From NCBI RefSeq assembly GCF_023509015.1, contig NZ_CP094975.1:2551501-2615500 (forward strand): DNA of 64,000 nt. Direction: 5' to 3'. The DNA comes from Pseudomonas abieticivorans (GTDB taxonomy: Bacteria > Pseudomonadota > Gammaproteobacteria > Pseudomonadales > Pseudomonadaceae). Shown here piece after piece: positions 1-64,000 of this stretch (its first letter is position 1; each line of letters opens with the position of its first letter). The notes beneath the pieces are model-generated. The model had not been told where the DNA came from and ran no database searches. It saw nothing but the letters and a program-made list of their open reading frames with translations. The position numbers were made by a program, and so were the translations under genes.

Positions 1-987
1 GCCGGACAGCAGCATCAAACGCACGTTGTTGAACTGGAACGCCCCCAGGATGACCAGGTCGGCCGGTTGCTCGATCTCGCGGCCCTGGGCATCGACGTAG
101 CTCACGCCGGTGGCTTTTTTCTTGGTGCTGTCCAGGTTCACGCGCAGCACATGGGCGTTGGTGCGCAGTTCAAACTTGGGCTCCTGGCGCAGCGCCGGAA
201 GAATGTTCACGTTCGGCGAGGCCTTGGAATACATGTAGCAAACATAGCCACTGCAAAAGCCGCAGAAGTTGCAAGGGCCCATCTGCGCGCCATACGGGTT
301 GGTGTAAGGCCCCGAGGTGTTGGCCGACGGCAGGTTATAGGGCTTGTAGCCGACTTCGTTGGCGGCTTTCTGAAACAGCTGCGCGGAATAGGTGTTCTTC
401 TGCGACTCAAGCGGGAACGGATTGGAGCGATCCGGCGCATAAGGGTTGCCGCCCTTGCCATCGCCGACCAGTTGGCCCTTGACGGTCCAGGCTTGGCCGG
501 AGGTACCGAATACCTTCTCGGAAAAGTCGAAAAACGGCTCCAGTTCTTCGTACGTCACGCCGAAGTCCTGAATGGTCATGTCTTCGGGGATGAATTTCTT
601 GCCGTAGCGCTCTTCGTAATGGCTGCGCATGCGCAACTCGATGGGGTCGACCCGAAAGTGCACGCCCGACCAGTGCAAACCTGCGCCGCCCACGCCCTTG
701 CCCGGCAAGAACGCACCCAGTTGGCGGTTCGGCAGGGCCACGTCGTTGACGCTATGGCGGATGGTCACGGTTTCCTTGGAGATGTCCTGGAAGAGCTTTT
801 TGCGCACGCTGTAGGTCAGTTCATCGATGACCTGCGGGTAGTTGCCGTCCGGATAGGTGTCCTGCATAGGGCCACGTTCCAGGGCAACGACATTCAAGCC
901 GGCTTCCGTCAGTTCCTTGGCCATGATCGCGCCAGTCCAACCGAAACCGACGATCACCGCGTCGACCTTTTTCATTACCGTAGCCAT
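1..987 (-). CDS. Gluconate 2-dehydrogenase-type GMC flavoprotein subunit (partial)
   Basis: FAD-binding large subunit of a periplasmic-facing, membrane-bound sugar-acid dehydrogenase, most likely oxidising gluconate to 2-ketogluconate. The 3' end lies beyond the window, so about 329 N-terminal residues are present. The start reads MATVMKKVDAVIVGFG, with the dinucleotide-binding glycine pattern GFGWTG at residues 14-19. A Cys-rich stretch (CNFCGFCSGYVC) typical of this GMC branch lies near residue 255. It starts 2 bp after the stop of the small subunit gene, so the two are translationally linked. The third (cytochrome c) subunit would be expected downstream, outside the window. The family call is firm; the exact substrate is inferred from the partner subunit and the upstream PtxS-like operator. 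Confidence 0.87.
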   Translation of the reverse strand, partial: MATVMKKVDAVIVGFGWTGAIMAKELTEAGLNVVALERGPMQDTYPDGNYPQVIDELTYSVRKKLFQDISKETVTIRHSVNDVALPNRQLGAFLPGKGVGGAGLHWSGVHFRVDPIELRMRSHYEERYGKKFIPEDMTIQDFGVTYEELEPFFDFSEKVFGTSGQAWTVKGQLVGDGKGGNPYAPDRSNPFPLESQKNTYSAQLFQKAANEVGYKPYNLPSANTSGPYTNPYGAQMGPCNFCGFCSGYVCYMYSKASPNVNILPALRQEPKFELRTNAHVLRVNLDSTKKKATGVSYVDAQGREIEQPADLVILGAFQFNNVRLMLLSG

Positions 988-989
988 GC

Positions 990-1730
990 TCAAGCCCTCT
1001 CGCCGCGAATGGAAACTGCCGGGAAGGGGTACTTCTCGTTGCGTTCTACCCAGTCCATGAAATCGGCGCGCGCGCCGGGGAAGCCGACCATGGTCCAGCC
1101 GACCAGGCCCTTGTTGCCACCGTGGATAGGGTCGCTGAAAAAGCCCTCGCGGGTGTTTTGCACCATCAGGCTGAAGAAGGCCTTGGCGGGAACGTCGTCG
1201 AGCTGGATGTCGCCCGCTTCGAGCTTTTTAAGTACATCGTCCTGCGCCGCGCCATCGAGCTCGGCGAACACCTTGCCGGCCTGCTTTTTGGTCCAGGCGT
1301 CGGTGGCCGCAATGCCGAGGCGGTAGATCTGCTTGGGTACCAACTGCAACTGGTAACCCATCTCGGCCGGTGCATCGGCCACGAACGGCCCCTGCATGAA
1401 CCACAACGAACCACTGGCATAGGCCGTGTTCATCTGCCGATCAATAAATTCCGGCGCACCCGCTTCCAGCGCGCCTGGGCCCAGATCATCGGCAGGGATC
1501 AACCGCGCCACGGCAGCATTGACGAACGCCCACTCTTCAGCGGTGAAGTAGGTGGGCTCGTACGGGGCCGCCGCGGTCGGAGCCTTGGGCTGCGCGGCGG
1601 TTGCTTTTTCCGGGGCCGCCATCAGAGCGCTGGCGCCCAGGCCAGTACTGGCTACGGTCACCACGGGAATCAGTGTCAGGGTTTTACGCAGAAAATCCCG
1701 ACGCGGGTTTTCTTGGTCATTTTCAGACAT
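990..1730 (-). CDS. Gluconate 2-dehydrogenase subunit 3 (gamma) family, Tat-exported
   Basis: Small subunit of the membrane-bound gluconate dehydrogenase complex (246 aa). The N-terminus has a clear twin-arginine signal: [13 protein letters not shown] from residue 10, followed by a hydrophobic stretch ending near ASALMAAP. This fits co-export of the folded FAD subunit, which has no signal peptide of its own and is encoded 2 bp downstream. The mature part ([17 protein letters not shown], then EFIDRQ) matches the gluconate_2-dh3 family as I know it. It is the first gene of the operon. The roughly 300-base leader upstream contains a palindrome identical to the PtxS operator. The complex would feed electrons from periplasmic gluconate into the respiratory chain. 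Confidence 0.88.
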
Positions 1731-2037
1731 GGGGGTTCCTCATCATTCGGTCCACGGTGGACCGGGCGCGGCTTTGCTGGCGGCTTATATTTTTTTTCGG
1801 CTACATCGACTGTAGATGACGACGTATTTTTAGGAGCACAGGGCAAGGCGAAAGTTTGAGCGAAGGCTGGATTAATCGTATCGGCGTGAAATGTAGCGAT
1901 TTGCCACAGAAAATGAAACCGGTTTCAGAGTCTGCCGATCATTTGCAACAGCCTGTTTACAAATCGCTCACAGAGTTTTGACACTTCAAGCGGCAGTCTG
2001 CGGCCACTGATAACCGCTTCGTCCGGATACCGCCCCT
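1731..2037. other. Intergenic region between divergent gluconate dehydrogenase and phosphatase genes
   Basis: This 307-base stretch has no credible ORF. It separates the leftward dehydrogenase operon from the rightward phosphatase gene and must carry both promoters. The only clear signal is the perfect palindrome at 1914-1927, described separately. I could not identify a convincing -35/-10 pair by eye. Confidence 0.6.
1914..1927. promoter_or_regulatory. PtxS-type operator (TGAAACCGGTTTCA)
   Basis: A perfect 14-base palindrome, TGAAACCGGTTTCA, lies about 185 bases upstream of the gluconate dehydrogenase operon. From memory, this is the operator recognised by PtxS, the LacI-family 2-ketogluconate-responsive repressor that controls kgu and gad genes in Pseudomonas. 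Its position upstream of a gluconate dehydrogenase operon makes this assignment natural. The ptxS gene itself is not in the window. Confidence 0.75.
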
Positions 2038-2664
2038 ATGCTCGTTACCCGCAAAATCGCCCTGGCCCTGACTTTTTGCCTGGGCGTGGCAACCTGTGCC
2101 ATGGCGCAGGCTGCAGATCGCCCTGCGCAATGGGCCCAGCCAGTCGCCCCACACTACAATCTCTACCAGATGTCCCCCACGCTTTATCGCAGCGCCCTAC
2201 CCGATGCACAAGCGTTGCCCTTGCTTGACCAACTCAAGGTCAAGACCGTAGTCAGCTTCCTGCCTGAGTCCGATAAAAGCTGGCTCACCACGCCGGGTAT
2301 CACCCAAGTGCAATTGCCAATGCGCACCGTGCACGTCGATGACGCCGACATCATTGCTTCGCTGCGGGCCATTCAGCAGGCCGAAACCCAGGGGCCGGTG
2401 TTGATCCATTGCAAACATGGCCTGGACCGCACCGGGCTGGTGAGCGCGATGTATCGGGTGGTTATTCAGGGTTGGACCAAGCAGGCGGCCATCGAGGAGA
2501 TGACTCAAGGCGGGTTCGGCGATGCCAAACGGGTGAAATACGGCATTGACTACATCAATGGCGTCAACGTCGAGGACGTGCGCAGCGCACTGGCCAGCGG
2601 AGCCTGCAGCACCAGCCCCTTGGCCGCGTGTGCGATCAAGGGGCTGTTCAAAAGCCTGACTTAG
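2038..2664 (+). CDS. Exported dual-specificity/tyrosine phosphatase family protein
   Basis: Secreted Cys-dependent phosphatase (208 aa). A Sec signal peptide covers about residues 1-26 (ending ATCAMAQAAD), so the enzyme acts in the periplasm or outside. The signature HC-X5-R is present as HCKHGLDR at residues 124-131, followed by TG. Cys125 would be the nucleophile and Arg131 the phosphate-binding residue. Asp101/Asp102, just upstream, are candidates for the general acid. The surrounding layout (LYRSALPDAQ, then VVSFLPES) fits the DSP/PTP-like family. The substrate is unknown. The gene converges on yheV with a 4-base overlap of stop codons. Confidence 0.82.
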   Translation: MLVTRKIALALTFCLGVATCAMAQAADRPAQWAQPVAPHYNLYQMSPTLYRSALPDAQALPLLDQLKVKTVVSFLPESDKSWLTTPGITQVQLPMRTVHVDDADIIASLRAIQQAETQGPVLIHCKHGLDRTGLVSAMYRVVIQGWTKQAAIEEMTQGGFGDAKRVKYGIDYINGVNVEDVRSALASGACSTSPLAACAIKGLFKSLT

Positions 2665-2927
2665 GTTTCAGGTTTCTTCAGCTTGGGGTTGGGGAAGAAC
2701 TGCACCGTCTGGACCTTGGGGTTGGCGACCTTGGGGGCCGCCTGGTTGACCCGGGTACCCAGTTCATTGGGTATCGACTGGCCTTGGGCGTTCAGCGTGT
2801 CGGAATAACCGCACGCCACGCACTCACGGTGCGGCACGTCGTCCACACTCCACATCTTCAGTTTGTCTGGCTCGCTGCACGCCGGGCACACCGCCCCGGC
2901 GATGAAGCGCTTCTTGGTGGTGCTCAT
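2661..2927 (-). CDS. yheV: YheV-like zinc ribbon protein
   Basis: Small protein (88 aa) with two CxxC pairs, Cys14/Cys17 and Cys36/Cys39, forming a probable zinc ribbon (VCPAC and ECVACGY). The C-terminal half is Pro/Lys-rich and probably disordered. It matches the YheV family, whose function is uncharacterised and which is typically encoded next to prlC. Here its start overlaps the prlC stop by 4 bases (ATGA), so translational coupling to prlC is expected. Family recognition is from memory; no biochemical role can be given. Confidence 0.82.
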   Translation of the reverse strand: MSTTKKRFIAGAVCPACSEPDKLKMWSVDDVPHRECVACGYSDTLNAQGQSIPNELGTRVNQAAPKVANPKVQTVQFFPNPKLKKPET

Positions 2928-4976
2928 GCTGCCGTTTCCTCACTCAGGCCACTGTGGCGCAACAGTGCATCAATCGACGGCTCGCGCCCGCGGAAATCGA
3001 CGAACAACACCATCGGCTCCTGGGAACCGCCACGGGCCAGGATGGCTTCGCGGAAGGCCCTGCCGGTCTCGGCATTGAGCACGCCTTCTTCCTCGAAGCG
3101 CGAGAAAGCGTCGGCCGACAGCACTTCGGCCCATTTGTAGCTGTAGTAACCGGCCGCGTAACCGCCAGCAAAGATATGCGCGAAACTGTTGGGGAAGCGG
3201 TTGTACGCCGGTGGGCGCATTACCGATACCTCGTCACGCACAGCTTCCAGCACCTGCAGCACGCTGCGGCCGTCGCCATGGGTGGCGTGCAACTCGAAGT
3301 CGAACAGCGAGAACTCGACCTGGCGGACCATCATCAGCCCGGACTGGAAGTTCTTGGCCGCCAGCATTTTTTCCAGCAGGTCCTGGGGCAGGGCCTCGCC
3401 GGTTTCATAGTGGCCGGAAATCAGCGCCAGGCCTTCCGGCTCCCAGCACCAGTTTTCCATGAACTGGCTTGGCAACTCGACCGCGTCCCACGCCACGCCG
3501 TTGATACCGGACACACCGGCATGCTCGATGCGGGTCAGCAGGTGATGCAGGCCGTGGCCGAACTCGTGGAACAGGGTGGTGACTTCATCGTGGGTCAGCA
3601 ACGCAGGCTTGCCCGCGTCGGCCGGGGTGAAATTGCACACCAGGTTGGCCACCGGGCTTTGCAGCGCGCCATCAGCGGTACGGCGGTGGTCGCGCGCACC
3701 GTCCATCCACGCGCCGCCGCGCTTGTTGGCGCGGGCGTACAGGTCGAAGAAGAAACGCCCGACGTGACGGCCGTTTTCCTTGATCTCGAACAGGCGAACG
3801 TCCGGGTGCCAGGTGTCGAAGCCTTTTTGCTCGGCGATCTCGATGCCGTACAGGCGCTGGACGATGGCGAACAAGCCACCCAGCACTTTGTCGATCGGGA
3901 AGTAGGCACGCAGGGCTTCCTGAGACACGCTGTAACGTTGCTCACGGAGTTTTTCGCCGTAGAACCCGCTGTCCCAACTTTGCAGGTCCGGGCAACCCTG
4001 GTTCGGCCGCGTAGGCCTTCAGTTGCTGCAGGTCCTGGGCGGCAAACGGCTTGCTGCGCTTGGCCAGGTCACGCAGGAAGGTCAGCACCTGGTCGCTGGA
4101 CTCGGCCATTTTGGTGGCCAGGCTCAGCTCCGAGAAGCTGGCGTAACCCAACAGTTGTGCCAGTTCCTGGCGCAGGTCGAGGATCTGCTCCATCACCGGG
4201 CCGTTGTCGTTCTTGCCAGCGTTCGGGCCTTGGTCCGAGGCACGGGTGCAGTAGGCCGCGTACACCTCTTCACGCAGCGCGCGGTCGTGGGCGTAGGTCA
4301 TCACTGCGTAGTAGCTGGGGAACTCCAGGCTGATCAACCAGCCGTCCAGGCCCTTGGCCGTGGCTGCGGCCGCCATCTGTGCCTTGGCCGAATCGGTCAG
4401 GCCGGCCAGGGCTGCTTCGTCGCTGACGTGCTTGGTCCAGGCTTGGGTGGCGTCCAACAACTGGTTGGAGAAGCGGCTGCCCAACTCCGACAGCTTGCTT
4501 TGAACCTCGGCGTAGCGTTTTTGCTGCTCGGGCGGCAGGTCGATACCCGACAGGCGGAAATCACGCAGCGCATGCTCCAGGATGGTTTTCTGGGCAATGT
4601 CGAAGCTGGCAGCCTCCGGGCCGTTGGCCAAGGCTTCATAGGCCTGGAACAGCTCGCGGTTCTGGCCCATCTCGGTGGAGTAGGCGCTCAAGGCAGGCAG
4701 GCAGGCTTCGTATGCTTCACGCAGTTCTGCGCTGTTGCAGACTGCGTTAAGGTGGCTGACCGGGCTCCAGGCAGCGCCCAGGCGGTCGTTCAGTTCGTCC
4801 ATGGCCAATACCAGGCCAGCCCAGCTCGGCTGCTTGCCCTGGGTTTCCAGAAGCTTTTGAATACCGGCACGGTTGTCGGCCAAAATCTGTTCAATCGCCG
4901 GTTGTACGTGCTCGGCACGAATCGCGGAGAACGGCGGCAGGTCATAGGACTGCAGAAGCGGGTTGTTCGCGCTCAC
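2924..4976 (-). pseudogene. prlC: Oligopeptidase A gene interrupted by a one-base frameshift
   Basis: M3-family zinc oligopeptidase, a cytoplasmic enzyme that degrades peptides including cleaved signal peptides. The N-terminal part (MSANNPLLQSYDLPPF) reads open from 4976 to 3942. The C-terminal part is in another frame from about 3999 to 2924 and carries the zinc site HEFGHGLHH. Reading the minus strand near 4000-4001, GAACCAG should be GAACAG: removing one C restores AAEQGCPDLQSWDSGFYGEKL and a 683-residue protein, the normal length. Both halves are otherwise well conserved. A true one-base insertion or a sequencing/assembly error are both possible; the latter is more likely given the same pattern in trpB and rsmB. 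Confidence 0.85.
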
Positions 4977-5067
4977 GGTTAAACACCTTGGCTATGAAGA
5001 AACACTGGACCATCTTAATTACAATCGACGCTGCGCGCAGCTATCAGCGCCAGAGAAGGAGTCTATC

Positions 5068-5616
5068 GTGGCGATTCGCACATTCCAGCAACACACGCCA
5101 ACATTGGGCGACCGGGCCTTTGTCGACCGTTCGGCCGTGGTGATCGGCGACGTGGAGATCGGCGCCGACAGTTCGGTGTGGCCCATGACCGTGATCCGTG
5201 GCGACATGCACCGCATCCGCATCGGCCAACGTACCAGCGTGCAAGACGCCAGTGTGCTGCACATTACCCACGCCGGGCCCTTCAACCCCGACGGCTTTCC
5301 CCTGCTGATCGGCGATGACGTGACCATCGGCCATAAAGTCATGCTGCATGGTTGCACGGTCGGCAGCCGCATCCTGATCGGCATGGGCAGCACGGTGATG
5401 GACGGCGCGGTGGTCGAAGACGAGGTCATCATCGGCGCCGGCAGCCTGGTGCCCCCGGGCAAGCGCTTGGAAAGCGGCTTTCTCTATGTCGGCAGCCCGG
5501 TCAAGCAGGCCCGCCCCCTGACTGACAAGGAGCGGGCCTTTTTCACCTACACCGCTGGCAACTACATGAAGCTCAAGGACCAGCACCTGGCCGAAGGCTA
5601 CAACCTCGCCGAGTGA
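5068..5616 (+). CDS. Gamma-carbonic anhydrase family protein (YrdA-like)
   Basis: Left-handed beta-helix protein (182 aa) built from hexapeptide repeats (VVIGDVEIGADSSVW, VIIGAGSLV). Candidate metal-binding His residues are seen in LHITHAG and in TIGHKVMLHGC. The reading frame is open upstream, but GTG at 5068 is chosen because GAGAAGGAG lies just before it and the protein then begins MAIRTFQQHTPTLGDRAF, matching the family. Members of the YrdA/PaaY group bind zinc; carbonic anhydrase activity is not certain for all of them. The gene is divergent from prlC and 29 bases upstream of a HAD hydrolase gene, probably in one transcript. Confidence 0.87.
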   Translation: MAIRTFQQHTPTLGDRAFVDRSAVVIGDVEIGADSSVWPMTVIRGDMHRIRIGQRTSVQDASVLHITHAGPFNPDGFPLLIGDDVTIGHKVMLHGCTVGSRILIGMGSTVMDGAVVEDEVIIGAGSLVPPGKRLESGFLYVGSPVKQARPLTDKERAFFTYTAGNYMKLKDQHLAEGYNLAE

Positions 5617-5645
5617 CTTACCCACAGACCGATTTCGAGAGAACC

Positions 5646-6296
5646 ATGCACTATCAAAATATTCTATTCGACCTGGACGGCACCCTGACCGACCCGCGCG
5701 AAGGCATTACCCGTTCGATCCAATATGCATTGGCCAAGCTGGGCATCGATGAACCCGACCTGCAAAAGCTCGAGCACTTCATCGGGCCGCCGCTGTTGCA
5801 AGCGTTCATGCAGTTCTACGGCATGGACGAGGCCAAGGCCTGGGAAGCGGTGGGCTTTTACCGTGAGCGCTTCAAGGTGACCGGCCTGTACGAAAACGAA
5901 GTGTTCGAAGGCGTGATTGAGCTGCTGCAAACCCTGGAAGGGCAGGGCCGCCACTTGTATGTGGCCACCTCCAAGCCGTGGGAATTTGCCCGGGAGATCG
6001 CCCGGCATTTCGATTTTGCCAAGCACTTCAAGGTCATCTACGGCAGCGAGCTGGACGGCACCCGCACCAACAAGGTCGAGCTGATCCGCCACCTGCTCGA
6101 CGAAGAAGGGCTGGACCCCGCGCAAACCCTGATGATCGGCGACCGCAAGCATGACCTGATCGGCGCCAAGGCCAATGGGCTGGACGTGGTGGCGGTGGGT
6201 TACGGGTTTGGTAGCCGCGAAGAACTGGAGGCCGAGGCGCCGACCTACCACTTCGATACCTTGGCACAGCTGCACCAAGCCTTTACCCAAGGGTAA
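5646..6296 (+). CDS. HAD-family hydrolase, phosphoglycolate phosphatase-like
   Basis: Cytoplasmic HAD phosphatase of 216 aa. Motif I is DLDGT at residues 9-13 (Asp9 nucleophile, Asp11 acid/base), motif II is ATSKP, and the C-terminal metal-binding motif is GDRKHD. The cap is of the helical type between motifs I and II (QYALAKLGID ... FYRERFKVTGLYEN). The start at 5646 gives the usual N-terminus MHYQNILFDLDGTLTD; the open frame extends upstream but without homology. The sequence resembles Gph-like proteins that hydrolyse phosphoglycolate or nucleotides, but the substrate cannot be read from sequence. Confidence 0.85.
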   Translation: MHYQNILFDLDGTLTDPREGITRSIQYALAKLGIDEPDLQKLEHFIGPPLLQAFMQFYGMDEAKAWEAVGFYRERFKVTGLYENEVFEGVIELLQTLEGQGRHLYVATSKPWEFAREIARHFDFAKHFKVIYGSELDGTRTNKVELIRHLLDEEGLDPAQTLMIGDRKHDLIGAKANGLDVVAVGYGFGSREELEAEAPTYHFDTLAQLHQAFTQG

Positions 6297-6308
6297 TCCG
6301 CGTAAAGC

Positions 6309-7394
6309 TCACCGCGAAATCTCGACCATAGCCGCCTTGCGCTCATCGGGCGGCAACCGGCCCCATTTTTCCACCGCCTGGAAAAACGTCGGCCAATCAC
6401 CGTCCACCTGCTTGAACAGTGCTGCGAACGCCGGCACCCAGCGGTCGTATAAGCCAAATGGCAACAGCTTGGCGTTATTCATGGGGGCGTACACCCAAGC
6501 GTCATAGCGCTTGTCACCCTGCCACTGGCTGGCCTGCAACTGTTTGTACTGAGCGCGTAACCGTTCGAACTCGGCGGCTTTTTTCTCGCGCATCACCGTC
6601 GGGGCCAGAGGCTGGCCATACAGTGCCTTCAGGCGGTCGCGAGTCTCCAGTACCAGTTCGATGAACTGGTCACGCTGCTGCCCCTGGTCCTCGCCGGTAG
6701 GCGAAAGGCCCTGGGCAAGCCGCCACTGGCGCGTGCCTTCCTGCTCGACAAAGGTGGCATACGACTCGTTGAATTCCGTGTCGTCCTTCACATAGAAACG
6801 CTGATGCGCCAACTCATGGAATATCAGCGTCGCCAGGCGCTCGTCGCCCCAACTCATCATCGAACTGATGATCGGGTCATCGAACCAACCCAGGGTCGAA
6901 TAGGTTTCCACGCCACTGACGTAAACGTCCATGCCAGCCTGCTTCTGCAGGCCAGCGGCGCCACGGGCAGCGTTCTGGTCGTAATAACCGCGGTAGGCCA
7001 CGCAACCGGCAATCGGAAAGCAATGGGTTTGCGGCTCGAGAGAAAATTCCGGCGTAGCGAATACGTTCCACAACACGTAAGGGCGCTTGATGTCCGCGTA
7101 CAACCGGTAACTCTGGTTGTCTGGCAAATGCAGGTGTGCGCTGGCAAACACGCGGGCAGCCTGGGCCCGCTGGAGATGCTCGCGCAAGCGCGGATCGCGC
7201 GTGGGGTCGGCTATCACCTGGGCGATCGGCTCCCGAGCGCGCAACAGGCTGACCTGGCCTTTAGCCAGCTGTCCGTAGTAGTTCAGGCTGGCGCAACCGT
7301 TCAGCGCCAAGGTCAGCAACAGGGGAACAAAGCGGTACAAATGACGGTCGAGTGACCCATGGCGTGAGCGCATCAAAAGAAAAAATCCATTCAT
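6309..7394 (-). CDS. Predicted lipoprotein aminopeptidase (HExxH metalloprotease)
   Basis: Predicted zinc aminopeptidase of the COG4324 type (361 aa). The N-terminus has a hydrophobic signal followed by a lipobox, LNGC, with Cys34 as the lipidation site, so the protein should be membrane-anchored and face the periplasm. The zinc motif is HELAHQ at residues 193-198, with a downstream Glu-rich stretch (FNESYATFVEQEG) that would supply the third ligand. A second Met at residue 8 is an alternative start. It is transcribed away from the following lipoprotein genes and converges on the HAD gene with a 12-base gap. Confidence 0.82.
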   Translation of the reverse strand: MNGFFLLMRSRHGSLDRHLYRFVPLLLTLALNGCASLNYYGQLAKGQVSLLRAREPIAQVIADPTRDPRLREHLQRAQAARVFASAHLHLPDNQSYRLYADIKRPYVLWNVFATPEFSLEPQTHCFPIAGCVAYRGYYDQNAARGAAGLQKQAGMDVYVSGVETYSTLGWFDDPIISSMMSWGDERLATLIFHELAHQRFYVKDDTEFNESYATFVEQEGTRQWRLAQGLSPTGEDQGQQRDQFIELVLETRDRLKALYGQPLAPTVMREKKAAEFERLRAQYKQLQASQWQGDKRYDAWVYAPMNNAKLLPFGLYDRWVPAFAALFKQVDGDWPTFFQAVEKWGRLPPDERKAAMVEISR

Positions 7395-7449
7395 TGCCGT
7401 GAATCACCTTTGTAGCAGTTGCTACTTCGCCCGTCAGGAGTAAAAGCCA

Positions 7450-7863
7450 ATGCGTGCCTTATTGATCGTCACCAGTTTCGTGACCCTGGCCGGCTGCGCC
7501 GGTTTGCCCGACCCAGACCCAAACCAGGCCTGGGTAGACCTCAAGGTGGACAAAGATAATTCATTGCATGCCGTGAAGGTGGATAACAAGCCGCTGGCCG
7601 ATCCACGCTACTTTGAGGTACAGCCTGGCAGCCACGAACTGCTGGTCAACTTCCAGTTCCCCGTGGAGCCAACCAACATCGGCCCACAGGCAACCACCTT
7701 GTGGCGCGATTGCCAACTGAAACTGAACTTCAAGGATTTCAACGCGGGCCAGCGCTACGAACTGCAGGCTGGCAGCATCGGGTTCCGCCCTTGGGCCAAG
7801 CTGTATGACGGCCAGCGCTACCTGGTAGGCAAGGCACAACCGGCTGGCTGCCAGCACGCCTGA
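7450..7863 (+). CDS. Hypothetical lipoprotein, paralogue of the next gene
   Basis: Unrecognised protein of 137 aa with a short signal and a lipobox, LAGC (Cys16). The mature part begins with Asp/Pro-rich sequence and contains QAWVDL, YFEVQPGSHELLV and AGQRYELQ. These blocks recur in the gene 52 bases downstream (QAWVDM, YFQVTPGAHKLIV, AGQRYLIE), so the two are tandem paralogues. The PGxHxLxV pattern resembles small beta-rich carrier or PEGA-like domains, but I would not assign a function. CAGGAG at 7435-7440 gives a good ribosome site for the ATG at 7450. Confidence 0.75.
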   Translation: MRALLIVTSFVTLAGCAGLPDPDPNQAWVDLKVDKDNSLHAVKVDNKPLADPRYFEVQPGSHELLVNFQFPVEPTNIGPQATTLWRDCQLKLNFKDFNAGQRYELQAGSIGFRPWAKLYDGQRYLVGKAQPAGCQHA

Positions 7864-7914
7864 TGCCTGTAACAGCGGTATCATGGTGGGGTGTTCCATC
7901 CATTGGAGTCTGCC

Positions 7915-8325
7915 ATGCGCCGCCCGTTGTTGTTGCTCTGCCTTGCCCTGGTGGGTGGCTGCGCCAGTCCCTTACCCGCCAAAGACCCGCAACAAGCCTG
8001 GGTCGACATGACCATGATCGATGGCAAAGTGGTGATGGCCGAGCGTCTGGACGGTGAACGACTACGCGACGGCAGGTACTTCCAGGTGACGCCAGGCGCC
8101 CACAAGCTGATCGTGCGCTATGACTACGAGATTTCCCAGGGCGGGATGTTTTTCAGCGATCCAGGCCAACGCCTGTGCTACCTGACCATACATTACGATG
8201 GCTTCAAGGCCGGCCAGCGCTACCTGATCGAGACGCGCACCATGGGCCTCACGCCCATGGCCCGACTATATGACCCGCAGCGCAAGATCGTCGCCGAGGA
8301 CAGTGATGTCAACTGCCTACTCTAG
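7915..8325 (+). CDS. Hypothetical lipoprotein, paralogue of the previous gene
   Basis: Unrecognised lipoprotein of 136 aa. The ATG at 7915 is preferred over an upstream in-frame GTG because TTGGAG lies upstream at proper spacing and the signal peptide then starts MRRPLLLLCLALVGGC, with Cys16 in the lipobox. The mature part shares QAWVDM, PGAHKLIVRY and AGQRYLIETRT with its upstream neighbour. It also keeps two Cys (QRLCYLTI and the C-terminal VNCLL), which could form a disulfide. It overlaps the convergent DUF1161 gene by 4 bases. The function is unknown. Confidence 0.75.
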   Translation: MRRPLLLLCLALVGGCASPLPAKDPQQAWVDMTMIDGKVVMAERLDGERLRDGRYFQVTPGAHKLIVRYDYEISQGGMFFSDPGQRLCYLTIHYDGFKAGQRYLIETRTMGLTPMARLYDPQRKIVAEDSDVNCLL

Positions 8326-8555
8326 CGATCGTTCTTCTGATAAATGATTTTCTTCGTACCGGCTTCGCATGAGCCCACGATCATATTCTTGTCGTGAACC
8401 TCTTCGTTGGCCACGATCTCCAGGGTGTAAGAGGTCACGCCCTGGGCTTGGATCTTGGCTTCGATCTCCGCCTTCAACTCTTCACACGGCTTGGGGGCAG
8501 CCATGGCTGAAGTGGCGGCAAAACACAGCATCGCCAGAACAATTCGTTTGGTCAT
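8322..8555 (-). CDS. DUF1161 family exported small protein
   Basis: Small periplasmic protein (77 aa). It starts MTKRIVLAMLCFAATSAMA, a Sec signal peptide cleaved near residue 19-20. The start at 8555 is supported by AAGGAAG upstream; a longer frame to 8618 lacks homology. The mature domain has two Cys (PKPCEELKAEIEAKI and GSCEAG) and ends in KKIIYQKNDR, the DUF1161 layout. A second member with the same architecture is encoded at 10376-10597. The function of DUF1161 is not known. Confidence 0.8.
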   Translation of the reverse strand: MTKRIVLAMLCFAATSAMAAPKPCEELKAEIEAKIQAQGVTSYTLEIVANEEVHDKNMIVGSCEAGTKKIIYQKNDR

Positions 8556-8660
8556 GATGGCTTCCTTGAGGCGGCGCGCAGGGAGTTGCGTATAGGCCAC
8601 ACTCACCCATTCGACCATGATCAGGCGGTAAAAATCCGGCCCGCAAACAATTCGCGCCCC

Positions 8661-8684
8661 CTGCAGGGCGGATTCATCTGCGGA
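8661..8684. repeat. Degenerate REP-like half element
   Basis: CTGCAGGGCGGATTCATCTGCGG resembles one arm of the REP element seen intact at 15486-15543 (CTGTAGGAGCGGATTCATCCGCG), with several changes. It lies between the DUF1161 gene and the stop of the OsmC gene. No clear partner arm is visible. Confidence 0.4.
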
Positions 8685-8694
8685 CCAGACTCTG

Positions 8695-9123
8695 TCAGCT
8701 CAACAACGTAGCATCCAAGCTGATATCGGCGCCTTTGAGCACCTTGGAAACCGGGCACCCAGCCTTGGCCTTGTTGGCCAACTCAGTGAACTGGGCTTCA
8801 CTGGCGCCTGGCACTTTGGCCTTGAGGATCAAGTGCACCGCAGTGATGGCAAACCCATCCGGCTGCTTGTCCAGGGTGACTTCGGCAATGGTATCGATAC
8901 GCTCGGCGGTCAAACCCGCCTCACCCAGAATCATCGACAAGGCCATGGAGAAACAACCCGCATGAGCCGCACCTATCAGCTCTTCCGGGTTGGTCCCAGG
9001 CTGGCCCTCGAAGCGAGTGTTGAAGCCATAGGGGCTATTCTTCAGCGCACCACTTTCCGTGGAAATCTGCCCTTTACCGTCCTTCAAGCCGCCTTGCCAG
9101 ACGGCTGATGCTGTCTTCTTCAT
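8695..9123 (-). CDS. OsmC family peroxiredoxin
   Basis: OsmC/Ohr superfamily protein (142 aa) that would reduce organic hydroperoxides in the cytoplasm. The two reactive Cys are present: Cys57 in HAGCFSMAL and Cys122 in AGCPVSKVL. The N-terminal half (WQGGLKDGKGQISTESGAL) and NPEELIGAAHAGC fit the OsmC branch rather than Ohr. A GAGGAG-like ribosome site precedes the ATG. It is divergent from a flavin-dependent oxidoreductase gene, about 200 bases away. Confidence 0.87.
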   Translation of the reverse strand: MKKTASAVWQGGLKDGKGQISTESGALKNSPYGFNTRFEGQPGTNPEELIGAAHAGCFSMALSMILGEAGLTAERIDTIAEVTLDKQPDGFAITAVHLILKAKVPGASEAQFTELANKAKAGCPVSKVLKGADISLDATLLS

Positions 9124-9320
9124 AGTGCCTCCTCAGGATCGACGCGAGGGTTCGCGCAGTTGCCTAGGTTCAGAGGGCCGCCAGTCGGGCAAGTTCAGAC
9201 TGATTGACGCAAGCCTATTGATAATTCGCGATTTGCCCATACAACATAGCAAAGGGTGGCTTGTTCCGACGTCTGAATTGCTGCAGCAGCCTCCCACACA
9301 ACTGAGGACGCACCCCACTC

Positions 9321-10322
9321 ATGAAACGTCTAGCAGATATCAAGATTTCGACCCTGGACCTGGTGCCCGTTCGCCAGGACAAGGGCCCGGCCCAATCCCT
9401 GCGCAACTCGCTGGACCTGGCGCAGCACGTGGAAAAGTTTGGCTATCACCGTTTTTGGGTCGCCGAGCACCACAACATGGACGGTATCGCCAGCTCTGCC
9501 ACCTCGGTACTGTTGGGCTACCTGGCCGGTGGCACCTCGACCATCCGTGTCGGCTCCGGCGGCGTGATGCTGCCCAATCACGCCCCGCTGGTGATTGCCG
9601 AACAATTTGGCACCCTGGAAAGCCTGTACCCCGGCCGCATCGACCTGGGCCTGGGCCGCGCCCCCGGCTCCGATCAAATGACCGCCAGGGCCTTGCGCCG
9701 CGAGCGCTCGGGCAGCGCCGATGACTTCCCGGATGACGTGGCTGAGCTGATGGCCTACCTGGGGCCGCGCACACCTGATCAAAAAGTGATCGCTGTACCG
9801 GGCAGCAATACCAACGTGCCCGTTTGGCTATTGGGTTCCAGCCTGTTCAGCGCGCAATTGGCTGGGATGCGCGGCTTGCCTTACGCCTTCGCTTCGCACT
9901 TCGCACCGCGCTACATGCATGAAGCGATTCGCGTGTACCGCAATCACTTCAAGCCTTCGGCGGTATTGGACAAGCCTTACGTGATGCTGGGCGTTCCGCT
10001 GGTAGCCGCCGAAACCGACGAGCAGGCTGAATACCTGGCCACCTCCGTTTACCAGCGCATCCTCAACCTGATGCGCGGCCAGACCCTGGTGCAACAACCG
10101 CCGGTCAAGAGCATGGACGGCCTGTGGTTGCCCCATGAGAAAGACGCAGTGGCCAGTTTCCTGGGCCTGGCAATGGTGGGTAGCCCAGAGAAGATCAAGG
10201 CTAAGCTTGAGGTGTTGCTGGAGCAGACCGAGGCCGACGAACTGATCTTTACCTGCGACCTGTATGAGCATGCGGACCGCATCCGGTCCTACGAATTGCT
10301 GGCACAGGCGGTTCGCGGGTAA
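9321..10322 (+). CDS. LLM class (luciferase-like) flavin-dependent oxidoreductase
   Basis: Bacterial luciferase-like oxidoreductase (333 aa), a TIM-barrel FMN- or F420-dependent enzyme; in Pseudomonas FMN is expected. Family blocks are [19 protein letters not shown] near residue 45, [39 protein letters not shown] at about residues 73-112, and WLLGSS further on. This matches the MsnO8-type alkanal monooxygenase-like group. The substrate cannot be deduced. The gene ends just before a strong bidirectional terminator and stands alone. Confidence 0.85.
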
Positions 10323-10334
10323 ATCCGCGCCTAT

Positions 10335-10364
10335 AAAAAACCGACGCCATGGCGTCGGTTTTTT
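10335..10364. terminator. Bidirectional rho-independent terminator
   Basis: Perfect inverted repeat with arms AAAAAACCGACGCC and GGCGTCGGTTTTTT and a 2-base centre. The runs of A and T on the two sides allow it to work in both directions. It sits between the convergent LLM oxidoreductase gene and the second DUF1161 gene. Confidence 0.92.
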
Positions 10365-10375
10365 ATTCGCTGCAA

Positions 10376-10597
10376 TTACTTCTTGTAGACAATTTCCTTG
10401 CTGCCGGCCTCGCAGGTGCCAACCACCTTGCCGTCTGCCGCAGCACCTTTGTCGACAACCTCCAGCGAGTAACCCGAAGCGCCTTTTGCCTTGATTTTCG
10501 CATCGATCTCGCCTTTCAGCGTTTCACAGGATTTACCTGCGGCAAACGCCGAACTGGCCAGACACAACACACCTACAGCCAACAAAATTCTCTTCAT
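10376..10597 (-). CDS. DUF1161 family exported small protein, second copy
   Basis: Small periplasmic protein (73 aa). The signal peptide MKRILLAVGVLCLASSAFAA is followed by a mature domain with two Cys (KSCETLKGEIDAKI and GTCEAGSKEIVYKK). It shares the layout CExLKxEIxAKI...GxCEAGxKxIxYxK with the gene at 8322-8555, so the pair are paralogues 2 kb apart. A probable disulfide joins the two Cys in the periplasm. The function is unknown. The bidirectional terminator at 10335-10364 lies directly downstream. Confidence 0.8.
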   Translation of the reverse strand: MKRILLAVGVLCLASSAFAAGKSCETLKGEIDAKIKAKGASGYSLEVVDKGAAADGKVVGTCEAGSKEIVYKK

Positions 10598-10717
10598 CGG
10601 TCACATTCCCTGGTCATATCAAAAAGCAAAATTCGCCCACCGGAAGGCAGGCGACCCCTGGAACTGTTGTAGCGGAATAAAAGGCAATAGGCCAGTCATC
10701 CGCTTCCGATTTCATTG

Positions 10718-10933
10718 TCAGCTGTTTGCTATACGGAAACCGACCTTGAGGGTGACCTGAAAGTGCGCCGCACGGCCATCCTTGATATGGCCACGGGTTT
10801 CCAGCACTTCGAACCACTCCAAGTGCTTGATGCTCTTGCCGGCCTCGGCCAGCGCGTTGTTGATAGCGTCTTCGATGCTGGTGGCGGAAGACCCTACCAG
10901 TTCGATTTTCTTGTAAGTGTGGTGGTCAGTCAT
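10718..10933 (-). CDS. Dodecin family flavin-binding protein
   Basis: Dodecin (71 aa), a small protein that assembles into a hollow dodecamer storing or buffering flavins. Family blocks are present: YKKIELVGSS, then SIEDAINNALAEA, then HLEWFEV with Trp40 as the expected flavin-stacking residue, and GRAAHFQVTLKVGFR at the end. The length is normal. AAGGAGAGCGCC precedes the start. The 5' region contains the nested inverted repeats at 10951-11024. Confidence 0.93.
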   Translation of the reverse strand: MTDHHTYKKIELVGSSATSIEDAINNALAEAGKSIKHLEWFEVLETRGHIKDGRAAHFQVTLKVGFRIANS

Positions 10934-10950
10934 GGCGCTCTCCTTAGGGT

Positions 10951-11024
10951 AGTGAATCTGAGCCTAGCAGCCTCGCTAGCTTTTACCTCTGTGGGGAAAT
11001 GACCGGTAAAAGTTCAGATTCACT
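10951..11024. repeat. Nested inverted repeats with three-way-junction potential
   Basis: Outer arms AGTGAATCTGA (10951-10961) and TCAGATTCACT (11014-11024) are perfect complements. Between them lie two further perfect inverted repeats: CTAGC (10964-10968) with GCTAG (10975-10979), and TTTTACC (10981-10987) with GGTAAAA (11005-11011). As single-stranded nucleic acid this would fold into an 11-bp stem closing two hairpins. It lies in the divergent promoter region of dodecin and the DUF883 gene, and could be a structured leader RNA, an operator array or a small palindromic element. The repeats are seen directly; the role is unknown. Confidence 0.7.
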
Positions 11025-11090
11025 GCACTTTCGCGCAGCAGCGCAGTCGGAAACTTACACACGTACCTCACCACTGCTAGGAGAGACACC

Positions 11091-11417
11091 ATGGCTACTA
11101 CTTCACTTCGCAAAGCCTCGTTGCAAAGCATGGAAGCGGAAATCGAGAGTCTGCTCAAGTCCTTGGAGAGCCTGAAAGAAGATGCCTCCGATGAGTCGCG
11201 CAAAACCCTGAAAGCCCTGCGCAGCAACGCCGAAAACGCCCTCAAGCACTCGCGCCACCTGCTTAGCGATGTGTATGACGAGGTCAAGGTGAAAACCCGC
11301 GAAACCGGCATTGCTACCCGTGACTATGCCCAGGAACACCCTTGGACCACCGCTGGCGTGGCCGTCGGTGCGGTAGGCCTGCTGGCCGCTTACCTGTTGC
11401 TCAAACGCGGCGATTAA
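11091..11417 (+). CDS. DUF883 family protein (ElaB/YqjD-like), C-terminal membrane anchor
   Basis: Small protein (108 aa) with a helical, charged N-terminal two-thirds ([22 protein letters not shown]) predicted as coiled coil. It ends in a single hydrophobic segment at about residues 84-103 ([17 protein letters not shown]), then KRGD. This is the ElaB/YqjD/YgaM layout of inner-membrane, ribosome-associated, stationary-phase proteins. Ribosome association is known for E. coli members and is only inferred here. A strong CTAGGAGAG ribosome site precedes the ATG. It overlaps the convergent trpI gene by 4 bases. Confidence 0.87.
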
Positions 11418-12310
11418 TCGACCTGGCGCTCAAGCTCTGCCTTGAGCCACTGCGCCAGTTGCCTGGCACGCCCATCCGCGGCGCGTCGGGGCACCCATAA
11501 CGCCAGCCGCGCCGGGGTTTCGCTAAAACCCCATGGCGCGGCCAGGCGGCCGGCGCGCAGGTCGTCCACCACCAGCGGTTCTGGCGCAATCGCCACGCCC
11601 AACCCTGCCACTGCGGCTTCCAGTAAATAATACAAATGCTCAAAACCTTGTCCGTAGCGCAGCTTATCGGCGGTGATGCCGTTTTTTTGCGCCCAACTGG
11701 GCCAGGCTTGCAAGCGAGATGTGGTTTGCAGCAGCAATTCCCCCAGCAATGAGTTCGCCGGCGCATTTTTCAGGGCTTCATAGCGGGCAAAGCGTGGGCT
11801 CAACACCGGGCCGATCCGCTCGCAGGCCAGTTCATACACCTGCATGTCCGCTGGCCACGGCGGCTCTGCAAAAACCAATAGTGCATCCAGCCCAGGCCGC
11901 CGCGGGTCCAGATCACCTTCGCCGGCAGACAGGTGCAGGCGCAAGTCAGGCAAATCGGCATTCAGGCGGCCCAGGCGCGGGATAAACCACCGGGCCAGCA
12001 AGCTACCTGAGCACCCCAACACGAACGGCGCATCGGCGCTGCCCTGGCTCAATTCGGCGCATACCCGGCGCAAACGCTCGAACGCTTCGTCGCTGGCATC
12101 GCGCAGGCGAATGCCGGCATCTGTGAGTTTAAGGCCCCGGCCATCCTTGACGAAAAGGCTCACGCCCAGGTGCTCCTCAAGGATTTTGATTTGTCGGCTT
12201 ACCGCGCCGTGGGTCACGTGCAGCTGCTCCGCCGCCTGGCTAACGCTGTTCAGGCGGGCAGCCGCCTCAAAGGCACGCAACGCGTTGAGGGGGGGAAGGT
12301 CTCGGCTCAT
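11414..12310 (-). CDS. trpI: LysR-type regulator of trpBA
   Basis: LysR-family activator (298 aa). The N-terminal helix-turn-helix is at about residues 18-40 ([29 protein letters not shown]), followed by the effector-binding domain. It is divergently transcribed from trpB with a 110-base gap, the classic TrpI arrangement in Pseudomonas. There, TrpI with indoleglycerol phosphate activates trpBA. The intergenic region contains a TGTGAG-N5-CTGACA site just upstream of its own start, which also suggests autoregulation. The assignment is firm from context. Confidence 0.92.
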
Positions 12311-12316
12311 GGTATC

Positions 12317-12333
12317 TGTGAGTTTTCCTGACA
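12317..12333. promoter_or_regulatory. Probable TrpI operator upstream of trpB
   Basis: TGTGAG-TTTTC-CTGACA lies in the trpI-trpB intergenic region, next to the trpI start. From memory, TGTGAG-N5-CTGACA is the pattern of the TrpI binding site in pseudomonads. Its location about 90-100 bases upstream of trpB suits a LysR activation site. Confidence 0.65.
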
Positions 12334-12420
12334 GGTTGCCGCAATCTTATCGGTTTTCATCCGGCAGTGGCGTGGTTAGAGTAGACCCATTGCTACCTCA
12401 GACCTTAACTGGAGCTTTCC

Positions 12421-13645
12421 ATGACCCAGACTCAATTTCGCAGTGGCCCCGACGCCAACGGCCTGTTCGGCGACTTCGGCGGCCGCTACGTCGCAGAAAC
12501 CTTGATGCCATTGGTGCTGGACCTGGCCCGCGAATACGAAGCGGCGCAGAAAGATCCGGAGTTCCTTGAGCAACTGGCCTACTTTCAGCGTGACTACATC
12601 GGCCGCCCGAACCCGCTGTACTTCGCCGAGCGCCTGACCGAACACCTGGGCGGCGCTAAAATCTTCTTCAAGCGCGAAGAGCTCAACCACACCGGCGCCC
12701 ACAAGGTGAACAACTGCATCGGCCAGGTACTGCTGGCCAAGCGCATGGGCAAAAAACGCCTGATCGCTGAAACCGGCGCCGGCATGCACGGTGTGGCCAC
12801 CGCTACCGTGGCTGCGCGTTTCGGCCTGCCCTGCGTGATCTACATGGGCGCCACCGACATCGAGCGCCAGCAAGCCAACGTGTTCCGCATGAAGCTGCTG
12901 GGCGCCGAGATCGTACCGGTCACTTCCGGCACCGGCACCCTCAAGGACGCCATGAACGACGCCCTGCGTGACTGGGTCACCAACGTTGAAGACACCTTCT
13001 ACCCTGATCGGCACCGTCGCCGGCCCGCACCCGTACCCAGCCATGGTCCGCGATTTCCAGTCGATCATCGGCAAGGAAACCAAAGAACAAATGCACGCCA
13101 AGGAAGGGCGCCTGCCCGACAGCCTGGTCGCCTGCGTGGGCGGTGGCTCCAACGCCATGGGCCTGTTCCACCCCTTCCTGGACGACGCCAGCGTGGAAAT
13201 CATCGGCGTTGAAGCCGCCGGCCATGGTGTGGAATCCGGCAAGCACGCGGCCAGCCTAAACGGTGGCGTACCCGGCGTACTGCACGGTAACCGTACCTAC
13301 TTGTTGCAGGACGACGACGGCCAGATCACCGACGCCCACTCGATCTCCGCCGGCCTCGACTACCCCGGCATCGGCCCAGAGCATGCCTGGTTGCACGAGA
13401 TGAAGCGCGTCAACTACACCAGCATCACCGACGACGAAGCCCTGGCCGCGTTCCACACCACCTGCCGCCTGGAAGGCATCATCCCAGCGCTGGAAACCGC
13501 CCACGCCTTGGCCGAAGTGATCAAGCGCGCGCCGCACCTGCCTAAGGATCACCTGATGGTGGTGTGCCTGTCCGGCCGTGGCGACAAAGACATGCAAACC
13601 GTGATGAGCCATATGGCCGCCGCAGATCAGGAGAAACTGGCATGA
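12421..13645 (+). pseudogene. trpB: Tryptophan synthase beta subunit gene with a one-base frameshift
   Basis: Beta subunit of tryptophan synthase, which joins indole and serine using PLP. The PLP lysine is Lys95 in TGAHKVNN. The frame runs correctly to Tyr194 (NVEDTFY) and then shifts. TACCCTGATC at 13000-13009 should be TACCTGATC, giving [20 protein letters not shown], which is found intact in the next frame to the stop at 13645. Deleting one C from 13002-13004 restores a 407-residue protein of normal length. As given, the product loses its second half and the cell would need tryptophan. A sequencing or assembly error is the simplest explanation. It overlaps trpA by ATGA. Confidence 0.88.
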
Positions 13646-14454
13646 GCCGTCTCGAACAACGCTTCGCCGACCTCAAGGCCGAAGGCCGCGCTGCCCTGGT
13701 CACTTTCGTGACCGCCGGTGACCCTGGCTACGACGCTTCGCTGGCCATCCTCAAGGGCCTGCCTGCAGCTGGCGCCGACGTGATCGAGTTGGGCATGCCC
13801 TTCACCGACCCGATGGCCGACGGCGTGGCTATTCAACTGGCGACACTGCGCGCCCTGAACGCCGGCCAGACCCTGGCGAAAACCCTGCAGATGGTGCGTG
13901 AGTTTCGCGTGGATAACACCACCACGCCAATCGTGCTGATGGGGTACTACAACCCGATCCATCGCTTTGGCGTGCAAGCGTTCGTCGAGCAAGCCAAGGA
14001 AGCGGGCGTCGATGGCCTGATCATCGTCGACCTGCCACCTGAGCATGACGCCGAACTGGCCACCCCGGCCCAGGCCGCCGGCATCGACTTCATCCGCCTG
14101 ACTACCCCGACCACCGACGACGCGCGCCTGCCGCGTGTGCTGGAACGCAGCTCCGGCTTCGTCTACTACGTCTCGGTGGCCGGTGTAACCGGCGCGGGCT
14201 CTGCCACCACCGAAGCGGTCAGCAGCGCGATCAACCGCCTGCGTCGCCACACCGACCTGCCGATCAGCGTGGGCTTCGGTATCCGCACACCCGAACAGGC
14301 CGCGGCCATTGCCCGCCTGGCCGATGGCGTGGTGGTCGGCTCGGCGCTGGTCGACAAGATCGCCACCGCCAACGATTTCGACCAGGCAGTGAAGAATGTC
14401 CTGCAACTGTGTTCCGAACTGTCCCAGGGCGTACGTAAGGCTCGTGTAGGCTGA
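13642..14454 (+). CDS. trpA: Tryptophan synthase alpha subunit
   Basis: Alpha subunit (270 aa), a TIM barrel that cleaves indole-3-glycerol phosphate to indole and glyceraldehyde 3-phosphate and passes indole to TrpB. The catalytic residues Glu49 (VIELGMPF) and Asp60 (DPMADG) fall at the standard positions. The phosphate-binding loop GFGIRTPEQ and GSALV near the end are intact. The ATG at 13642 overlaps the trpB stop (ATGA), so expression is translationally coupled. It is followed by a strong terminator. Unlike trpB, this gene is undamaged. Confidence 0.96.
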
Positions 14455-14516
14455 GGGTAAAGATCCTGATACAAAGAAACTAGGTTGTTGTTTTGCGTAC
14501 TAATTACGCAAGACCG

Positions 14517-14552
14517 AGGGGAATCAGGTCTACCGGCCTGGTTCCCCTTTTT
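14517..14552 (+). terminator. Rho-independent terminator of trpBA
   Basis: Stem AGGGGAATCAGG (14517-14528) pairs with CCTGGTTCCCCT (14537-14548), with one mismatch, followed by a T run. Just upstream, TTGCGTA and TACGCAA (14493-14511) form another small hairpin. Both lie between trpA and the next gene. Confidence 0.88.
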
Positions 14553-14580
14553 GCTGTATGAGCAGTGAGGAATTCGCTCG

Positions 14581-15009
14581 ATGAAACTGTGCAAACCGTT
14601 GATTGCCACCTTGGGCATGCTGTTGGTAGGTGTGACCTCCCTGGCCCACGCAGACGATGGCTACGGCCATGATGATCAGCGTTATCACGACCAGCGCCAT
14701 GACGATCGGCACGATGACCATCGCGACGATCACCGCGGCCCACCGCCTCATGATTTCAGCCCGTACCGCCATGACGTGGAGCAATACCGCGAACACTTCG
14801 GCCGCGCCGAGCGCCTGCCGCCAGGGGTGCAAGTGATGCGCGGCCGCCCGCTGCCGCCAGGCTACGGCCGCCCGCTGGACCGGCGTGCACTGGAACACCT
14901 GCCGTACTACCCAGGCTACGAATGGCGCGGGTTTGGCCCCGACCTGGTGTTGATCGCCGTGGGTACCGGTGTGGTTTACGAAGTGATGCAAGGCGTACTG
15001 CCTTATTAA
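14581..15009 (+). CDS. CigR/RcnB-like exported protein, His/Asp-rich
   Basis: Exported protein (142 aa) with a signal peptide MKLCKPLIATLGMLLVGVTSLAHA. This is followed by a His/Asp/Arg-rich linker (residues about 27-55, DDQRYHDQRHDD-type repeats) and a compact C-terminal domain (LPPGVQVMRGRPLPPGYGRPLD, YEWRGFGPDLVLIAVGTGVVYEVMQGV). The C-terminal domain matches the RcnB/CigR family; relatives are annotated as anti-virulence regulator CigR-like. The His-rich linker could bind divalent metals, which is an inference. A tandem paralogue follows 27 bases downstream. Confidence 0.8.
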   Translation: MKLCKPLIATLGMLLVGVTSLAHADDGYGHDDQRYHDQRHDDRHDDHRDDHRGPPPHDFSPYRHDVEQYREHFGRAERLPPGVQVMRGRPLPPGYGRPLDRRALEHLPYYPGYEWRGFGPDLVLIAVGTGVVYEVMQGVLPY

Positions 15010-15036
15010 TTTTTGAGTTTGCCGAGGAATGCGCTG

Positions 15037-15480
15037 ATGAAATTGTCCAAATCCCTGATCGCCGGCATGGGCATCCTGCTGCTGGGCGTGACGCCTTTGC
15101 TGCAAGCGGCACCGGGCCCCGATGACCAGCATGGTCAGCCCCAGCAACAACAGCAGGGCCATGGCGAACAGCACGGCCAACAAGGCGGCCAGCAACAGAA
15201 GCAAGGCAACGGCCGCCCACCTCAGGATTTCGGCCCGGTGCGCCAAACCATCCAGAGCAACCACGCCGACTTCGGCCGTGGCAACCCACTGCCGGCCAAC
15301 GTCCACGTGCAGAAAGGCCACCCACTGCCCAAAGGCTACGGCAAACGCCTGGACAGTCGCGCACTGGCGCACATGCCCCAGTACAAAGGCTACGAATGGC
15401 GCCGCCTGGGTAACGACGTGGTGCTGATCTCGGTCGCCAATGGCGTGGTTTACGAGATCCTGTCGGGTGTCTTGAACTAA
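15037..15480 (+). CDS. CigR/RcnB-like exported protein, Gln-rich paralogue
   Basis: Exported protein (147 aa). The ATG at 15037 is chosen because GAGG lies upstream and it gives a normal signal peptide (MKLSKSLIAGMGILLLGVTPLLQA). The linker is Gln/Gly/His-rich (residues about 28-60). The C-terminal domain (LPANVHVQKGHPLPKGYGKRLD, YEWRRLGNDVVLISVANGVVYEILSGVL) aligns closely with the gene upstream. The pair is a tandem duplication in which the linkers diverged from His/Asp-rich to Gln-rich while the domain stayed conserved. A REP element follows directly. Confidence 0.8.
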   Translation: MKLSKSLIAGMGILLLGVTPLLQAAPGPDDQHGQPQQQQQGHGEQHGQQGGQQQKQGNGRPPQDFGPVRQTIQSNHADFGRGNPLPANVHVQKGHPLPKGYGKRLDSRALAHMPQYKGYEWRRLGNDVVLISVANGVVYEILSGVLN

Positions 15481-15485
15481 GCCCT

Positions 15486-15543
15486 TTCGCAGATGAATCC
15501 GCCCCTACAGGTAACCCCTTGTAGGAGCGGATTCATCCGCGAA
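15486..15543. repeat. REP/BIME element (intact pair)
   Basis: Two inverted copies of a Pseudomonas-type REP: TTCGCAGATGAATCCGCCCC (15486 on) and its complement ending GGATTCATCCGCGAA (to 15543), separated by about 10 bases. The same unit recurs at 31469-31533 and as a half at 42142-42167. It lies between the convergent CigR-like and DOPA-dioxygenase-like genes and probably also stops transcription. Confidence 0.85.
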
Positions 15544-15547
15544 GCTT

Positions 15548-15874
15548 TCAAAACCGCGATAAATCCAACGGCCGTACAGCCCCCATCCAGATCGCATGAT
15601 CGCGGTGGTCCACCAGATCGTCCCCGGTCAACGGATGGGTGAACACCACCAACCCCTTGCGGTTCAGCGCCAGCCACGGCAACACATCCCCCAGCACTTC
15701 AGGCGCAAACGCCAACTGGCAGCTCCAATCCGGATGCGGGCCTACCGGCCGCTCGTGTACCCGGCCCATGGCCAGCGGGAACAACCGCGCCGCTTCTTCG
15801 CATAGCGCGCGGGCCTGGCCGATAGTGGTCGCATTGAAATAGACGTGGGCGTGGTAGCCCTTGATCTGTTGCAC
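15548..15874 (-). CDS. DOPA 4,5-dioxygenase family protein
   Basis: Small protein (108 aa) matching the DOPA 4,5-dioxygenase family. It has the N-terminal YHAHVYF motif with two His, a central PHPDWSCQLAF block, and FTHPLTGDDLVDHRDHAIWMG near the C-terminus, which supplies further metal-ligand His. Plant and fungal relatives open the ring of DOPA in pigment synthesis. The bacterial proteins are of unknown substrate. The length is typical and the gene stands alone between a REP element and the LysR gene. Confidence 0.85.
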   Translation of the reverse strand: MQQIKGYHAHVYFNATTIGQARALCEEAARLFPLAMGRVHERPVGPHPDWSCQLAFAPEVLGDVLPWLALNRKGLVVFTHPLTGDDLVDHRDHAIWMGAVRPLDLSRF

Positions 15875-15909
15875 GGAGCGTCCTCGAATTAACTGATCAT
15901 CTCAGGTTA

Positions 15910-16821
15910 TCACGCGTCGGCGGCCTGCTCCTGCCCCAACCAATCCACAAACCGCTGGATCATCGGCCCGCGCCGTTTGCGTTGCGGCAGCACTACGTAA
16001 TAGCCCAGCGGCGAATTCGCCGTCTCCAGCACTGGCCGGCACAGCAAGCCTTGCTCCAGCAACGCATCCACCAGGTGACGCCAGCCAATGGCAACGCCTT
16101 GCCCGGCGATCGCGGCTTGGATCAGCAGCGTGTAGTTGTCAAAGCGCAATTGGCCAGGGGCGGGGGTGCTGGGGATGTGCAGGGCGCGAAACAGGCCGGC
16201 CCAGTCAAACCACAAACTGCTGCTTTCGCCGCGCAGGTGCAGCAGGGGCAATTCGTGCAAGGCGCTGGCGGGGAGGGGCAAGGAGCGGCCGTCGAGCAGT
16301 TTGGGGCTACACACCGGGTAGGCTTCTTCGCCGAACAGCCAATGGCTTTCGCCCTGCTTGAAACGACCATCGCCAAACAGCACGGCCACATCAATGTCTG
16401 AACGCAGCATGGCGTGGCTGCGTTCGCTGGTCACCAGGCTCACGTCCACGTCCGGGTTGGCCTGGTGAAAACGGTGCAGGCGCGGCATCAGCCAGTACGC
16501 GGCGAAGGCGAAGTCAGTGGCCACCTGCAACACTTCATGCTGGGGCTGAGCGGTAATGGCTTCCAGGCCGCTGTCGATGCTGGTCAAACCGGCCTGCACG
16601 GCTTCAAATAACGTCAAGCCAGCATCGGTGAGTTCGATGCCGCGGTAAATGCGGTCAAAAAGCCGGGTGGCCAGTTGGTATTCCAGGCGTTTGATCTGCT
16701 GGCTGACAGCAGGTTGGGTGGTGCCCAACTCAATGGCCGCAGCGGTGAAACTGCGCTGGCGCGCGGCGGACTCGAACGCGCGCAGCAGGTCGAGCGAGAG
16801 GTCTCCAAGGCTTTCATACAT
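15910..16821 (-). CDS. LysR-type regulator of choline-sulfate use
   Basis: LysR-family regulator (303 aa) with an N-terminal HTH at about residues 22-45 (FTAAAIELGTTQPAVSQQIKRLEYQLATRLF) and a ligand-binding domain. It is divergently transcribed from the choline sulfatase gene, the usual LysR arrangement, and matches what is commonly annotated as the choline sulfate utilization regulator in Pseudomonas. An ATAAGC-AGG-GCTTAT palindrome overlaps its start codon, suggesting autoregulation and control of the sulfatase operon. The effector is presumably choline-O-sulfate or choline (inferred). Confidence 0.85.
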   Translation of the reverse strand: MYESLGDLSLDLLRAFESAARQRSFTAAAIELGTTQPAVSQQIKRLEYQLATRLFDRIYRGIELTDAGLTLFEAVQAGLTSIDSGLEAITAQPQHEVLQVATDFAFAAYWLMPRLHRFHQANPDVDVSLVTSERSHAMLRSDIDVAVLFGDGRFKQGESHWLFGEEAYPVCSPKLLDGRSLPLPASALHELPLLHLRGESSSLWFDWAGLFRALHIPSTPAPGQLRFDNYTLLIQAAIAGQGVAIGWRHLVDALLEQGLLCRPVLETANSPLGYYVVLPQRKRRGPMIQRFVDWLGQEQAADA

Positions 16822-16834
16822 AAGCAGGGCTTAT
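16820..16834. promoter_or_regulatory. Candidate LysR operator in the regulator-sulfatase intergenic region
   Basis: The palindrome ATAAGC-AGG-GCTTAT contains the LysR-type T-N11-A pattern and overlaps the first codon of the leftward LysR gene. It is about 100 bases from the sulfatase start. This placement is consistent with autorepression together with activation of the divergent operon. Confidence 0.55.
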
Positions 16835-16936
16835 CCTAGGCATTGCCGGTCATGGGCTTTACCGCGAGGGCAGTGGGTCGCAATCTGAATAGCACGCACT
16901 GTCGCATAAATTATGACTATGGAATGCCGCGAACCC

Positions 16937-18445
16937 ATGAAGCGCAAGAACATTCTTTTCATCATGGCCGATCAGATGGCCGCGCCCATGTTGCCGTTTT
17001 ACGCCCCCTCTGCGATCAAACTGCCCAACCTTAGCCGCCTCGCCAATGCCGGGGTGGTGTTCGATGCCGCTTATTGCAACAGCCCGCTGTGCGCACCTTC
17101 GCGCTTTACCCTGGTGAGCGGCCAACTGCCGAGCAAGATCGGCGCCTACGACAATGCCGCCGATTTCCCCGCGGATATTCCGACCTATGCCCATTACCTG
17201 CGCCGCCTGGGCTACCGCACGGCATTGTCCGGCAAGATGCACTTCTGCGGGCCCGACCAATTGCATGGCTACGAAGAACGCCTGACCAGTGACATTTACC
17301 CCGCCGACTATGGCTGGGCGGTTAACTGGGACGAACCCGACGTGCGCCCCAGTTGGTACCACAACATGTCCTCGGTACTGCAGGCCGGCCCGTGCGTGCG
17401 CACCAACCAGCTGGACTTCGACGAAGAAGTGGTGTTCAAGGCCCAGCAATACCTGTTCGATCACATTCGTGAAGCAGGCGACCAGCCGTTCTGCCTGACC
17501 GTGTCGATGACTCACCCACACGACCCGTACACCATTCCCAAGCCGTTCTGGGATATGTACCGCGATGAAGACATCCCGCTCCCACAAAACGTACCCAGCC
17601 AGGATCAACTCGATCCGCACTCCCAGCGCCTGCTCAAGGTGTACGACCTATGGGGCAAGCCGCTGCCTGTGGATAAAATTCGTGACGCCCGCCGCGCTTA
17701 CTTTGGAGCTTGCAGCTATATCGACAGCAACGTCGGCAAGCTACTGCAAACCCTGGAAGAGACCGGGTTGGCAGACGACACCATCATCGTGTTCTCCGGC
17801 GACCACGGCGACATGCTCGGCGAGCGGGGCCTCTGGTACAAAATGCACTGGTTCGAGATGTCGGCGCGGGTGCCGCTACTGGTCTACGCGCCAGGGCAAT
17901 TCAAGGCTGGCCGGGTCAGCGCAGCGGTCTCCACAGCTGATTTGCTACCCACGTTTGTCGAACTGGCAGGGGGGGTTGTGGATAACTGCCTGCCGCTGGA
18001 TGGCCGTTCACTGGTCGGCCACTTGAAAGGCGAGGGCGGCCACGATGAGGTCTTTGGCGAATACATGGCCGAGGGTACCAACAGTCCGCTGATGATGATT
18101 CGTCGTGGCGACTACAAATTCATCTACAGCGAAAGCGACCCTTGCCTACTCTTTGATGTGAAAAACGATCCACAGGAGCGCGAGGAGTTAAGCCAGGCAT
18201 TGCCTGAAGTTTTTTCACGCTTCCTGGCGCAAGCACGCGAGCGTTGGGACATTCCAGTTATCCACAGCCAGGTACTGGCCAGCCAGCGCCGTCGGCGCCT
18301 GGTGTACCAGGCATTGACCCAAGGCACGCTGAAGAGCTGGGATCACCAGCCGCTGGTCGACGCCAGTCAGCAATACATGCGCAACCATATCGACTTGGAC
18401 GATCTGGAGCGCAAGGCACGTTATCCACAACCCTGCCCATACTAA
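16937..18445 (+). CDS. betC: Choline-sulfatase
   Basis: Type I sulfatase (502 aa) that hydrolyses choline-O-sulfate to choline and sulfate. The formylglycine signature CAPSR is present, with Cys52 as the residue to be modified. The N-terminus NILFIMADQMAAPMLPFY carries the metal-binding Asp, and FSGDHGDMLGERGLWYKMHWFE carries the C-terminal metal and sulfate ligands. An upstream ATG at 16913 is in frame but adds nothing conserved. The neighbours (LysR regulator, choline-binding protein, SulP transporter) support the choline-sulfate role. Four exact DnaA boxes lie within its 3' half. Confidence 0.93.
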   Translation: MKRKNILFIMADQMAAPMLPFYAPSAIKLPNLSRLANAGVVFDAAYCNSPLCAPSRFTLVSGQLPSKIGAYDNAADFPADIPTYAHYLRRLGYRTALSGKMHFCGPDQLHGYEERLTSDIYPADYGWAVNWDEPDVRPSWYHNMSSVLQAGPCVRTNQLDFDEEVVFKAQQYLFDHIREAGDQPFCLTVSMTHPHDPYTIPKPFWDMYRDEDIPLPQNVPSQDQLDPHSQRLLKVYDLWGKPLPVDKIRDARRAYFGACSYIDSNVGKLLQTLEETGLADDTIIVFSGDHGDMLGERGLWYKMHWFEMSARVPLLVYAPGQFKAGRVSAAVSTADLLPTFVELAGGVVDNCLPLDGRSLVGHLKGEGGHDEVFGEYMAEGTNSPLMMIRRGDYKFIYSESDPCLLFDVKNDPQEREELSQALPEVFSRFLAQARERWDIPVIHSQVLASQRRRRLVYQALTQGTLKSWDHQPLVDASQQYMRNHIDLDDLERKARYPQPCPY

Positions 18446-18463
18446 TAACCTAGGGGATGTTCG

Positions 18464-19384
18464 ATGAAGTTATCCACAATGCTGGTGGCCGGGCTGATTG
18501 GCCTGGCAGGTAACGGGGCCATGGCCGATGAGCAGAGTTGTGCCACGGTAAAAATGGCTGACCCTGGCTGGAGCGATATCGCCGCCACCAATGCCATCAC
18601 GGGTGTACTGCTCGATGGCATGGGTTACAAGGCTAAGGTCGATACCCTGGCCGTGCCCATCGCCTACGGCGGCTTGAAAGATGGGCAGGTGGATGTCTTT
18701 CTCGGTAACTGGATGCCCGCCCAGCAGGGGTTCTACGACAAGTTCGTGAAAACTGGGGACGTGACCCAGTACAACAAAAACCTGGAAGGCACCGAGTTCA
18801 CTTTGGCCGTGCCGGACTATGTGTGGGACGCCGGCATCCACGACTTTGCCGACCTGCAAAAGCAGGCCGACAAGTTCGGCAAGAAGATCTACGGCATTGG
18901 CTCCGGTGCGCCAGCGAACCTGTCGCTGCAGGAGATCATCAAGAAAAACGAGTTCGGCCTGGGCGATTGGAAGCTGGTGGAATCCAGCGAGCAGGCGATG
19001 CTGTCGGAAGTATCGCGGGCCGTGAAAAAGAAGGCCTTCATCACCTTCCTCGGCTGGACGCCGCACCCGATGAACGTGCAGCTTAAAATGCACTACCTCA
19101 CTGGCGGCGAGGCTTATTTTGGCGCCAGCGGCAGCGTCTATACCCTGACGCGCAAAGGTTATGCACAGGCCTGCCCGAACGTTGGCAAGCTTTTGACCAA
19201 TCTAAGTTTTACCCAAGAGATGGAGAACGGCATCATGGCCGAAGTGGTGAACAAGAAAATCACCAATGCCGATGCCGCCAAGGCCTACATGAAAGCCAAT
19301 CCGGCCGTGCTGGAGAAATGGCTGGATGGGGTCAAGACGCTGGATGGGCAGGATGCGCTGGCAGCAGTGAAAGCAAAACTCTGA
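18464..19384 (+). CDS. choX: Choline ABC transporter substrate-binding protein
   Basis: Periplasmic substrate-binding protein (306 aa) of the OpuAC/ProX type. The signal peptide ends at GNGAMA. Blocks such as MADPGWSDIAATNAITGVLLDGMGY, LGNWMPAQ and FLGWTPHPMNVQ match ChoX-like choline binders; Trp residues in these blocks would form the aromatic cage for the quaternary ammonium. No permease or ATPase gene is adjacent, so it must work with a transporter encoded elsewhere (inferred). It follows betC by 18 bases, in the same operon. Two DnaA boxes flank its start, at 18421 and 18470. Confidence 0.88.
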   Translation: MKLSTMLVAGLIGLAGNGAMADEQSCATVKMADPGWSDIAATNAITGVLLDGMGYKAKVDTLAVPIAYGGLKDGQVDVFLGNWMPAQQGFYDKFVKTGDVTQYNKNLEGTEFTLAVPDYVWDAGIHDFADLQKQADKFGKKIYGIGSGAPANLSLQEIIKKNEFGLGDWKLVESSEQAMLSEVSRAVKKKAFITFLGWTPHPMNVQLKMHYLTGGEAYFGASGSVYTLTRKGYAQACPNVGKLLTNLSFTQEMENGIMAEVVNKKITNADAAKAYMKANPAVLEKWLDGVKTLDGQDALAAVKAKL

Positions 19385-19393
19385 TCGTAAAAC

Positions 19394-19461
19394 TGTAGGA
19401 GCATGGCTTGCCAGCGATGGGGTCATCAAGGCCGCCTTCGCTGGCAAGCCATGCTCCTACA
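19394..19461. repeat. REP element, second family
   Basis: Inverted repeat with arms TGTAGGAGCATGGCTTGCC (19394 on) and its complement ending CATGCTCCTACA (to 19461), separated by about 20 bases. The outer TGTAGGAGC is shared with the other REPs, but the centre (ATGGCTTGCCAGCGA) differs, so this is a separate REP family. It lies between choX and the SulP gene. Confidence 0.82.
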
Positions 19462-19490
19462 CGCGGTGACCGTAGATAATCGAGTATTCA

Positions 19491-21059
19491 ATGGGCTGGT
19501 CCAACCGCCATAAACTGTTCCCCTTCCTGGCCTGGCTGCCACGCGTCAGCCGTGCCAGCGCCGGCCGCGACCTGATCGTGGGCCTGAGCGGCGCGATCCT
19601 CGCCTTGCCGCAGTCTATCGCCTACGCGCTGATTGCCGGCTTGCCGCCCGAATATGGGCTGTACGCCGCTATTGTGCCGGTACTGATCGCCTGCCTGTGG
19701 GGCTCATCATGGCACTTGATTTGCGGGCCCACGGCGGCGATCTCCATCGTGTTGTACGCCAGCATCAGCCCGCTGGCGATACCGGCCAGCCAGGATTACG
19801 TCACGCTGATCCTGCTGCTGACGTTCTTGGCCGGGATCTTCCAATGGCTGCTGGGCATGCTGCGTTTTGGCGCCTTGGTCAATTTCGTTTCCCATTCCGT
19901 GGTGCTCGGCTTCACATTGGGGGCCGCGATTGTCATTGCAATCGGTCAGTTACCCAGCCTGTTGGGGCTTAGCCTGGCCAGCCAAGCGACGGCCTCGCAA
20001 AGCCTGGTTAACCTGTTCCAACACCTGTCTGAACTGGACCGACCGTCCTTGAGCCTGGGGCTGTTCACCCTGGCCCTGGGCATCGTGTTGAAAAGCCTGC
20101 TACCCCGCTGGCCAACCTTGTTGATTGCCCTGGTCAGCGGCAGCTTGCTGGCCTGGCTGTGGCCTTCGATGTTCGGCCACGTGCAATTGGTCAGCGCTTT
20201 TACCGGCCAACTGCCGCCTTTCAGTACTTTGCCATTGGACCCAGGCTTGATGTTGCGCTTGCTACCCAGCGCGGTGGCCGTGGGCATGCTCGGGCTGGTG
20301 ACCAGCTTGTCCATAGCCCGCTCGTTGGCGGCACGTTCGCAGCAAATGCTCAATGCAAACCAGGAAGTTCGTGCGCAAGGGCTATCGAATATCGTCGGCG
20401 CGTTTTTTTCGGGCTCGCTGTCGGCCGGGTCGTTCACGCGCTCAGGCTTAAGCTACGAAGCCGGTGCCTGCTCCCCGTTGGCGGGCGTATTTTCAGCGCT
20501 GTGGGTTGCGCTGTTCGCGGTGACCGGCGCCAACCTCATCTCCCACATCCCGATCCCAGCCATGGCCGGCAGTATCTTGCTGATCAGTTGGGGCCTGATC
20601 GACCATCGCGGCATTCGCGCATTGTTCCGGGTCAGCCGCTCGGAGTTCGTGGTGATGGCACTCACCTGCCTGGCGACCTTGCTACTGGAACTGCAAACGG
20701 CGATCTACGCCGGGGTGCTGGCCTCGCTGTTCTTCTATCTCAAGCGCACCTCACAGCCCCGCGTGCAGCAGTGGCGCGAAGGTGAGGAAGAAGTATTGCG
20801 GGTATGGGGTTCGATATTCTTCGGCGCCAGCCATTACCTGCAGGTTCGGCTGCAGCAGGCCGAAGGCGCGAGGGTGGTGATCGACGCCCAACAGATCAAT
20901 TTTATCGACTACTCAGGCGTGGAGATGCTCCACCAGGAAGCCCGCCGCCTGAAAGCGCTGAACCGCAGCCTGACCTTGCGCCGCGCGCGGCCGCAAGTGA
21001 TCGATGAGTTACGCAAGCTGGAAGGGGCAGCGAACTGCCCGATCCGCTTCGAGGATTAG
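19491..21059 (+). CDS. SulP family anion transporter with STAS domain
   Basis: SulP/SLC26-type inner-membrane transporter (522 aa). About 10-12 hydrophobic segments span residues 25-410, including the family motif region [25 protein letters not shown] near residues 38-62. A cytoplasmic C-terminal STAS domain follows ([22 protein letters not shown], about residues 465-490). It follows betC-choX on the same strand, with a REP element between. In this context it probably imports choline-O-sulfate or handles sulfate released by BetC; sequence alone does not separate these. Confidence 0.87.
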
Positions 21060-21880
21060 CCCTTGGCGATTTCTTCGCGCAGCTGCGCCAGCACCGGGGC
21101 GCTGTCGGGCTGCACGCCGCGCCAGTAGGCGAAAGCCACAGCAGCCTGCTCCACCAACATGCCGAAGCCATCAAGCGCCAGCGCCGCGCCGTGCTCCTCA
21201 GCCCACAGGCAGAACGGCGTGGGCTCCTTGCCGTACATCATGTCGTAGCACACGGTGACACCGGGCTGGATCAAGCTGGCGGAGATCGGCGGCAGGTCAC
21301 CGGCCAAGCTTGCCGAGGTGGCGTTGATGATCACGTCCACTGGCTCTTCCAGCCAATCAAAACCGCTGGCGGCGATGGGCCCCATGTCGGCAAAAATCTG
21401 AGCCAGCAACTCGGCTTTATCCACCGTGCGGTTGGCCACCACCAGCGATACCGGCTTCTGCTCCAGCAGCGACTCGATCACCCCACGCACTGCGCCGCCG
21501 GCGCCAAGCAAGAGGATGCGCTTGCCTTCAAGGTTCAGGCCGGCATTGATCGTCAGGTCACGTACCAGGCCAGTGCCATCGGTGTTGTCACCGCGCAGGG
21601 TACCGTCAGCTTGCTTGGTCAGCATGTTCACCGCACCGGCGCGTTCGGCCCGCGGGGTCAGCACATCGCACAGGCGGTAAGCGTCTTCCTTGAATGGCAG
21701 CGTCACGTTGGCGCCGTGCCCCTGCAGGAAAAATTCCCGAGCATTGCCGGCAAAGTCTTCCAAGGGCGCAAGGCGCGCACTGTAGTCCAGCTCCTGGCCC
21801 GTCTGCTCGGCGAACAGGCGATGGATCGCCGGCGACTTGCTGTGGCCAATCGGGTTACCGAAAACAACGTAGCGGTCCAT
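21056..21880 (-). CDS. aroE: Shikimate dehydrogenase
   Basis: NADPH-dependent shikimate dehydrogenase (274 aa), fourth step of aromatic amino acid synthesis. The substrate-binding N-terminus [12 protein letters not shown], the catalytic Lys in [10 protein letters not shown] and the Asp in NTDGTG are all present. The nucleotide-binding loop is [11 protein letters not shown], followed by ANRT, which selects NADP. The length is normal. It overlaps the convergent SulP gene by 4 bases and lies 54 bases downstream of hemF, an order conserved in pseudomonads. Confidence 0.96.
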
Positions 21881-21934
21881 TCAAGCAGCTTCCTAATCAG
21901 TGTCCAGGGAAGTTATCCACAGAGCGATTTGCAC

Positions 21935-23987
<2,053 letters not shown>

Positions 23988-23991
<4 letters not shown>

Positions 23992-24545
23992 GCGGGCCGC
24001 ACCACGTCAGCCGTGACCAGGTCGCGAATCACACTGGGGTTCTTGCGCCCGCCCAAGGCGCCGCCAAGTACCCCATCGATCTGGCCACGGAAATACTGCT
24101 CCACACGTAAACGCGAGCGCGCTGGCGGCCGGCCCGCAGGGTTGGCAGACGTCGAGATCAATGGCCCGACCAAGGCGCATAATTCACGCACCAGCGGGTG
24201 ATCGCTGACCCGCAGCGCAACCGTATCGTGATCGCCCGTCACCCATTCCGGCAGCAGGCCCTGATGCGGCACCAGCCAGGTGTTGGGCCCAGGCCAGGTA
24301 CTGGCCATGCGGTCCAGCCAGAGTTCCGGAAAGTCTTCGAACAGAAAGTCGAACTGGCGGATGTTGTCTGCCACCACGATCAGGCCCTTGTGCACCGGCC
24401 GCGACTTGATCGCCAGCAGGCGATACACCGCCTCTGCATCCCACGGGTTGCAGCCCAGGCCCCAGACCGCTTCGGTTGGATAGGCAATTACCGCGCCCGC
24501 TCGGATATCGCGCGCCGCTTGTTGCACACGCCAACTGTTGACCAT
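23988..24545 (-). CDS. tsaC: Threonylcarbamoyl-AMP synthase (YrdC/TsaC)
   Basis: YrdC-domain enzyme (185 aa) making threonylcarbamoyl-AMP from threonine, bicarbonate and ATP for the t6A tRNA modification. The signature [11 protein letters not shown] near residue 22, the KSRP motif in [15 protein letters not shown], and STSAN near residue 132 are present. The protein is the short form without the Sua5 domain, the usual form in gammaproteobacteria. It lies 39 bases downstream of dprA on the same strand, an order shared with E. coli (dprA-related and yrdC). Confidence 0.95.
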
Positions 24546-24584
24546 TGTTGCTACTCCGCGAATTAGGCACTGCGCCCAGTGTAC

Positions 24585-25691
24585 TTAGCTGCGCCGGGCA
24601 AACCAACGCCCAGCCTCGTTCACCACCTGTCCGGCCAACTCAAGCTCGGTCAATGCCTGCAATACCGCTGAAAGCGCCCAGCCACTGCTAGTGACCAACG
24701 CTTCGCTGGTTTGCGGGGCGGCCAGCAGCAACGCATGCAGGGGATTATCCACAGGCCGCGGCTTGGCGATCGCCTCGGGAGGCAGCCGCTTCCAGCCCTG
24801 CAAAGCTTCCAAAATGTGATCGATACTTTCCACTAACTGCGCACCATCGCGAATCAACTGGTGGCAACCCTTGGCACCTGGGTGGTGGATGGAGCCCGGA
24901 ATGGCGAAAACCTCGCGGCCCTGTTCGGCCGCCAAGCGCGCGGTTATCAGTGAACCACTGGCCAGGCTTGCCTCAACCACCAGCACACCCAAGGACAGAC
25001 CGCTGATGATGCGGTTGCGCCTAGGGAAGTTCGCAGCCTGCGGCCCGGCATCCAAAGGGAACTCGGAAACCACCGCGCTACCGCTCTCGGCCATCGCCGC
25101 CGCGAGTTGTCGATGGCGCTGTGGATAAAGTTTTTCGATGCCGGTGCCCAGCACCCCCACGGTCTGGCCGCCCACCTCTAGAGCGGCCTGGTGCGCGGCA
25201 CCGTCGACCCCTTGAGCCAGACCGCTGGTGATGACAAAACCGGCAGCCGCCAAGGTGCGTGAAAATGCCGCCGCCGTGTCCAGTCCAGGCCGTGAAGCCC
25301 GCCGACTGCCGACGATTGCCAGCTGGGGCTTGTCTAGAATCGCAGGGTCGCCAGCAACGAAAAGCAGTGTCGGCGCATCGCTTATTTCCGCCAGCAGGGC
25401 AGGGTAACCAGGTTGGTCCCACATCAGTAAATGCTGGCCCGGCCGCTCTAGCCAGGCCATTGCAGCGCTGGCGCCATCGCGAACGTCGGGGCTGCGCCGG
25501 GCCTCGCAAGCGGCCGCCGATACACCCAGCGCCCGCCAAGCGGAGGCCGGCGCACTGAAGGCTGACGACGCCGATCCAAACGCATCGATTATTTTGCGAA
25601 AACGAGCCGAACCGATATCGGGGAGCCGATGCAGGCGCAGGCGCGCTTCCAATTCAGCAGGGCTATTGCAGGCTTCGGAAAACAGCGGCAT
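24585..25691 (-). CDS. dprA: DNA-processing protein DprA (Smf)
   Basis: DprA/Smf (368 aa), which binds incoming single-stranded DNA and loads RecA during transformation. The Rossmann-like core has the nucleotide-binding signature VGSRRASRPG and ITSGLAQGVDGAAHQAAL. The N-terminal SAM-like part (RLHRLPDIGSARFRKII) and the C-terminal winged-helix DML1-like domain (TSEALVTSSGWALSAVLQALTELELAG) are complete. It lies between the LysM protein gene and tsaC. Two exact DnaA boxes (24745 and 25120) lie inside it and one (25737) just upstream. Confidence 0.95.
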   Translation of the reverse strand: MPLFSEACNSPAELEARLRLHRLPDIGSARFRKIIDAFGSASSAFSAPASAWRALGVSAAACEARRSPDVRDGASAAMAWLERPGQHLLMWDQPGYPALLAEISDAPTLLFVAGDPAILDKPQLAIVGSRRASRPGLDTAAAFSRTLAAAGFVITSGLAQGVDGAAHQAALEVGGQTVGVLGTGIEKLYPQRHRQLAAAMAESGSAVVSEFPLDAGPQAANFPRRNRIISGLSLGVLVVEASLASGSLITARLAAEQGREVFAIPGSIHHPGAKGCHQLIRDGAQLVESIDHILEALQGWKRLPPEAIAKPRPVDNPLHALLLAAPQTSEALVTSSGWALSAVLQALTELELAGQVVNEAGRWFARRS

Positions 25692-25782
25692 GGGATCATC
25701 CTTGATCTCGTGCGCTCCACGGCGGTGCGGACAACCTGTGGATAACTCTGTTGGTAACTGTTTGACAAGTTACCTGCCAGGT

Positions 25783-26808
25783 TCAGGGATTTTTCACTTT
25801 ATCCATCACCGCCAGGGAGCGATTGGCGTTGAGCACTAAACCATAGCTCAGCTTTTCGTAAGTGCGGAACACCATCAACAACCCGGCGCGTTCGTCGGGG
25901 ATTTTCACCAGGTCACCGGTCACCCGATCACGCACCGTCTCGCCGGTCTTGTACACCGCCAACACGTTGCCCTCGTTGAGCCCGTCGCGTTTGCCCTTGT
26001 CCAAAGTGACCACATCGTACTTGCCGATCTGTGTAACACCTCGTGGCACATCAAGGATGACGCCACTGACAGTCGCCTGGGGTGCACTCGGCAAAAAGGT
26101 CGAATTTACCGGGCGTTCTTCATTGGAGAACAGCCGGTCGCCCAGCCGCACTTCTTCGTTGGAGCGTTGCAGGGTCAGCGTGGCCACGTCGCCCTCGGTG
26201 GCGACGATCTCACCACCACCGATGTTATCGGCGTTGATGCCCAGGAACTCATGGGTTTGCGGGTCGGTGTAGACCTTGCCCTGGCGGAACACGCCATAGG
26301 CGTTGTGCCGCGGGTCCAGCTTGCCACGCACGTAGATGCGGTCACCCATGCCACTGACGACCCGCTCACCTTGGCCGGCCACGATGTAGGGTGCCTGTTG
26401 GAACTCTTCCGAGGACTCCAGGATGCGGTTGCTCAACAGAAAACTGTTGATCGACTCCAACGGGATACTGGGGATGGCCTCTGCCATGGGTGTGCTGCGG
26501 ATATGCGGCGACAGCTTGATGGTGCCACGCGAAGCGCCCCGTTCAAGCATCAACTGCGGCTGGCCATCGACGAACGTCAGCACCAGCGAGTCGCCGGGGT
26601 AGATCAGGTCGGGATTGGCGATTTGCGGGTTGGCGTGCCAAATTTGCGGCCATTCCCACGGCTCACGCAGAAATTTCCCGGAAATGTCCCAAAGTGTGTC
26701 GCCGCGAACCACGGTGTAGCGCTGTGGATAACCGTCCTTGAGCTGCACCTGTGCTTGCGCCAACCCGGCAGATGCCAGGAGCAACAGGGCGAGTAGTGAT
26801 TTCCTCAT
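25783..26808 (-). CDS. LysM-domain peptidoglycan-binding protein
   Basis: Exported protein (341 aa). The signal peptide [19 protein letters not shown] is followed by a LysM domain at about residues 29-78 ([45 protein letters not shown]). The remainder ([20 protein letters not shown] ... [24 protein letters not shown]) is conserved in pseudomonads but of unknown function. The start at 26808 is chosen because the longer frame lacks homology and this one gives a clean signal peptide. It is divergent from def and upstream of dprA. A DnaA box lies at 26723, within the LysM coding region. Confidence 0.9.
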
Positions 26809-26924
26809 GCCGTGAATCCCTTTATTATGTCCGTTCACGTGAAACGCCGCTGTTTGCGGTCTTCTCCCCCGGAGAACGTTTTCCGCTACCTTTGACTTTA
26901 CCTCACAGTGCAGCAAATACGCAT

Positions 26925-27431
26925 ATGGCTATTTTAAACATCCTCGAATTCCCGGACCCACGTCTGCGCACCATCGCCAAGCCAGTGGCTGTGGTGGATG
27001 ACGAAGTGCGTCAGCTGGTCGATGACATGTTTGAAACCATGTACGAAGCACCTGGCATCGGCTTGGCCGCCACCCAGGTCAACGTGCACAAACGCATCGT
27101 GGTCATGGACCTGAGCGAAGATCGCAGCGAACCACGGGTGTTCATCAACCCCGAGTTCGAATCGCTGACCGAAGAAATGGGCCAATACCAGGAAGGCTGC
27201 CTGTCGGTGCCCGGTTTCTACGAAAACGTCGATCGCCCGCAGGCCGTCAAGATCAAGGCCCTGGACCGCGACGGCAAACCGTATGAGCTGATCGCCGAAG
27301 GCCTGCTCGCCGTGTGCATCCAGCATGAGTGCGACCACCTCAACGGCAAGCTTTTCGTCGATTACCTGTCTACGCTCAAGCGTGACCGGATCAAGAAGAA
27401 GCTGGAAAAAGCGCACCGCCAGCAAGCGTGA
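26925..27431 (+). CDS. def: Peptide deformylase
   Basis: Iron or zinc peptide deformylase (168 aa), removing the formyl group from nascent proteins. The three motifs are intact: [15 protein letters not shown] (metal Cys) and QHECDHL (HExxH, with metal-binding His residues). The reading frame is open far upstream, but ATG at 26925 gives the standard N-terminus [18 protein letters not shown]. It is followed by a terminator hairpin and then fmt, the enzyme acting at the opposite end of the formyl cycle. Confidence 0.97.
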
Positions 27432-27443
27432 CCAGCACTTCCC

Positions 27444-27475
27444 AAAGGCTTGCTCCGGCAAGCCTTTTTCTTTTT
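27444..27475 (+). terminator. Hairpin with T-run between def and fmt
   Basis: AAAGGCTTGC (27444-27453) pairs with GCAAGCCTTT (27458-27467) around TCCG, followed by T-rich sequence. It could stop or attenuate transcription between def and fmt. Confidence 0.8.
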
Positions 27476-27495
27476 CAGCATTAAGCGAGAACCCC

Positions 27496-28428
27496 ATGCG
27501 CATCGTCTTCGCGGGCACTCCCGAGTTTGCCGCCGAACACCTCAAAGCCCTGCTCGACAGCCCGTACGAAGTGATTGCGGTGTACACCCAGCCCGATCGC
27601 CCGGCTGGCCGCGGGCAGAAACTGATGCCAAGCCCGGTCAAGCAGTTGGCCCTGGAGCACGGCATAGCAGTGCTGCAACCGCCCACCCTGCGCGACCCGC
27701 TGGCCCAGGCCGAACTCGCAGCGCTCAAGCCAGACCTGATGGTGGTGGTCGCCTACGGCCTGATCCTGCCACAAGTTGTGCTGGATATTCCGCGCCTTGG
27801 CTGCATCAACAGCCATGCCTCACTGCTGCCACGCTGGCGTGGTGCAGCGCCGATCCAGCGCGCCGTGCAAGCGGGCGATGCCGAGAGCGGCGTGACCGTG
27901 ATGCGCATGGAGGCAGGCCTGGACACCGGGCCGATGCTGCTCAAGGTCAGTACCCCCATCACGGCCCAAGACACCGGTGGCAGCCTGCATGATCGCCTGG
28001 CCGAGCTAGGCCCGCCTGCGGTCATCCAGGCCATCGCCGGCCTGGACGCCGGCGCACTGCCGGGTGAGGTGCAGGACGATGGCCTGGCCACGTATGCGCA
28101 CAAACTGAACAAAGACGAAGCTCGCATCGATTGGGCGCGCCCGGCTGTCGAGCTGGAGCGCCTGGTACGGGCCTTTTTCCCCTGGCCCATCTGCCATAGC
28201 ACGTTGAACGGCGAAGCACTGAAAGTGCTGGCGGCCAGTGTTGCCGAGCAACCGGGCGCTCCCGGCGAAATCCTTGCCGCTAGCAAGGAAGGCCTGGTAG
28301 TGGGCTGTGGTGAAGGTTCGCTGCGCCTGACCCGCCTGCAACTGCCCGGTGGCAAACCGCTGAGCTTCAGCGACCTGTTCAACAGCCGCCGCGAGAAGTT
28401 CGCCGTCGGCACGGTGCTCGGCCAATGA
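27496..28428 (+). CDS. fmt: Methionyl-tRNA formyltransferase
   Basis: Transfers formyl from 10-formyl-THF to the initiator Met-tRNA (310 aa). The N-terminus [20 protein letters not shown], the loop [20 protein letters not shown] and the catalytic region [20 protein letters not shown] are all typical. The C-terminal OB-fold ends [17 protein letters not shown]. The start at 27496 is fixed by homology. The stop overlaps the rsmB start by ATGA, so the two are translationally coupled. Confidence 0.97.
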
Positions 28429-29739
28429 ACCCGCGTCTGGCTGCCGCCAAGGCCCTGGCTGCCGTGCTCACCGGCAAGGCTTCGCTGAACAGTTCGCTGC
28501 CCATTCAACTGGACAAGGTCGAGGCCCGCGATCGCGGCCTGACCCAAGACCTGGCCTTCGGTACGGCCCGCTGGCAGCCACGCTTGTCTGCCCTGGCCGA
28601 ACGCCTGCTGCAAAAGCCTTTCAAGGCCGCCGATGCCGATGTAGAGGCATTGCTGTTGGTCGGCCTTTACCAGTTGCTTTACACCCGCGTGCCGGCCCAC
28701 GCTGCCATTGGCGAAACCGTGGGTTGCGCCGACAAGCTGAAAAAGCCGTGGGCCAAGGCCTTGCTCAACGCGGTATTGCGCCGCGCCCAGCGCGAAAGCA
28801 CAGAAATCCTCGCCGAACTCGAGCGCGACCCGGTGGTGCGTACTGCGCACCCGCGTTGGCTGCAGAAGTCACTCAAGGCTTTCTGGCCCGATCAGTGGGA
28901 AGCCATCTGCACCGCCAACAATGCGCACCCGCCAATGATCCTGCGGGTCAACCGTCGCCACCATAGCCGCGATGCCTACCTGCAACTGCTGCTGCAGGCC
29001 TCGGATTGCCGCGACCCCCTGCCAGTTCAGCCGCGATGGCATCGTGCTCGAACAGGCCTGCGACGTGCGCGACCTGCCCGGCTTCAACGAGGGCTGGATC
29101 AGCGTGCAGGACGAAGCAGCGCAACTGGCTGCCGACCTGCTTGGCCTCGCCCCCGGCCAGCGCGTGCTGGATGCCTGCTGCGCCCCCGGCGGCAAAACCT
29201 GCCACCTGCTGGAAGCCGAGCCTGCGCTCAAGGGCGTGGTCGCCATCGACCTGGAAGCCAAGCGCCTGGTACGGGTAAAGGAAAACCTTGCACGCCTGGG
29301 CCTGGAAGCCGAGCTGATCGCCGCCGACGCCCGGGATACCGCGGCATGGTGGGATGGTGAACAGTTCCAGCGCATCCTGTTGGACGCGCCGTGTTCGGCC
29401 ACCGGTGTCATCCGTCGCCACCCAGACATCAAGTTGACCCGCCAGCCCGACGACATCCAGGCACTCGCCACACTTCAAGGCGAGTTGCTCGATGCGTTGT
29501 GGCCCACCCTCGCGGTAGGCGGCGAGCTGGTGTACGCCACCTGCTCGACCCTGCCCACGGAAAACACCGAGGTGATCGAGGCGTTCCTGGCCCGCACCTC
29601 CGGCGCCCGTGAGCTGGACATCGCCACCACCGCCGGCATCAAGCAACCCCACGGTCGGCAACTGCTGGCGCAGGAAGGCGGCCATGATGGCTTCTACTAC
29701 GCCAAGCTGATCAAGATCGCGGCCCAACCGGGCCAATAA
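28425..29739 (+). pseudogene. rsmB: 16S rRNA m5C967 methyltransferase gene with a one-base frameshift
   Basis: RsmB has an N-terminal NusB-like RNA-binding domain and a C-terminal SAM methyltransferase domain. The first frame reads normally to about residue 191 ([11 protein letters not shown]). It then shifts near 28999-29004 (GCAGGCCTCGGATTGCC), and the rest is intact in the next frame: [27 protein letters not shown], then the SAM loop [15 protein letters not shown], the Cys of DAPCSATGV and the ATCST motif. One extra base in this interval accounts for it, and removal gives about 437 residues, the normal length. A sequencing or assembly error is suspected, as for prlC and trpB. Confidence 0.86.
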
Positions 29740-29750
29740 GGGAGTAGCGG

Positions 29751-31124
29751 ATGAAGATCATCATCCTGGGCGCCGGGCAGGTCGGCGGCACACTGGCCGA
29801 ACACCTGGCCGGCGAGGCCAACGACATCACCGTGGTCGATACCAACGGTGACCTGCTGCGCGCCCTGGGTGATCGCCTGGACATCCGTACCGTGCAGGGC
29901 CACGCGTCGTTCCCCAGCACGCTGCGCCAGGCCGGGGCCGACGACGCCGACATGTTGGTGGCGGTGACCAACAGCGACGAAACCAACATGGTCGCCTGCC
30001 AGGTCGCCTACACCTTCTTCAAAACCCCGACCAAGATCGCCCGGGTCCGCCAGGCCGCGTACCTGACCCGCCCCGAGCTGTTCGACAACGATCATATTCC
30101 GGTCGACGTGTTGATCAGCCCGGAACAGCTGGTGACCAACTACATCAAGCGTCTGATCGAGATACCCGGCGCTTTGCAGGTGATCGACTTCGCCGAAGGT
30201 AAAGCACAGTTGGTAGCGGTGAAGGCCTACTACGGCGGCCCTCTGGTCGGTCAACAACTACGGCAGATTCGCCAACACATGCCGAAAGTTCAGACGCGTG
30301 TTGCGGCTATTTTCCGACGCGACCGGCCGATACTGCCCCGTGGCGATACCGTTATCGAAGCCGACGACGAAGTGTTCTTCATCGCTGCCAAGCAAGACAT
30401 CCGCGCGGTAATGGGCGAACTACGCCGTCTGGATGAAACCAACAAGCGGGTGGTGATCGCCGGGGGCGGGCAGATCGGCGAGCGCTTGGCCGAGGCCATC
30501 GAAAGCCGCTACCAGGTCAAGATTATCGAGATGAACCCGGCGCGCTGCCGGCACCTGTCCGACACTCTGGACAGTACCGTGGTGCTGCAAGGCAGTGCCT
30601 CGGACCGCGACCTGATGCTGGAAGAAAACATCGCCGAAGCCGACATTTTCCTGGCCCTGACCAACGATGACGAGGCCAACATCATGTCGTCGTTGCTGGC
30701 CAAGCGCCTGGGCGCGCGCAAGGTGATGACCCTGATCAACAACCCGGCCTACGTCGACCTGGTGCAGGGCGGTGACATCGACATCGCCATCAGCCCGCAA
30801 TTGGCGACCATCGGCACCTTGCTGGCCCATGTGCGCCGTGGTGACATCGTCAGCGTGCACTCCTTGCGCAGGGGCGCGGCGGAAGCCATCGAGGCCATCG
30901 CCCACGGTGATACGCACTCCAGTAAGGTGGTGGGCAAAACCATCGAGCAGATCAGCCTGCCACCGGGCACCACCATCGGCGCGATCATCCGCGACGAAGA
31001 GGTGCTCATTGCCCAAGGCGAAACCGTGATCAACGCGGGCGACCACGTGATCCTGTTCGTTGTGGATAAAAAATACATTCGCGACGTGGAGAAGCTGTTC
31101 CACGTGGGCCTGAGTTTTTTCTGA
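29751..31124 (+). CDS. trkA: Trk potassium uptake NAD-binding protein
   Basis: Peripheral membrane subunit (457 aa) that gates the TrkH/TrkG potassium channels. It has two tandem RCK domains. The first nucleotide-binding loop is [15 protein letters not shown] at the N-terminus; the second is [15 protein letters not shown] near residue 235, each followed by a C-terminal RCK_C subdomain. The length is normal. It follows rsmB by 11 bases in the fmt-rsmB-trkA transcript, an order conserved in many gammaproteobacteria. A DnaA box (31061) lies near its 3' end. Confidence 0.96.
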
Positions 31125-31136
31125 GGAAGACGCCCC

Positions 31137-31454
31137 ATGCTCGAATCACTGGAAAAAATGCTCGCCAAGGGTGTGGATAACTCCCTGTTGCGCTTTGGCC
31201 TGGGCAAGGGTTACCTGGATTTGAACGACCATTTGAGGGCCACCGAGCACCTGCAGCGCTGCGTGGAGCTGGACCCCAAGTACTCGGCGGCGTGGAAGCT
31301 GCTGGGCAAGGCGCTGCAAGGGCAGGGGGATGTGGCAGCTGCGCGCGGGGCTTGGGAGCAGGGAATCGCGGCCGCCCAGGCCCATGGCGACAAGCAGGCG
31401 GAGAAAGAGATGACCGTGTTTTTGAAGAAGCTGGATCGGTTGAATCCAGCTTAG
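31137..31454 (+). CDS. Small tetratricopeptide-repeat protein
   Basis: Short protein of 105 aa with about two TPR units. LLRFGLGKGYLDLNDHLRATEHLQRCVELDP is followed by KYSAAWKLLGKALQGQGDVAAARGAWEQGIAAA. No signal peptide is seen, so it is probably a cytoplasmic adaptor. It follows trkA by 12 bases and keeps the same position in other pseudomonads as far as I recall. The partner is unknown. It ends 15 bases before a REP element, and a DnaA box (31172) overlaps its 5' end. Confidence 0.82.
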   Translation: MLESLEKMLAKGVDNSLLRFGLGKGYLDLNDHLRATEHLQRCVELDPKYSAAWKLLGKALQGQGDVAAARGAWEQGIAAAQAHGDKQAEKEMTVFLKKLDRLNPA

Positions 31455-31468
31455 ACGGCGGTTCTTTT

Positions 31469-31533
31469 TTCGCGGATGAATCCGCTCCTACAGGTATTGC
31501 ACTCCCCTGGGGTAGGGATTTATCCGCGAAAAG
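31469..31533. repeat. REP element pair, imperfect
   Basis: The first arm, TTCGCGGATGAATCCGCTCC (31469 on), matches the REP at 15486-15543. The second arm (GGTAGGGATTTATCCGCGAA, to about 31530) is degenerate. It lies between the convergent TPR and acyltransferase genes and probably limits read-through. Confidence 0.78.
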
Positions 31534-31551
31534 ACCCACCCCGCAAAACCA

Positions 31552-32439
31552 TCAATACCAGCGCTCTTCGCCCTCCGGCCGCTTCTTGAAGCGCTTCATG
31601 CTCCACATGTACTGGCTCGGGTAAGCCCGCACGTACTTGGCAATCACCGCGCTCATGGCCGCCACCGAAGTGTGCGTATCGGTGCTGTACATGTCTTCAG
31701 GCGCCGCTTCCAGTATCACCCGGAAACCCGAACCGTCCGGCAAGCGCAGGGCATGCAGGAACACGCCCACAGCCTTGCCACCGGCGAGCATGTTGGGTAC
31801 GAATTTGCTGGTCAGGGCCGTGGTGCCGAGGAACGGCACGAACAAACCGGCCGATTCGGCTGGCTCCGGGTCTGCGGGAATACCGACCTGGCCGCCCTTG
31901 CGTACTTCCTTGATGATGCTGAGGATGCCTTCCTTGGTCGACGCCGCCACGCGGTTGCCCAGTTGCACGCGTTGTTTGCGCAACAGGTCATCCACCGCTT
32001 TCAACTTGGGCGGGCGATAGAAGATGATCGGCTTGCACTGGTTGCAATAGAAGTGGTTCAGCACTTCCCAGTTGCCCAGGTGGCTGGTAATACCCACCAC
32101 GCCCTTGCCGGTGGCCAGGGCCTGCTCCAGTACTTCCAGCCCCTGTACCTCGCGCACCAGCTTGAGCGAACGTTCCGCTGGCCATATCCAGGCACAGGCG
32201 CTTTCGGTCAGGCTGCGGCCGATGTCCATCATGCTCTGCCCCACCAGGCGCTCACGCGCGATGGGGTCCAGTTCCGGGAAGCACTTGGCGATATTGATGC
32301 GTACCACTTCGCGCGAGCGATTGGGCAGCTTCCAGGTCAACCAGCCGATGGCCGCGCCCACGCCTTGAACGGCACGCCAAGGCAGCTTGGCAAACAACCG
32401 CAACGCCCCGACCATCAGGGCGCCCTTGAACTTATCCAC
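31552..32439 (-). CDS. Lipid A late acyltransferase (LpxL/HtrB family)
   Basis: Inner-membrane acyltransferase (295 aa) that adds a secondary laurate-type chain to lipid A. The catalytic HX4E is in SHLGNWE, with His120 and Glu125. The N-terminal hydrophobic segment (residues about 5-40) anchors it, and the later block GGQVGIPADPEPAESAGLFVPFLG is typical. It is syntenic with the P. aeruginosa htrB-like gene next to tag. Laurate versus 2-hydroxylaurate specificity cannot be read. A DnaA box (32432-32440) covers its start codon. Confidence 0.88.
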   Translation of the reverse strand: MDKFKGALMVGALRLFAKLPWRAVQGVGAAIGWLTWKLPNRSREVVRINIAKCFPELDPIARERLVGQSMMDIGRSLTESACAWIWPAERSLKLVREVQGLEVLEQALATGKGVVGITSHLGNWEVLNHFYCNQCKPIIFYRPPKLKAVDDLLRKQRVQLGNRVAASTKEGILSIIKEVRKGGQVGIPADPEPAESAGLFVPFLGTTALTSKFVPNMLAGGKAVGVFLHALRLPDGSGFRVILEAAPEDMYSTDTHTSVAAMSAVIAKYVRAYPSQYMWSMKRFKKRPEGEERWY

Positions 32440-32476
32440 AGCCCACTCCTTCCTTTTCTATCCGCCCATTGTAACG

Positions 32477-33028
32477 TCAGCGGCTCAATGCGGCGTAACG
32501 ATCGCAATCGGTGGTGTGGTCCATGACCATCCCAGAGGCCTGCATGAAGGCGTAGCAGATGGTGGGGCCGACAAAGGTGAAGCCGGCTTTTTTAAGCGCT
32601 TTGCTCATCGCTTCGGCTTCAGCGGTTTGCGTGGGCATGCTGCTGCGGTCCGGGTGGTGATTGACCTGCGGCTTGCCACCCACGAAAGACCAGAGGTAGG
32701 CCACCGGGTCGTCGAGCTTGAGCCAGGCAATGGCGTTTTTCCGCGCAGCCTGGATTTTCAGGCGGTTGCGAATGATGCCAGGCTCCAGCATGCGTTGCTC
32801 GACCTCTTCATCGGTCATCTTCGATAACCTGACGGGATCAAAGCCGAACATCACTTCGCGGTAACGCTGGCGCTTTTTAAGCACGGTGATCCACGACAGC
32901 CCGGCCTGGCAGCCTTCCAGCAGCAACAACTCAAACATACTGCCGGGATCGCGCAGCGGAACACCCCATTCCTGGTCGTGATATTGCTGGTAAAGCGGGT
33001 CTTCTGTGCACCAAAAGCAACGAGGCAT
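32477..33028 (-). CDS. tag: DNA-3-methyladenine glycosylase I
   Basis: Base-excision repair enzyme (183 aa) removing 3-methyladenine. Start MPRCFWCTEDPLYQQYHDQEWG at 33028 matches the family; a longer frame to 33094 is not conserved. The zinc-binding residues are expected in the N-terminal Cys/His (RCFWC, YHD) and in the C-terminal HTTDCDR. The HhH-like core includes ILEGCQAGLSW-type sequence and GFTFVGPTICYAFMQASGMVMDH. It is divergent from glyQ with an 82-base gap, as in other Pseudomonas. Confidence 0.94.
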   Translation of the reverse strand: MPRCFWCTEDPLYQQYHDQEWGVPLRDPGSMFELLLLEGCQAGLSWITVLKKRQRYREVMFGFDPVRLSKMTDEEVEQRMLEPGIIRNRLKIQAARKNAIAWLKLDDPVAYLWSFVGGKPQVNHHPDRSSMPTQTAEAEAMSKALKKAGFTFVGPTICYAFMQASGMVMDHTTDCDRYAALSR

Positions 33029-33110
33029 AAGGCTCCATGGGTAGAGGCGCGGCTGAATCGCGGTATACTCCCGCTCTTTATATTCGCAGCCCAAGAAACA
33101 GGTGATTTTC

Positions 33111-34058
33111 GTGAGCCAGCCTACGCCAGCCGTGCGTACCTTCCAAGACTTGATCCTCGCCCTCCAGCAATACTGGGCAGAGCAAGGTTGCGTGGTACTT
33201 CAGCCCTACGATATGGAAGTAGGCGCCGGCACTTTCCACACCGCCACTTTCCTGCGGGCCATCGGCCCGGAAACCTGGAACGCCGCTTATGTGCAGCCCA
33301 GCCGTCGCCCGGCTGACGGCCGCTACGGCGAAAACCCGAACCGCCTGCAGCACTACTATCAGTTCCAGGTGATCTTGAAGCCAAACCCCGAGAACTTCCA
33401 GGAACTGTACCTGGGCTCGCTCAAGCACATCGGCCTCGACCCGCTGGTGCACGACATCCGTTTCGTCGAAGACAACTGGGAGTCGCCAACCCTGGGCGCC
33501 TGGGGCCTGGGCTGGGAAATCTGGCTCAACGGCATGGAAGTCACCCAATTCACCTACTTCCAGCAAGTGGGCGGTATCGAGTGCTACCCGGTAACCGGTG
33601 AAATCACTTACGGCCTGGAACGCCTGGCCATGTACCTGCAGGGTGTGGACTCGGTGTATGACCTGGTCTGGACCGACGGCCCGTTCGGCAAGGTCACTTA
33701 CGGCGACGTGTTCCACCAGAACGAAGTGGAGCAATCCACCTACAACTTCGAGCACGCCAACGTCGAGAAGCTGTTCGAATTGTTCGATTTTTATGAAAGC
33801 GAAGCCAACCGCCTGATCGAACTGGAACTGCCGCTGCCAACCTACGAAATGGTGTTGAAGGCCTCCCATACCTTCAACCTGCTCGATGCCCGCCGCGCCA
33901 TCTCCGTCACCGCCCGCCAGCAGTACATCCTGCGCGTGCGTACCCTGGCCCGTGCCGTGGCGCAAAGCTACCTGCAAGCCCGCGCCAAGCTGGGCTTCCC
34001 GATGGCGTCCCCGGATTTGCGTGATGAAGTGTTGGCTAAGCTGGAGGCTGCACAATGA
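33111..34058 (+). CDS. glyQ: Glycyl-tRNA synthetase alpha subunit
   Basis: Catalytic subunit (315 aa) of the bacterial alpha2beta2 glycyl-tRNA synthetase, a class II enzyme. Hallmark blocks are [65 protein letters not shown] and [24 protein letters not shown]. The preferred start is GTG at 33111 ([15 protein letters not shown]); another GTG in frame at 33102 is less likely. The stop overlaps glyS by 4 bases. Confidence 0.97.
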
Positions 34059-36109
34059 GTGCTCAAGATTTCCTGGTTGAATTGGGCACCGAAGAACTGC
34101 CGCCAAAAGCCCTGAACACCTTGGGTGATGCATTCCTGGGTGGTATCGAGAAAGGCCTGCAAGCCGCTGGCCTGAACTTCACCGCCAAAAAAGTCTACGC
34201 CGCGCCACGCCGTCTGGCCGTGCTGATCAGCGGCTTGGACACCCAGCAACCTGATCGCAGCGTGAACCTGGACGGCCCGCCGCGCCAGGCCGCCTTCGAC
34301 GCCGAAGGCAATCCGACCCAGGCAGCCCTGGGTTTTGCCAAGAAGTGCGGTGTCGAGCTGAGCGAAATCGACCAAAGCGGTCCAAAACTGCGTTACAGCC
34401 AGCGCATCGTCGGCAAGCCGACTGCCTCGTTGCTGCCCACCATCGTCGAAGACTCGCTGAACGACCTGCCGATTCCCAAGCGCATGCGCTGGGGTGCCCG
34501 CAAGGTCGAGTTCGTGCGCCCGACCCAATGGCTGGTGATGCTGCTGGGTGACGAGGTGATCGACTGCACCATCCTGGCCCAGCGCTCCGGCCGTGAATCC
34601 CGTGGCCACCGCTTCCATCACCCGGAAAACGTACGCATCAGCGCACCGGCCAACTACGCCGAAGACCTGCGCAAGGCCTACGTGCTGGCCGATGCCGGCG
34701 AGCGTCGCGAACTGATCAGCAAGCGCACCGCGGAACTGGCCCTGCAGCAAGAAGGCAGCGCCATCGTGCCGCCAGCCCTGCTGGATGAAGTGACTGCCCT
34801 GGTCGAATGGCCAGTCCCGTTGGTGTGCTCGTTCGAAGAACGTTTCCTGGAAGTACCTCAGGAAGCGCTGATCACCACCATGCAGGACAATCAGAAGTAT
34901 TTCTGCCTGCTGGACGCCGAAGGCAAGCTGCTGCCGCGCTTCATCACCGTGGCCAACGTTGAAAGCCGCGACCCCAAGCAGATCATCGAGGGTAACGAGA
35001 AAGTCGTTCGCCCACGCCTGACCGACGCCGAGTTCTTCTTCAAGCAAGACAAGAAGCAGCCGCTGGAAAGCTTCAACGAACGCCTGAAAAACGTGGTGTT
35101 CCAGGCCCAACTGGGCAGCGTCTACGACAAGGCCGTGCGTGTTTCCAAGCTGGCCGCGTACATCGCTCCGCTGATCGGCGGCGATGCCCAGCGCGCAGCT
35201 CGCGCCGGCCTGCTGTCCAAGTGCGACCTGTCCACCGAAATGGTCGGCGAGTTCCCGGAAATGCAAGGCGTTGCCGGTTACTACTACGCGCTGAACGATG
35301 GCGAGCCTGAAGACGTCGCTCTGGCGCTGAACGAGCAGTACATGCCGCGTGGCGCTGGCGCCGAGCTGCCAAGCACCCTGACCGGTGCCGCCGTGGCCAT
35401 TGCCGACAAGCTGGACACCCTGGTGGGTATCTTCGGCATCGGCATGTTGCCCACCGGTAGCAAAGACCCGTACGCGCTGCGCCGTGCGGCCCTGGGCGTA
35501 CTGCGTATCCTGATCGAGAAGCAGCTGGACCTGGACCTGAGCAAAGCCGTGACCTTCACCGTCGGCGCCTTCGGTGCCACGGTCAAGTCCGCAGGCCTTG
35601 CCGAGCAGGTATTGGAATTCATCTTCGACCGCCTGCGTGCGCGTTATGAAGACGAAGGCACCGACGTTGCCACCTACCTGTCGGTACGTGCGCTGAAGCC
35701 GGGTTCGGCACTGGACTTCGACCAACGCGTGCAGGCCGTCCAAGCCTTCCGCAAACTGCCCGAAGCCGCTGCCCTGGCCGCCGTGAACAAGCGCGTGTCC
35801 AACCTGCTGAGCAAGGCCGAAGGCTCGATCGCCAGCACGGTCGAACCCAAGTACTTTGACAACGCCAACGAGTTCTCGCTGTACTCGGCCATCCAGCAAG
35901 CCGACCAGGCCGTAGGGCCCATGGCTGCCGCACGCCAGTACAGCGAATCGCTGGCACGCCTGGCCGCGTTGCGCGAGCCGGTGGATGCGTTCTTCGAGGC
36001 AGTCATGGTCAATGCCGAGGACGCCAACGTACGCGCCAACCGTTATGCCCTGTTGGCTCGCCTACGCGGGCTGTTCCTGGGCGTTGCCGACATCTCGCTG
36101 CTGGGGTAA
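34055..36109 (+). CDS. glyS: Glycyl-tRNA synthetase beta subunit
   Basis: Beta subunit (684 aa), which recognises tRNA-Gly and is needed for activity. It starts [20 protein letters not shown], with blocks [38 protein letters not shown], a metal-dependent HD-like region ([28 protein letters not shown]) and the C-terminal anticodon-binding DALR-like part. ATGA coupling to glyQ ensures equal amounts. The length is normal and no interruption is seen. Confidence 0.97.
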
Positions 36110-36112
36110 GTC

Positions 36113-36646
36113 TTGAAGCTGCTGATACTCGACCGTGACGGGGTGATCAACCAGGACTCCGATGCCTACATCAAATCGGTGCAGGAATGGGTTCCGATCC
36201 CCCGATCGATCGACGCCATTGCGCAGTTGAGCAAAGCCGGCTGGACGGTTGCCGTGGCAACCAACCAGTCTGGCATTGCTCGCGGTTACTACGACCTGGC
36301 GACCCTGGACGCCATGCACGCGCGCTTGCGCGCACTGGTGGCGGAGCAGGGTGGCGAAGTCGGGTTGATCGTCTACTGTCCCCATGGCCCGGACGAGGGC
36401 TGTGATTGCCGCAAGCCCAAGCCCGGAATGCTCAAGACGATTGCCGCCCACTACCAGGCCGACCTGGCCGGCGTTTGGTTTGTCGGCGACAGTATGGGTG
36501 ACCTGGAGGCCGCGCGAGCCGTCGACTCTCAGCCAGTTTTGGTAAAAACCGGAAAAGGCGAAAGGACCCTGGGTAAAGTTTTACCCGAGGGCACCCTGAT
36601 TTTCGAGGATCTGGCCGCTGTCGCCAGAGCACTTATCCACCCTTAG
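36113..36646 (+). CDS. gmhB: D-glycero-beta-D-manno-heptose 1,7-bisphosphate 7-phosphatase
   Basis: HAD-family phosphatase (177 aa) in the heptose branch of LPS core synthesis. Motif I is DRDGVIN, with Asp7 as nucleophile and Asp9 as acid/base. ATNQSG is motif II, and the zinc-binding cluster is CPHGPDEGCDC, with FVGDSMGDLEAA as the final motif. The start is an unusual TTG at 36113 (TTGAAGCTG), three bases after the glyS stop; no better in-frame ATG or GTG gives the full N-terminus. It lies between glyS and plsC as in P. aeruginosa. Confidence 0.92.
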   Translation: MKLLILDRDGVINQDSDAYIKSVQEWVPIPRSIDAIAQLSKAGWTVAVATNQSGIARGYYDLATLDAMHARLRALVAEQGGEVGLIVYCPHGPDEGCDCRKPKPGMLKTIAAHYQADLAGVWFVGDSMGDLEAARAVDSQPVLVKTGKGERTLGKVLPEGTLIFEDLAAVARALIHP

Positions 36647-36755
36647 GGCGTCTCTGAACTCTGATCGGTCTTGTCGGCTGTTGCTCGACATGGCGGACGC
36701 CGGTTCAGAAGTGCGCTTCAACAAGGCGGGCATGCCCGCAACGGTACAAGCCGCT

Positions 36756-37526
36756 ATGTCGACCCTGCAGGCGATCAGAACCTTTCTTTTTTACCTGCTG
36801 CTGGGTACCAGTGCATTGCTCTGGTGCTCGCTTAGCTTTTTTATCGCGCCATTTCTGTCGTTCCCGGCGCGCTATCGCTTTATCAACGTGTACTGGTGCC
36901 GGTTCGCCTTGCTGCTGACCCGGGTCATGCTCGACATCAAGGTTGAAGTCACGGGTGCGGAAAACATCCCGGAACGCCGCTGCGTGATCGTTTCCAACCA
37001 CCAGAGCACCTGGGAAACGTTTTTCCTGTCCGCCTATTTTCAGCCCCTGAGCCAGGTGCTCAAGCGCGAGCTGTTGTATGTACCGTTTTTCGGCTGGGCC
37101 ATGGCCATGCTGCGCCCTATCGCCATCGATCGCGATAACCCCAAGGGTGCGCTCAAGCAGGTCGCCAGCAAGGGCGATCAACTGCTCAAGGACAACGTCT
37201 GGGTACTGATTTTTCCGGAAGGTACCCGTGTACCCTTTGGCCAGATTGGCAAATTCACCCGCAGCGGCTCGGCCCTGGCGGTGAATGCCGAACTCCCGGT
37301 ACTGCCGATCGCCCACAACGCGGGCAAGTATTGGCCCAAGGAAGGCTGGGCGAAACGCTCCGGCACCATTCAGGTGGTCATCGGTGCGCCGATGTATGCC
37401 GAGGGCACTGGCCCGCGCGCCATCGCCGAACTCAATGACCGTGTGGCCGCCTGGAACGAGCAGACCCAACGCGAGCTGGGTTCGCTGCCGCCAAAACCCG
37501 TTGCAGACGATCAGATAGCGAGCTAA
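36756..37526 (+). CDS. plsC: 1-acyl-sn-glycerol-3-phosphate acyltransferase
   Basis: Lysophosphatidic acid acyltransferase (256 aa) making phosphatidic acid. The catalytic motif NHQSTWE has His82 and Glu87. The phosphate-binding FPEGTR and a downstream LPIAHNAG block are present. A hydrophobic N-terminus (residues about 8-35) anchors it in the membrane. The start at 36756 gives MSTLQAIRTFLFYLLLG, as in relatives; an in-frame ATG at 36732 has a better-looking ribosome site (AAGGCGGG) and cannot be excluded. It follows gmhB. Confidence 0.92.
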   Translation: MSTLQAIRTFLFYLLLGTSALLWCSLSFFIAPFLSFPARYRFINVYWCRFALLLTRVMLDIKVEVTGAENIPERRCVIVSNHQSTWETFFLSAYFQPLSQVLKRELLYVPFFGWAMAMLRPIAIDRDNPKGALKQVASKGDQLLKDNVWVLIFPEGTRVPFGQIGKFTRSGSALAVNAELPVLPIAHNAGKYWPKEGWAKRSGTIQVVIGAPMYAEGTGPRAIAELNDRVAAWNEQTQRELGSLPPKPVADDQIAS

Positions 37527-37650
37527 GCGATCTGTGGATAACTTGTGTACAGAAATTTGGCTTTTTAAAAAATAACGCCGTAACCTGTTAATTTTAAAGC
37601 TTATTTCAGATCAATACCGATTCATTAAAAACGTGCATAAGTTTTTCAGA
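37527..37650. other. AT-rich region with a DnaA box
   Basis: Between plsC and the terminator lies an AT-rich stretch with an exact DnaA box (TGTGGATAA, 37533-37541), TGTACAG (37546-37552) and TTTTAAAGCTT (from 37592). The same short elements occur in oriC and in the mnmG-upstream copy, but in a different order here. No ORF is present. Confidence 0.45.
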
Positions 37651-37654
37651 GCAT

Positions 37655-37685
37655 AAAAAAACCGGCGTTGATCGCCGGTTTTTTT
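37655..37685. terminator. Bidirectional rho-independent terminator
   Basis: AAACCGGCG pairs with CGCCGGTTT around a 5-base loop, with A-rich and T-rich flanks on both sides. It separates the convergent plsC and MHS transporter genes. Confidence 0.92.
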
Positions 37686-37715
37686 ATGGCTCACCGCCAG
37701 CCTGTCTTGGCGGGT

Positions 37716-39332
37716 TTACACCTTGTCCAAATCGACGTGTCGGGTCTCCTTCAAACAAAACAGACCGACAACCAGGCTGACTCCCGTCACCACGATGGGA
37801 TACCACAGCCCATAGAAAATGTCGCCGGTGTACACCACCAAAGCGAACGACACCGTGGGCAGGAAACCGCCAAACCAGCCGTTGCCGATGTGATAAGGCA
37901 GGGACAGGGAGGTGTAGCGGATACGCGTCGGAAACAGTTCGACCATCACAGCCGCCAGCGGGCCGTAGGTCATGGTGGCGATCAATATCATGACCACGAT
38001 AATCAGGACCACCATGGGCTGGTTGACCAGGCTGGGGTCAGCCTTGGCCGGGTAACCGGCGGCATCGACCGCCGCGCGCATGGCCGCGTCGTCATAGCCG
38101 GTAATGCGTTTATCGCCCACGCTGACCACCACCGCGTTGCCTTCTACCGCCGGCGCAGAACTGTAGGGCAGGCCCTGTTTGACCAGGAAGGTCTTGACCT
38201 TGTCGCAGGGGCTGTCAAAACGCGCCTTGCCGACCGGATCGAACTGGAAGGTACAGCCGGCCGGATCAGCCATCACGGTGATGGGCGCCTGGCGGCTGGC
38301 CTGGTCGATCTGCGGATTGGCGTAATGGCTCAGGCCCTTGAACAACGGGAAATACAAAACGGTCGCCAACAACAAGCCAAGCATCAGAATCGGCTTGCGG
38401 CCGATCTTGTCCGAAAGCCAGCCGAAGATCACAAAGAACGGCGCACCGATGATCACGCTGATGATCAGCAGAGTGTTGGCCTGGGCCGGGTCCATCTTGA
38501 GCATCTGGGTCAGGAAGAACAGCACGTAGAACTGGGCGGTGTAGAACGTCACTGCCTGGCCGGCGTTGATACTGAACAGCGCGATCAACACGTATTTGAG
38601 GTTCTGCCACGAGCCGAACGACTCGCGAATCGGCGATTTGCTGGTTTTGCCCTGCGCCTTCATTTTCACGAAGGCCGGTGATTCATGCAGGCTCATGCGA
38701 ATCCAGGTCGAGATACCCAGCAGCACGATCGACAGCAGGAAGGGTAGGCGCCAGCCCCAAACCTCGAATTGATCACCCGTGAGGTAGCGGCAAGCCAGCA
38801 CCACCAGTAACGACAGCAACAAACCCAGGGAGGCCGTGGATTGAATCCAGCCAGTGTGCAGGCCACGCTTGTTGGCTGGCGCATGTTCGGCGACGTAGGT
38901 CGCTGCCCCGCCGTATTCACCGCCCAGTGCCAGGCCCTGCAACATACGCAGGCACACCAGCATGATCGGCGCGGCGATACCGATGCTGGTGTAGGTAGGC
39001 AGCAGCCCCACGGCAAAGGTCGACAGGCCCATCAGTACGATGGTCACCAGAAAAGTGTACTTGCGCCCGATCATGTCACCCAGGCGCCCAAACACCAATG
39101 CACCGAAAGGTCGAACCAGGAACCCTGCGGCAAATGCCATGAGGGCGAAGATGAAGGCTGTGGTGTCGTTGACCCCGGCAAAGAACTGCTTGCTGATCAC
39201 CGCTGCCAAGGCGCCATACAGAAAAAAGTCATACCACTCGAACACTGTCCCGAGGGATGACGCGAAAATGATCTTGCGGTCTTCCCGGGCCGACGTTGGC
39301 ATCACGCCCTGATTCTCGATGTAGTCCGCCAT
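37716..39332 (-). CDS. MFS metabolite:H+ symporter (MHS family) with a large extra loop
   Basis: Major facilitator (538 aa) of the metabolite:proton symporter branch, with about 12 hydrophobic segments. Signatures are FGRLGDMIGRKYTF near residue 90 and LGGEYGGAATYVAEHAPANKRG near residue 136. It is about 100 residues longer than usual because of a soluble insertion at about residues 335-438 containing two Cys (360 and 376). By position this would be on one face of the membrane between TM9 and TM10. The start at 39332 has AAGGACATCGC upstream. It is 91 bases downstream of the GMC dehydrogenase gene and probably shares its transcript, so it likely imports that enzyme's substrate. Confidence 0.85.
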   Translation of the reverse strand: MADYIENQGVMPTSAREDRKIIFASSLGTVFEWYDFFLYGALAAVISKQFFAGVNDTTAFIFALMAFAAGFLVRPFGALVFGRLGDMIGRKYTFLVTIVLMGLSTFAVGLLPTYTSIGIAAPIMLVCLRMLQGLALGGEYGGAATYVAEHAPANKRGLHTGWIQSTASLGLLLSLLVVLACRYLTGDQFEVWGWRLPFLLSIVLLGISTWIRMSLHESPAFVKMKAQGKTSKSPIRESFGSWQNLKYVLIALFSINAGQAVTFYTAQFYVLFFLTQMLKMDPAQANTLLIISVIIGAPFFVIFGWLSDKIGRKPILMLGLLLATVLYFPLFKGLSHYANPQIDQASRQAPITVMADPAGCTFQFDPVGKARFDSPCDKVKTFLVKQGLPYSSAPAVEGNAVVVSVGDKRITGYDDAAMRAAVDAAGYPAKADPSLVNQPMVVLIIVVMILIATMTYGPLAAVMVELFPTRIRYTSLSLPYHIGNGWFGGFLPTVSFALVVYTGDIFYGLWYPIVVTGVSLVVGLFCLKETRHVDLDKV

Positions 39333-39423
39333 TGCGATGTCCTTTTGGCCCATTCGGGCACAGTGATTATTGTTGTTGTTCCACTGTCGGTGCCGGCAGA
39401 CTGCGGCCGGCGCCACTCCTACC

Positions 39424-41073
39424 CTAGGGGACGGGCAGGGCGTCTTTGCGTGTCTCCTTGTTCAAGGGGGCCTGTGGCGCGCACAGCAACTGCGCCGCCT
39501 TCTCTGCAATCATCAGCGTAGGCGAACACGTATTACCCGAGACAATTTCCGGCATGATCGAGGCATCGGCAATACGCAGCCCTTTTATACCGTGCACCCG
39601 CAACTTATCGTCGACCACGTCCTGCGGGCCATTGCCCATGCGGCAGGTACCTACAGGATGGAAGATGGTGGTACCAATCAAGCTGGCGGCTTGGTGCAAT
39701 TGCTCTTGGGTAGTGAGTTCGGCGCCTGGCAGGTACTCCTTGGGGCCAAACGCGCGAAGGGCAGGGGCGTTGACGATATCGCGGGTCAGGCGAATGGCAT
39801 CGGCGGCTACCTTTAGATCATCAGGGTGGCTCAAGTAATTGGGATCGATGAGCGGTGGTTGGTCGGGATCGGCAGAACGGATATCGACCCGCCCACGGCT
39901 CTTGGGCCTCAAGTTGCACACCGAGGCAGTAAACGCCGGAAACTGATGCAGCGGCTCGCCGAATTTGTCCAAGGACAACGGTTGAACATGGTACTCCAGG
40001 TTCGCGCTGGTTTGCCCCGGATCAGACTTGATGAAAGCCCCCAACTGGCTCGGCGCCATGGCTAACGGGCCGCTGCGGTCATACAGGTAGCGCATGCCCA
40101 TGCCCACCTTGCCCCACAGACTATTGGCGACCTGATTGAGGGTGCGCACGTTGCTGACTTGATAGATCAGCCGCAATTGCAGGTGATCTTGCAGGTTACC
40201 GCCAACCCCTGGCAGCTCGTGATTGACCTTAATGCCAAGCGACTCAAGCAAAGGCCGCGGGCCAATCCCCGAACGTTGAAGGATACCGGGCGAGCCGATC
40301 GCACCGGCGCACAAGAGGATCTCGCGGCTGGCCTCGAAGGTGTGGTCCTGGCCTTGCCAGCGGGCAATGACCGTAGTCGCCCGGCCATCCCTCAGGCCCA
40401 ACTTATCCACACGCACGCCAGTCTGGATGGTCAGGTTAGGCCGCTTGATCACGGGTCGCAAGAACGCCTTGGCCGAGTTCCAGCGTATGCCCGAACGCTG
40501 ATTGACCTGAAAGTATCCACAGCCTTCGTTATTGCCGCTGTTGAAATCTTCGATGCTGTTGACCCCGCTTTGCGCGGCAGCCTCACGGAAAGCATCCAGA
40601 ATTGGCCAACGGTAGCGCTGCAATTCCACGCGCCATTCGCCTTGGCCACCGTGGTGTTCGGAATCACCGCCAAAGTGATTTTCGCTTTGCTTGAACAACG
40701 GCAACACGTCTTTCCAGCCCCAACCGGCATTGCCCTGCGCCGCCCAACCGTCGTAGTCGGCAGCCTGGCCGCGCATGTAAATCATGCCGTTGATAGAAGA
40801 ACATCCACCCAACACCTTACCCCGTGGATAACTCAGGGCACGGCCCTTCAAACCAGGTTGCGGCTCGGTCTTGAAGCACCAGTCGGTGCGTGGGTTGCCA
40901 ATACAGAAGAGGTAGCCGACGGGGATATGAATCCAGGCGTAGTTATCCTGGCCGCCCGCTTCGAGCAGTAGAACGTTGATGGCAGGGTCTGCCGAAAGCC
41001 GATTGGCCAACAAACACCCTGCAGGGCCGGCACCGACTATCACATAGTCGTAAGTACGGCTGGCTGATGGCAT
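39424..41073 (-). CDS. GMC-family FAD-dependent oxidoreductase (choline/alcohol dehydrogenase-like)
   Basis: GMC oxidoreductase of 549 aa. The FAD loop is VIVGAGPAGCLLANRLS at residues 11-27, with the GMC signature YPRGKVLGGCSSINGMIYMRG near residue 84 and GAIGSPGILQRSGIGP further on. The C-terminal active site FHPVGTCRMG, with its catalytic His, and GNTCSPTLMIAEKAA are intact. It resembles choline dehydrogenase and alcohol dehydrogenase AlkJ-type enzymes; the substrate is not identifiable. A LysR regulator is divergent and an MHS transporter follows, forming a small catabolic unit. Confidence 0.85.
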   Translation of the reverse strand: MPSASRTYDYVIVGAGPAGCLLANRLSADPAINVLLLEAGGQDNYAWIHIPVGYLFCIGNPRTDWCFKTEPQPGLKGRALSYPRGKVLGGCSSINGMIYMRGQAADYDGWAAQGNAGWGWKDVLPLFKQSENHFGGDSEHHGGQGEWRVELQRYRWPILDAFREAAAQSGVNSIEDFNSGNNEGCGYFQVNQRSGIRWNSAKAFLRPVIKRPNLTIQTGVRVDKLGLRDGRATTVIARWQGQDHTFEASREILLCAGAIGSPGILQRSGIGPRPLLESLGIKVNHELPGVGGNLQDHLQLRLIYQVSNVRTLNQVANSLWGKVGMGMRYLYDRSGPLAMAPSQLGAFIKSDPGQTSANLEYHVQPLSLDKFGEPLHQFPAFTASVCNLRPKSRGRVDIRSADPDQPPLIDPNYLSHPDDLKVAADAIRLTRDIVNAPALRAFGPKEYLPGAELTTQEQLHQAASLIGTTIFHPVGTCRMGNGPQDVVDDKLRVHGIKGLRIADASIMPEIVSGNTCSPTLMIAEKAAQLLCAPQAPLNKETRKDALPVP

Positions 41074-41210
41074 TGAGCACCTCGCGCCGGATTATTGTTC
41101 TTGTCCTGTCCAATGTTATTGATTAGTTTCGAGTTGAAAACCAACGTTTTCACCCACCGGCTGTGCGTTTTTGAGCAGTGACCGTGAATGGCTGATTCAC
41201 AAGGAAAAAC

Positions 41211-42095
41211 ATGTTCGACTGGAATGATCTGCGATTCTTCCTGGAGCTACAGCGTAGCGGCCGTTTGCTGACGGCCGCCAAGCGCCTGGGCACCACCCAC
41301 AGCACGGTGGCTCGGCATATCGAGTCCATTGAGCACCATCTGGGTACGGCGTTATTCGTCCAACATGCCCAAGGCTACGAACTGACGCCGGCAGGCCAGG
41401 CGCTGCTCAAGCACGCCGAAGCTATGGAAAACGTTGCCCTGCTGGCGCAAGAGGAGATTACCCAAGCACTGAGCCCACTGGGCAAGATCCGCCTGGGGGT
41501 GACGGAAGGCATCGGCATTCAGTTCATTACCCCGCGTATTGCCGGCCTGTACCAACGTTACCCGGGGTTGGAAGTGGAACTGGTGGCGGTGCCGCGCTTC
41601 GTCAGCATCCTCAACCGTGAAGCCGAGATCAGCATCCACCTGGATAGGCCCACGGCCGATCAGTTGATTACCCGCAAGCTCACCGACTACCGCTTGGCGC
41701 TGTATGCCAGCCCGGCCTATCTGGCGAAGGCCGCTCCGCTGAACAGTCGAGAAGACTTGGCCCGGCAGGACTGGATCGGTTACGTCGACGACTTGCTGTT
41801 CAGCCAGGAGCTGCTGTTTCTAAACAGTTTCTGCCGCAACCCCAACGTGGTGTTCCGCAGTACCAGCGTGATTGCACAACAGCAGGCAGCCAGGGCAGGG
41901 CTGGGGATAGCGGTACTGCCCAACTACATGGCCCGCCACGATCCAGAGCTTACGCATGTCTTGCCTGCCGAAACCATCCAGCGCAGCTACTGGATCAGTA
42001 CTCGGCGTGAGCTGCATAAGTCAGTGCGGCTGCGGGTGGTGTGGGATTATTTGGTGGAGCTATGTGAGTCGGCTAAAGACGAGCTGGACGGGTGA
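41211..42095 (+). CDS. LysR-family regulator of the adjacent GMC/MHS genes
   Basis: LysR-type regulator (294 aa). The HTH is at about residues 15-38 (GRLLTAAKRLGTTHSTVARHIESIEHHLGTALF), followed by the periplasmic-binding-protein-like effector domain. It is divergently transcribed from the GMC dehydrogenase with a 137-base gap, so it probably controls that operon. It belongs to the LysR subgroup with N-terminus MFDWNDLRFFLELQRSGRLL. The effector is unknown. It is followed by a half REP and a bidirectional terminator facing gyrB. Confidence 0.85.
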   Translation: MFDWNDLRFFLELQRSGRLLTAAKRLGTTHSTVARHIESIEHHLGTALFVQHAQGYELTPAGQALLKHAEAMENVALLAQEEITQALSPLGKIRLGVTEGIGIQFITPRIAGLYQRYPGLEVELVAVPRFVSILNREAEISIHLDRPTADQLITRKLTDYRLALYASPAYLAKAAPLNSREDLARQDWIGYVDDLLFSQELLFLNSFCRNPNVVFRSTSVIAQQQAARAGLGIAVLPNYMARHDPELTHVLPAETIQRSYWISTRRELHKSVRLRVVWDYLVELCESAKDELDG

Positions 42096-42141
42096 CATCC
42101 GCGAAACGTTTGCGAGTCGAATCAAGTAGACCGCGGTGTGG

Positions 42142-42167
42142 CCTTCGCGGATGAATCCGCTTCTACG
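42142..42167. repeat. Half REP element
   Basis: TTCGCGGATGAATCCGCTTC followed by TACGG matches a single arm of the REP seen at 15486 and 31469. No opposite arm is present within 100 bases. Confidence 0.7.
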
Positions 42168-42176
42168 GGGGCAAAA

Positions 42177-42203
42177 AAAACCAGCGCCGGGAGCGCTGGT
42201 TTT
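42177..42203. terminator. Bidirectional terminator between LysR gene and gyrB
   Basis: AAAACCAGCGC (42177-42187) pairs with GCGCTGGTTTT (42193-42203) around 5 bases, flanked by A run and T run. It can serve both the rightward LysR gene and the leftward gyrB. Confidence 0.92.
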
Positions 42204-42226
42204 GAGGGTCGCATTGCAGGCGTGGA

Positions 42227-45752
<3,526 letters not shown>

Positions 45753-45771
45753 CTAGAGTCTGCTGATCACG

Positions 45772-46875
45772 TTACAGGCGCATCGGCATAACGACGTAGG
45801 CGGAGTCGTCGTTATCGGACTCTTGCACCAAGGCGCTGCTGTTGGAGTCAGACAGAATCAGGCGAACCTGTTCGGTAGTCATCACACCCAGCACGTCGAG
45901 CAGGTAGCTGACGTTGAAGCCGATCTCCAGCGCGCCGCCGTTGTATTCCACGCCCACTTCTTCTTCGGCTTCTTCCTGCTCCGGGTTGTTCGCCTGGATC
46001 TTCAATTGGCCAGCAGCCAGTTGCAGACGGATACCCCGGTACTTTTCGTTGGAAAGGATCGCGGTACGGCTGAACGCTTCGCGCAGCGCCTGGCGATCAC
46101 CCACCACAAGCTTGTCACCGCCCTTGGGCAGAACGCGCTCGTAGTCAGGGAATTTGCCATCGACCAGTTTCGAGGTAAAGGTGAACTCACCGGTGGTAGC
46201 ACGGATGTGGTGCTGACCCAGGACAATGCTAACCACGCCGTCCGGCTCGGTCAGCAGGCGTGCCAGTTCCAGGATACCTTTACGCGGGACGATCACCTGG
46301 TGCTTGTCGGTCTGGCCGATATCGGCCTTCATCGAGCACATGGCCAGGCGGTGACCGTCGGTAGCAACCGCGCGCATGATGCCCGCCGACACCTCCAGCA
46401 GCATGCCATTGAGGTAGTAACGGACGTCCTGTTGCGCCATGGCGAAGCTGGTGCGCTCGATCAGTCGGCGCAGGCGGCTTTGCTCCAAGCTGCAAGTCAG
46501 CGAGCCCGGGCCTTCTTCCACGGTCGGGAAGTCATTGGCAGGCAAGGTGGACAGGGTAAAGCGGCTGCGACCTGCCTTGACCACGAGCTTCTGCTCATCG
46601 ACCTTGATGTCGATCAGTGCATCGTTTGGCAGGCTTTTGCAGATGTCCATCAACTTGCGTGCGGGCACGGTGATTTCGCCAGGCTCGGCCGGCTCTTCCA
46701 GTTGCACGCGGCCTACCAGTTCGACCTCAAGGTCGGTACCGGTCAGCGACAGCTGCTGGCCTTCGACAACCAGCAGCACGTTGGACAATACCGGCAAGGT
46801 CTGGCGGCGCTCGACGACGCCGGCGACCAGTTGCAGGGGTTTCAACAGGGCTTCGCGTTGAATGGTGAAATGCAT
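45772..46875 (-). CDS. dnaN: DNA polymerase III beta sliding clamp
   Basis: Sliding clamp (367 aa) that tethers polymerase III to DNA. It has three repeated domains. It starts MHFTIQREALLKPLQLVAGVVERRQTLPVLSNVLL and ends SALVQESDNDDSAYVVMPMRL; the C-terminal MPMRL is typical of the clamp. The length is normal. It lies 38 bases downstream of dnaA and 19 bases upstream of recF in the same transcript. Confidence 0.98.
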   Translation of the reverse strand: MHFTIQREALLKPLQLVAGVVERRQTLPVLSNVLLVVEGQQLSLTGTDLEVELVGRVQLEEPAEPGEITVPARKLMDICKSLPNDALIDIKVDEQKLVVKAGRSRFTLSTLPANDFPTVEEGPGSLTCSLEQSRLRRLIERTSFAMAQQDVRYYLNGMLLEVSAGIMRAVATDGHRLAMCSMKADIGQTDKHQVIVPRKGILELARLLTEPDGVVSIVLGQHHIRATTGEFTFTSKLVDGKFPDYERVLPKGGDKLVVGDRQALREAFSRTAILSNEKYRGIRLQLAAGQLKIQANNPEQEEAEEEVGVEYNGGALEIGFNVSYLLDVLGVMTTEQVRLILSDSNSSALVQESDNDDSAYVVMPMRL

Positions 46876-46913
46876 GGTCTAGTCCCTTGCCTTAATAAGC
46901 TGCACTGAGGTCA

Positions 46914-48434
46914 TCAAGTAGTCAGTGTACGCAGCAGGTTCTTGTAGTCCTCGCGAATATCCGCGTCGGATTCCTTGAGTTCATTGATCTTGCGGCACGC
47001 GTGCAAGACCGTGGTGTGGTCGCGACCGCCAAACACATCGCCGATTTCCGGCAGGCTGTGGTTGGTCAGTTCCTTGGACAACGCCATGGCTACCTGACGT
47101 GGGCGCGCTACCGAGCGCGAACGACGCTTGGACAGCAGGTCGGAAATCTTGATCTTGTAGTATTCAGCCACAGTACGCTGAATGTTATCCACAGAGACCA
47201 GTTTATCCTGCAGCGCCAACAAGTCTTTCAACGATTCGCGAATCAGCTCGATGGTGATGTCGCGGCCCATGAAGTGCGAGTGAGCGATCACCCGCTTGAG
47301 CGCGCCTTCCAGTTCGCGAACGTTAGAGCGAATACGCTGGGCAATGAAGAATGCTGCGTCATGTGGCAGATCTACTTTCGCCTGGTCGGCCTTCTTCATC
47401 AGAATCGCGACACGGGTTTCCAACTCTGGTGGCTCGACGGCCACGGTCAGGCCCCAGCCAAAGCGCGACTTGAGACGCTCTTCCAGCCCTTCGATTTCTT
47501 TCGGGTAACGGTCGCTGGTAAGGATGACCTGCTGGCCACCTTCGAGCAGGGCGTTGAAGGTGTGGAAAAACTCTTCCTGCGAACGCTCTTTGCGAGCAAA
47601 GAATTGAATGTCATCGATGAGCAATGCATCTACCGATCGGTAGAAGCGCTTGAACTCGTTGATCGCGTTCAACTGCAGCGCCTTGACCATGTCGGCCACG
47701 AAACGCTCTGAGTGCAGGTAGACCACTTTGGCGTTGGGGTTTTTCTTGAGCAGGTGGTTACCCACGGCGTGCATCAAGTGAGTCTTACCCAAACCTACGC
47801 CGCCATAAAGGAACAGCGGGTTGTAGCCGTGCTTGGGGTTGTCGGCTACCTGCCAAGCAGCCGCGCGGGCCAGTTGGTTGGATTTACCTTCGACAAAATT
47901 CTCGAACGTGAACGTGCGGTTCAGGTAGCTGGTGTGCTTGAGCGCACCCTCGACCTGGACGTTGCGTTGTTCCGAGCGCACGGGCGCAGGCTGCGAGCTG
48001 GCGCCGGCCATCGAATCAAAGCTGTCGCGCGAAGGCTCTTCGCTATGCGTGGCTGCCGGGGCAGATACGGCAGCGCTGGTTGCAGCAGGGGCCTTGGCCA
48101 CTGGAGCGGCCTGGGCTTGCTGCGCCGCCTGCGAGGCTGCTGCAGAAGCGGCCAGCGGCGCGTTGGGTGCCGCACGCGGTGCTGAGCTGCGACGGCTACC
48201 TATTAATAAGGAAAGGGCAGGCGCGATTCCGCTGCCGTGCTCTCCCAATAATTCGAGCAACCGTGAGAGGTATTTTTCGTTGACCCAATCCAGCACAAAC
48301 CGGTTGGGCGCGTAGACACGCAACTCGTCGCCTTCGGCTTCGACCTGTAGCGGACGGATCCAGGTGTTGAATTGCTGGGCAGGCAGTTCATCGCGCAGAA
48401 GCTCCACGCACTGCTGCCAAAGTTCCACTGACAC
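46914..48434 (-). CDS. dnaA: Chromosomal replication initiator protein DnaA
   Basis: Initiator of chromosome replication (506 aa). Domain I ([28 protein letters not shown]) is at the N-terminus. An Ala/Pro-rich linker spans about residues 90-160. The AAA+ domain has Walker [14 protein letters not shown] and Walker B LLIDDIQF. Domain IV ends with the DnaA-box-binding signature [15 protein letters not shown]. The start is GTG at 48434 (MSVELWQQC), with AGGGGATAT upstream; a longer frame upstream is not conserved. A DnaA box at 47185 lies within its own coding sequence. Confidence 0.98.
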
Positions 48435-48860
48435 GGATATCCCCTGAATTGAAAGCCGGAGAGGCAAAAACAATCCCCATTGTACCGACGCCGGGCGGAC
48501 TTATCCACACGTAGCTTGCTCACAGGCAATGAGAAATCAGCAGCTTAACGTTAAAAGAACCGTTCGATAGGGTGTGAATAAGCTCTGTGGATAACCGCCA
48601 TTAAGGTCTATGCACAAGTAGGGGGGTTAGCCTGTGGATAACATCGCTGTGGATAACAGGCCGTTTCATGCACAGGTTATCCGAGGTCAGAGCACAGCCG
48701 CAGCACCGCTTCCTGACAAGCTACCGGTGCTCTGTACATAGCGGTTTATAAGGCCTAGAGTGGCTTATCCACAGAAAAGTGGCTGCTTAATATCTATAAG
48801 TTCTACAAAAAAGCTTTAAATAAGTCCCTTCTCTATTTTTATATTTGATCCGTGAGCCGT
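48435..48860. other. Origin of replication oriC
   Basis: Non-coding region between dnaA and rpmH. Five exact DnaA boxes are present: TTATCCACA at 48501 and 48765, and its complement TGTGGATAA at 48586, 48633 and 48648; TGTGAATAA at 48573 is a one-mismatch box. An AT-rich stretch at about 48788-48850 (including AAGCTTTAA) follows the last box and is the likely unwinding element. The dnaA-rpmH position is the standard pseudomonad origin site. The region up to the rpmH promoter has no ORF. Confidence 0.93.
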
Positions 48861-48918
48861 GCTACCCAAGCCGTCAGACCAATGGTCATGCTCATGGAAA
48901 GGAAAAGCTGGTTGGAAA

Positions 48919-48947
48919 TTGACCTGAGGCCTTGCTTTCAATAGAAT
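48919..48947 (+). promoter_or_regulatory. Promoter of rpmH operon
   Basis: TTGACC (48919-48924) and TAGAAT (48942-48947) are separated by exactly 17 bases, a good sigma-70 promoter. It is about 60 bases upstream of rpmH. Confidence 0.8.
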
Positions 48948-49007
48948 CGCCGGTCTCTTAAAACGGGGGCCATTCCGGCCCGTTGTGGACGAACCAGGTA
49001 ACACGCC

Positions 49008-49142
49008 ATGAAACGTACTTTCCAACCCAGCACCATCAAACGCGCCCGTACCCACGGCTTCCGTGCTCGCATGGCCACCAAGAACGGCCGCGCCGTACTG
49101 TCGCGTCGCCGTGCCAAAGGCCGTGCGCGTCTGGCAGTTTGA
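49008..49142 (+). CDS. rpmH: 50S ribosomal protein L34
   Basis: Ribosomal protein of 44 aa reading [20 protein letters not shown] ... ending GRARLAV. It is very basic and matches L34 throughout. It is the first gene after oriC on the right arm, preceded by a clear sigma-70 promoter, and is 16 bases upstream of rnpA. Confidence 0.97.
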
Positions 49143-49158
49143 TCATTCGGCACTGGGG

Positions 49159-49560
49159 GTGAGTCAGGACTTCAGTCGGGAAAAGCGTCTTCTGACAGCC
49201 CGACACTTCAAAGCTGTCTTTGACTCCCCAACCGGCAAGGTTCCAGGGAAAAACCTGCTGCTCCTTGCGCGCGAAAACGGTCTGGGTCATCCCCGTCTGG
49301 GGCTAGTGATCGGGAAAAAGAGCGTCAAGCTCTCCGTACAGCGCAACCGTCTCAAACGCTTGATGCGTGACTCGTTTCGCCAGCACCAGGATCTCCTGGC
49401 TGATTGGGATATCGTCATTGTGGCTCGCAAGGGCTTAGGCGATGTCGAAAACCCAGAATTGCATCAGCATTTCGGCAAACTCTGGAAACGCCTTGCTCGC
49501 AGCAAGCCGACACCAGCCAATAAGCCGGAATCTGAAGGGGTAGACAGTCAGAATGCGTAA
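49159..49560 (+). CDS. rnpA: Ribonuclease P protein component
   Basis: Protein subunit of RNase P (133 aa), which with the M1 RNA trims the 5' end of tRNAs. GTG at 49159 ([22 protein letters not shown]) is the likely start; the frame is open upstream through rpmH in another phase. The RNR signature [18 protein letters not shown] near residues 55-72 is the RNA-binding motif. The C-terminal tail is basic and variable. It overlaps yidD by 8 bases. Confidence 0.95.
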
Positions 49561-49798
49561 ACTGGCACTCGTTCCGATCCAGTTTTACCGCTACGCCATC
49601 AGCCCTTTGATGGCCGATCACTGTCGTTTTTACCCCAGCTGCTCTTGCTACGCGTTGGAAGCCATAGAACACCATGGCCTTCTGCGCGGCGGCTGGCTGA
49701 CCATCCGTCGTCTGGGTCGTTGTCATCCGTGGAACGCCGGTGGTTTTGACCCGGTTCCGCCTGCCCCATCTCCCCGTACTTCTTCGATAGCCGAGTAA
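49553..49798 (+). CDS. yidD: Membrane protein insertion efficiency factor YidD
   Basis: Small protein (81 aa) assisting YidC-dependent membrane insertion. The hallmark Cys-rich block is [18 protein letters not shown], and [17 protein letters not shown] follows, both typical of the family. It begins inside the last codons of rnpA and ends 2 bases before yidC, in the standard rpmH-rnpA-yidD-yidC order. The C-terminus ([12 protein letters not shown]) is short. Confidence 0.95.
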
Positions 49799-49800
49799 TC

Positions 49801-51483
49801 ATGGATATTAAACGCACGATCCTGATCGTCGCCCTGGCAATCGTGTCCTACGTCATGGTCCTTAAGTGGAACCAGGACTACGGCCAAGCTGCCTTGCCGA
49901 CTCAGAATGTTGCTACCAACTCTGCCGCCTCGGATTTGCCCGAAGCGCCATTGGCTAACAACACTCAAGCGAGTGCCGACGTACCCAACACCAACACTGC
50001 CGCTACCGCGCCAGCTTTGGCTCCGGACGCTGGCAGCAAGAACCTGATTCGCGTCAAGACCGATGTCCTGGATCTGGCTATCGATCCGAACGGGGGCGAC
50101 ATTGCCCAGCTGACTCTGCCGGAATATCCGCGCCGCCAGGATCACCCTGACGTGCCATTCCAGCTGTTCGACAACGGCGGCGAGCGCACCTACCTGGCGC
50201 AAAGCGGCCTGATCGGCACCAACGGCCCGGATTCGCGCCCTACCGGTCGCCCGCTGTACACCAGCGAGCAAAAAAGTTATCAACTGGCTGACGGTCAAAA
50301 CCAACTGGTTGTGGACCTGAAGTTCTCCGATAACGGCGTGAATTACATCAAGCGCTTCACTTTGGACCGCAATGAGTACGACCTGAAGGTCACCTACCTT
50401 GTGGATAACCAGAGCGCACAGCCTTGGTCCGGCAGCCTGTTCGCGCAATTGAAGCGTGACGCCAGCGCCGACCCATCGTCGAGCACCGCCACCGGTACCG
50501 CGACCTACCTGGGCGCCGCCCTCGGTACGCCAGCTGAGCCCTACAAAAAGATATCGATGAAAGATATCGACAAGGGCAGCCTGAAAGAGACCGTGCAAGG
50601 TGGTTGGGTAGCCTGGCTGCAGCACTACTTCGTCACCGCGTGGATTCCGAACAAATCGGATAACAACGCGATGTCGACTCGTAAAGACAGCGCCGGCAAC
50701 TACATCATTGGTTTCACAGGCCCGACGCTGACTGCAGCGCCTGGTGCAAAAGTCGAAACCAGCGCTGTGCTCTACGCCGGTCCTAAGATCCAGGACCGCC
50801 TGAAAGAACTGGCACCTGGCCTGGAACTGACCGTTGACTACGGCATTCTGTGGTTCATCGCTCAGCCGATCTTCTGGTTGCTGAAACATATCCACATGCT
50901 GCTGGGCAACTGGGGCTTCTCGATCATCTGCCTGACCATGCTGATCAAGTTGTTCTTCTTCCCGCTGTCGGCCGCCAGCTACAAGTCGATGGCGCGTATG
51001 CGTGCCGTTGCACCGAAACTGGCAATCCTGAAAGAGCAGCATGGCGACGACCGGCAGAAAATGTCGCAAGCCATGATGGAGCTGTACAAGAAAGAGAAGA
51101 TCAACCCGCTGGGCGGCTGCTTGCCAATCGTCGTGCAGATGCCGGTTTTCCTTTCGCTGTACTGGGTTCTGCTGGAAAGCGTGGAAATGCGCCAGGCACC
51201 GTGGATGTTCTGGATCACCGACCTGTCGATCAAGGATCCGTTCTTCATCCTGCCGATCATCATGGGCGCGACCATGTTCATCCAGCAGCGCCTGAACCCG
51301 ACTCCGCCGGATCCGATGCAGGCCAAGGTGATGAAGCTGATGCCAATCGTCTTCACCTTCTTCTTCCTGTGGTTCCCTGCTGGTCTGGTTATGTACTGGG
51401 TGACCAACAACACGCTGTCGATTCTGCAGCAGTGGTACATCACCCGCGGCATCGAGGCGAAAGCCAAGAAAGCTGCCGCCTGA
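49801..51483 (+). CDS. yidC: Membrane protein insertase YidC
   Basis: Inner-membrane insertase (560 aa). An N-terminal membrane segment (residues about 6-22) is followed by a large periplasmic domain (about residues 40-340). The C-terminal conserved core has five membrane segments: LLGNWGFSIICLTMLIKLFFFPLSAASYKSMARMRAVAPKL, and GGCLPIVVQMPVFLSLYWVLLESVE. The positively charged hydrophilic groove Arg and the cytoplasmic loop are in place. It is followed by a terminator. A DnaA box (50400) lies within the periplasmic-domain coding region. Confidence 0.97.
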   Translation: MDIKRTILIVALAIVSYVMVLKWNQDYGQAALPTQNVATNSAASDLPEAPLANNTQASADVPNTNTAATAPALAPDAGSKNLIRVKTDVLDLAIDPNGGDIAQLTLPEYPRRQDHPDVPFQLFDNGGERTYLAQSGLIGTNGPDSRPTGRPLYTSEQKSYQLADGQNQLVVDLKFSDNGVNYIKRFTLDRNEYDLKVTYLVDNQSAQPWSGSLFAQLKRDASADPSSSTATGTATYLGAALGTPAEPYKKISMKDIDKGSLKETVQGGWVAWLQHYFVTAWIPNKSDNNAMSTRKDSAGNYIIGFTGPTLTAAPGAKVETSAVLYAGPKIQDRLKELAPGLELTVDYGILWFIAQPIFWLLKHIHMLLGNWGFSIICLTMLIKLFFFPLSAASYKSMARMRAVAPKLAILKEQHGDDRQKMSQAMMELYKKEKINPLGGCLPIVVQMPVFLSLYWVLLESVEMRQAPWMFWITDLSIKDPFFILPIIMGATMFIQQRLNPTPPDPMQAKVMKLMPIVFTFFFLWFPAGLVMYWVTNNTLSILQQWYITRGIEAKAKKAAA

Positions 51484-51510
51484 CAGGTTTGATCATCTAA
51501 CCTGTGGATA

Positions 51511-51533
51511 AACGCCCCCTCGTGGGGCGTTTT
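51511..51533 (+). terminator. Rho-independent terminator after yidC
   Basis: AACGCCCC (51511-51518) pairs with GGGGCGTT (51524-51531), followed by TTT. A DnaA box (51503-51511) abuts the left arm, sharing one base with it. Confidence 0.82.
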
Positions 51534-51565
51534 GCTATCTGTCGTTTCCATCGAGGGGCCGTACC

Positions 51566-52936
51566 ATGAACACTTCCAAAGAAACCATCGCAGCGATTGC
51601 CACGGCCCAAGGCCGCGGTGGCGTGGGTATCGTGCGGATCTCCGGCCCCTTGGCGGAACAGGCGGCACTGGCCATCACCGGCAAAACCCTGAAGCCTCGC
51701 TATGCCCATTACGGCCCGATGCTTAGCGATGCCGACGAAGTGATCGACGAGGGCCTGGCGTTGTATTTCCCCGGCCCAAATTCGTTTACCGGGGAAGATG
51801 TCTTGGAACTGCAGGGTCACGGCGGCCCCGTGGTATTGGATATGCTGCTGCGCCGCTGCCTGGAACTGGGCTGCCGTTTGGCCCGGCCGGGCGAGTTCAG
51901 CGAGCGGGCGTTCCTCAATGACAAACTCGACTTGGCCCAGGCCGAGGCAATCGCCGACCTGATCGAAGCCAGTTCCGCACAGGCGGCACGCAACGCCGTG
52001 CGTTCCTTGCAGGGTGCTTTTTCCCGGCGTGTGGATAACTTGACCGAGAAATTGATCAACCTGCGTATCTACGTAGAGGCCGCGATCGACTTCCCCGAAG
52101 AGGAAATCGACTTTCTTGCCGATGGCCACGTACTGGGCATGCTCGATAAGGTACGCGAAGACTTATCCACAGTGCTGCGCGAAGCTGGGCAAGGTGCCCT
52201 GTTGCGCGATGGCATGACCGTAGTGATTGCCGGTCGGCCCAATGCCGGTAAATCCAGCTTGCTGAATTTGCTGGCGGGCCGTGAGGCGGCGATCGTGACG
52301 GATATCGCCGGTACCACCCGGGACATTTTGCGTGAACATATCCACATCGACGGCATGCCATTGCACGTCGTGGATACCGCAGGGTTGCGCGATACCGATG
52401 ACCAGGTGGAAAAGATCGGTGTAGAGCGTGCGCTCAAGGCCATTGGCGAGGCCGATCGAGTGCTGCTGGTGGTAGACGCCACGGCCCCGGAAGCCAGCGA
52501 CCCCTTTGCCCTGTGGCCGGAATTCCTCGAGCAACGCCCGGACCCGGCAAAAGTCACCCTGATCCGTAACAAGGCAGACCTGAGCGGCGAAACCATAGCC
52601 ATGGAGCAAAGTGCCGATGGCCATGTGACCATCAGCTTAAGCGCAACAGCCGAAGGGCAGGGCCTGGAATTGCTGCGTGAGCACCTGAAAGCATGCATGG
52701 GCTATGAGCAGACTGCCGAAAGCAGCTTCAGCGCTCGCCGGCGGCACCTGGAAGCGCTGCGCCATGCCAGCCAGTCCCTGGAGCATGGCAGGGCGCAGTT
52801 GACCCTGGCAGGGGCCGGTGAGCTGCTGGCAGAAGATTTGCGTCAGGCGCAGCAGTCATTGGGGGAGATCACCGGTGCGTTCAGCTCCGATGACCTGTTG
52901 GGGCGGATTTTTTCCAGCTTCTGCATCGGCAAATAG
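51566..52936 (+). CDS. mnmE: tRNA modification GTPase MnmE
   Basis: GTPase (456 aa) that works with MnmG to install cmnm5 at wobble U34. The N-terminal THF-binding domain starts [27 protein letters not shown]. The G domain is inserted at about residues 217-375: P-loop [12 protein letters not shown], switch [23 protein letters not shown] and NKADLS. The C-terminal CIGK carries the conserved Cys. Two DnaA boxes (52030, 52163) lie in the coding region. The partner gene mnmG is 5.3 kb downstream, across the accessory block. Confidence 0.97.
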
Positions 52937-54397
52937 TCAGGCAACCGCCAGATCAAAGCGCAATACGGTCCCTGAAGGTTGCCCAGGGACCATCTGAATG
53001 TCGCTGCCATTGAGCTGCAGCATCCGTTTGACGATGATCAATCCCAATCCGCCGCTTTCCGAGGACGTGCGCCGCAACGCCGAGGCCCTGGAAAACAGCC
53101 CATCGCGCAGGCTTGGGTCGATACCGCCGCCGGTGTCACTGACCTCCACTTGGACTTTTGCCGATTGCCCCTGCATGCGCACCACGATTTGGGTGCCCGG
53201 CGGGTTATGGCGAATGGCGTTGTCCAGCAGGTTGGTCAGTACCCGCTCGATCATTGCCAGGTCGGCGCTGACGATAGGCACGGCGTGAGGCATGTCGACC
53301 TGCAGCAACTGATGCCGCGCCTCGGCCGCCAATTCAAATTTTTGCAGTACGTCTTGCACAAGGTCTGGCAAGGCGAATGCCTCGGTATCCGGCTGTACCA
53401 GCCCCGATTCCAGGCGTGCCAACTCGAACAGTTCCTGGGCCAGGCGCCCTACCTTGCGGCTTTGCCCCAGCGCCACGTCCAGATAATGCCGGCGTTCTGC
53501 CTGGCTGAGGGTTTCGTCCTTCAGGCGCAGGGTTTCCAGGTAGCCGTGCAGGGAGGTCATCGGGGTGCGCAGGTCGTGGGAAATGTTCGCCACCATGTCG
53601 CGACGCTGTTGGTCCTGGCGGGTCAGTTCACGCCATTGCTCGGAAATGCGTTGGCCCATCTGTGCGAAAGCACCGCGCAGCACGGCGATTTCGTCACCTT
53701 TACCATCGGCAGGCAGGTCGGTGGCCAACGAAGCCGCCAGCTCGCCATTGCCATCAAAACTGCGGACTGTTTGGGTCAGCGCCCGCAATGGACGGGTGAT
53801 CAGGCGAAAGGCAACCAGGCCCATGATCAAACTGAGCAGCGCCATCAGGAACATTGTCCACAGGGTGACCCGCAGTACCGAATCTCCCGAGAGGGCGGCA
53901 ACCAGCGCATCGTGAGCTTCGCCCTGTAGTACCACGTAAATATACCCGGCGTTGCGCCCACCAACTTGCACGGGAGCTGCGCTGAACACCTTCAGCGAAT
54001 CACTGCGCGGATCTTCGCCCAGCACCGGCAGGCGTGCACCGGACAATAACTTATGCACAGGCTCGAGATCGACCTTGTCCAGCTTCAAATGGCCGTCTGG
54101 CGCGGCGTTGCCGACGATCTTGCCGTCGTTGGACAGCAGGTACAGCTCTACCGAAGGGTTGACCGCCATCAGCTTGTCGAACAGATCGCGTATTGCGTCC
54201 GGGCGCCAGCCGCTGGTGTCCATCAGTTGCGCGGTGCCGGCGATGTGCCCAGCCAGGCCGATGGACAAGCGTTGCACCACCTCCTGTTCATGGCGGGTGC
54301 TGGCGTTGATCTGCAACCAGATGGAAACCCCGCTACAGGCCAGTAACAACGCGGCGAACACCAGCGACAGGCGCTGGGTAAGGCTCAAGGATCTCAT
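52937..54397 (-). CDS. Sensor histidine kinase
   Basis: Membrane sensor kinase (486 aa). TM1 is at about residues 8-28 and TM2 at about 178-200, enclosing a periplasmic sensor domain of about 150 residues. A HAMP domain follows, then the dimerisation domain with phospho-acceptor His274 in NISHDLRTPMTSLHGYL. The catalytic domain shows NLLDNAIRHN (N box), DTGGGIDPSL (G1) and GGLGLIIVKRML (G2). The start at 54397 overlaps the response regulator stop (ATGA). The signal is unknown; the divergent methionine-redox genes suggest envelope oxidation. Confidence 0.92.
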   Translation of the reverse strand: MRSLSLTQRLSLVFAALLLACSGVSIWLQINASTRHEQEVVQRLSIGLAGHIAGTAQLMDTSGWRPDAIRDLFDKLMAVNPSVELYLLSNDGKIVGNAAPDGHLKLDKVDLEPVHKLLSGARLPVLGEDPRSDSLKVFSAAPVQVGGRNAGYIYVVLQGEAHDALVAALSGDSVLRVTLWTMFLMALLSLIMGLVAFRLITRPLRALTQTVRSFDGNGELAASLATDLPADGKGDEIAVLRGAFAQMGQRISEQWRELTRQDQQRRDMVANISHDLRTPMTSLHGYLETLRLKDETLSQAERRHYLDVALGQSRKVGRLAQELFELARLESGLVQPDTEAFALPDLVQDVLQKFELAAEARHQLLQVDMPHAVPIVSADLAMIERVLTNLLDNAIRHNPPGTQIVVRMQGQSAKVQVEVSDTGGGIDPSLRDGLFSRASALRRTSSESGGLGLIIVKRMLQLNGSDIQMVPGQPSGTVLRFDLAVA

Positions 54398-55122
54398 GCT
54401 GAACTCTCTGCCGAGTTTGGCTCGGCGGCAAATTTGTAACCGCGGCCCCATACGGTGAGGATCCTGCGAGGCTCGGTCGGGTCTTGTTCTATCTTGGTGC
54501 GCAGGCGGTTGATGTGGGTATTTACCGTGTGTTCGTAGCCATCGTGCTGGTAACCCCACACCTCGTTGAGCAGGTCCATCCGCGAAAACACCTTGTCGGG
54601 GTGCCGGGCAAAGAAAAACAACAGGTCGAATTCACGCGGGGTCAGCGAAAGAATCTTGCCGTCCAGGCTGATTTCCCGCGCCAGCGGGTCGATCGACAAG
54701 CCATGGCGTACCAACAGCCCTGAATCCATTCTGGCGTTTTGCGCCAATGCATCGCTGCGGCGCATGAGTGCGCGCACCCGTGCCACCAGTTCAAGCATCG
54801 AGAACGGCTTGGCCAAGTAGTCATCCGCCCCCAGTTCCAGCCCCAGGATGCGGTGCACTTCACTGGAGCGAGCGCTGGTAATGATGATCGGTGTATAGCG
54901 GGCCATGGCCCGGGCGCGTTTGCAGATTTCCAGGCCGTCCACTCCAGGCAGCATCAGGTCCAGCACCAGAGCGTCCCAATTACCCTCCTCGAGCATGCGC
55001 ACGCCGACATTGCCGTCCGCCGCGTGCTCTACCACATAGCCTTCGTCACGCAGATGCAGGCGCAGGAGGTCAGCGATGTGGGCGTCATCTTCGACGATCA
55101 GGACGTGTTTGAGCCTTTCCAT
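54394..55122 (-). CDS. OmpR-family response regulator
   Basis: Response regulator (242 aa) with an N-terminal receiver domain. Asp55 in LVLDLMLPGVDG is the phosphorylation site, Asp12/13 are acidic pocket residues and the conserved Lys is in KPFSML. The winged-helix output domain (LTPREFDLLFFFARHPDKVFSRMDLLNEVWGY ... VNTHINRLRTKIE) is complete. It is the first gene of the pair and is divergent from the cytochrome b gene with a 148-base gap, so it probably controls that operon. The start at 55122 (MERLKHVLIVEDD) is preferred over a longer frame. Confidence 0.92.
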   Translation of the reverse strand: MERLKHVLIVEDDAHIADLLRLHLRDEGYVVEHAADGNVGVRMLEEGNWDALVLDLMLPGVDGLEICKRARAMARYTPIIITSARSSEVHRILGLELGADDYLAKPFSMLELVARVRALMRRSDALAQNARMDSGLLVRHGLSIDPLAREISLDGKILSLTPREFDLLFFFARHPDKVFSRMDLLNEVWGYQHDGYEHTVNTHINRLRTKIEQDPTEPRRILTVWGRGYKFAAEPNSAESSA

Positions 55123-55270
55123 GCGGTGTATTCCCCTTGTGCCATTAGGCCCATTGTTACCAATAAAAGGCCTGGGAGTTATCACATTTAATTTAACTCT
55201 GCGTGAGGACTTCGCGATGTGCCAGGGCCAAGACTAGGCTCCAGCAAAACAATAATTCCGGGAGCCGGAC

Positions 55271-55891
55271 ATGACCCCACTATCCAGCCACGCCGTTCAA
55301 CCCGCACCTAGTGCCACCCATCCGCGTTGGTTGCGGTTGACTCATTGGTTGAACGCCCTGGCGGTATTGATCATGGCCACCAGTGGATGGCGCATCTATA
55401 ACGCTTCGCCGTTTTTTGATTTCACCTTCCCCGCCGGTATCACTCTAGGCGGTTGGCTGGGCGGTGCGCTGCAATGGCACTTCGCAGGCATGTGGCTGCT
55501 GTTTTTCAATGGTGTGCTGTACGTACTGCTGAACATCGCCGGCGGCCGGCTGTTCCAGCGCTTTTTCCCGGTGTCACCCAAAGGCGTGCTGCGCGATGCC
55601 TTCGCTGCACTGCGCGGCAAACTGGCCCATGACAACCTGCGCGATTACAACCAGGTGCAGCGCTTCGCTTACCTGTTCGCCATGTTGGATATCACCGTGC
55701 TGGTCCTGTCAGGCCTGGTGCTGTGGAAATCGGTGCAGTTTCACCACTTGCGCGACTTGCTCGGCGGTTACGAAGCCGCACGCCGGGTGCACTTCATTGC
55801 CATGGCCTTGCTGATGGCGTTCGTGGGGGTACACCTGATCATGGTGGCCCTGGTACCGCGCACTTTGCGCGCCATGATTACTGGCCGCTAG
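55271..55891 (+). CDS. Membrane cytochrome b (YedZ1-like electron donor)
   Basis: Integral membrane haem protein (206 aa) of the cytochrome b561 / Ni-Fe hydrogenase cytochrome b group. There are four hydrophobic segments with His at likely haem positions: LRLTHWLNALAVLIM, WHFAGMWLLFFNGVLYVLL, and RRVHFIAMALLMAFVGVHLIMVAL. This would pass electrons from quinol to a periplasmic enzyme. The next gene, 15 bases on, encodes a Tat-exported molybdoenzyme, so the pair is a YedZ1/YedY1-like system. The donor and acceptor are inferred from context. Confidence 0.85.
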   Translation: MTPLSSHAVQPAPSATHPRWLRLTHWLNALAVLIMATSGWRIYNASPFFDFTFPAGITLGGWLGGALQWHFAGMWLLFFNGVLYVLLNIAGGRLFQRFFPVSPKGVLRDAFAALRGKLAHDNLRDYNQVQRFAYLFAMLDITVLVLSGLVLWKSVQFHHLRDLLGGYEAARRVHFIAMALLMAFVGVHLIMVALVPRTLRAMITGR

Positions 55892-55906
55892 GCAGAGGGA
55901 ACTGAC

Positions 55907-56692
55907 ATGAATTTTGGCAAACGTCCTTCTGATCTGGATGGCCCCGAGGTCCTGCGTGAAGCTCGCAAAGTCTTGGCCCCACGGATCGAATCAAGCTCGC
56001 GACGCAGTTTTTTGATGCGCTCGTTGACCCTGGGCGGCGTGGCGATGCTGTCGGGTTGCAGCCTGAGCGACAACGACAGCGTGGAAACCGCGCTGTCGGC
56101 CATCTCGCGGTTCAACGACCGGGTACAAGGCTGGATATTCGATCCCACTGCGCTGGCGCCCACCTATGACGCGTCGATGATCACCAAGCCGTTTCCTTTC
56201 AATGCGTTCTATGGGGTGGACGAGGCGCCGACGGTTGAAGAGCAGAACTACCGCCTAGAAGTGACAGGCATGGTGGCCGACAAACGCAGCTGGCGCCTGG
56301 AAGAACTGCGCGCCATGGCCCAGGTGGACCAAATCACTCGGCATATCTGCGTGGAAGGCTGGAGTGCGATCGGGCGCTGGGGCGGGGTGAAGTTCTCCGA
56401 TTTTCTGGCGCGGGTGGGCGCTGACACCAGTGCCAAATACATCGGCTTCAAATGCGCAGATGACTATTACACCAGCATCGACATGGCCACCGCACTGCAT
56501 CCACAAACGCTGCTGGCGTTGACTTACGACGGGCAAACGCTGCCAAGGGAATACGGTTTCCCGATGAAACTGCGCATGCCGACAAAACTTGGTTACAAAA
56601 ATCCCAAGCATATCCAGGCGATTTTTGTCACCAACACCTACCCGGGCGGCTACTGGGAAGACCAAGGCTACAACTGGTTTGGCGGTAGCTGA
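55907..56692 (+). CDS. Tat-exported molybdopterin-dependent oxidoreductase (YedY1-like)
   Basis: Sulfite-oxidase-fold molybdoenzyme (261 aa). The twin-arginine signal is SRRSFLMRSLTLGGVAML at residues 31-48. It ends in LSGC (Cys51), which could also act as a lipobox. The Mo ligand Cys148 lies in RHICVEGWSAIGRWGG, a hallmark of the family. The C-terminal GYKNPKHIQAIFVT block is typical. It is distinct from canonical MsrP in sequence and in its cytochrome partner. It is probably a periplasmic reductase of methionine sulfoxide or a related oxidised compound, based on its neighbours (Met-rich protein, MsrA). Confidence 0.87.
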   Translation: MNFGKRPSDLDGPEVLREARKVLAPRIESSSRRSFLMRSLTLGGVAMLSGCSLSDNDSVETALSAISRFNDRVQGWIFDPTALAPTYDASMITKPFPFNAFYGVDEAPTVEEQNYRLEVTGMVADKRSWRLEELRAMAQVDQITRHICVEGWSAIGRWGGVKFSDFLARVGADTSAKYIGFKCADDYYTSIDMATALHPQTLLALTYDGQTLPREYGFPMKLRMPTKLGYKNPKHIQAIFVTNTYPGGYWEDQGYNWFGGS

Positions 56693-56756
56693 ACAAAATT
56701 TCACCTGCGCAGCGTCCTTGCTGCGCCTTATAACCCTGACGTTCCACGGAGTTCAC

Positions 56757-57020
56757 ATGAAAAAGTTATCCACAGTTGTGCTTTCCCTGTGCCTGGCCCT
56801 GGGCACCGCTAGCGTGTTTGCTGCTGACACGATGAGCAACGACAGCATGAGTAAGGACAGTATGTCCAAAGACTCCATGTCCAAGGATGCGATGAAAAAG
56901 GACTCGATGAAGAAAGACGCCATGACCAAGAAAGATGCGATGAAAAAAGACAGCATGAGCAAGGATTCGATGTCCAAAGACACCATGAAAAAAGATTCTG
57001 ATGACGGCATGACCAAGTAA
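56757..57020 (+). CDS. Pentapeptide MXKDX repeat protein, Met-rich, exported
   Basis: Exported low-complexity protein (87 aa). The signal peptide MKKLSTVVLSLCLALGTASVFAA is followed by 11 tandem units of the form D-[ST/A]-M-[SKT]-[KN] (one has an extra Lys) and a short tail. The mature part has about 12 Met in 63 residues and no Cys, and is otherwise made of Asp, Ser, Ala and Lys. The start at 56757 has CACGGAG upstream; the longer open frame is not real. It resembles MrpX, the sacrificial methionine-rich peptide of Azospira, which is oxidised by hypochlorite and repaired by a YedY1 enzyme. It lies between the molybdoenzyme and msrA genes. Confidence 0.85.
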   Translation: MKKLSTVVLSLCLALGTASVFAADTMSNDSMSKDSMSKDSMSKDAMKKDSMKKDAMTKKDAMKKDSMSKDSMSKDTMKKDSDDGMTK

Positions 57021-57089
57021 ACGGGGCAATGACGGGCGACAGAAGTTATCCACATGTCGCCCGAGTACCCTTAACCCGGAGGAAGCACC

Positions 57090-57779
57090 ATGGTTATTTT
57101 CATGCGCAGCCTGGCTGCCATCGGCATTACGGCGGCTGCCTTGCTGTCCGGGTCGGCAATGGCGGGGGATCAGGCGTTTATCATCGCCCCGCCAAAGCTG
57201 GATGAACCCGCTGGCACGTCCCACAGCGAGACTGCGGTGTTCGCCGGTGGTTGCTTTTGGGGTGTGCAAGGTGTGTTCGAGCACGTCAAAGGCGTGAGCA
57301 AAGCCCTATCGGGGTACGCCGGTGGCGTTGCCCAGACGGCCCATTACGATGACGTGAGCGGTGGCGACACCGGCCATGCCGAATCAGTACAGGTCACCTT
57401 CGACCCTGCGCAGATCAGCTATGGCCATCTGCTGCAAATCTACTTCTCGGTCGCCCATGACCCCACCCAGCTCAACCGGCAGGGGCCAGACTCGGGTACC
57501 CAGTATCGCTCGACGGTGTTTGCGGCAACCCCGGAACAACACAAGGTTGCCCAAGCCTATATCGCCCAGCTCAATGGCTCCGGCGTTTATTCACAACCCT
57601 TGGCCACGACAGTGGAGGACTTGAAAGGGTTCTATGCTGCCGAGGATTACCACCAGGACTACCTTGTGCATAACCCCAGCAGCCTCTACATCGTAATCAA
57701 CGACCAACCCAAGATTGCCAACCTGGCCAAGGTGTTTGCCGACCGCTATCGGTCCGATCCCGTCCTGGTTCAGCCCTGA
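57090..57779 (+). CDS. msrA: Exported peptide methionine sulfoxide reductase A
   Basis: MsrA with an N-terminal signal peptide (229 aa), so it acts in the periplasm. The active-site motif is GGCFWGV, with Cys55. Substrate-pocket residues are in GYAGG and in the C-terminal DYHQDYL. I find no other Cys in the mature protein, so it is a one-Cys type with no resolving Cys and must rely on an outside reductant. It reduces the S-form of methionine sulfoxide. CGGAGGAAGC upstream supports the ATG at 57090. It is the last gene of the molybdoenzyme / Met-rich group and is followed by a terminator. Confidence 0.92.
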   Translation: MVIFMRSLAAIGITAAALLSGSAMAGDQAFIIAPPKLDEPAGTSHSETAVFAGGCFWGVQGVFEHVKGVSKALSGYAGGVAQTAHYDDVSGGDTGHAESVQVTFDPAQISYGHLLQIYFSVAHDPTQLNRQGPDSGTQYRSTVFAATPEQHKVAQAYIAQLNGSGVYSQPLATTVEDLKGFYAAEDYHQDYLVHNPSSLYIVINDQPKIANLAKVFADRYRSDPVLVQP

Positions 57780-57817
57780 CTGTAGGCCCCTTCAAGGTTT
57801 ATCCACAGTTCATCGAC

Positions 57818-57857
57818 GCCCTCGCGCTCTGTTCACACACAGACCGAGGGCTTTTTT
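57818..57857 (+). terminator. Rho-independent terminator after msrA
   Basis: GCCCTCG (57818-57824) pairs with CGAGGGC (57845-57851), with an inner TCTGT/ACAGA pairing, followed by TTTTTT. It closes the redox operon just before the origin-like region. Confidence 0.88.
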
Positions 57858-58279
57858 ATGCCTGTCATTCAGGCTTTTTTGTACACAGGGCGAAAATAAG
57901 CCCTGTGGGTAACCGCCCTTCAGCCCAGTTGATAAGACGCCCTCAAAGCAGGGGATAAATCCGCCTGTGGGTAAGTAGCACTTTCATCCACAGGCTTAGG
58001 CCGCTTATCCATAGGGCTCTTGGGCACATGACCACAACCTTTAATTTCTCTGTACAGTACGTAATATAAGGCCTGTAGCGTTCTATCCACAGAAAAGGTG
58101 CTGTATAGAAATAAACATAAAAACAAAGCTTTAATAAATTCTTCTCTCTTTATTTCTATTGCATGCCATTCATCCACAGCTGTTTAAATTTTGTGCAAAA
58201 GGTTTCTTTGGAGGGGGGTAAGTCCCTATACTGGTCAGCTATCCCAATTACCCAACACAGAACAGGCACGAGGTGCGTG
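57858..58279. other. Second oriC-like region upstream of mnmG
   Basis: Non-coding AT-rich stretch of about 420 bases. It contains degenerate DnaA boxes (TGTGGGTAA at 57904 and 57966, TCATCCACA at 57983 and 58170, TTATCCATA at 58015, CTATCCACA at 58083); an exact box lies just upstream at 57799. CTCTGTACA, ATAAGGCCT and TATCCACAGAAAAG (58048, 58066, 58084) occur in the same order and spacing as in oriC (48730, 48748, 48766), followed by AAGCTTTAA (58126 versus 48811). A duplicated origin module is the best description. From memory, pseudomonads are known to have a second ARS-type region here. Confidence 0.8.
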
Positions 58280-60172
58280 GTGGATTTCCCTTCCCGTTTT
58301 GAAGTGATCGTCATCGGCGGCGGCCATGCCGGTACCGAGGCTGCGCTTGCGTCAGCACGCATGGGCGCAAAAACCCTGCTGCTTACACATAACGTGGAAA
58401 CCCTCGGGCAGATGAGCTGCAACCCAGCCATCGGTGGCATCGGCAAGAGCCATTTGGTCAAGGAAATCGATGCCCTGGGCGGCGCGATGGCTTTGGCTAC
58501 CGATAAGGGCGGCATCCAGTTCCGTGTATTGAACAACCGCAAGGGCCCGGCTGTACGTGCCACGCGCGCCCAAGCCGACCGCATCCTGTACAAGGCCGCG
58601 GTACGCGAGATTCTTGAAAACCAGCCCAACCTGTGGATATTCCAGCAGTCCTGCGACGACCTGATCGTCGAGCAGGACCAGGTACGCGGTGTGGTCACGC
58701 AAATGGGCCTGAAGTTTTTCGCCGACTCCGTGGTATTGACCGCAGGTACCTTCCTGGCCGGACTTATCCACATCGGCATGCAGAACTATTCGGGTGGCCG
58801 CGCCGGTGATCCACCGTCCACGGCCCTGGCCAAACGCCTGCGTGAATTCGATCTGCGCGTCGGTCGCCTGAAAACCGGAACGCCCCCGCGCATCGACGGG
58901 CGCTCCGTGGATTTCTCGGTGATGAGCGAGCAACCAGGCGACACTCCGATCCCGGTCATGTCGTTCATGGGCTCCAAGGAACTGCACCCCAAACAGGTCA
59001 GTTGCTGGATTACCCACACCAATGCCCGTACCCACGAGATCATTGCCGCGAACCTAGATCGTTCGCCCATGTACTCCGGGGTGATCGAAGGCATTGGCCC
59101 GCGCTACTGCCCATCGATCGAAGACAAGATCCATCGCTTTGCCGACAAGGAAAGCCATCAGGTCTTCATCGAGCCGGAAGGGCTGACCACTCATGAGCTA
59201 TACCCCAACGGTATTTCCACGTCGCTGCCATTTGACGTGCAGTTGCAGATCGTCCAGTCGATCCGCGGCCTGGAAAACGCCCACATCGTGCGGCCAGGCT
59301 ATGCGATCGAATACGACTATTTCGACCCTCGCGACCTGAAGTACAGCCTGGAAACGAAAGTCATCGACGGCCTGTTCTTTGCTGGCCAAATCAACGGCAC
59401 CACCGGCTACGAAGAAGCCGGCGCCCAAGGTTTGCTGGCCGGGACCAACGCCGCACTGCGTGCGCAGGGCCGCGACAGCTGGTGCCCGCGCCGAGATGAG
59501 GCGTACATCGGCGTGCTGGTCGACGACCTGATCACCCTGGGTACCCAAGAGCCTTACCGCATGTTCACTTCGCGGGCCGAGTACCGCTTGATCCTGCGCG
59601 AAGACAACGCCGACCTGCGCTTGACCGAAAAAGGCCGCGAACTGGGCCTGGTCGATGACGCGCGTTGGGCCGCGTTCTGCACCAAGCGCGAAGCCATCGA
59701 GCGTGAAGAACAGCGCCTGAAAAGCACCTGGATCCGCCCTAACACCGCGGTCGGCGATGCCGTGGCCGAGAAGTTCGGCACGCCACTGGCCCATGAATAC
59801 AACCTGTTGAACCTGCTGACCCGTCCGGAAATCGACTATGTCGGCCTGATCGAAGTGACAGGCGAAGGCGCCAGCGACCCACAGGTGGCCGAACAAGTCG
59901 AGATCAAGACCAAGTACGCCGGTTACATCGACCGCCAGCAGGACGAAATCGCCCGCCTGCGCGCCAGCGAAAACACTCGCCTGCCGGCAGACATCGACTA
60001 CGTTGGCATTTCCGGCCTGTCCAAGGAAATCCAGGGCAAACTCGGCGCCACCCGCCCGGAAACCCTCGGCCAGGCATCGCGTATCCCCGGCGTTACCCCG
60101 GCAGCGATTTCGCTGTTGATGATCCATTTGAAAAAACGCGGCGCAGGCCGTGAGTTGGAGCAAAGCGCTTGA
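58280..60172 (+). CDS. mnmG: tRNA uridine 5-carboxymethylaminomethyl modification enzyme MnmG (GidA)
   Basis: FAD-dependent partner of MnmE in U34 modification (630 aa). The FAD loop is [21 protein letters not shown]. Further blocks are [39 protein letters not shown] and the C-terminal [10 protein letters not shown] and [43 protein letters not shown]. The start is GTG at 58280 ([15 protein letters not shown]), the second of two tandem GTG codons; GTG at 58277 is possible. The stop overlaps rsmG. A DnaA box (58764) lies in the coding region. Confidence 0.97.
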
Positions 60173-60816
60173 GTTCCATGGTTACCTCGCAGCACGCCCA
60201 GGAGTTATCCCAAGGCGCAGAACAACTGGGCGTGGCCCTGAGCGAAACCCAGCACAGCCAGTTGCTGGCGTACCTGGCCCTGCTGATCAAGTGGAACAAG
60301 GCCTACAACCTGACTGCTGTGCGCGACCCCGACGAAATGGTCTCGCGGCACCTGCTCGACAGCCTGAGCGTGATCCCGCACATCGGTGATTCGCCGCGCT
60401 GGCTCGACGTCGGCAGTGGTGGCGGCATGCCAGGTATACCGCTGGCCATCCTGTTTCCCGAGAAGCAAGTGACCGTGCTGGACAGCAACGGCAAGAAAAC
60501 GCGCTTTCTCACCCAAGTGAAACTGGAGCTGAAACTCGACAACCTGCAAGTTATCCACAGCCGCGTCGAAGCCTTCCAGCCCGCGCAGCCATTCACCGGG
60601 ATCGTTTCCCGGGCGTTCAGCAGCCTGGAGGATTTCAGTAACTGGACGCGCCACCTCGGTGACCTGAATACACGATGGTTGGCAATGAAGGGTCTGCATC
60701 CTTCCGATGAACTGGTAGCATTGCCGCAAGATTTTCACCTCGACAGCGCACAAGCCTTGACGGTGCCCGGTTGCCAAGGCCAACGTCATCTGCTGATACT
60801 GCGCCGCACGGCATGA
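60169..60816 (+). CDS. rsmG: 16S rRNA m7G527 methyltransferase
   Basis: SAM-dependent methyltransferase (215 aa) that modifies G527 of 16S rRNA. The SAM loop [20 protein letters not shown] near residue 78, [14 protein letters not shown] region [15 protein letters not shown] and LAMKG are present. The best start is TTG at 60169, overlapping the mnmG stop (TTGA) and matching homologues ([10 protein letters not shown]); ATG at 60178 is an alternative. A DnaA box (60551) lies within it. It is coupled to mnmG and upstream of parA. Confidence 0.95.
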
Positions 60817-60834
60817 TTGGGAACACAAGCAAGA

Positions 60835-61623
60835 ATGGCTAAGGTATTCGCGATAGCGAACCAAAAGGGTGGTGTGGGCAAGACCACCACCTGTATCAAC
60901 CTCGCAGCATCGCTGGTTGCTACCAAGCGCCGGGTGCTGTTGATCGATCTCGATCCACAGGGCAACGCCACCATGGGTAGCGGTGTGGATAAACACGCCC
61001 TGGAAAACTCGGTATACGATCTGTTGATCGGCGAGTGCGACCTGTCCCAGGCCATGCACTATTCCGAGCATGGCGGCTACCAACTGCTGCCGGCCAACCG
61101 TGACCTGACTGCCGCCGAGGTGGTCCTGCTGGAAATGCAGATGAAGGAAAGCCGCTTGCGCACTGCGCTGGCGCCGGTTCGCGAAAGCTACGACTACATT
61201 TTGATCGACTGCCCCCCGTCGCTGTCGATGCTGACCCTCAACGCCCTGGTGGCGTCCGATGGCGTGATCATCCCGATGCAGTGCGAGTACTTCGCCCTGG
61301 AAGGCTTGAGCGACCTTGTGGATAACATCAAGCGCATCGCCGAGCTGCTGAACCCGGAACTGAAGATCGAAGGCCTGCTGCGGACCATGTACGACCCGCG
61401 CCTGAGCCTGATCAACGATGTGTCCGCGCAGCTCAAGGAGCACTTCGGCGATCAGTTGTACGATACCGTGATCCCGCGCAACATCCGCCTGGCCGAAGCC
61501 CCAAGCTTCGGTATGCCGGCCCTGGCATACGACAAATCCTCCCGTGGCGCGCTGGCCTATCTGGCCTTGGCGGGCGAGATGGTTCGTCGGCAGCGTCGTC
61601 AACCACGCACTGCAAAGGCTTAA
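60835..61623 (+). CDS. parA: Chromosome partition ATPase ParA (Soj)
   Basis: Deviant-Walker ATPase (262 aa) that, with ParB and parS, positions origins. The P-loop is ANQKGGVGKTTTCINLAAS at residues 8-26, with the signature Lys at 11, and DLDPQGNATMG and DCPPSLSMLTLNALVASD follow. It starts at ATG 60835, 18 bases after the rsmG stop. Two DnaA boxes (60984 and 61317) lie inside it. It is followed by parB after 9 bases. Confidence 0.97.
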   Translation: MAKVFAIANQKGGVGKTTTCINLAASLVATKRRVLLIDLDPQGNATMGSGVDKHALENSVYDLLIGECDLSQAMHYSEHGGYQLLPANRDLTAAEVVLLEMQMKESRLRTALAPVRESYDYILIDCPPSLSMLTLNALVASDGVIIPMQCEYFALEGLSDLVDNIKRIAELLNPELKIEGLLRTMYDPRLSLINDVSAQLKEHFGDQLYDTVIPRNIRLAEAPSFGMPALAYDKSSRGALAYLALAGEMVRRQRRQPRTAKA

Positions 61624-61632
61624 GGAATCCGC

Positions 61633-62505
61633 ATGGCCGTCAAGAAACGAGGTCTCGGACGTGGACTGGATGCACTGCTCAGTGGTCCGACCGTCAGTGC
61701 GCTGGAAGAACAAGCCGTACACATCGATCAAAAAGAACTGCAGCACCTGCCCCTGGACGTGATGCAGCGTGGCAAGTACCAGCCGCGCCGGGACATGGAC
61801 CCGCAGGCACTGGAAGAACTGGCCAGCTCGATCAAGAGCCAGGGCGTGATGCAACCGATAGTGGTCCGCCCGATCGGCAACAACCGCTACGAGATCATCG
61901 CCGGTGAACGCCGTTGGCGTGCCAGCCAGCAGGCCGGCATGGAAACCATCCCGGCCATGGTTCGCGATGTGTCCGATGAAACCGCCATCGCCATGGCGTT
62001 GATCGAGAACATCCAGCGCGAAGACCTCAACCCGATCGAGGAAGCCGTAGCCCTGCAGCGCTTGCAGCAGGAGTTTCAGCTGACCCAGCAACAGGTCGCC
62101 GATGCCGTGGGCAAGTCCCGCGTGACCGTGGCCAACCTGCTGCGCCTGATCGCGTTGCCAGAAGTCATCAAGACGATGCTGTCGCACGGCGATCTGGAAA
62201 TGGGCCATGCGCGTGCATTGCTCGGTTTGCCGGACGAACAGCAGGTGGAAGGGGCGCGACATGTTGTCGCACGCGGCCTGACCGTGCGCCAGACTGAAGC
62301 GCTGGTTCGCCAGTGGCTCAGTGGCAAACCTGATCCGGTCGAACCGAGCAAACCTGATCCGGACATCACCCGCCTTGAGCAGCGCCTCGCAGAGCGGCTG
62401 GGCTCTGACGTGCAAATCCGTCATGGGCACAAGGGCAAGGGGCAACTGGTGATCCGTTACAACTCCCTCGACGAGTTGCAAGGTGTGCTCGCGCACATTC
62501 GTTGA
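61633..62505 (+). CDS. parB: Chromosome partition protein ParB (Spo0J)
   Basis: parS-binding CTPase-type protein (290 aa). The N-terminal ParB/Srx domain has PRRDMDPQALEELASSIKSQGVMQPIVVRP, the CTP-binding GERRWRASQQAG and ENIQREDLNPIEEA. The central HTH is TQQQVADAVGKSRVTVANLLRLIALP. A C-terminal dimerisation domain follows. The predicted targets are the two parS sites in recF at 44686 and 45316. The gene is co-transcribed with parA. Confidence 0.97.
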   Translation: MAVKKRGLGRGLDALLSGPTVSALEEQAVHIDQKELQHLPLDVMQRGKYQPRRDMDPQALEELASSIKSQGVMQPIVVRPIGNNRYEIIAGERRWRASQQAGMETIPAMVRDVSDETAIAMALIENIQREDLNPIEEAVALQRLQQEFQLTQQQVADAVGKSRVTVANLLRLIALPEVIKTMLSHGDLEMGHARALLGLPDEQQVEGARHVVARGLTVRQTEALVRQWLSGKPDPVEPSKPDPDITRLEQRLAERLGSDVQIRHGHKGKGQLVIRYNSLDELQGVLAHIR

Positions 62506-62549
62506 AACAATCCTTTTGTAGCGTGCAGTCGGAAATCACTACCCGGCAG

Positions 62550-62578
62550 TTGAATAGGGGCTGAACCGCCCCTATACT
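62550..62578 (+). promoter_or_regulatory. Promoter of the atp operon with an internal palindrome
   Basis: TTGAAT (62550-62555) and TATACT (62573-62578) are 17 bases apart, a good sigma-70 promoter for atpI. The perfect inverted repeat ATAGGGGC (62554-62561) / GCCCCTAT (62568-62575) fills the spacer and reaches into both hexamers, so a protein binding it would compete with RNA polymerase. This is a candidate operator, with no known regulator. Confidence 0.72.
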
Positions 62579-62652
62579 CTGCGCGCATTTTGTCGGCACA
62601 AATTATGCCAAGTCACTGACGTTGGCATGCCGAGTATTGAGGAGCAGTTTTG

Positions 62653-63946
<1,294 letters not shown>

Positions 63947-63969
63947 GACCCGCCTGGCGTGTCTGATGC

Positions 63970-63992
63970 CCCTCACGCTTGCTGTGTGAGGG
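63970..63992 (+). other. Intercistronic hairpin downstream of atpB
   Basis: CCCTCAC (63970-63976) pairs with GTGAGGG (63986-63992) around a 9-base loop, with no T run, so it is not a terminator. In E. coli the atpB-atpE gap influences atpE translation and mRNA stability; a similar role here is only a guess. Confidence 0.6.
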
Positions 63993-64000
63993 TGCCCCGG

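Follow-up and report, generated by a model that had tools for sequence, protein, structure and literature searches.

The replication origin of this pseudomonad appears to have been duplicated as a whole. Within the window, as the 64,000-nucleotide stretch analysed here is called, the dnaA-rpmH intergenic region (oriC1; 48435..49007, plus strand) carries the reference origin module, and a second copy of that module lies in the msrA-mnmG intergenic region (oriC2; 57780..58279, plus strand). On the preferred reading, to which a probability of about 0.6 is assigned, oriC1 is the origin in use, and oriC2, next to the mnmG promoter, is a latent origin that is conserved and of low affinity.

Organization of the Two Origin Regions

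Gene names in this locus derive from the translations. The minus-strand genes to the left of oriC1 are taken to be gyrB-recF-dnaN-dnaA, the interval between oriC1 and the msrA-mnmG gap presumably holds rpmH, rnpA, yidC, mnmE, a two-component pair and methionine-sulfoxide-reductase-like genes, and what we take to be mnmG, rsmG, parA, parB and atp genes follow to the right of that gap. Both gaps were delimited by open reading frames, oriC1 with a GTG at 48434 (minus strand) as the start of dnaA and an ATG at 49008 as the start of rpmH. The module, composed of a DnaA-box array and an unwinding region, extends over 48566..48845 in oriC1 and, in register with it, over 57884..58163 in oriC2 (both plus strand, boundaries approximate). 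The two copies share one orientation, and each lies upstream of an outward-reading gene, namely rpmH and mnmG (gidA; 58280..60172, plus strand), the latter transcribed away from oriC2. Gene orientations diverge at oriC1, not at oriC2.

Read towards mnmG, oriC2 begins with two weak DnaA boxes, both TTACCCACA on the minus strand (57904..57912 and 57966..57974), which stand at -180 and -118 from the edge box and in register with exact oriC1 boxes at 48586 and 48648. On the plus strand these are followed by the weak box TCATCCACA (57984..57992), whose CACAG lies at -95 as it does in oriC1, the weak box TTATCCATA (58005..58013) recovered by the one-mismatch search, the CTCTGTACA block (58048..58056), the ATAAGGCCT block (58066..58074), and the R1-like edge box CTATCCACA (58083..58091), in register with TTATCCACA at 48765 and adjoining the AT-rich unwinding region (58101..58160). 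A further one-mismatch, DnaA-box-like TCATCCACA (58170..58178, plus strand) sits between the unwinding region and the mnmG promoter, whose probable -10 element is a TATACT at 58227..58232 (plus strand); among the 75 genomes described below, 73 have TATACT within the last 100 bases 5' of mnmG.

Likeness of the Two Copies Within the Window

Four blocks had been claimed to recur in both gaps, and all four are found where they were placed: CTCTGTACA at 48730 and 58048, ATAAGGCCT at 48748 and 58066, TATCCACAGAAAAG at 48766 and 58084, and AAGCTTTAA at 48811 and 58126, in the same order and on the same strand in both copies. The fourth block is offset by 81 bases in oriC1 and by 78 in oriC2; because it is 3 bases closer in oriC2, the first net indel falls between the edge box and the AAGCTTTAA block. 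The first three blocks have no further copies in the 64 kb, and AAGCTTTAA has one, on the minus strand at 37594.

The resemblance extends well past these words. Aligned without gaps at an offset of 9318, the two regions are identical at 129 of 225 bases (48566 to 48790), against a mean of 56.3 (sd 6.5) over all offsets, a next-best value of 90 and a reverse-strand maximum of 85. The sequence-only reading had left random sequence as a possible source of the agreement; local alignment of the two gaps gives a best score of 50, and the highest of 2000 dinucleotide shuffles reached 32. With none of the 2000 shuffles matching it, and with a likeness that is register-specific across genomes, chance resemblance of AT-rich DNA is refuted. 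When the genome itself was searched with the oriC core at E ≤ 0.001, matches occurred at two places only, oriC1 and oriC2. The proposal of a duplicated origin core therefore holds as to the duplication of an origin module but not as to its size, since the unit is about 280 bp rather than a short core, and the likeness takes in the box-array stretch from about 57884 onward together with the unwinding region, more than the four blocks.

Exact DnaA boxes had been described as mostly reduced to one-mismatch versions near mnmG, and the counts bear this out: 57858-58279 has no exact TTATCCACA and six one-mismatch boxes (57904, 57966, 57984, 58005, 58083, 58170), whereas the dnaA-rpmH gap holds five exact boxes and a single one-mismatch version. 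In register, the one-mismatch boxes at 57904, 57966 and 58083 coincide with the oriC1 boxes at 48586, 48648 and 48765. The box at 48633 has a poorer partner in oriC2, shifted by one base, and that at 48573 has no in-register box partner there.

Both Copies Across the Genus

The stretch 57985-58180, used as a query, found a match in all 99 genomes of the genus, among them that of the window. A second place was hit in 25 of the 99, in 24 of these separated from the first by 4.4-9.3 kb, the spacing that oriC1 would give, and in the remaining one (G024) as a match of 24 bases on a different contig. Comparison then drew on 83 Pseudomonas-lineage rows, comprising the window, 60 of the other 98 genus genomes (G001-G060) and 22 loci (L001-L022), which include one Stutzerimonas and one assembly titled Paucimonas. 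Both gaps were cut in 75 rows (the window, 21 of the loci and 53 of the genomes); the other 8 yielded no dnaA-rpmH gap, in 7 cases with the contig ending there.

The 75 oriC1 and 75 oriC2 sequences were aligned separately and compared profile against profile, giving a score of 166.6 over about 275 columns, with 60 column-shuffles at 17.0 or below. Models of each copy recognise the other in every genome, oriC1 scoring 22.8-137.9 bits under the oriC2 model and oriC2 scoring 50.1-129.7 bits under the oriC1 model, and every one of the 75 rows scores above the 40 box-preserving shuffles made from it, in either direction; the highest control across the rows reached 41 bits. In some species one gapped alignment spans the whole module (274 columns in L119, 287 in L007), whereas many others yield a short best local alignment, the full length being visible by profiles only.

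Origins in general share functional constraints, and a DnaA nucleoprotein complex might impose one layout on two unrelated sequences. The similarity is indeed partly due to boxes, and the reverse-complemented oriC2 profile still scores 39.3 against oriC1. Against such convergence, the likeness had been said to go beyond shared DnaA boxes, and with the boxes masked the profiles do still score 99.8, compared with at most 17.2 in 60 column shuffles; moreover, shuffles that keep the boxes and scramble the spacers (40 each, both directions) reach the cross-model score in 0 of 75 genomes. Convergence is accordingly considered very improbable. Shared DnaA boxes as the only cause of the likeness were ruled out by the shuffles with and without boxes. 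The similarity of oriC2 to oriC1 is thus colinear and exceeds the boxes, and both copies occur throughout the lineage (75 of 75 genomes and 15 of 15 testable loci of other genera, with the mnmG side of L184 and L191, discussed below, as the exception). There is little doubt that oriC2 and oriC1 are homologous by duplication.

The claim of strict spacing was likewise upheld across Pseudomonas. The distance from CTGTACA to TATCCACA is 34 in all 52 oriC1 and all 60 oriC2 sequences in which the two words lie within 60 bases of each other. Offsets were measured from the TATCCACA of the edge box using exact words only, TATCCACA being found in 64 of 75 oriC1 and 72 of 75 oriC2 sequences and missing in 11 and 3. 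Among the 75 genomes, CTGTACA stands at -34 in 51 oriC1 and 57 oriC2 sequences, AAGG[CG]CT at -16 in 23 and 37, CACAG at -95 in 55 and 65, and exact TGTGGATAA at -118 in 56 and 44. TGTGGATAA at -180 is found in 62 oriC1 but only 4 oriC2 sequences, and AAGCTTT lies at +45 in 53 oriC1 versus +42 in 24 oriC2 sequences. With its six one-mismatch boxes and this genus-wide geometry, oriC2 has the DnaA-box cluster of fixed layout that marks an oriC. CTGTACA and AAGG[CG]CT, which in the window correspond to 48730/58048 and 48748/58066, hold a fixed place in both origins and are not DnaA boxes. The rpmH and mnmG promoters might themselves be homologous, as a CTGGTT block is common to them in the joint alignment, but its spacing to the -10 element differs.

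Box Affinity, Unwinding and Conservation

The weakening of the boxes suspected in the window is genus-wide. Exact TTATCCACA boxes average 3.73 in oriC1 versus 1.03 in oriC2 and are more numerous in oriC1 in 74 of 75 genomes, with equal numbers in one. Boxes with at most one mismatch average 5.76 and 5.40, and the boxes of oriC2 have therefore been weakened rather than lost. Stability was calculated from nearest-neighbour energies. The least stable 60 nt of the window start at 48786 (48786..48845, plus strand, the unwinding region of oriC1), and the second least stable at 58101 in oriC2. By this calculation oriC2 has an AT-rich, easily melted region beside its edge DnaA box. The unwinding region of oriC1 is marginally less stable than that of oriC2 in the window itself, but comparison of the least stable 60-nt stretch of each copy puts oriC2 below oriC1 in stability in 66 of 75 genomes.

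Taken in 25-column steps, pairwise identity within the oriC2 module is 59-79%, versus 33-42% just upstream, and that within the oriC1 module is 52-78%; averaged over pairs of genomes, identity amounts to 0.69 in oriC2 and 0.66 in oriC1. Thus, oriC2 is not visibly decaying. Conserved inside the module and not upstream of it, oriC2 is therefore maintained, very probably by selection.

What it is maintained for is less certain. It may be a former origin that no longer fires and is kept to control mnmG and the genes that follow it, to titrate DnaA, or for both purposes, in keeping with the scarcity of exact boxes in 74 of the 75 genomes, with the presence, in 54 of the 75, of a TCCACAG between the unwinding region and the mnmG promoter, and with a report that one of two P. 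aeruginosa elements is dispensable (PMC4403523). A promoter or a titration site, however, requires neither an unwinding region nor array geometry, and oriC2 retains both, its unwinding region being conserved and in most genomes the more easily melted. A former origin of this kind is accordingly judged unlikely, though it is the most serious of the alternatives, and a still functional latent origin is held to be slightly more likely than not.

Proposed Role of oriC2

In the preferred reading of oriC2 as a latent origin, DnaA would load at both copies from the edge box into the unwinding region. Owing to its strong boxes oriC1 would fill and fire first, and oriC2, with low-affinity boxes, would fire only if active DnaA were plentiful or oriC1 failed. 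At usual fork rates, a fork from oriC1 would copy oriC2, ~9 kb away, passively within seconds and before oriC2 could act, which would allow the two origins to coexist without extra initiation. oriC2 would then serve as a reserve origin and as a DnaA-responsive element at the mnmG promoter; its DnaA sites, lying against that promoter, probably affect mnmG transcription. For E. coli, it is held that gidA, being transcribed away from oriC, adds negative supercoils that favour opening (PMC6606810). Recombination between the direct-repeat copies would delete rpmH to mnmE, genes in part expected to be essential, which may have helped both copies to stay.

The distance between the copies is 4.3-6.5 kb in many of the 75 genomes and 7.7-9.3 kb in others, and in the window the extra genes of the interval sit between mnmE and mnmG. 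Two clusters of DnaA boxes near dnaA are also what Bacillus subtilis and Helicobacter pylori have, and oriC1 and oriC2 could in principle form one bipartite origin of that type. Bipartite origins are described as having the unwinding region in one of two subregions with a spacer gene, usually dnaA, between them (PMC4285127). Here, unlike in B. subtilis and H. pylori, both clusters, 4-9 kb apart, have an array and their own AT-rich unwinding region rather than one subregion having it; the distance between them varies from 4.3 to 9.3 kb, and autonomous replication of two separate elements has been reported (PMC4403523). A single bipartite origin is hence considered hardly tenable.

It is equally doubtful that oriC2 is the main chromosomal origin of this species. 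Its lower stability in most genomes would suit such a role, as would the presence of TCTATCCACAGAA in oriC2 of 44 of 75 genomes and in oriC1 of 2 of 75, given that TCTATCCACAGAA is the R1 motif assigned to Pseudomonas in a machine-learning study of origins in Gammaproteobacteria (PMC7174414). Set against this are the divergence of genes at oriC1, the fewer exact boxes of oriC2, and a Pseudomonas genome paper in which the GC-skew transition is tied to an oriC located between rpmH and dnaA (PMC3596284). From the concentration of TCTATCCACAGAA in oriC2 it follows that the database behind PMC7174414 seems to hold the mnmG copy for Pseudomonas, and origin databases may more generally list that copy for the genus. 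In the window the cumulative strand skew is lowest at 61543, which coincides with neither origin. Among the genes that separate the origins, those on the plus strand have a third-position skew (-0.085) closer to the leading value (-0.073) than to the lagging one (-0.146), but the single minus-strand gene, at +0.005, does not fit.

Relation to Reported Pseudomonas Origins

Yee and Smith in 1990 reportedly presented, in their title, a class distinct from E. coli-type origins, and Smith et al. in 1991 and Jiang et al. in 2006 are said to be further original papers on self-replicating elements of P. aeruginosa. The second of these elements is assumed to lie near gidA (mnmG) and would hence very probably be the oriC2 locus. 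A second autonomously replicating region in pseudomonads, mentioned in the sequence-only reading, is indeed in print: according to a 2015 account, P. aeruginosa yielded two elements capable of autonomous replication, only one of them essential in the laboratory and the other perhaps once functional (PMC4403523). The likeness to the present case lies in the pair of chromosomal elements reported there. The accounts of the P. aeruginosa elements, as relayed in the available text of PMC4403523, do not describe full-length in-register paralogy, rigid genus-wide spacing, the asymmetry of weak boxes and easy melting, or a link to mnmG-side origins of other orders. Neither the block spacing nor the full-length paralogy was recognised in the literature searched, which consisted mostly of open-access titles and abstracts, and the papers of 1990-2006 may contain them. 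Within that literature, what looks new is the paralogy over the full length, its extension to mnmG-side origins in other Gammaproteobacteria, and the interleaving of mnmG-side, dnaA-side and two-copy states.

The Module Outside the Genus

Other genera of the family contributed 20 loci out of 36 genomes outside the genus. The mnmG-side module was found in 18 of the 20, the rpmH-side module in all 15 loci with more than 100 bases upstream of rpmH, and both copies in those 15. The mnmG-side module was not detected by the models in L184 and L191, two genomes of one genus of the family (g13). These two have no rpmH within their 11.5-kb locus, and the dnaA side of G126 reaches only 12.5 bits.

Outside the family, 40 of 53 order-level genomes (36 families) were surveyed, a region qualifying when any of three models (oriC1, oriC2, joint) scored it at 18 bits or more and above all 120 box-preserving shuffles. 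As the models are derived from Pseudomonas, "not detected" outside the family does not equal "absent." The mnmG side passed in 9 of 40 genomes and the rpmH/dnaA side in 8 of 37 (G177, G138 and G180 left out), so distributed that both sides passed in 2 (G158 and G140), the mnmG side only in 7, the dnaA side only in 6, and neither was detected in 25. The mnmG side of G140, and L208, which has the dnaA side only, passed with one model only. Direct alignment of the two copies scored 28 in G158 against a null maximum of 26 (0/300), and 29 in G140 against a null maximum of 35 (3/300); the latter lies within its null, and the two-copy state of G140 therefore rests on profile matches only. After this survey, with both copies in G158 and G140, the idea that Pseudomonadaceae is the only family with both was dropped.

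In a further 58 loci (L023-L080) the mnmG side passed in 7, whose titles are all gammaproteobacterial: Porticoccus, Salinisphaera, two Pseudidiomarina, two Shewanella and Alteromonas. These seven (L050, L063, L026, L080, L067, L023 and L024) match the Pseudomonas module with at least two of the three models and above all box-preserving shuffles. Against 500 shuffles of each of two kinds, four of the regions that passed in the two surveys (L050, L026, L023 and L213) were never equalled, whichever model was used. The difference from Pseudomonas is that only the mnmG-side copy was detected in the seven, most of which cover the mnmG side alone; their mnmG-side regions would be the origins in use. 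Other gammaproteobacterial loci among L023-L080, such as Acinetobacter, Moraxella, Salinivibrio, Psychromonas and Oleiphilus, did not pass on the mnmG side, nor did the loci titled Betaproteobacteria or Burkholderiales. Homology of oriC2 to mnmG-side regions of other Gammaproteobacteria is thus indicated in 7 of the 58 loci and 9 of the 40 order-level genomes and not in the rest. Two loci titled Porticoccaceae, L023 and L027, have rpmH inverted relative to Pseudomonas and directly facing mnmG; one origin module lies between the two genes in L023, and none was detected there in L027.

The oriC of E. coli K-12 (NC_000913, 3925744-3925975) resembles oriC2 in its position and orientation relative to mnmG and in the succession of an edge box, R1, and an unwinding region towards mnmG. 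The oriC1 model aligns with it colinearly over its whole length at 24.8 bits (bias 5.4), with shuffles at 16.4 or below (0/500 of each kind) and the CTGTACA stretch as a gap. The oriC2 model gave no colinear match to K-12 oriC, the joint model scored 9.9 bits, which 4 and 2 of 500 shuffles reached and which is not above control, and the E. coli dnaA-rpmH gap had no match to the models. Sequence homology of the Pseudomonas module to E. coli oriC is on these scores suggestive only.

We know of no settled explanation of why replication starts beside dnaA in some lineages and beside mnmG in related ones. Across the genomes surveyed, mnmG-side, dnaA-side and two-copy states are interleaved. It is tentatively proposed, at somewhat below even odds, that gammaproteobacterial origins relocate, the whole ~280-bp module being duplicated between two fixed docking sites, upstream of rpmH beside dnaA and upstream of mnmG, and one copy then being lost. 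The "Pseudomonas class" and the "E. coli class" would then be one homologous family, of which Pseudomonadaceae keep the two-copy intermediate, with the second copy selected as a low-affinity reserve. With both homologous origins kept 4-9 kb apart as a direct repeat around genes such as rpmH, rnpA and yidC, these bacteria would constitute a natural two-origin system, in which relocation, the competition of origins that differ in box affinity, and the passive inactivation of one origin by its neighbour are directly testable.

Age of the Duplication and Exchange Between Copies

The duplication had been called ancient, and the finding of both copies in each of the 15 testable loci from the family's other genera favours this, although the tree cannot date it. 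A tree of 99 module sequences sets most oriC1 apart from most oriC2 sequences within Pseudomonas and has few firm branches; approximately unbiased tests allow oriC1 as one clade (p = 0.235), oriC2 as one clade (0.324) and both together versus outgroups (0.496). In two loci of small-genome genera (L178 and L192) both copies fall together with one near relative.

Likeness is slightly greater between the two copies within a genome than between copies taken from different genomes, with identities of 0.537 versus 0.528 over the 75 genomes and 0.532 versus 0.512 over 25 cluster representatives (0/3000 permutations), a difference of about five bases. With one copy shifted by -12 to +12, the excess appears at the true register only (next z 2.5), and a local-alignment version over all 75 gives 39.8 versus 37.0 (permutation sd 0.9; highest of 5000 permutations, 40.2). 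In a column test, 7 of 226 variable columns have p ≤ 0.02 and 43 have p ≥ 0.98, and no exchanged tract between oriC1 and oriC2 was identified in the identity and column comparisons. Recent copying between the origins was rejected, as copies from closely related genomes are equally alike (0.547, 0.540 and 0.544 in the three nearest distance bins). An excess so slight, and equalled by close relatives, therefore points at most to slow, weak concerted evolution or co-adaptation. In L019 (Pseudomonas flexibilis) a spaced inverted repeat, AAGCCCT...AGGGCTT, precedes the edge box in both copies and is a possible trace of exchange between them.

DnaA Boxes Elsewhere in the Window and Genome

Exact TTATCCACA occurs 32 times in the window (1-64000), against 0.21 expected from shuffling, and 114 times in the whole 6.7-Mb genome (G000), where the same word read backwards, as a control, occurs 16 times. 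More than one quarter of the genome's exact DnaA boxes are concentrated in the 1% of its length that surrounds the two origins, and 26 of the 32 in the window lie outside the two origin gaps. Five of them are gathered within 0.8 kb at 17668-18478, 30 kb from oriC1, inside a sulfatase-like open reading frame (16913-18445) and at the start of the next, and this group is a candidate DnaA-titrating cluster.
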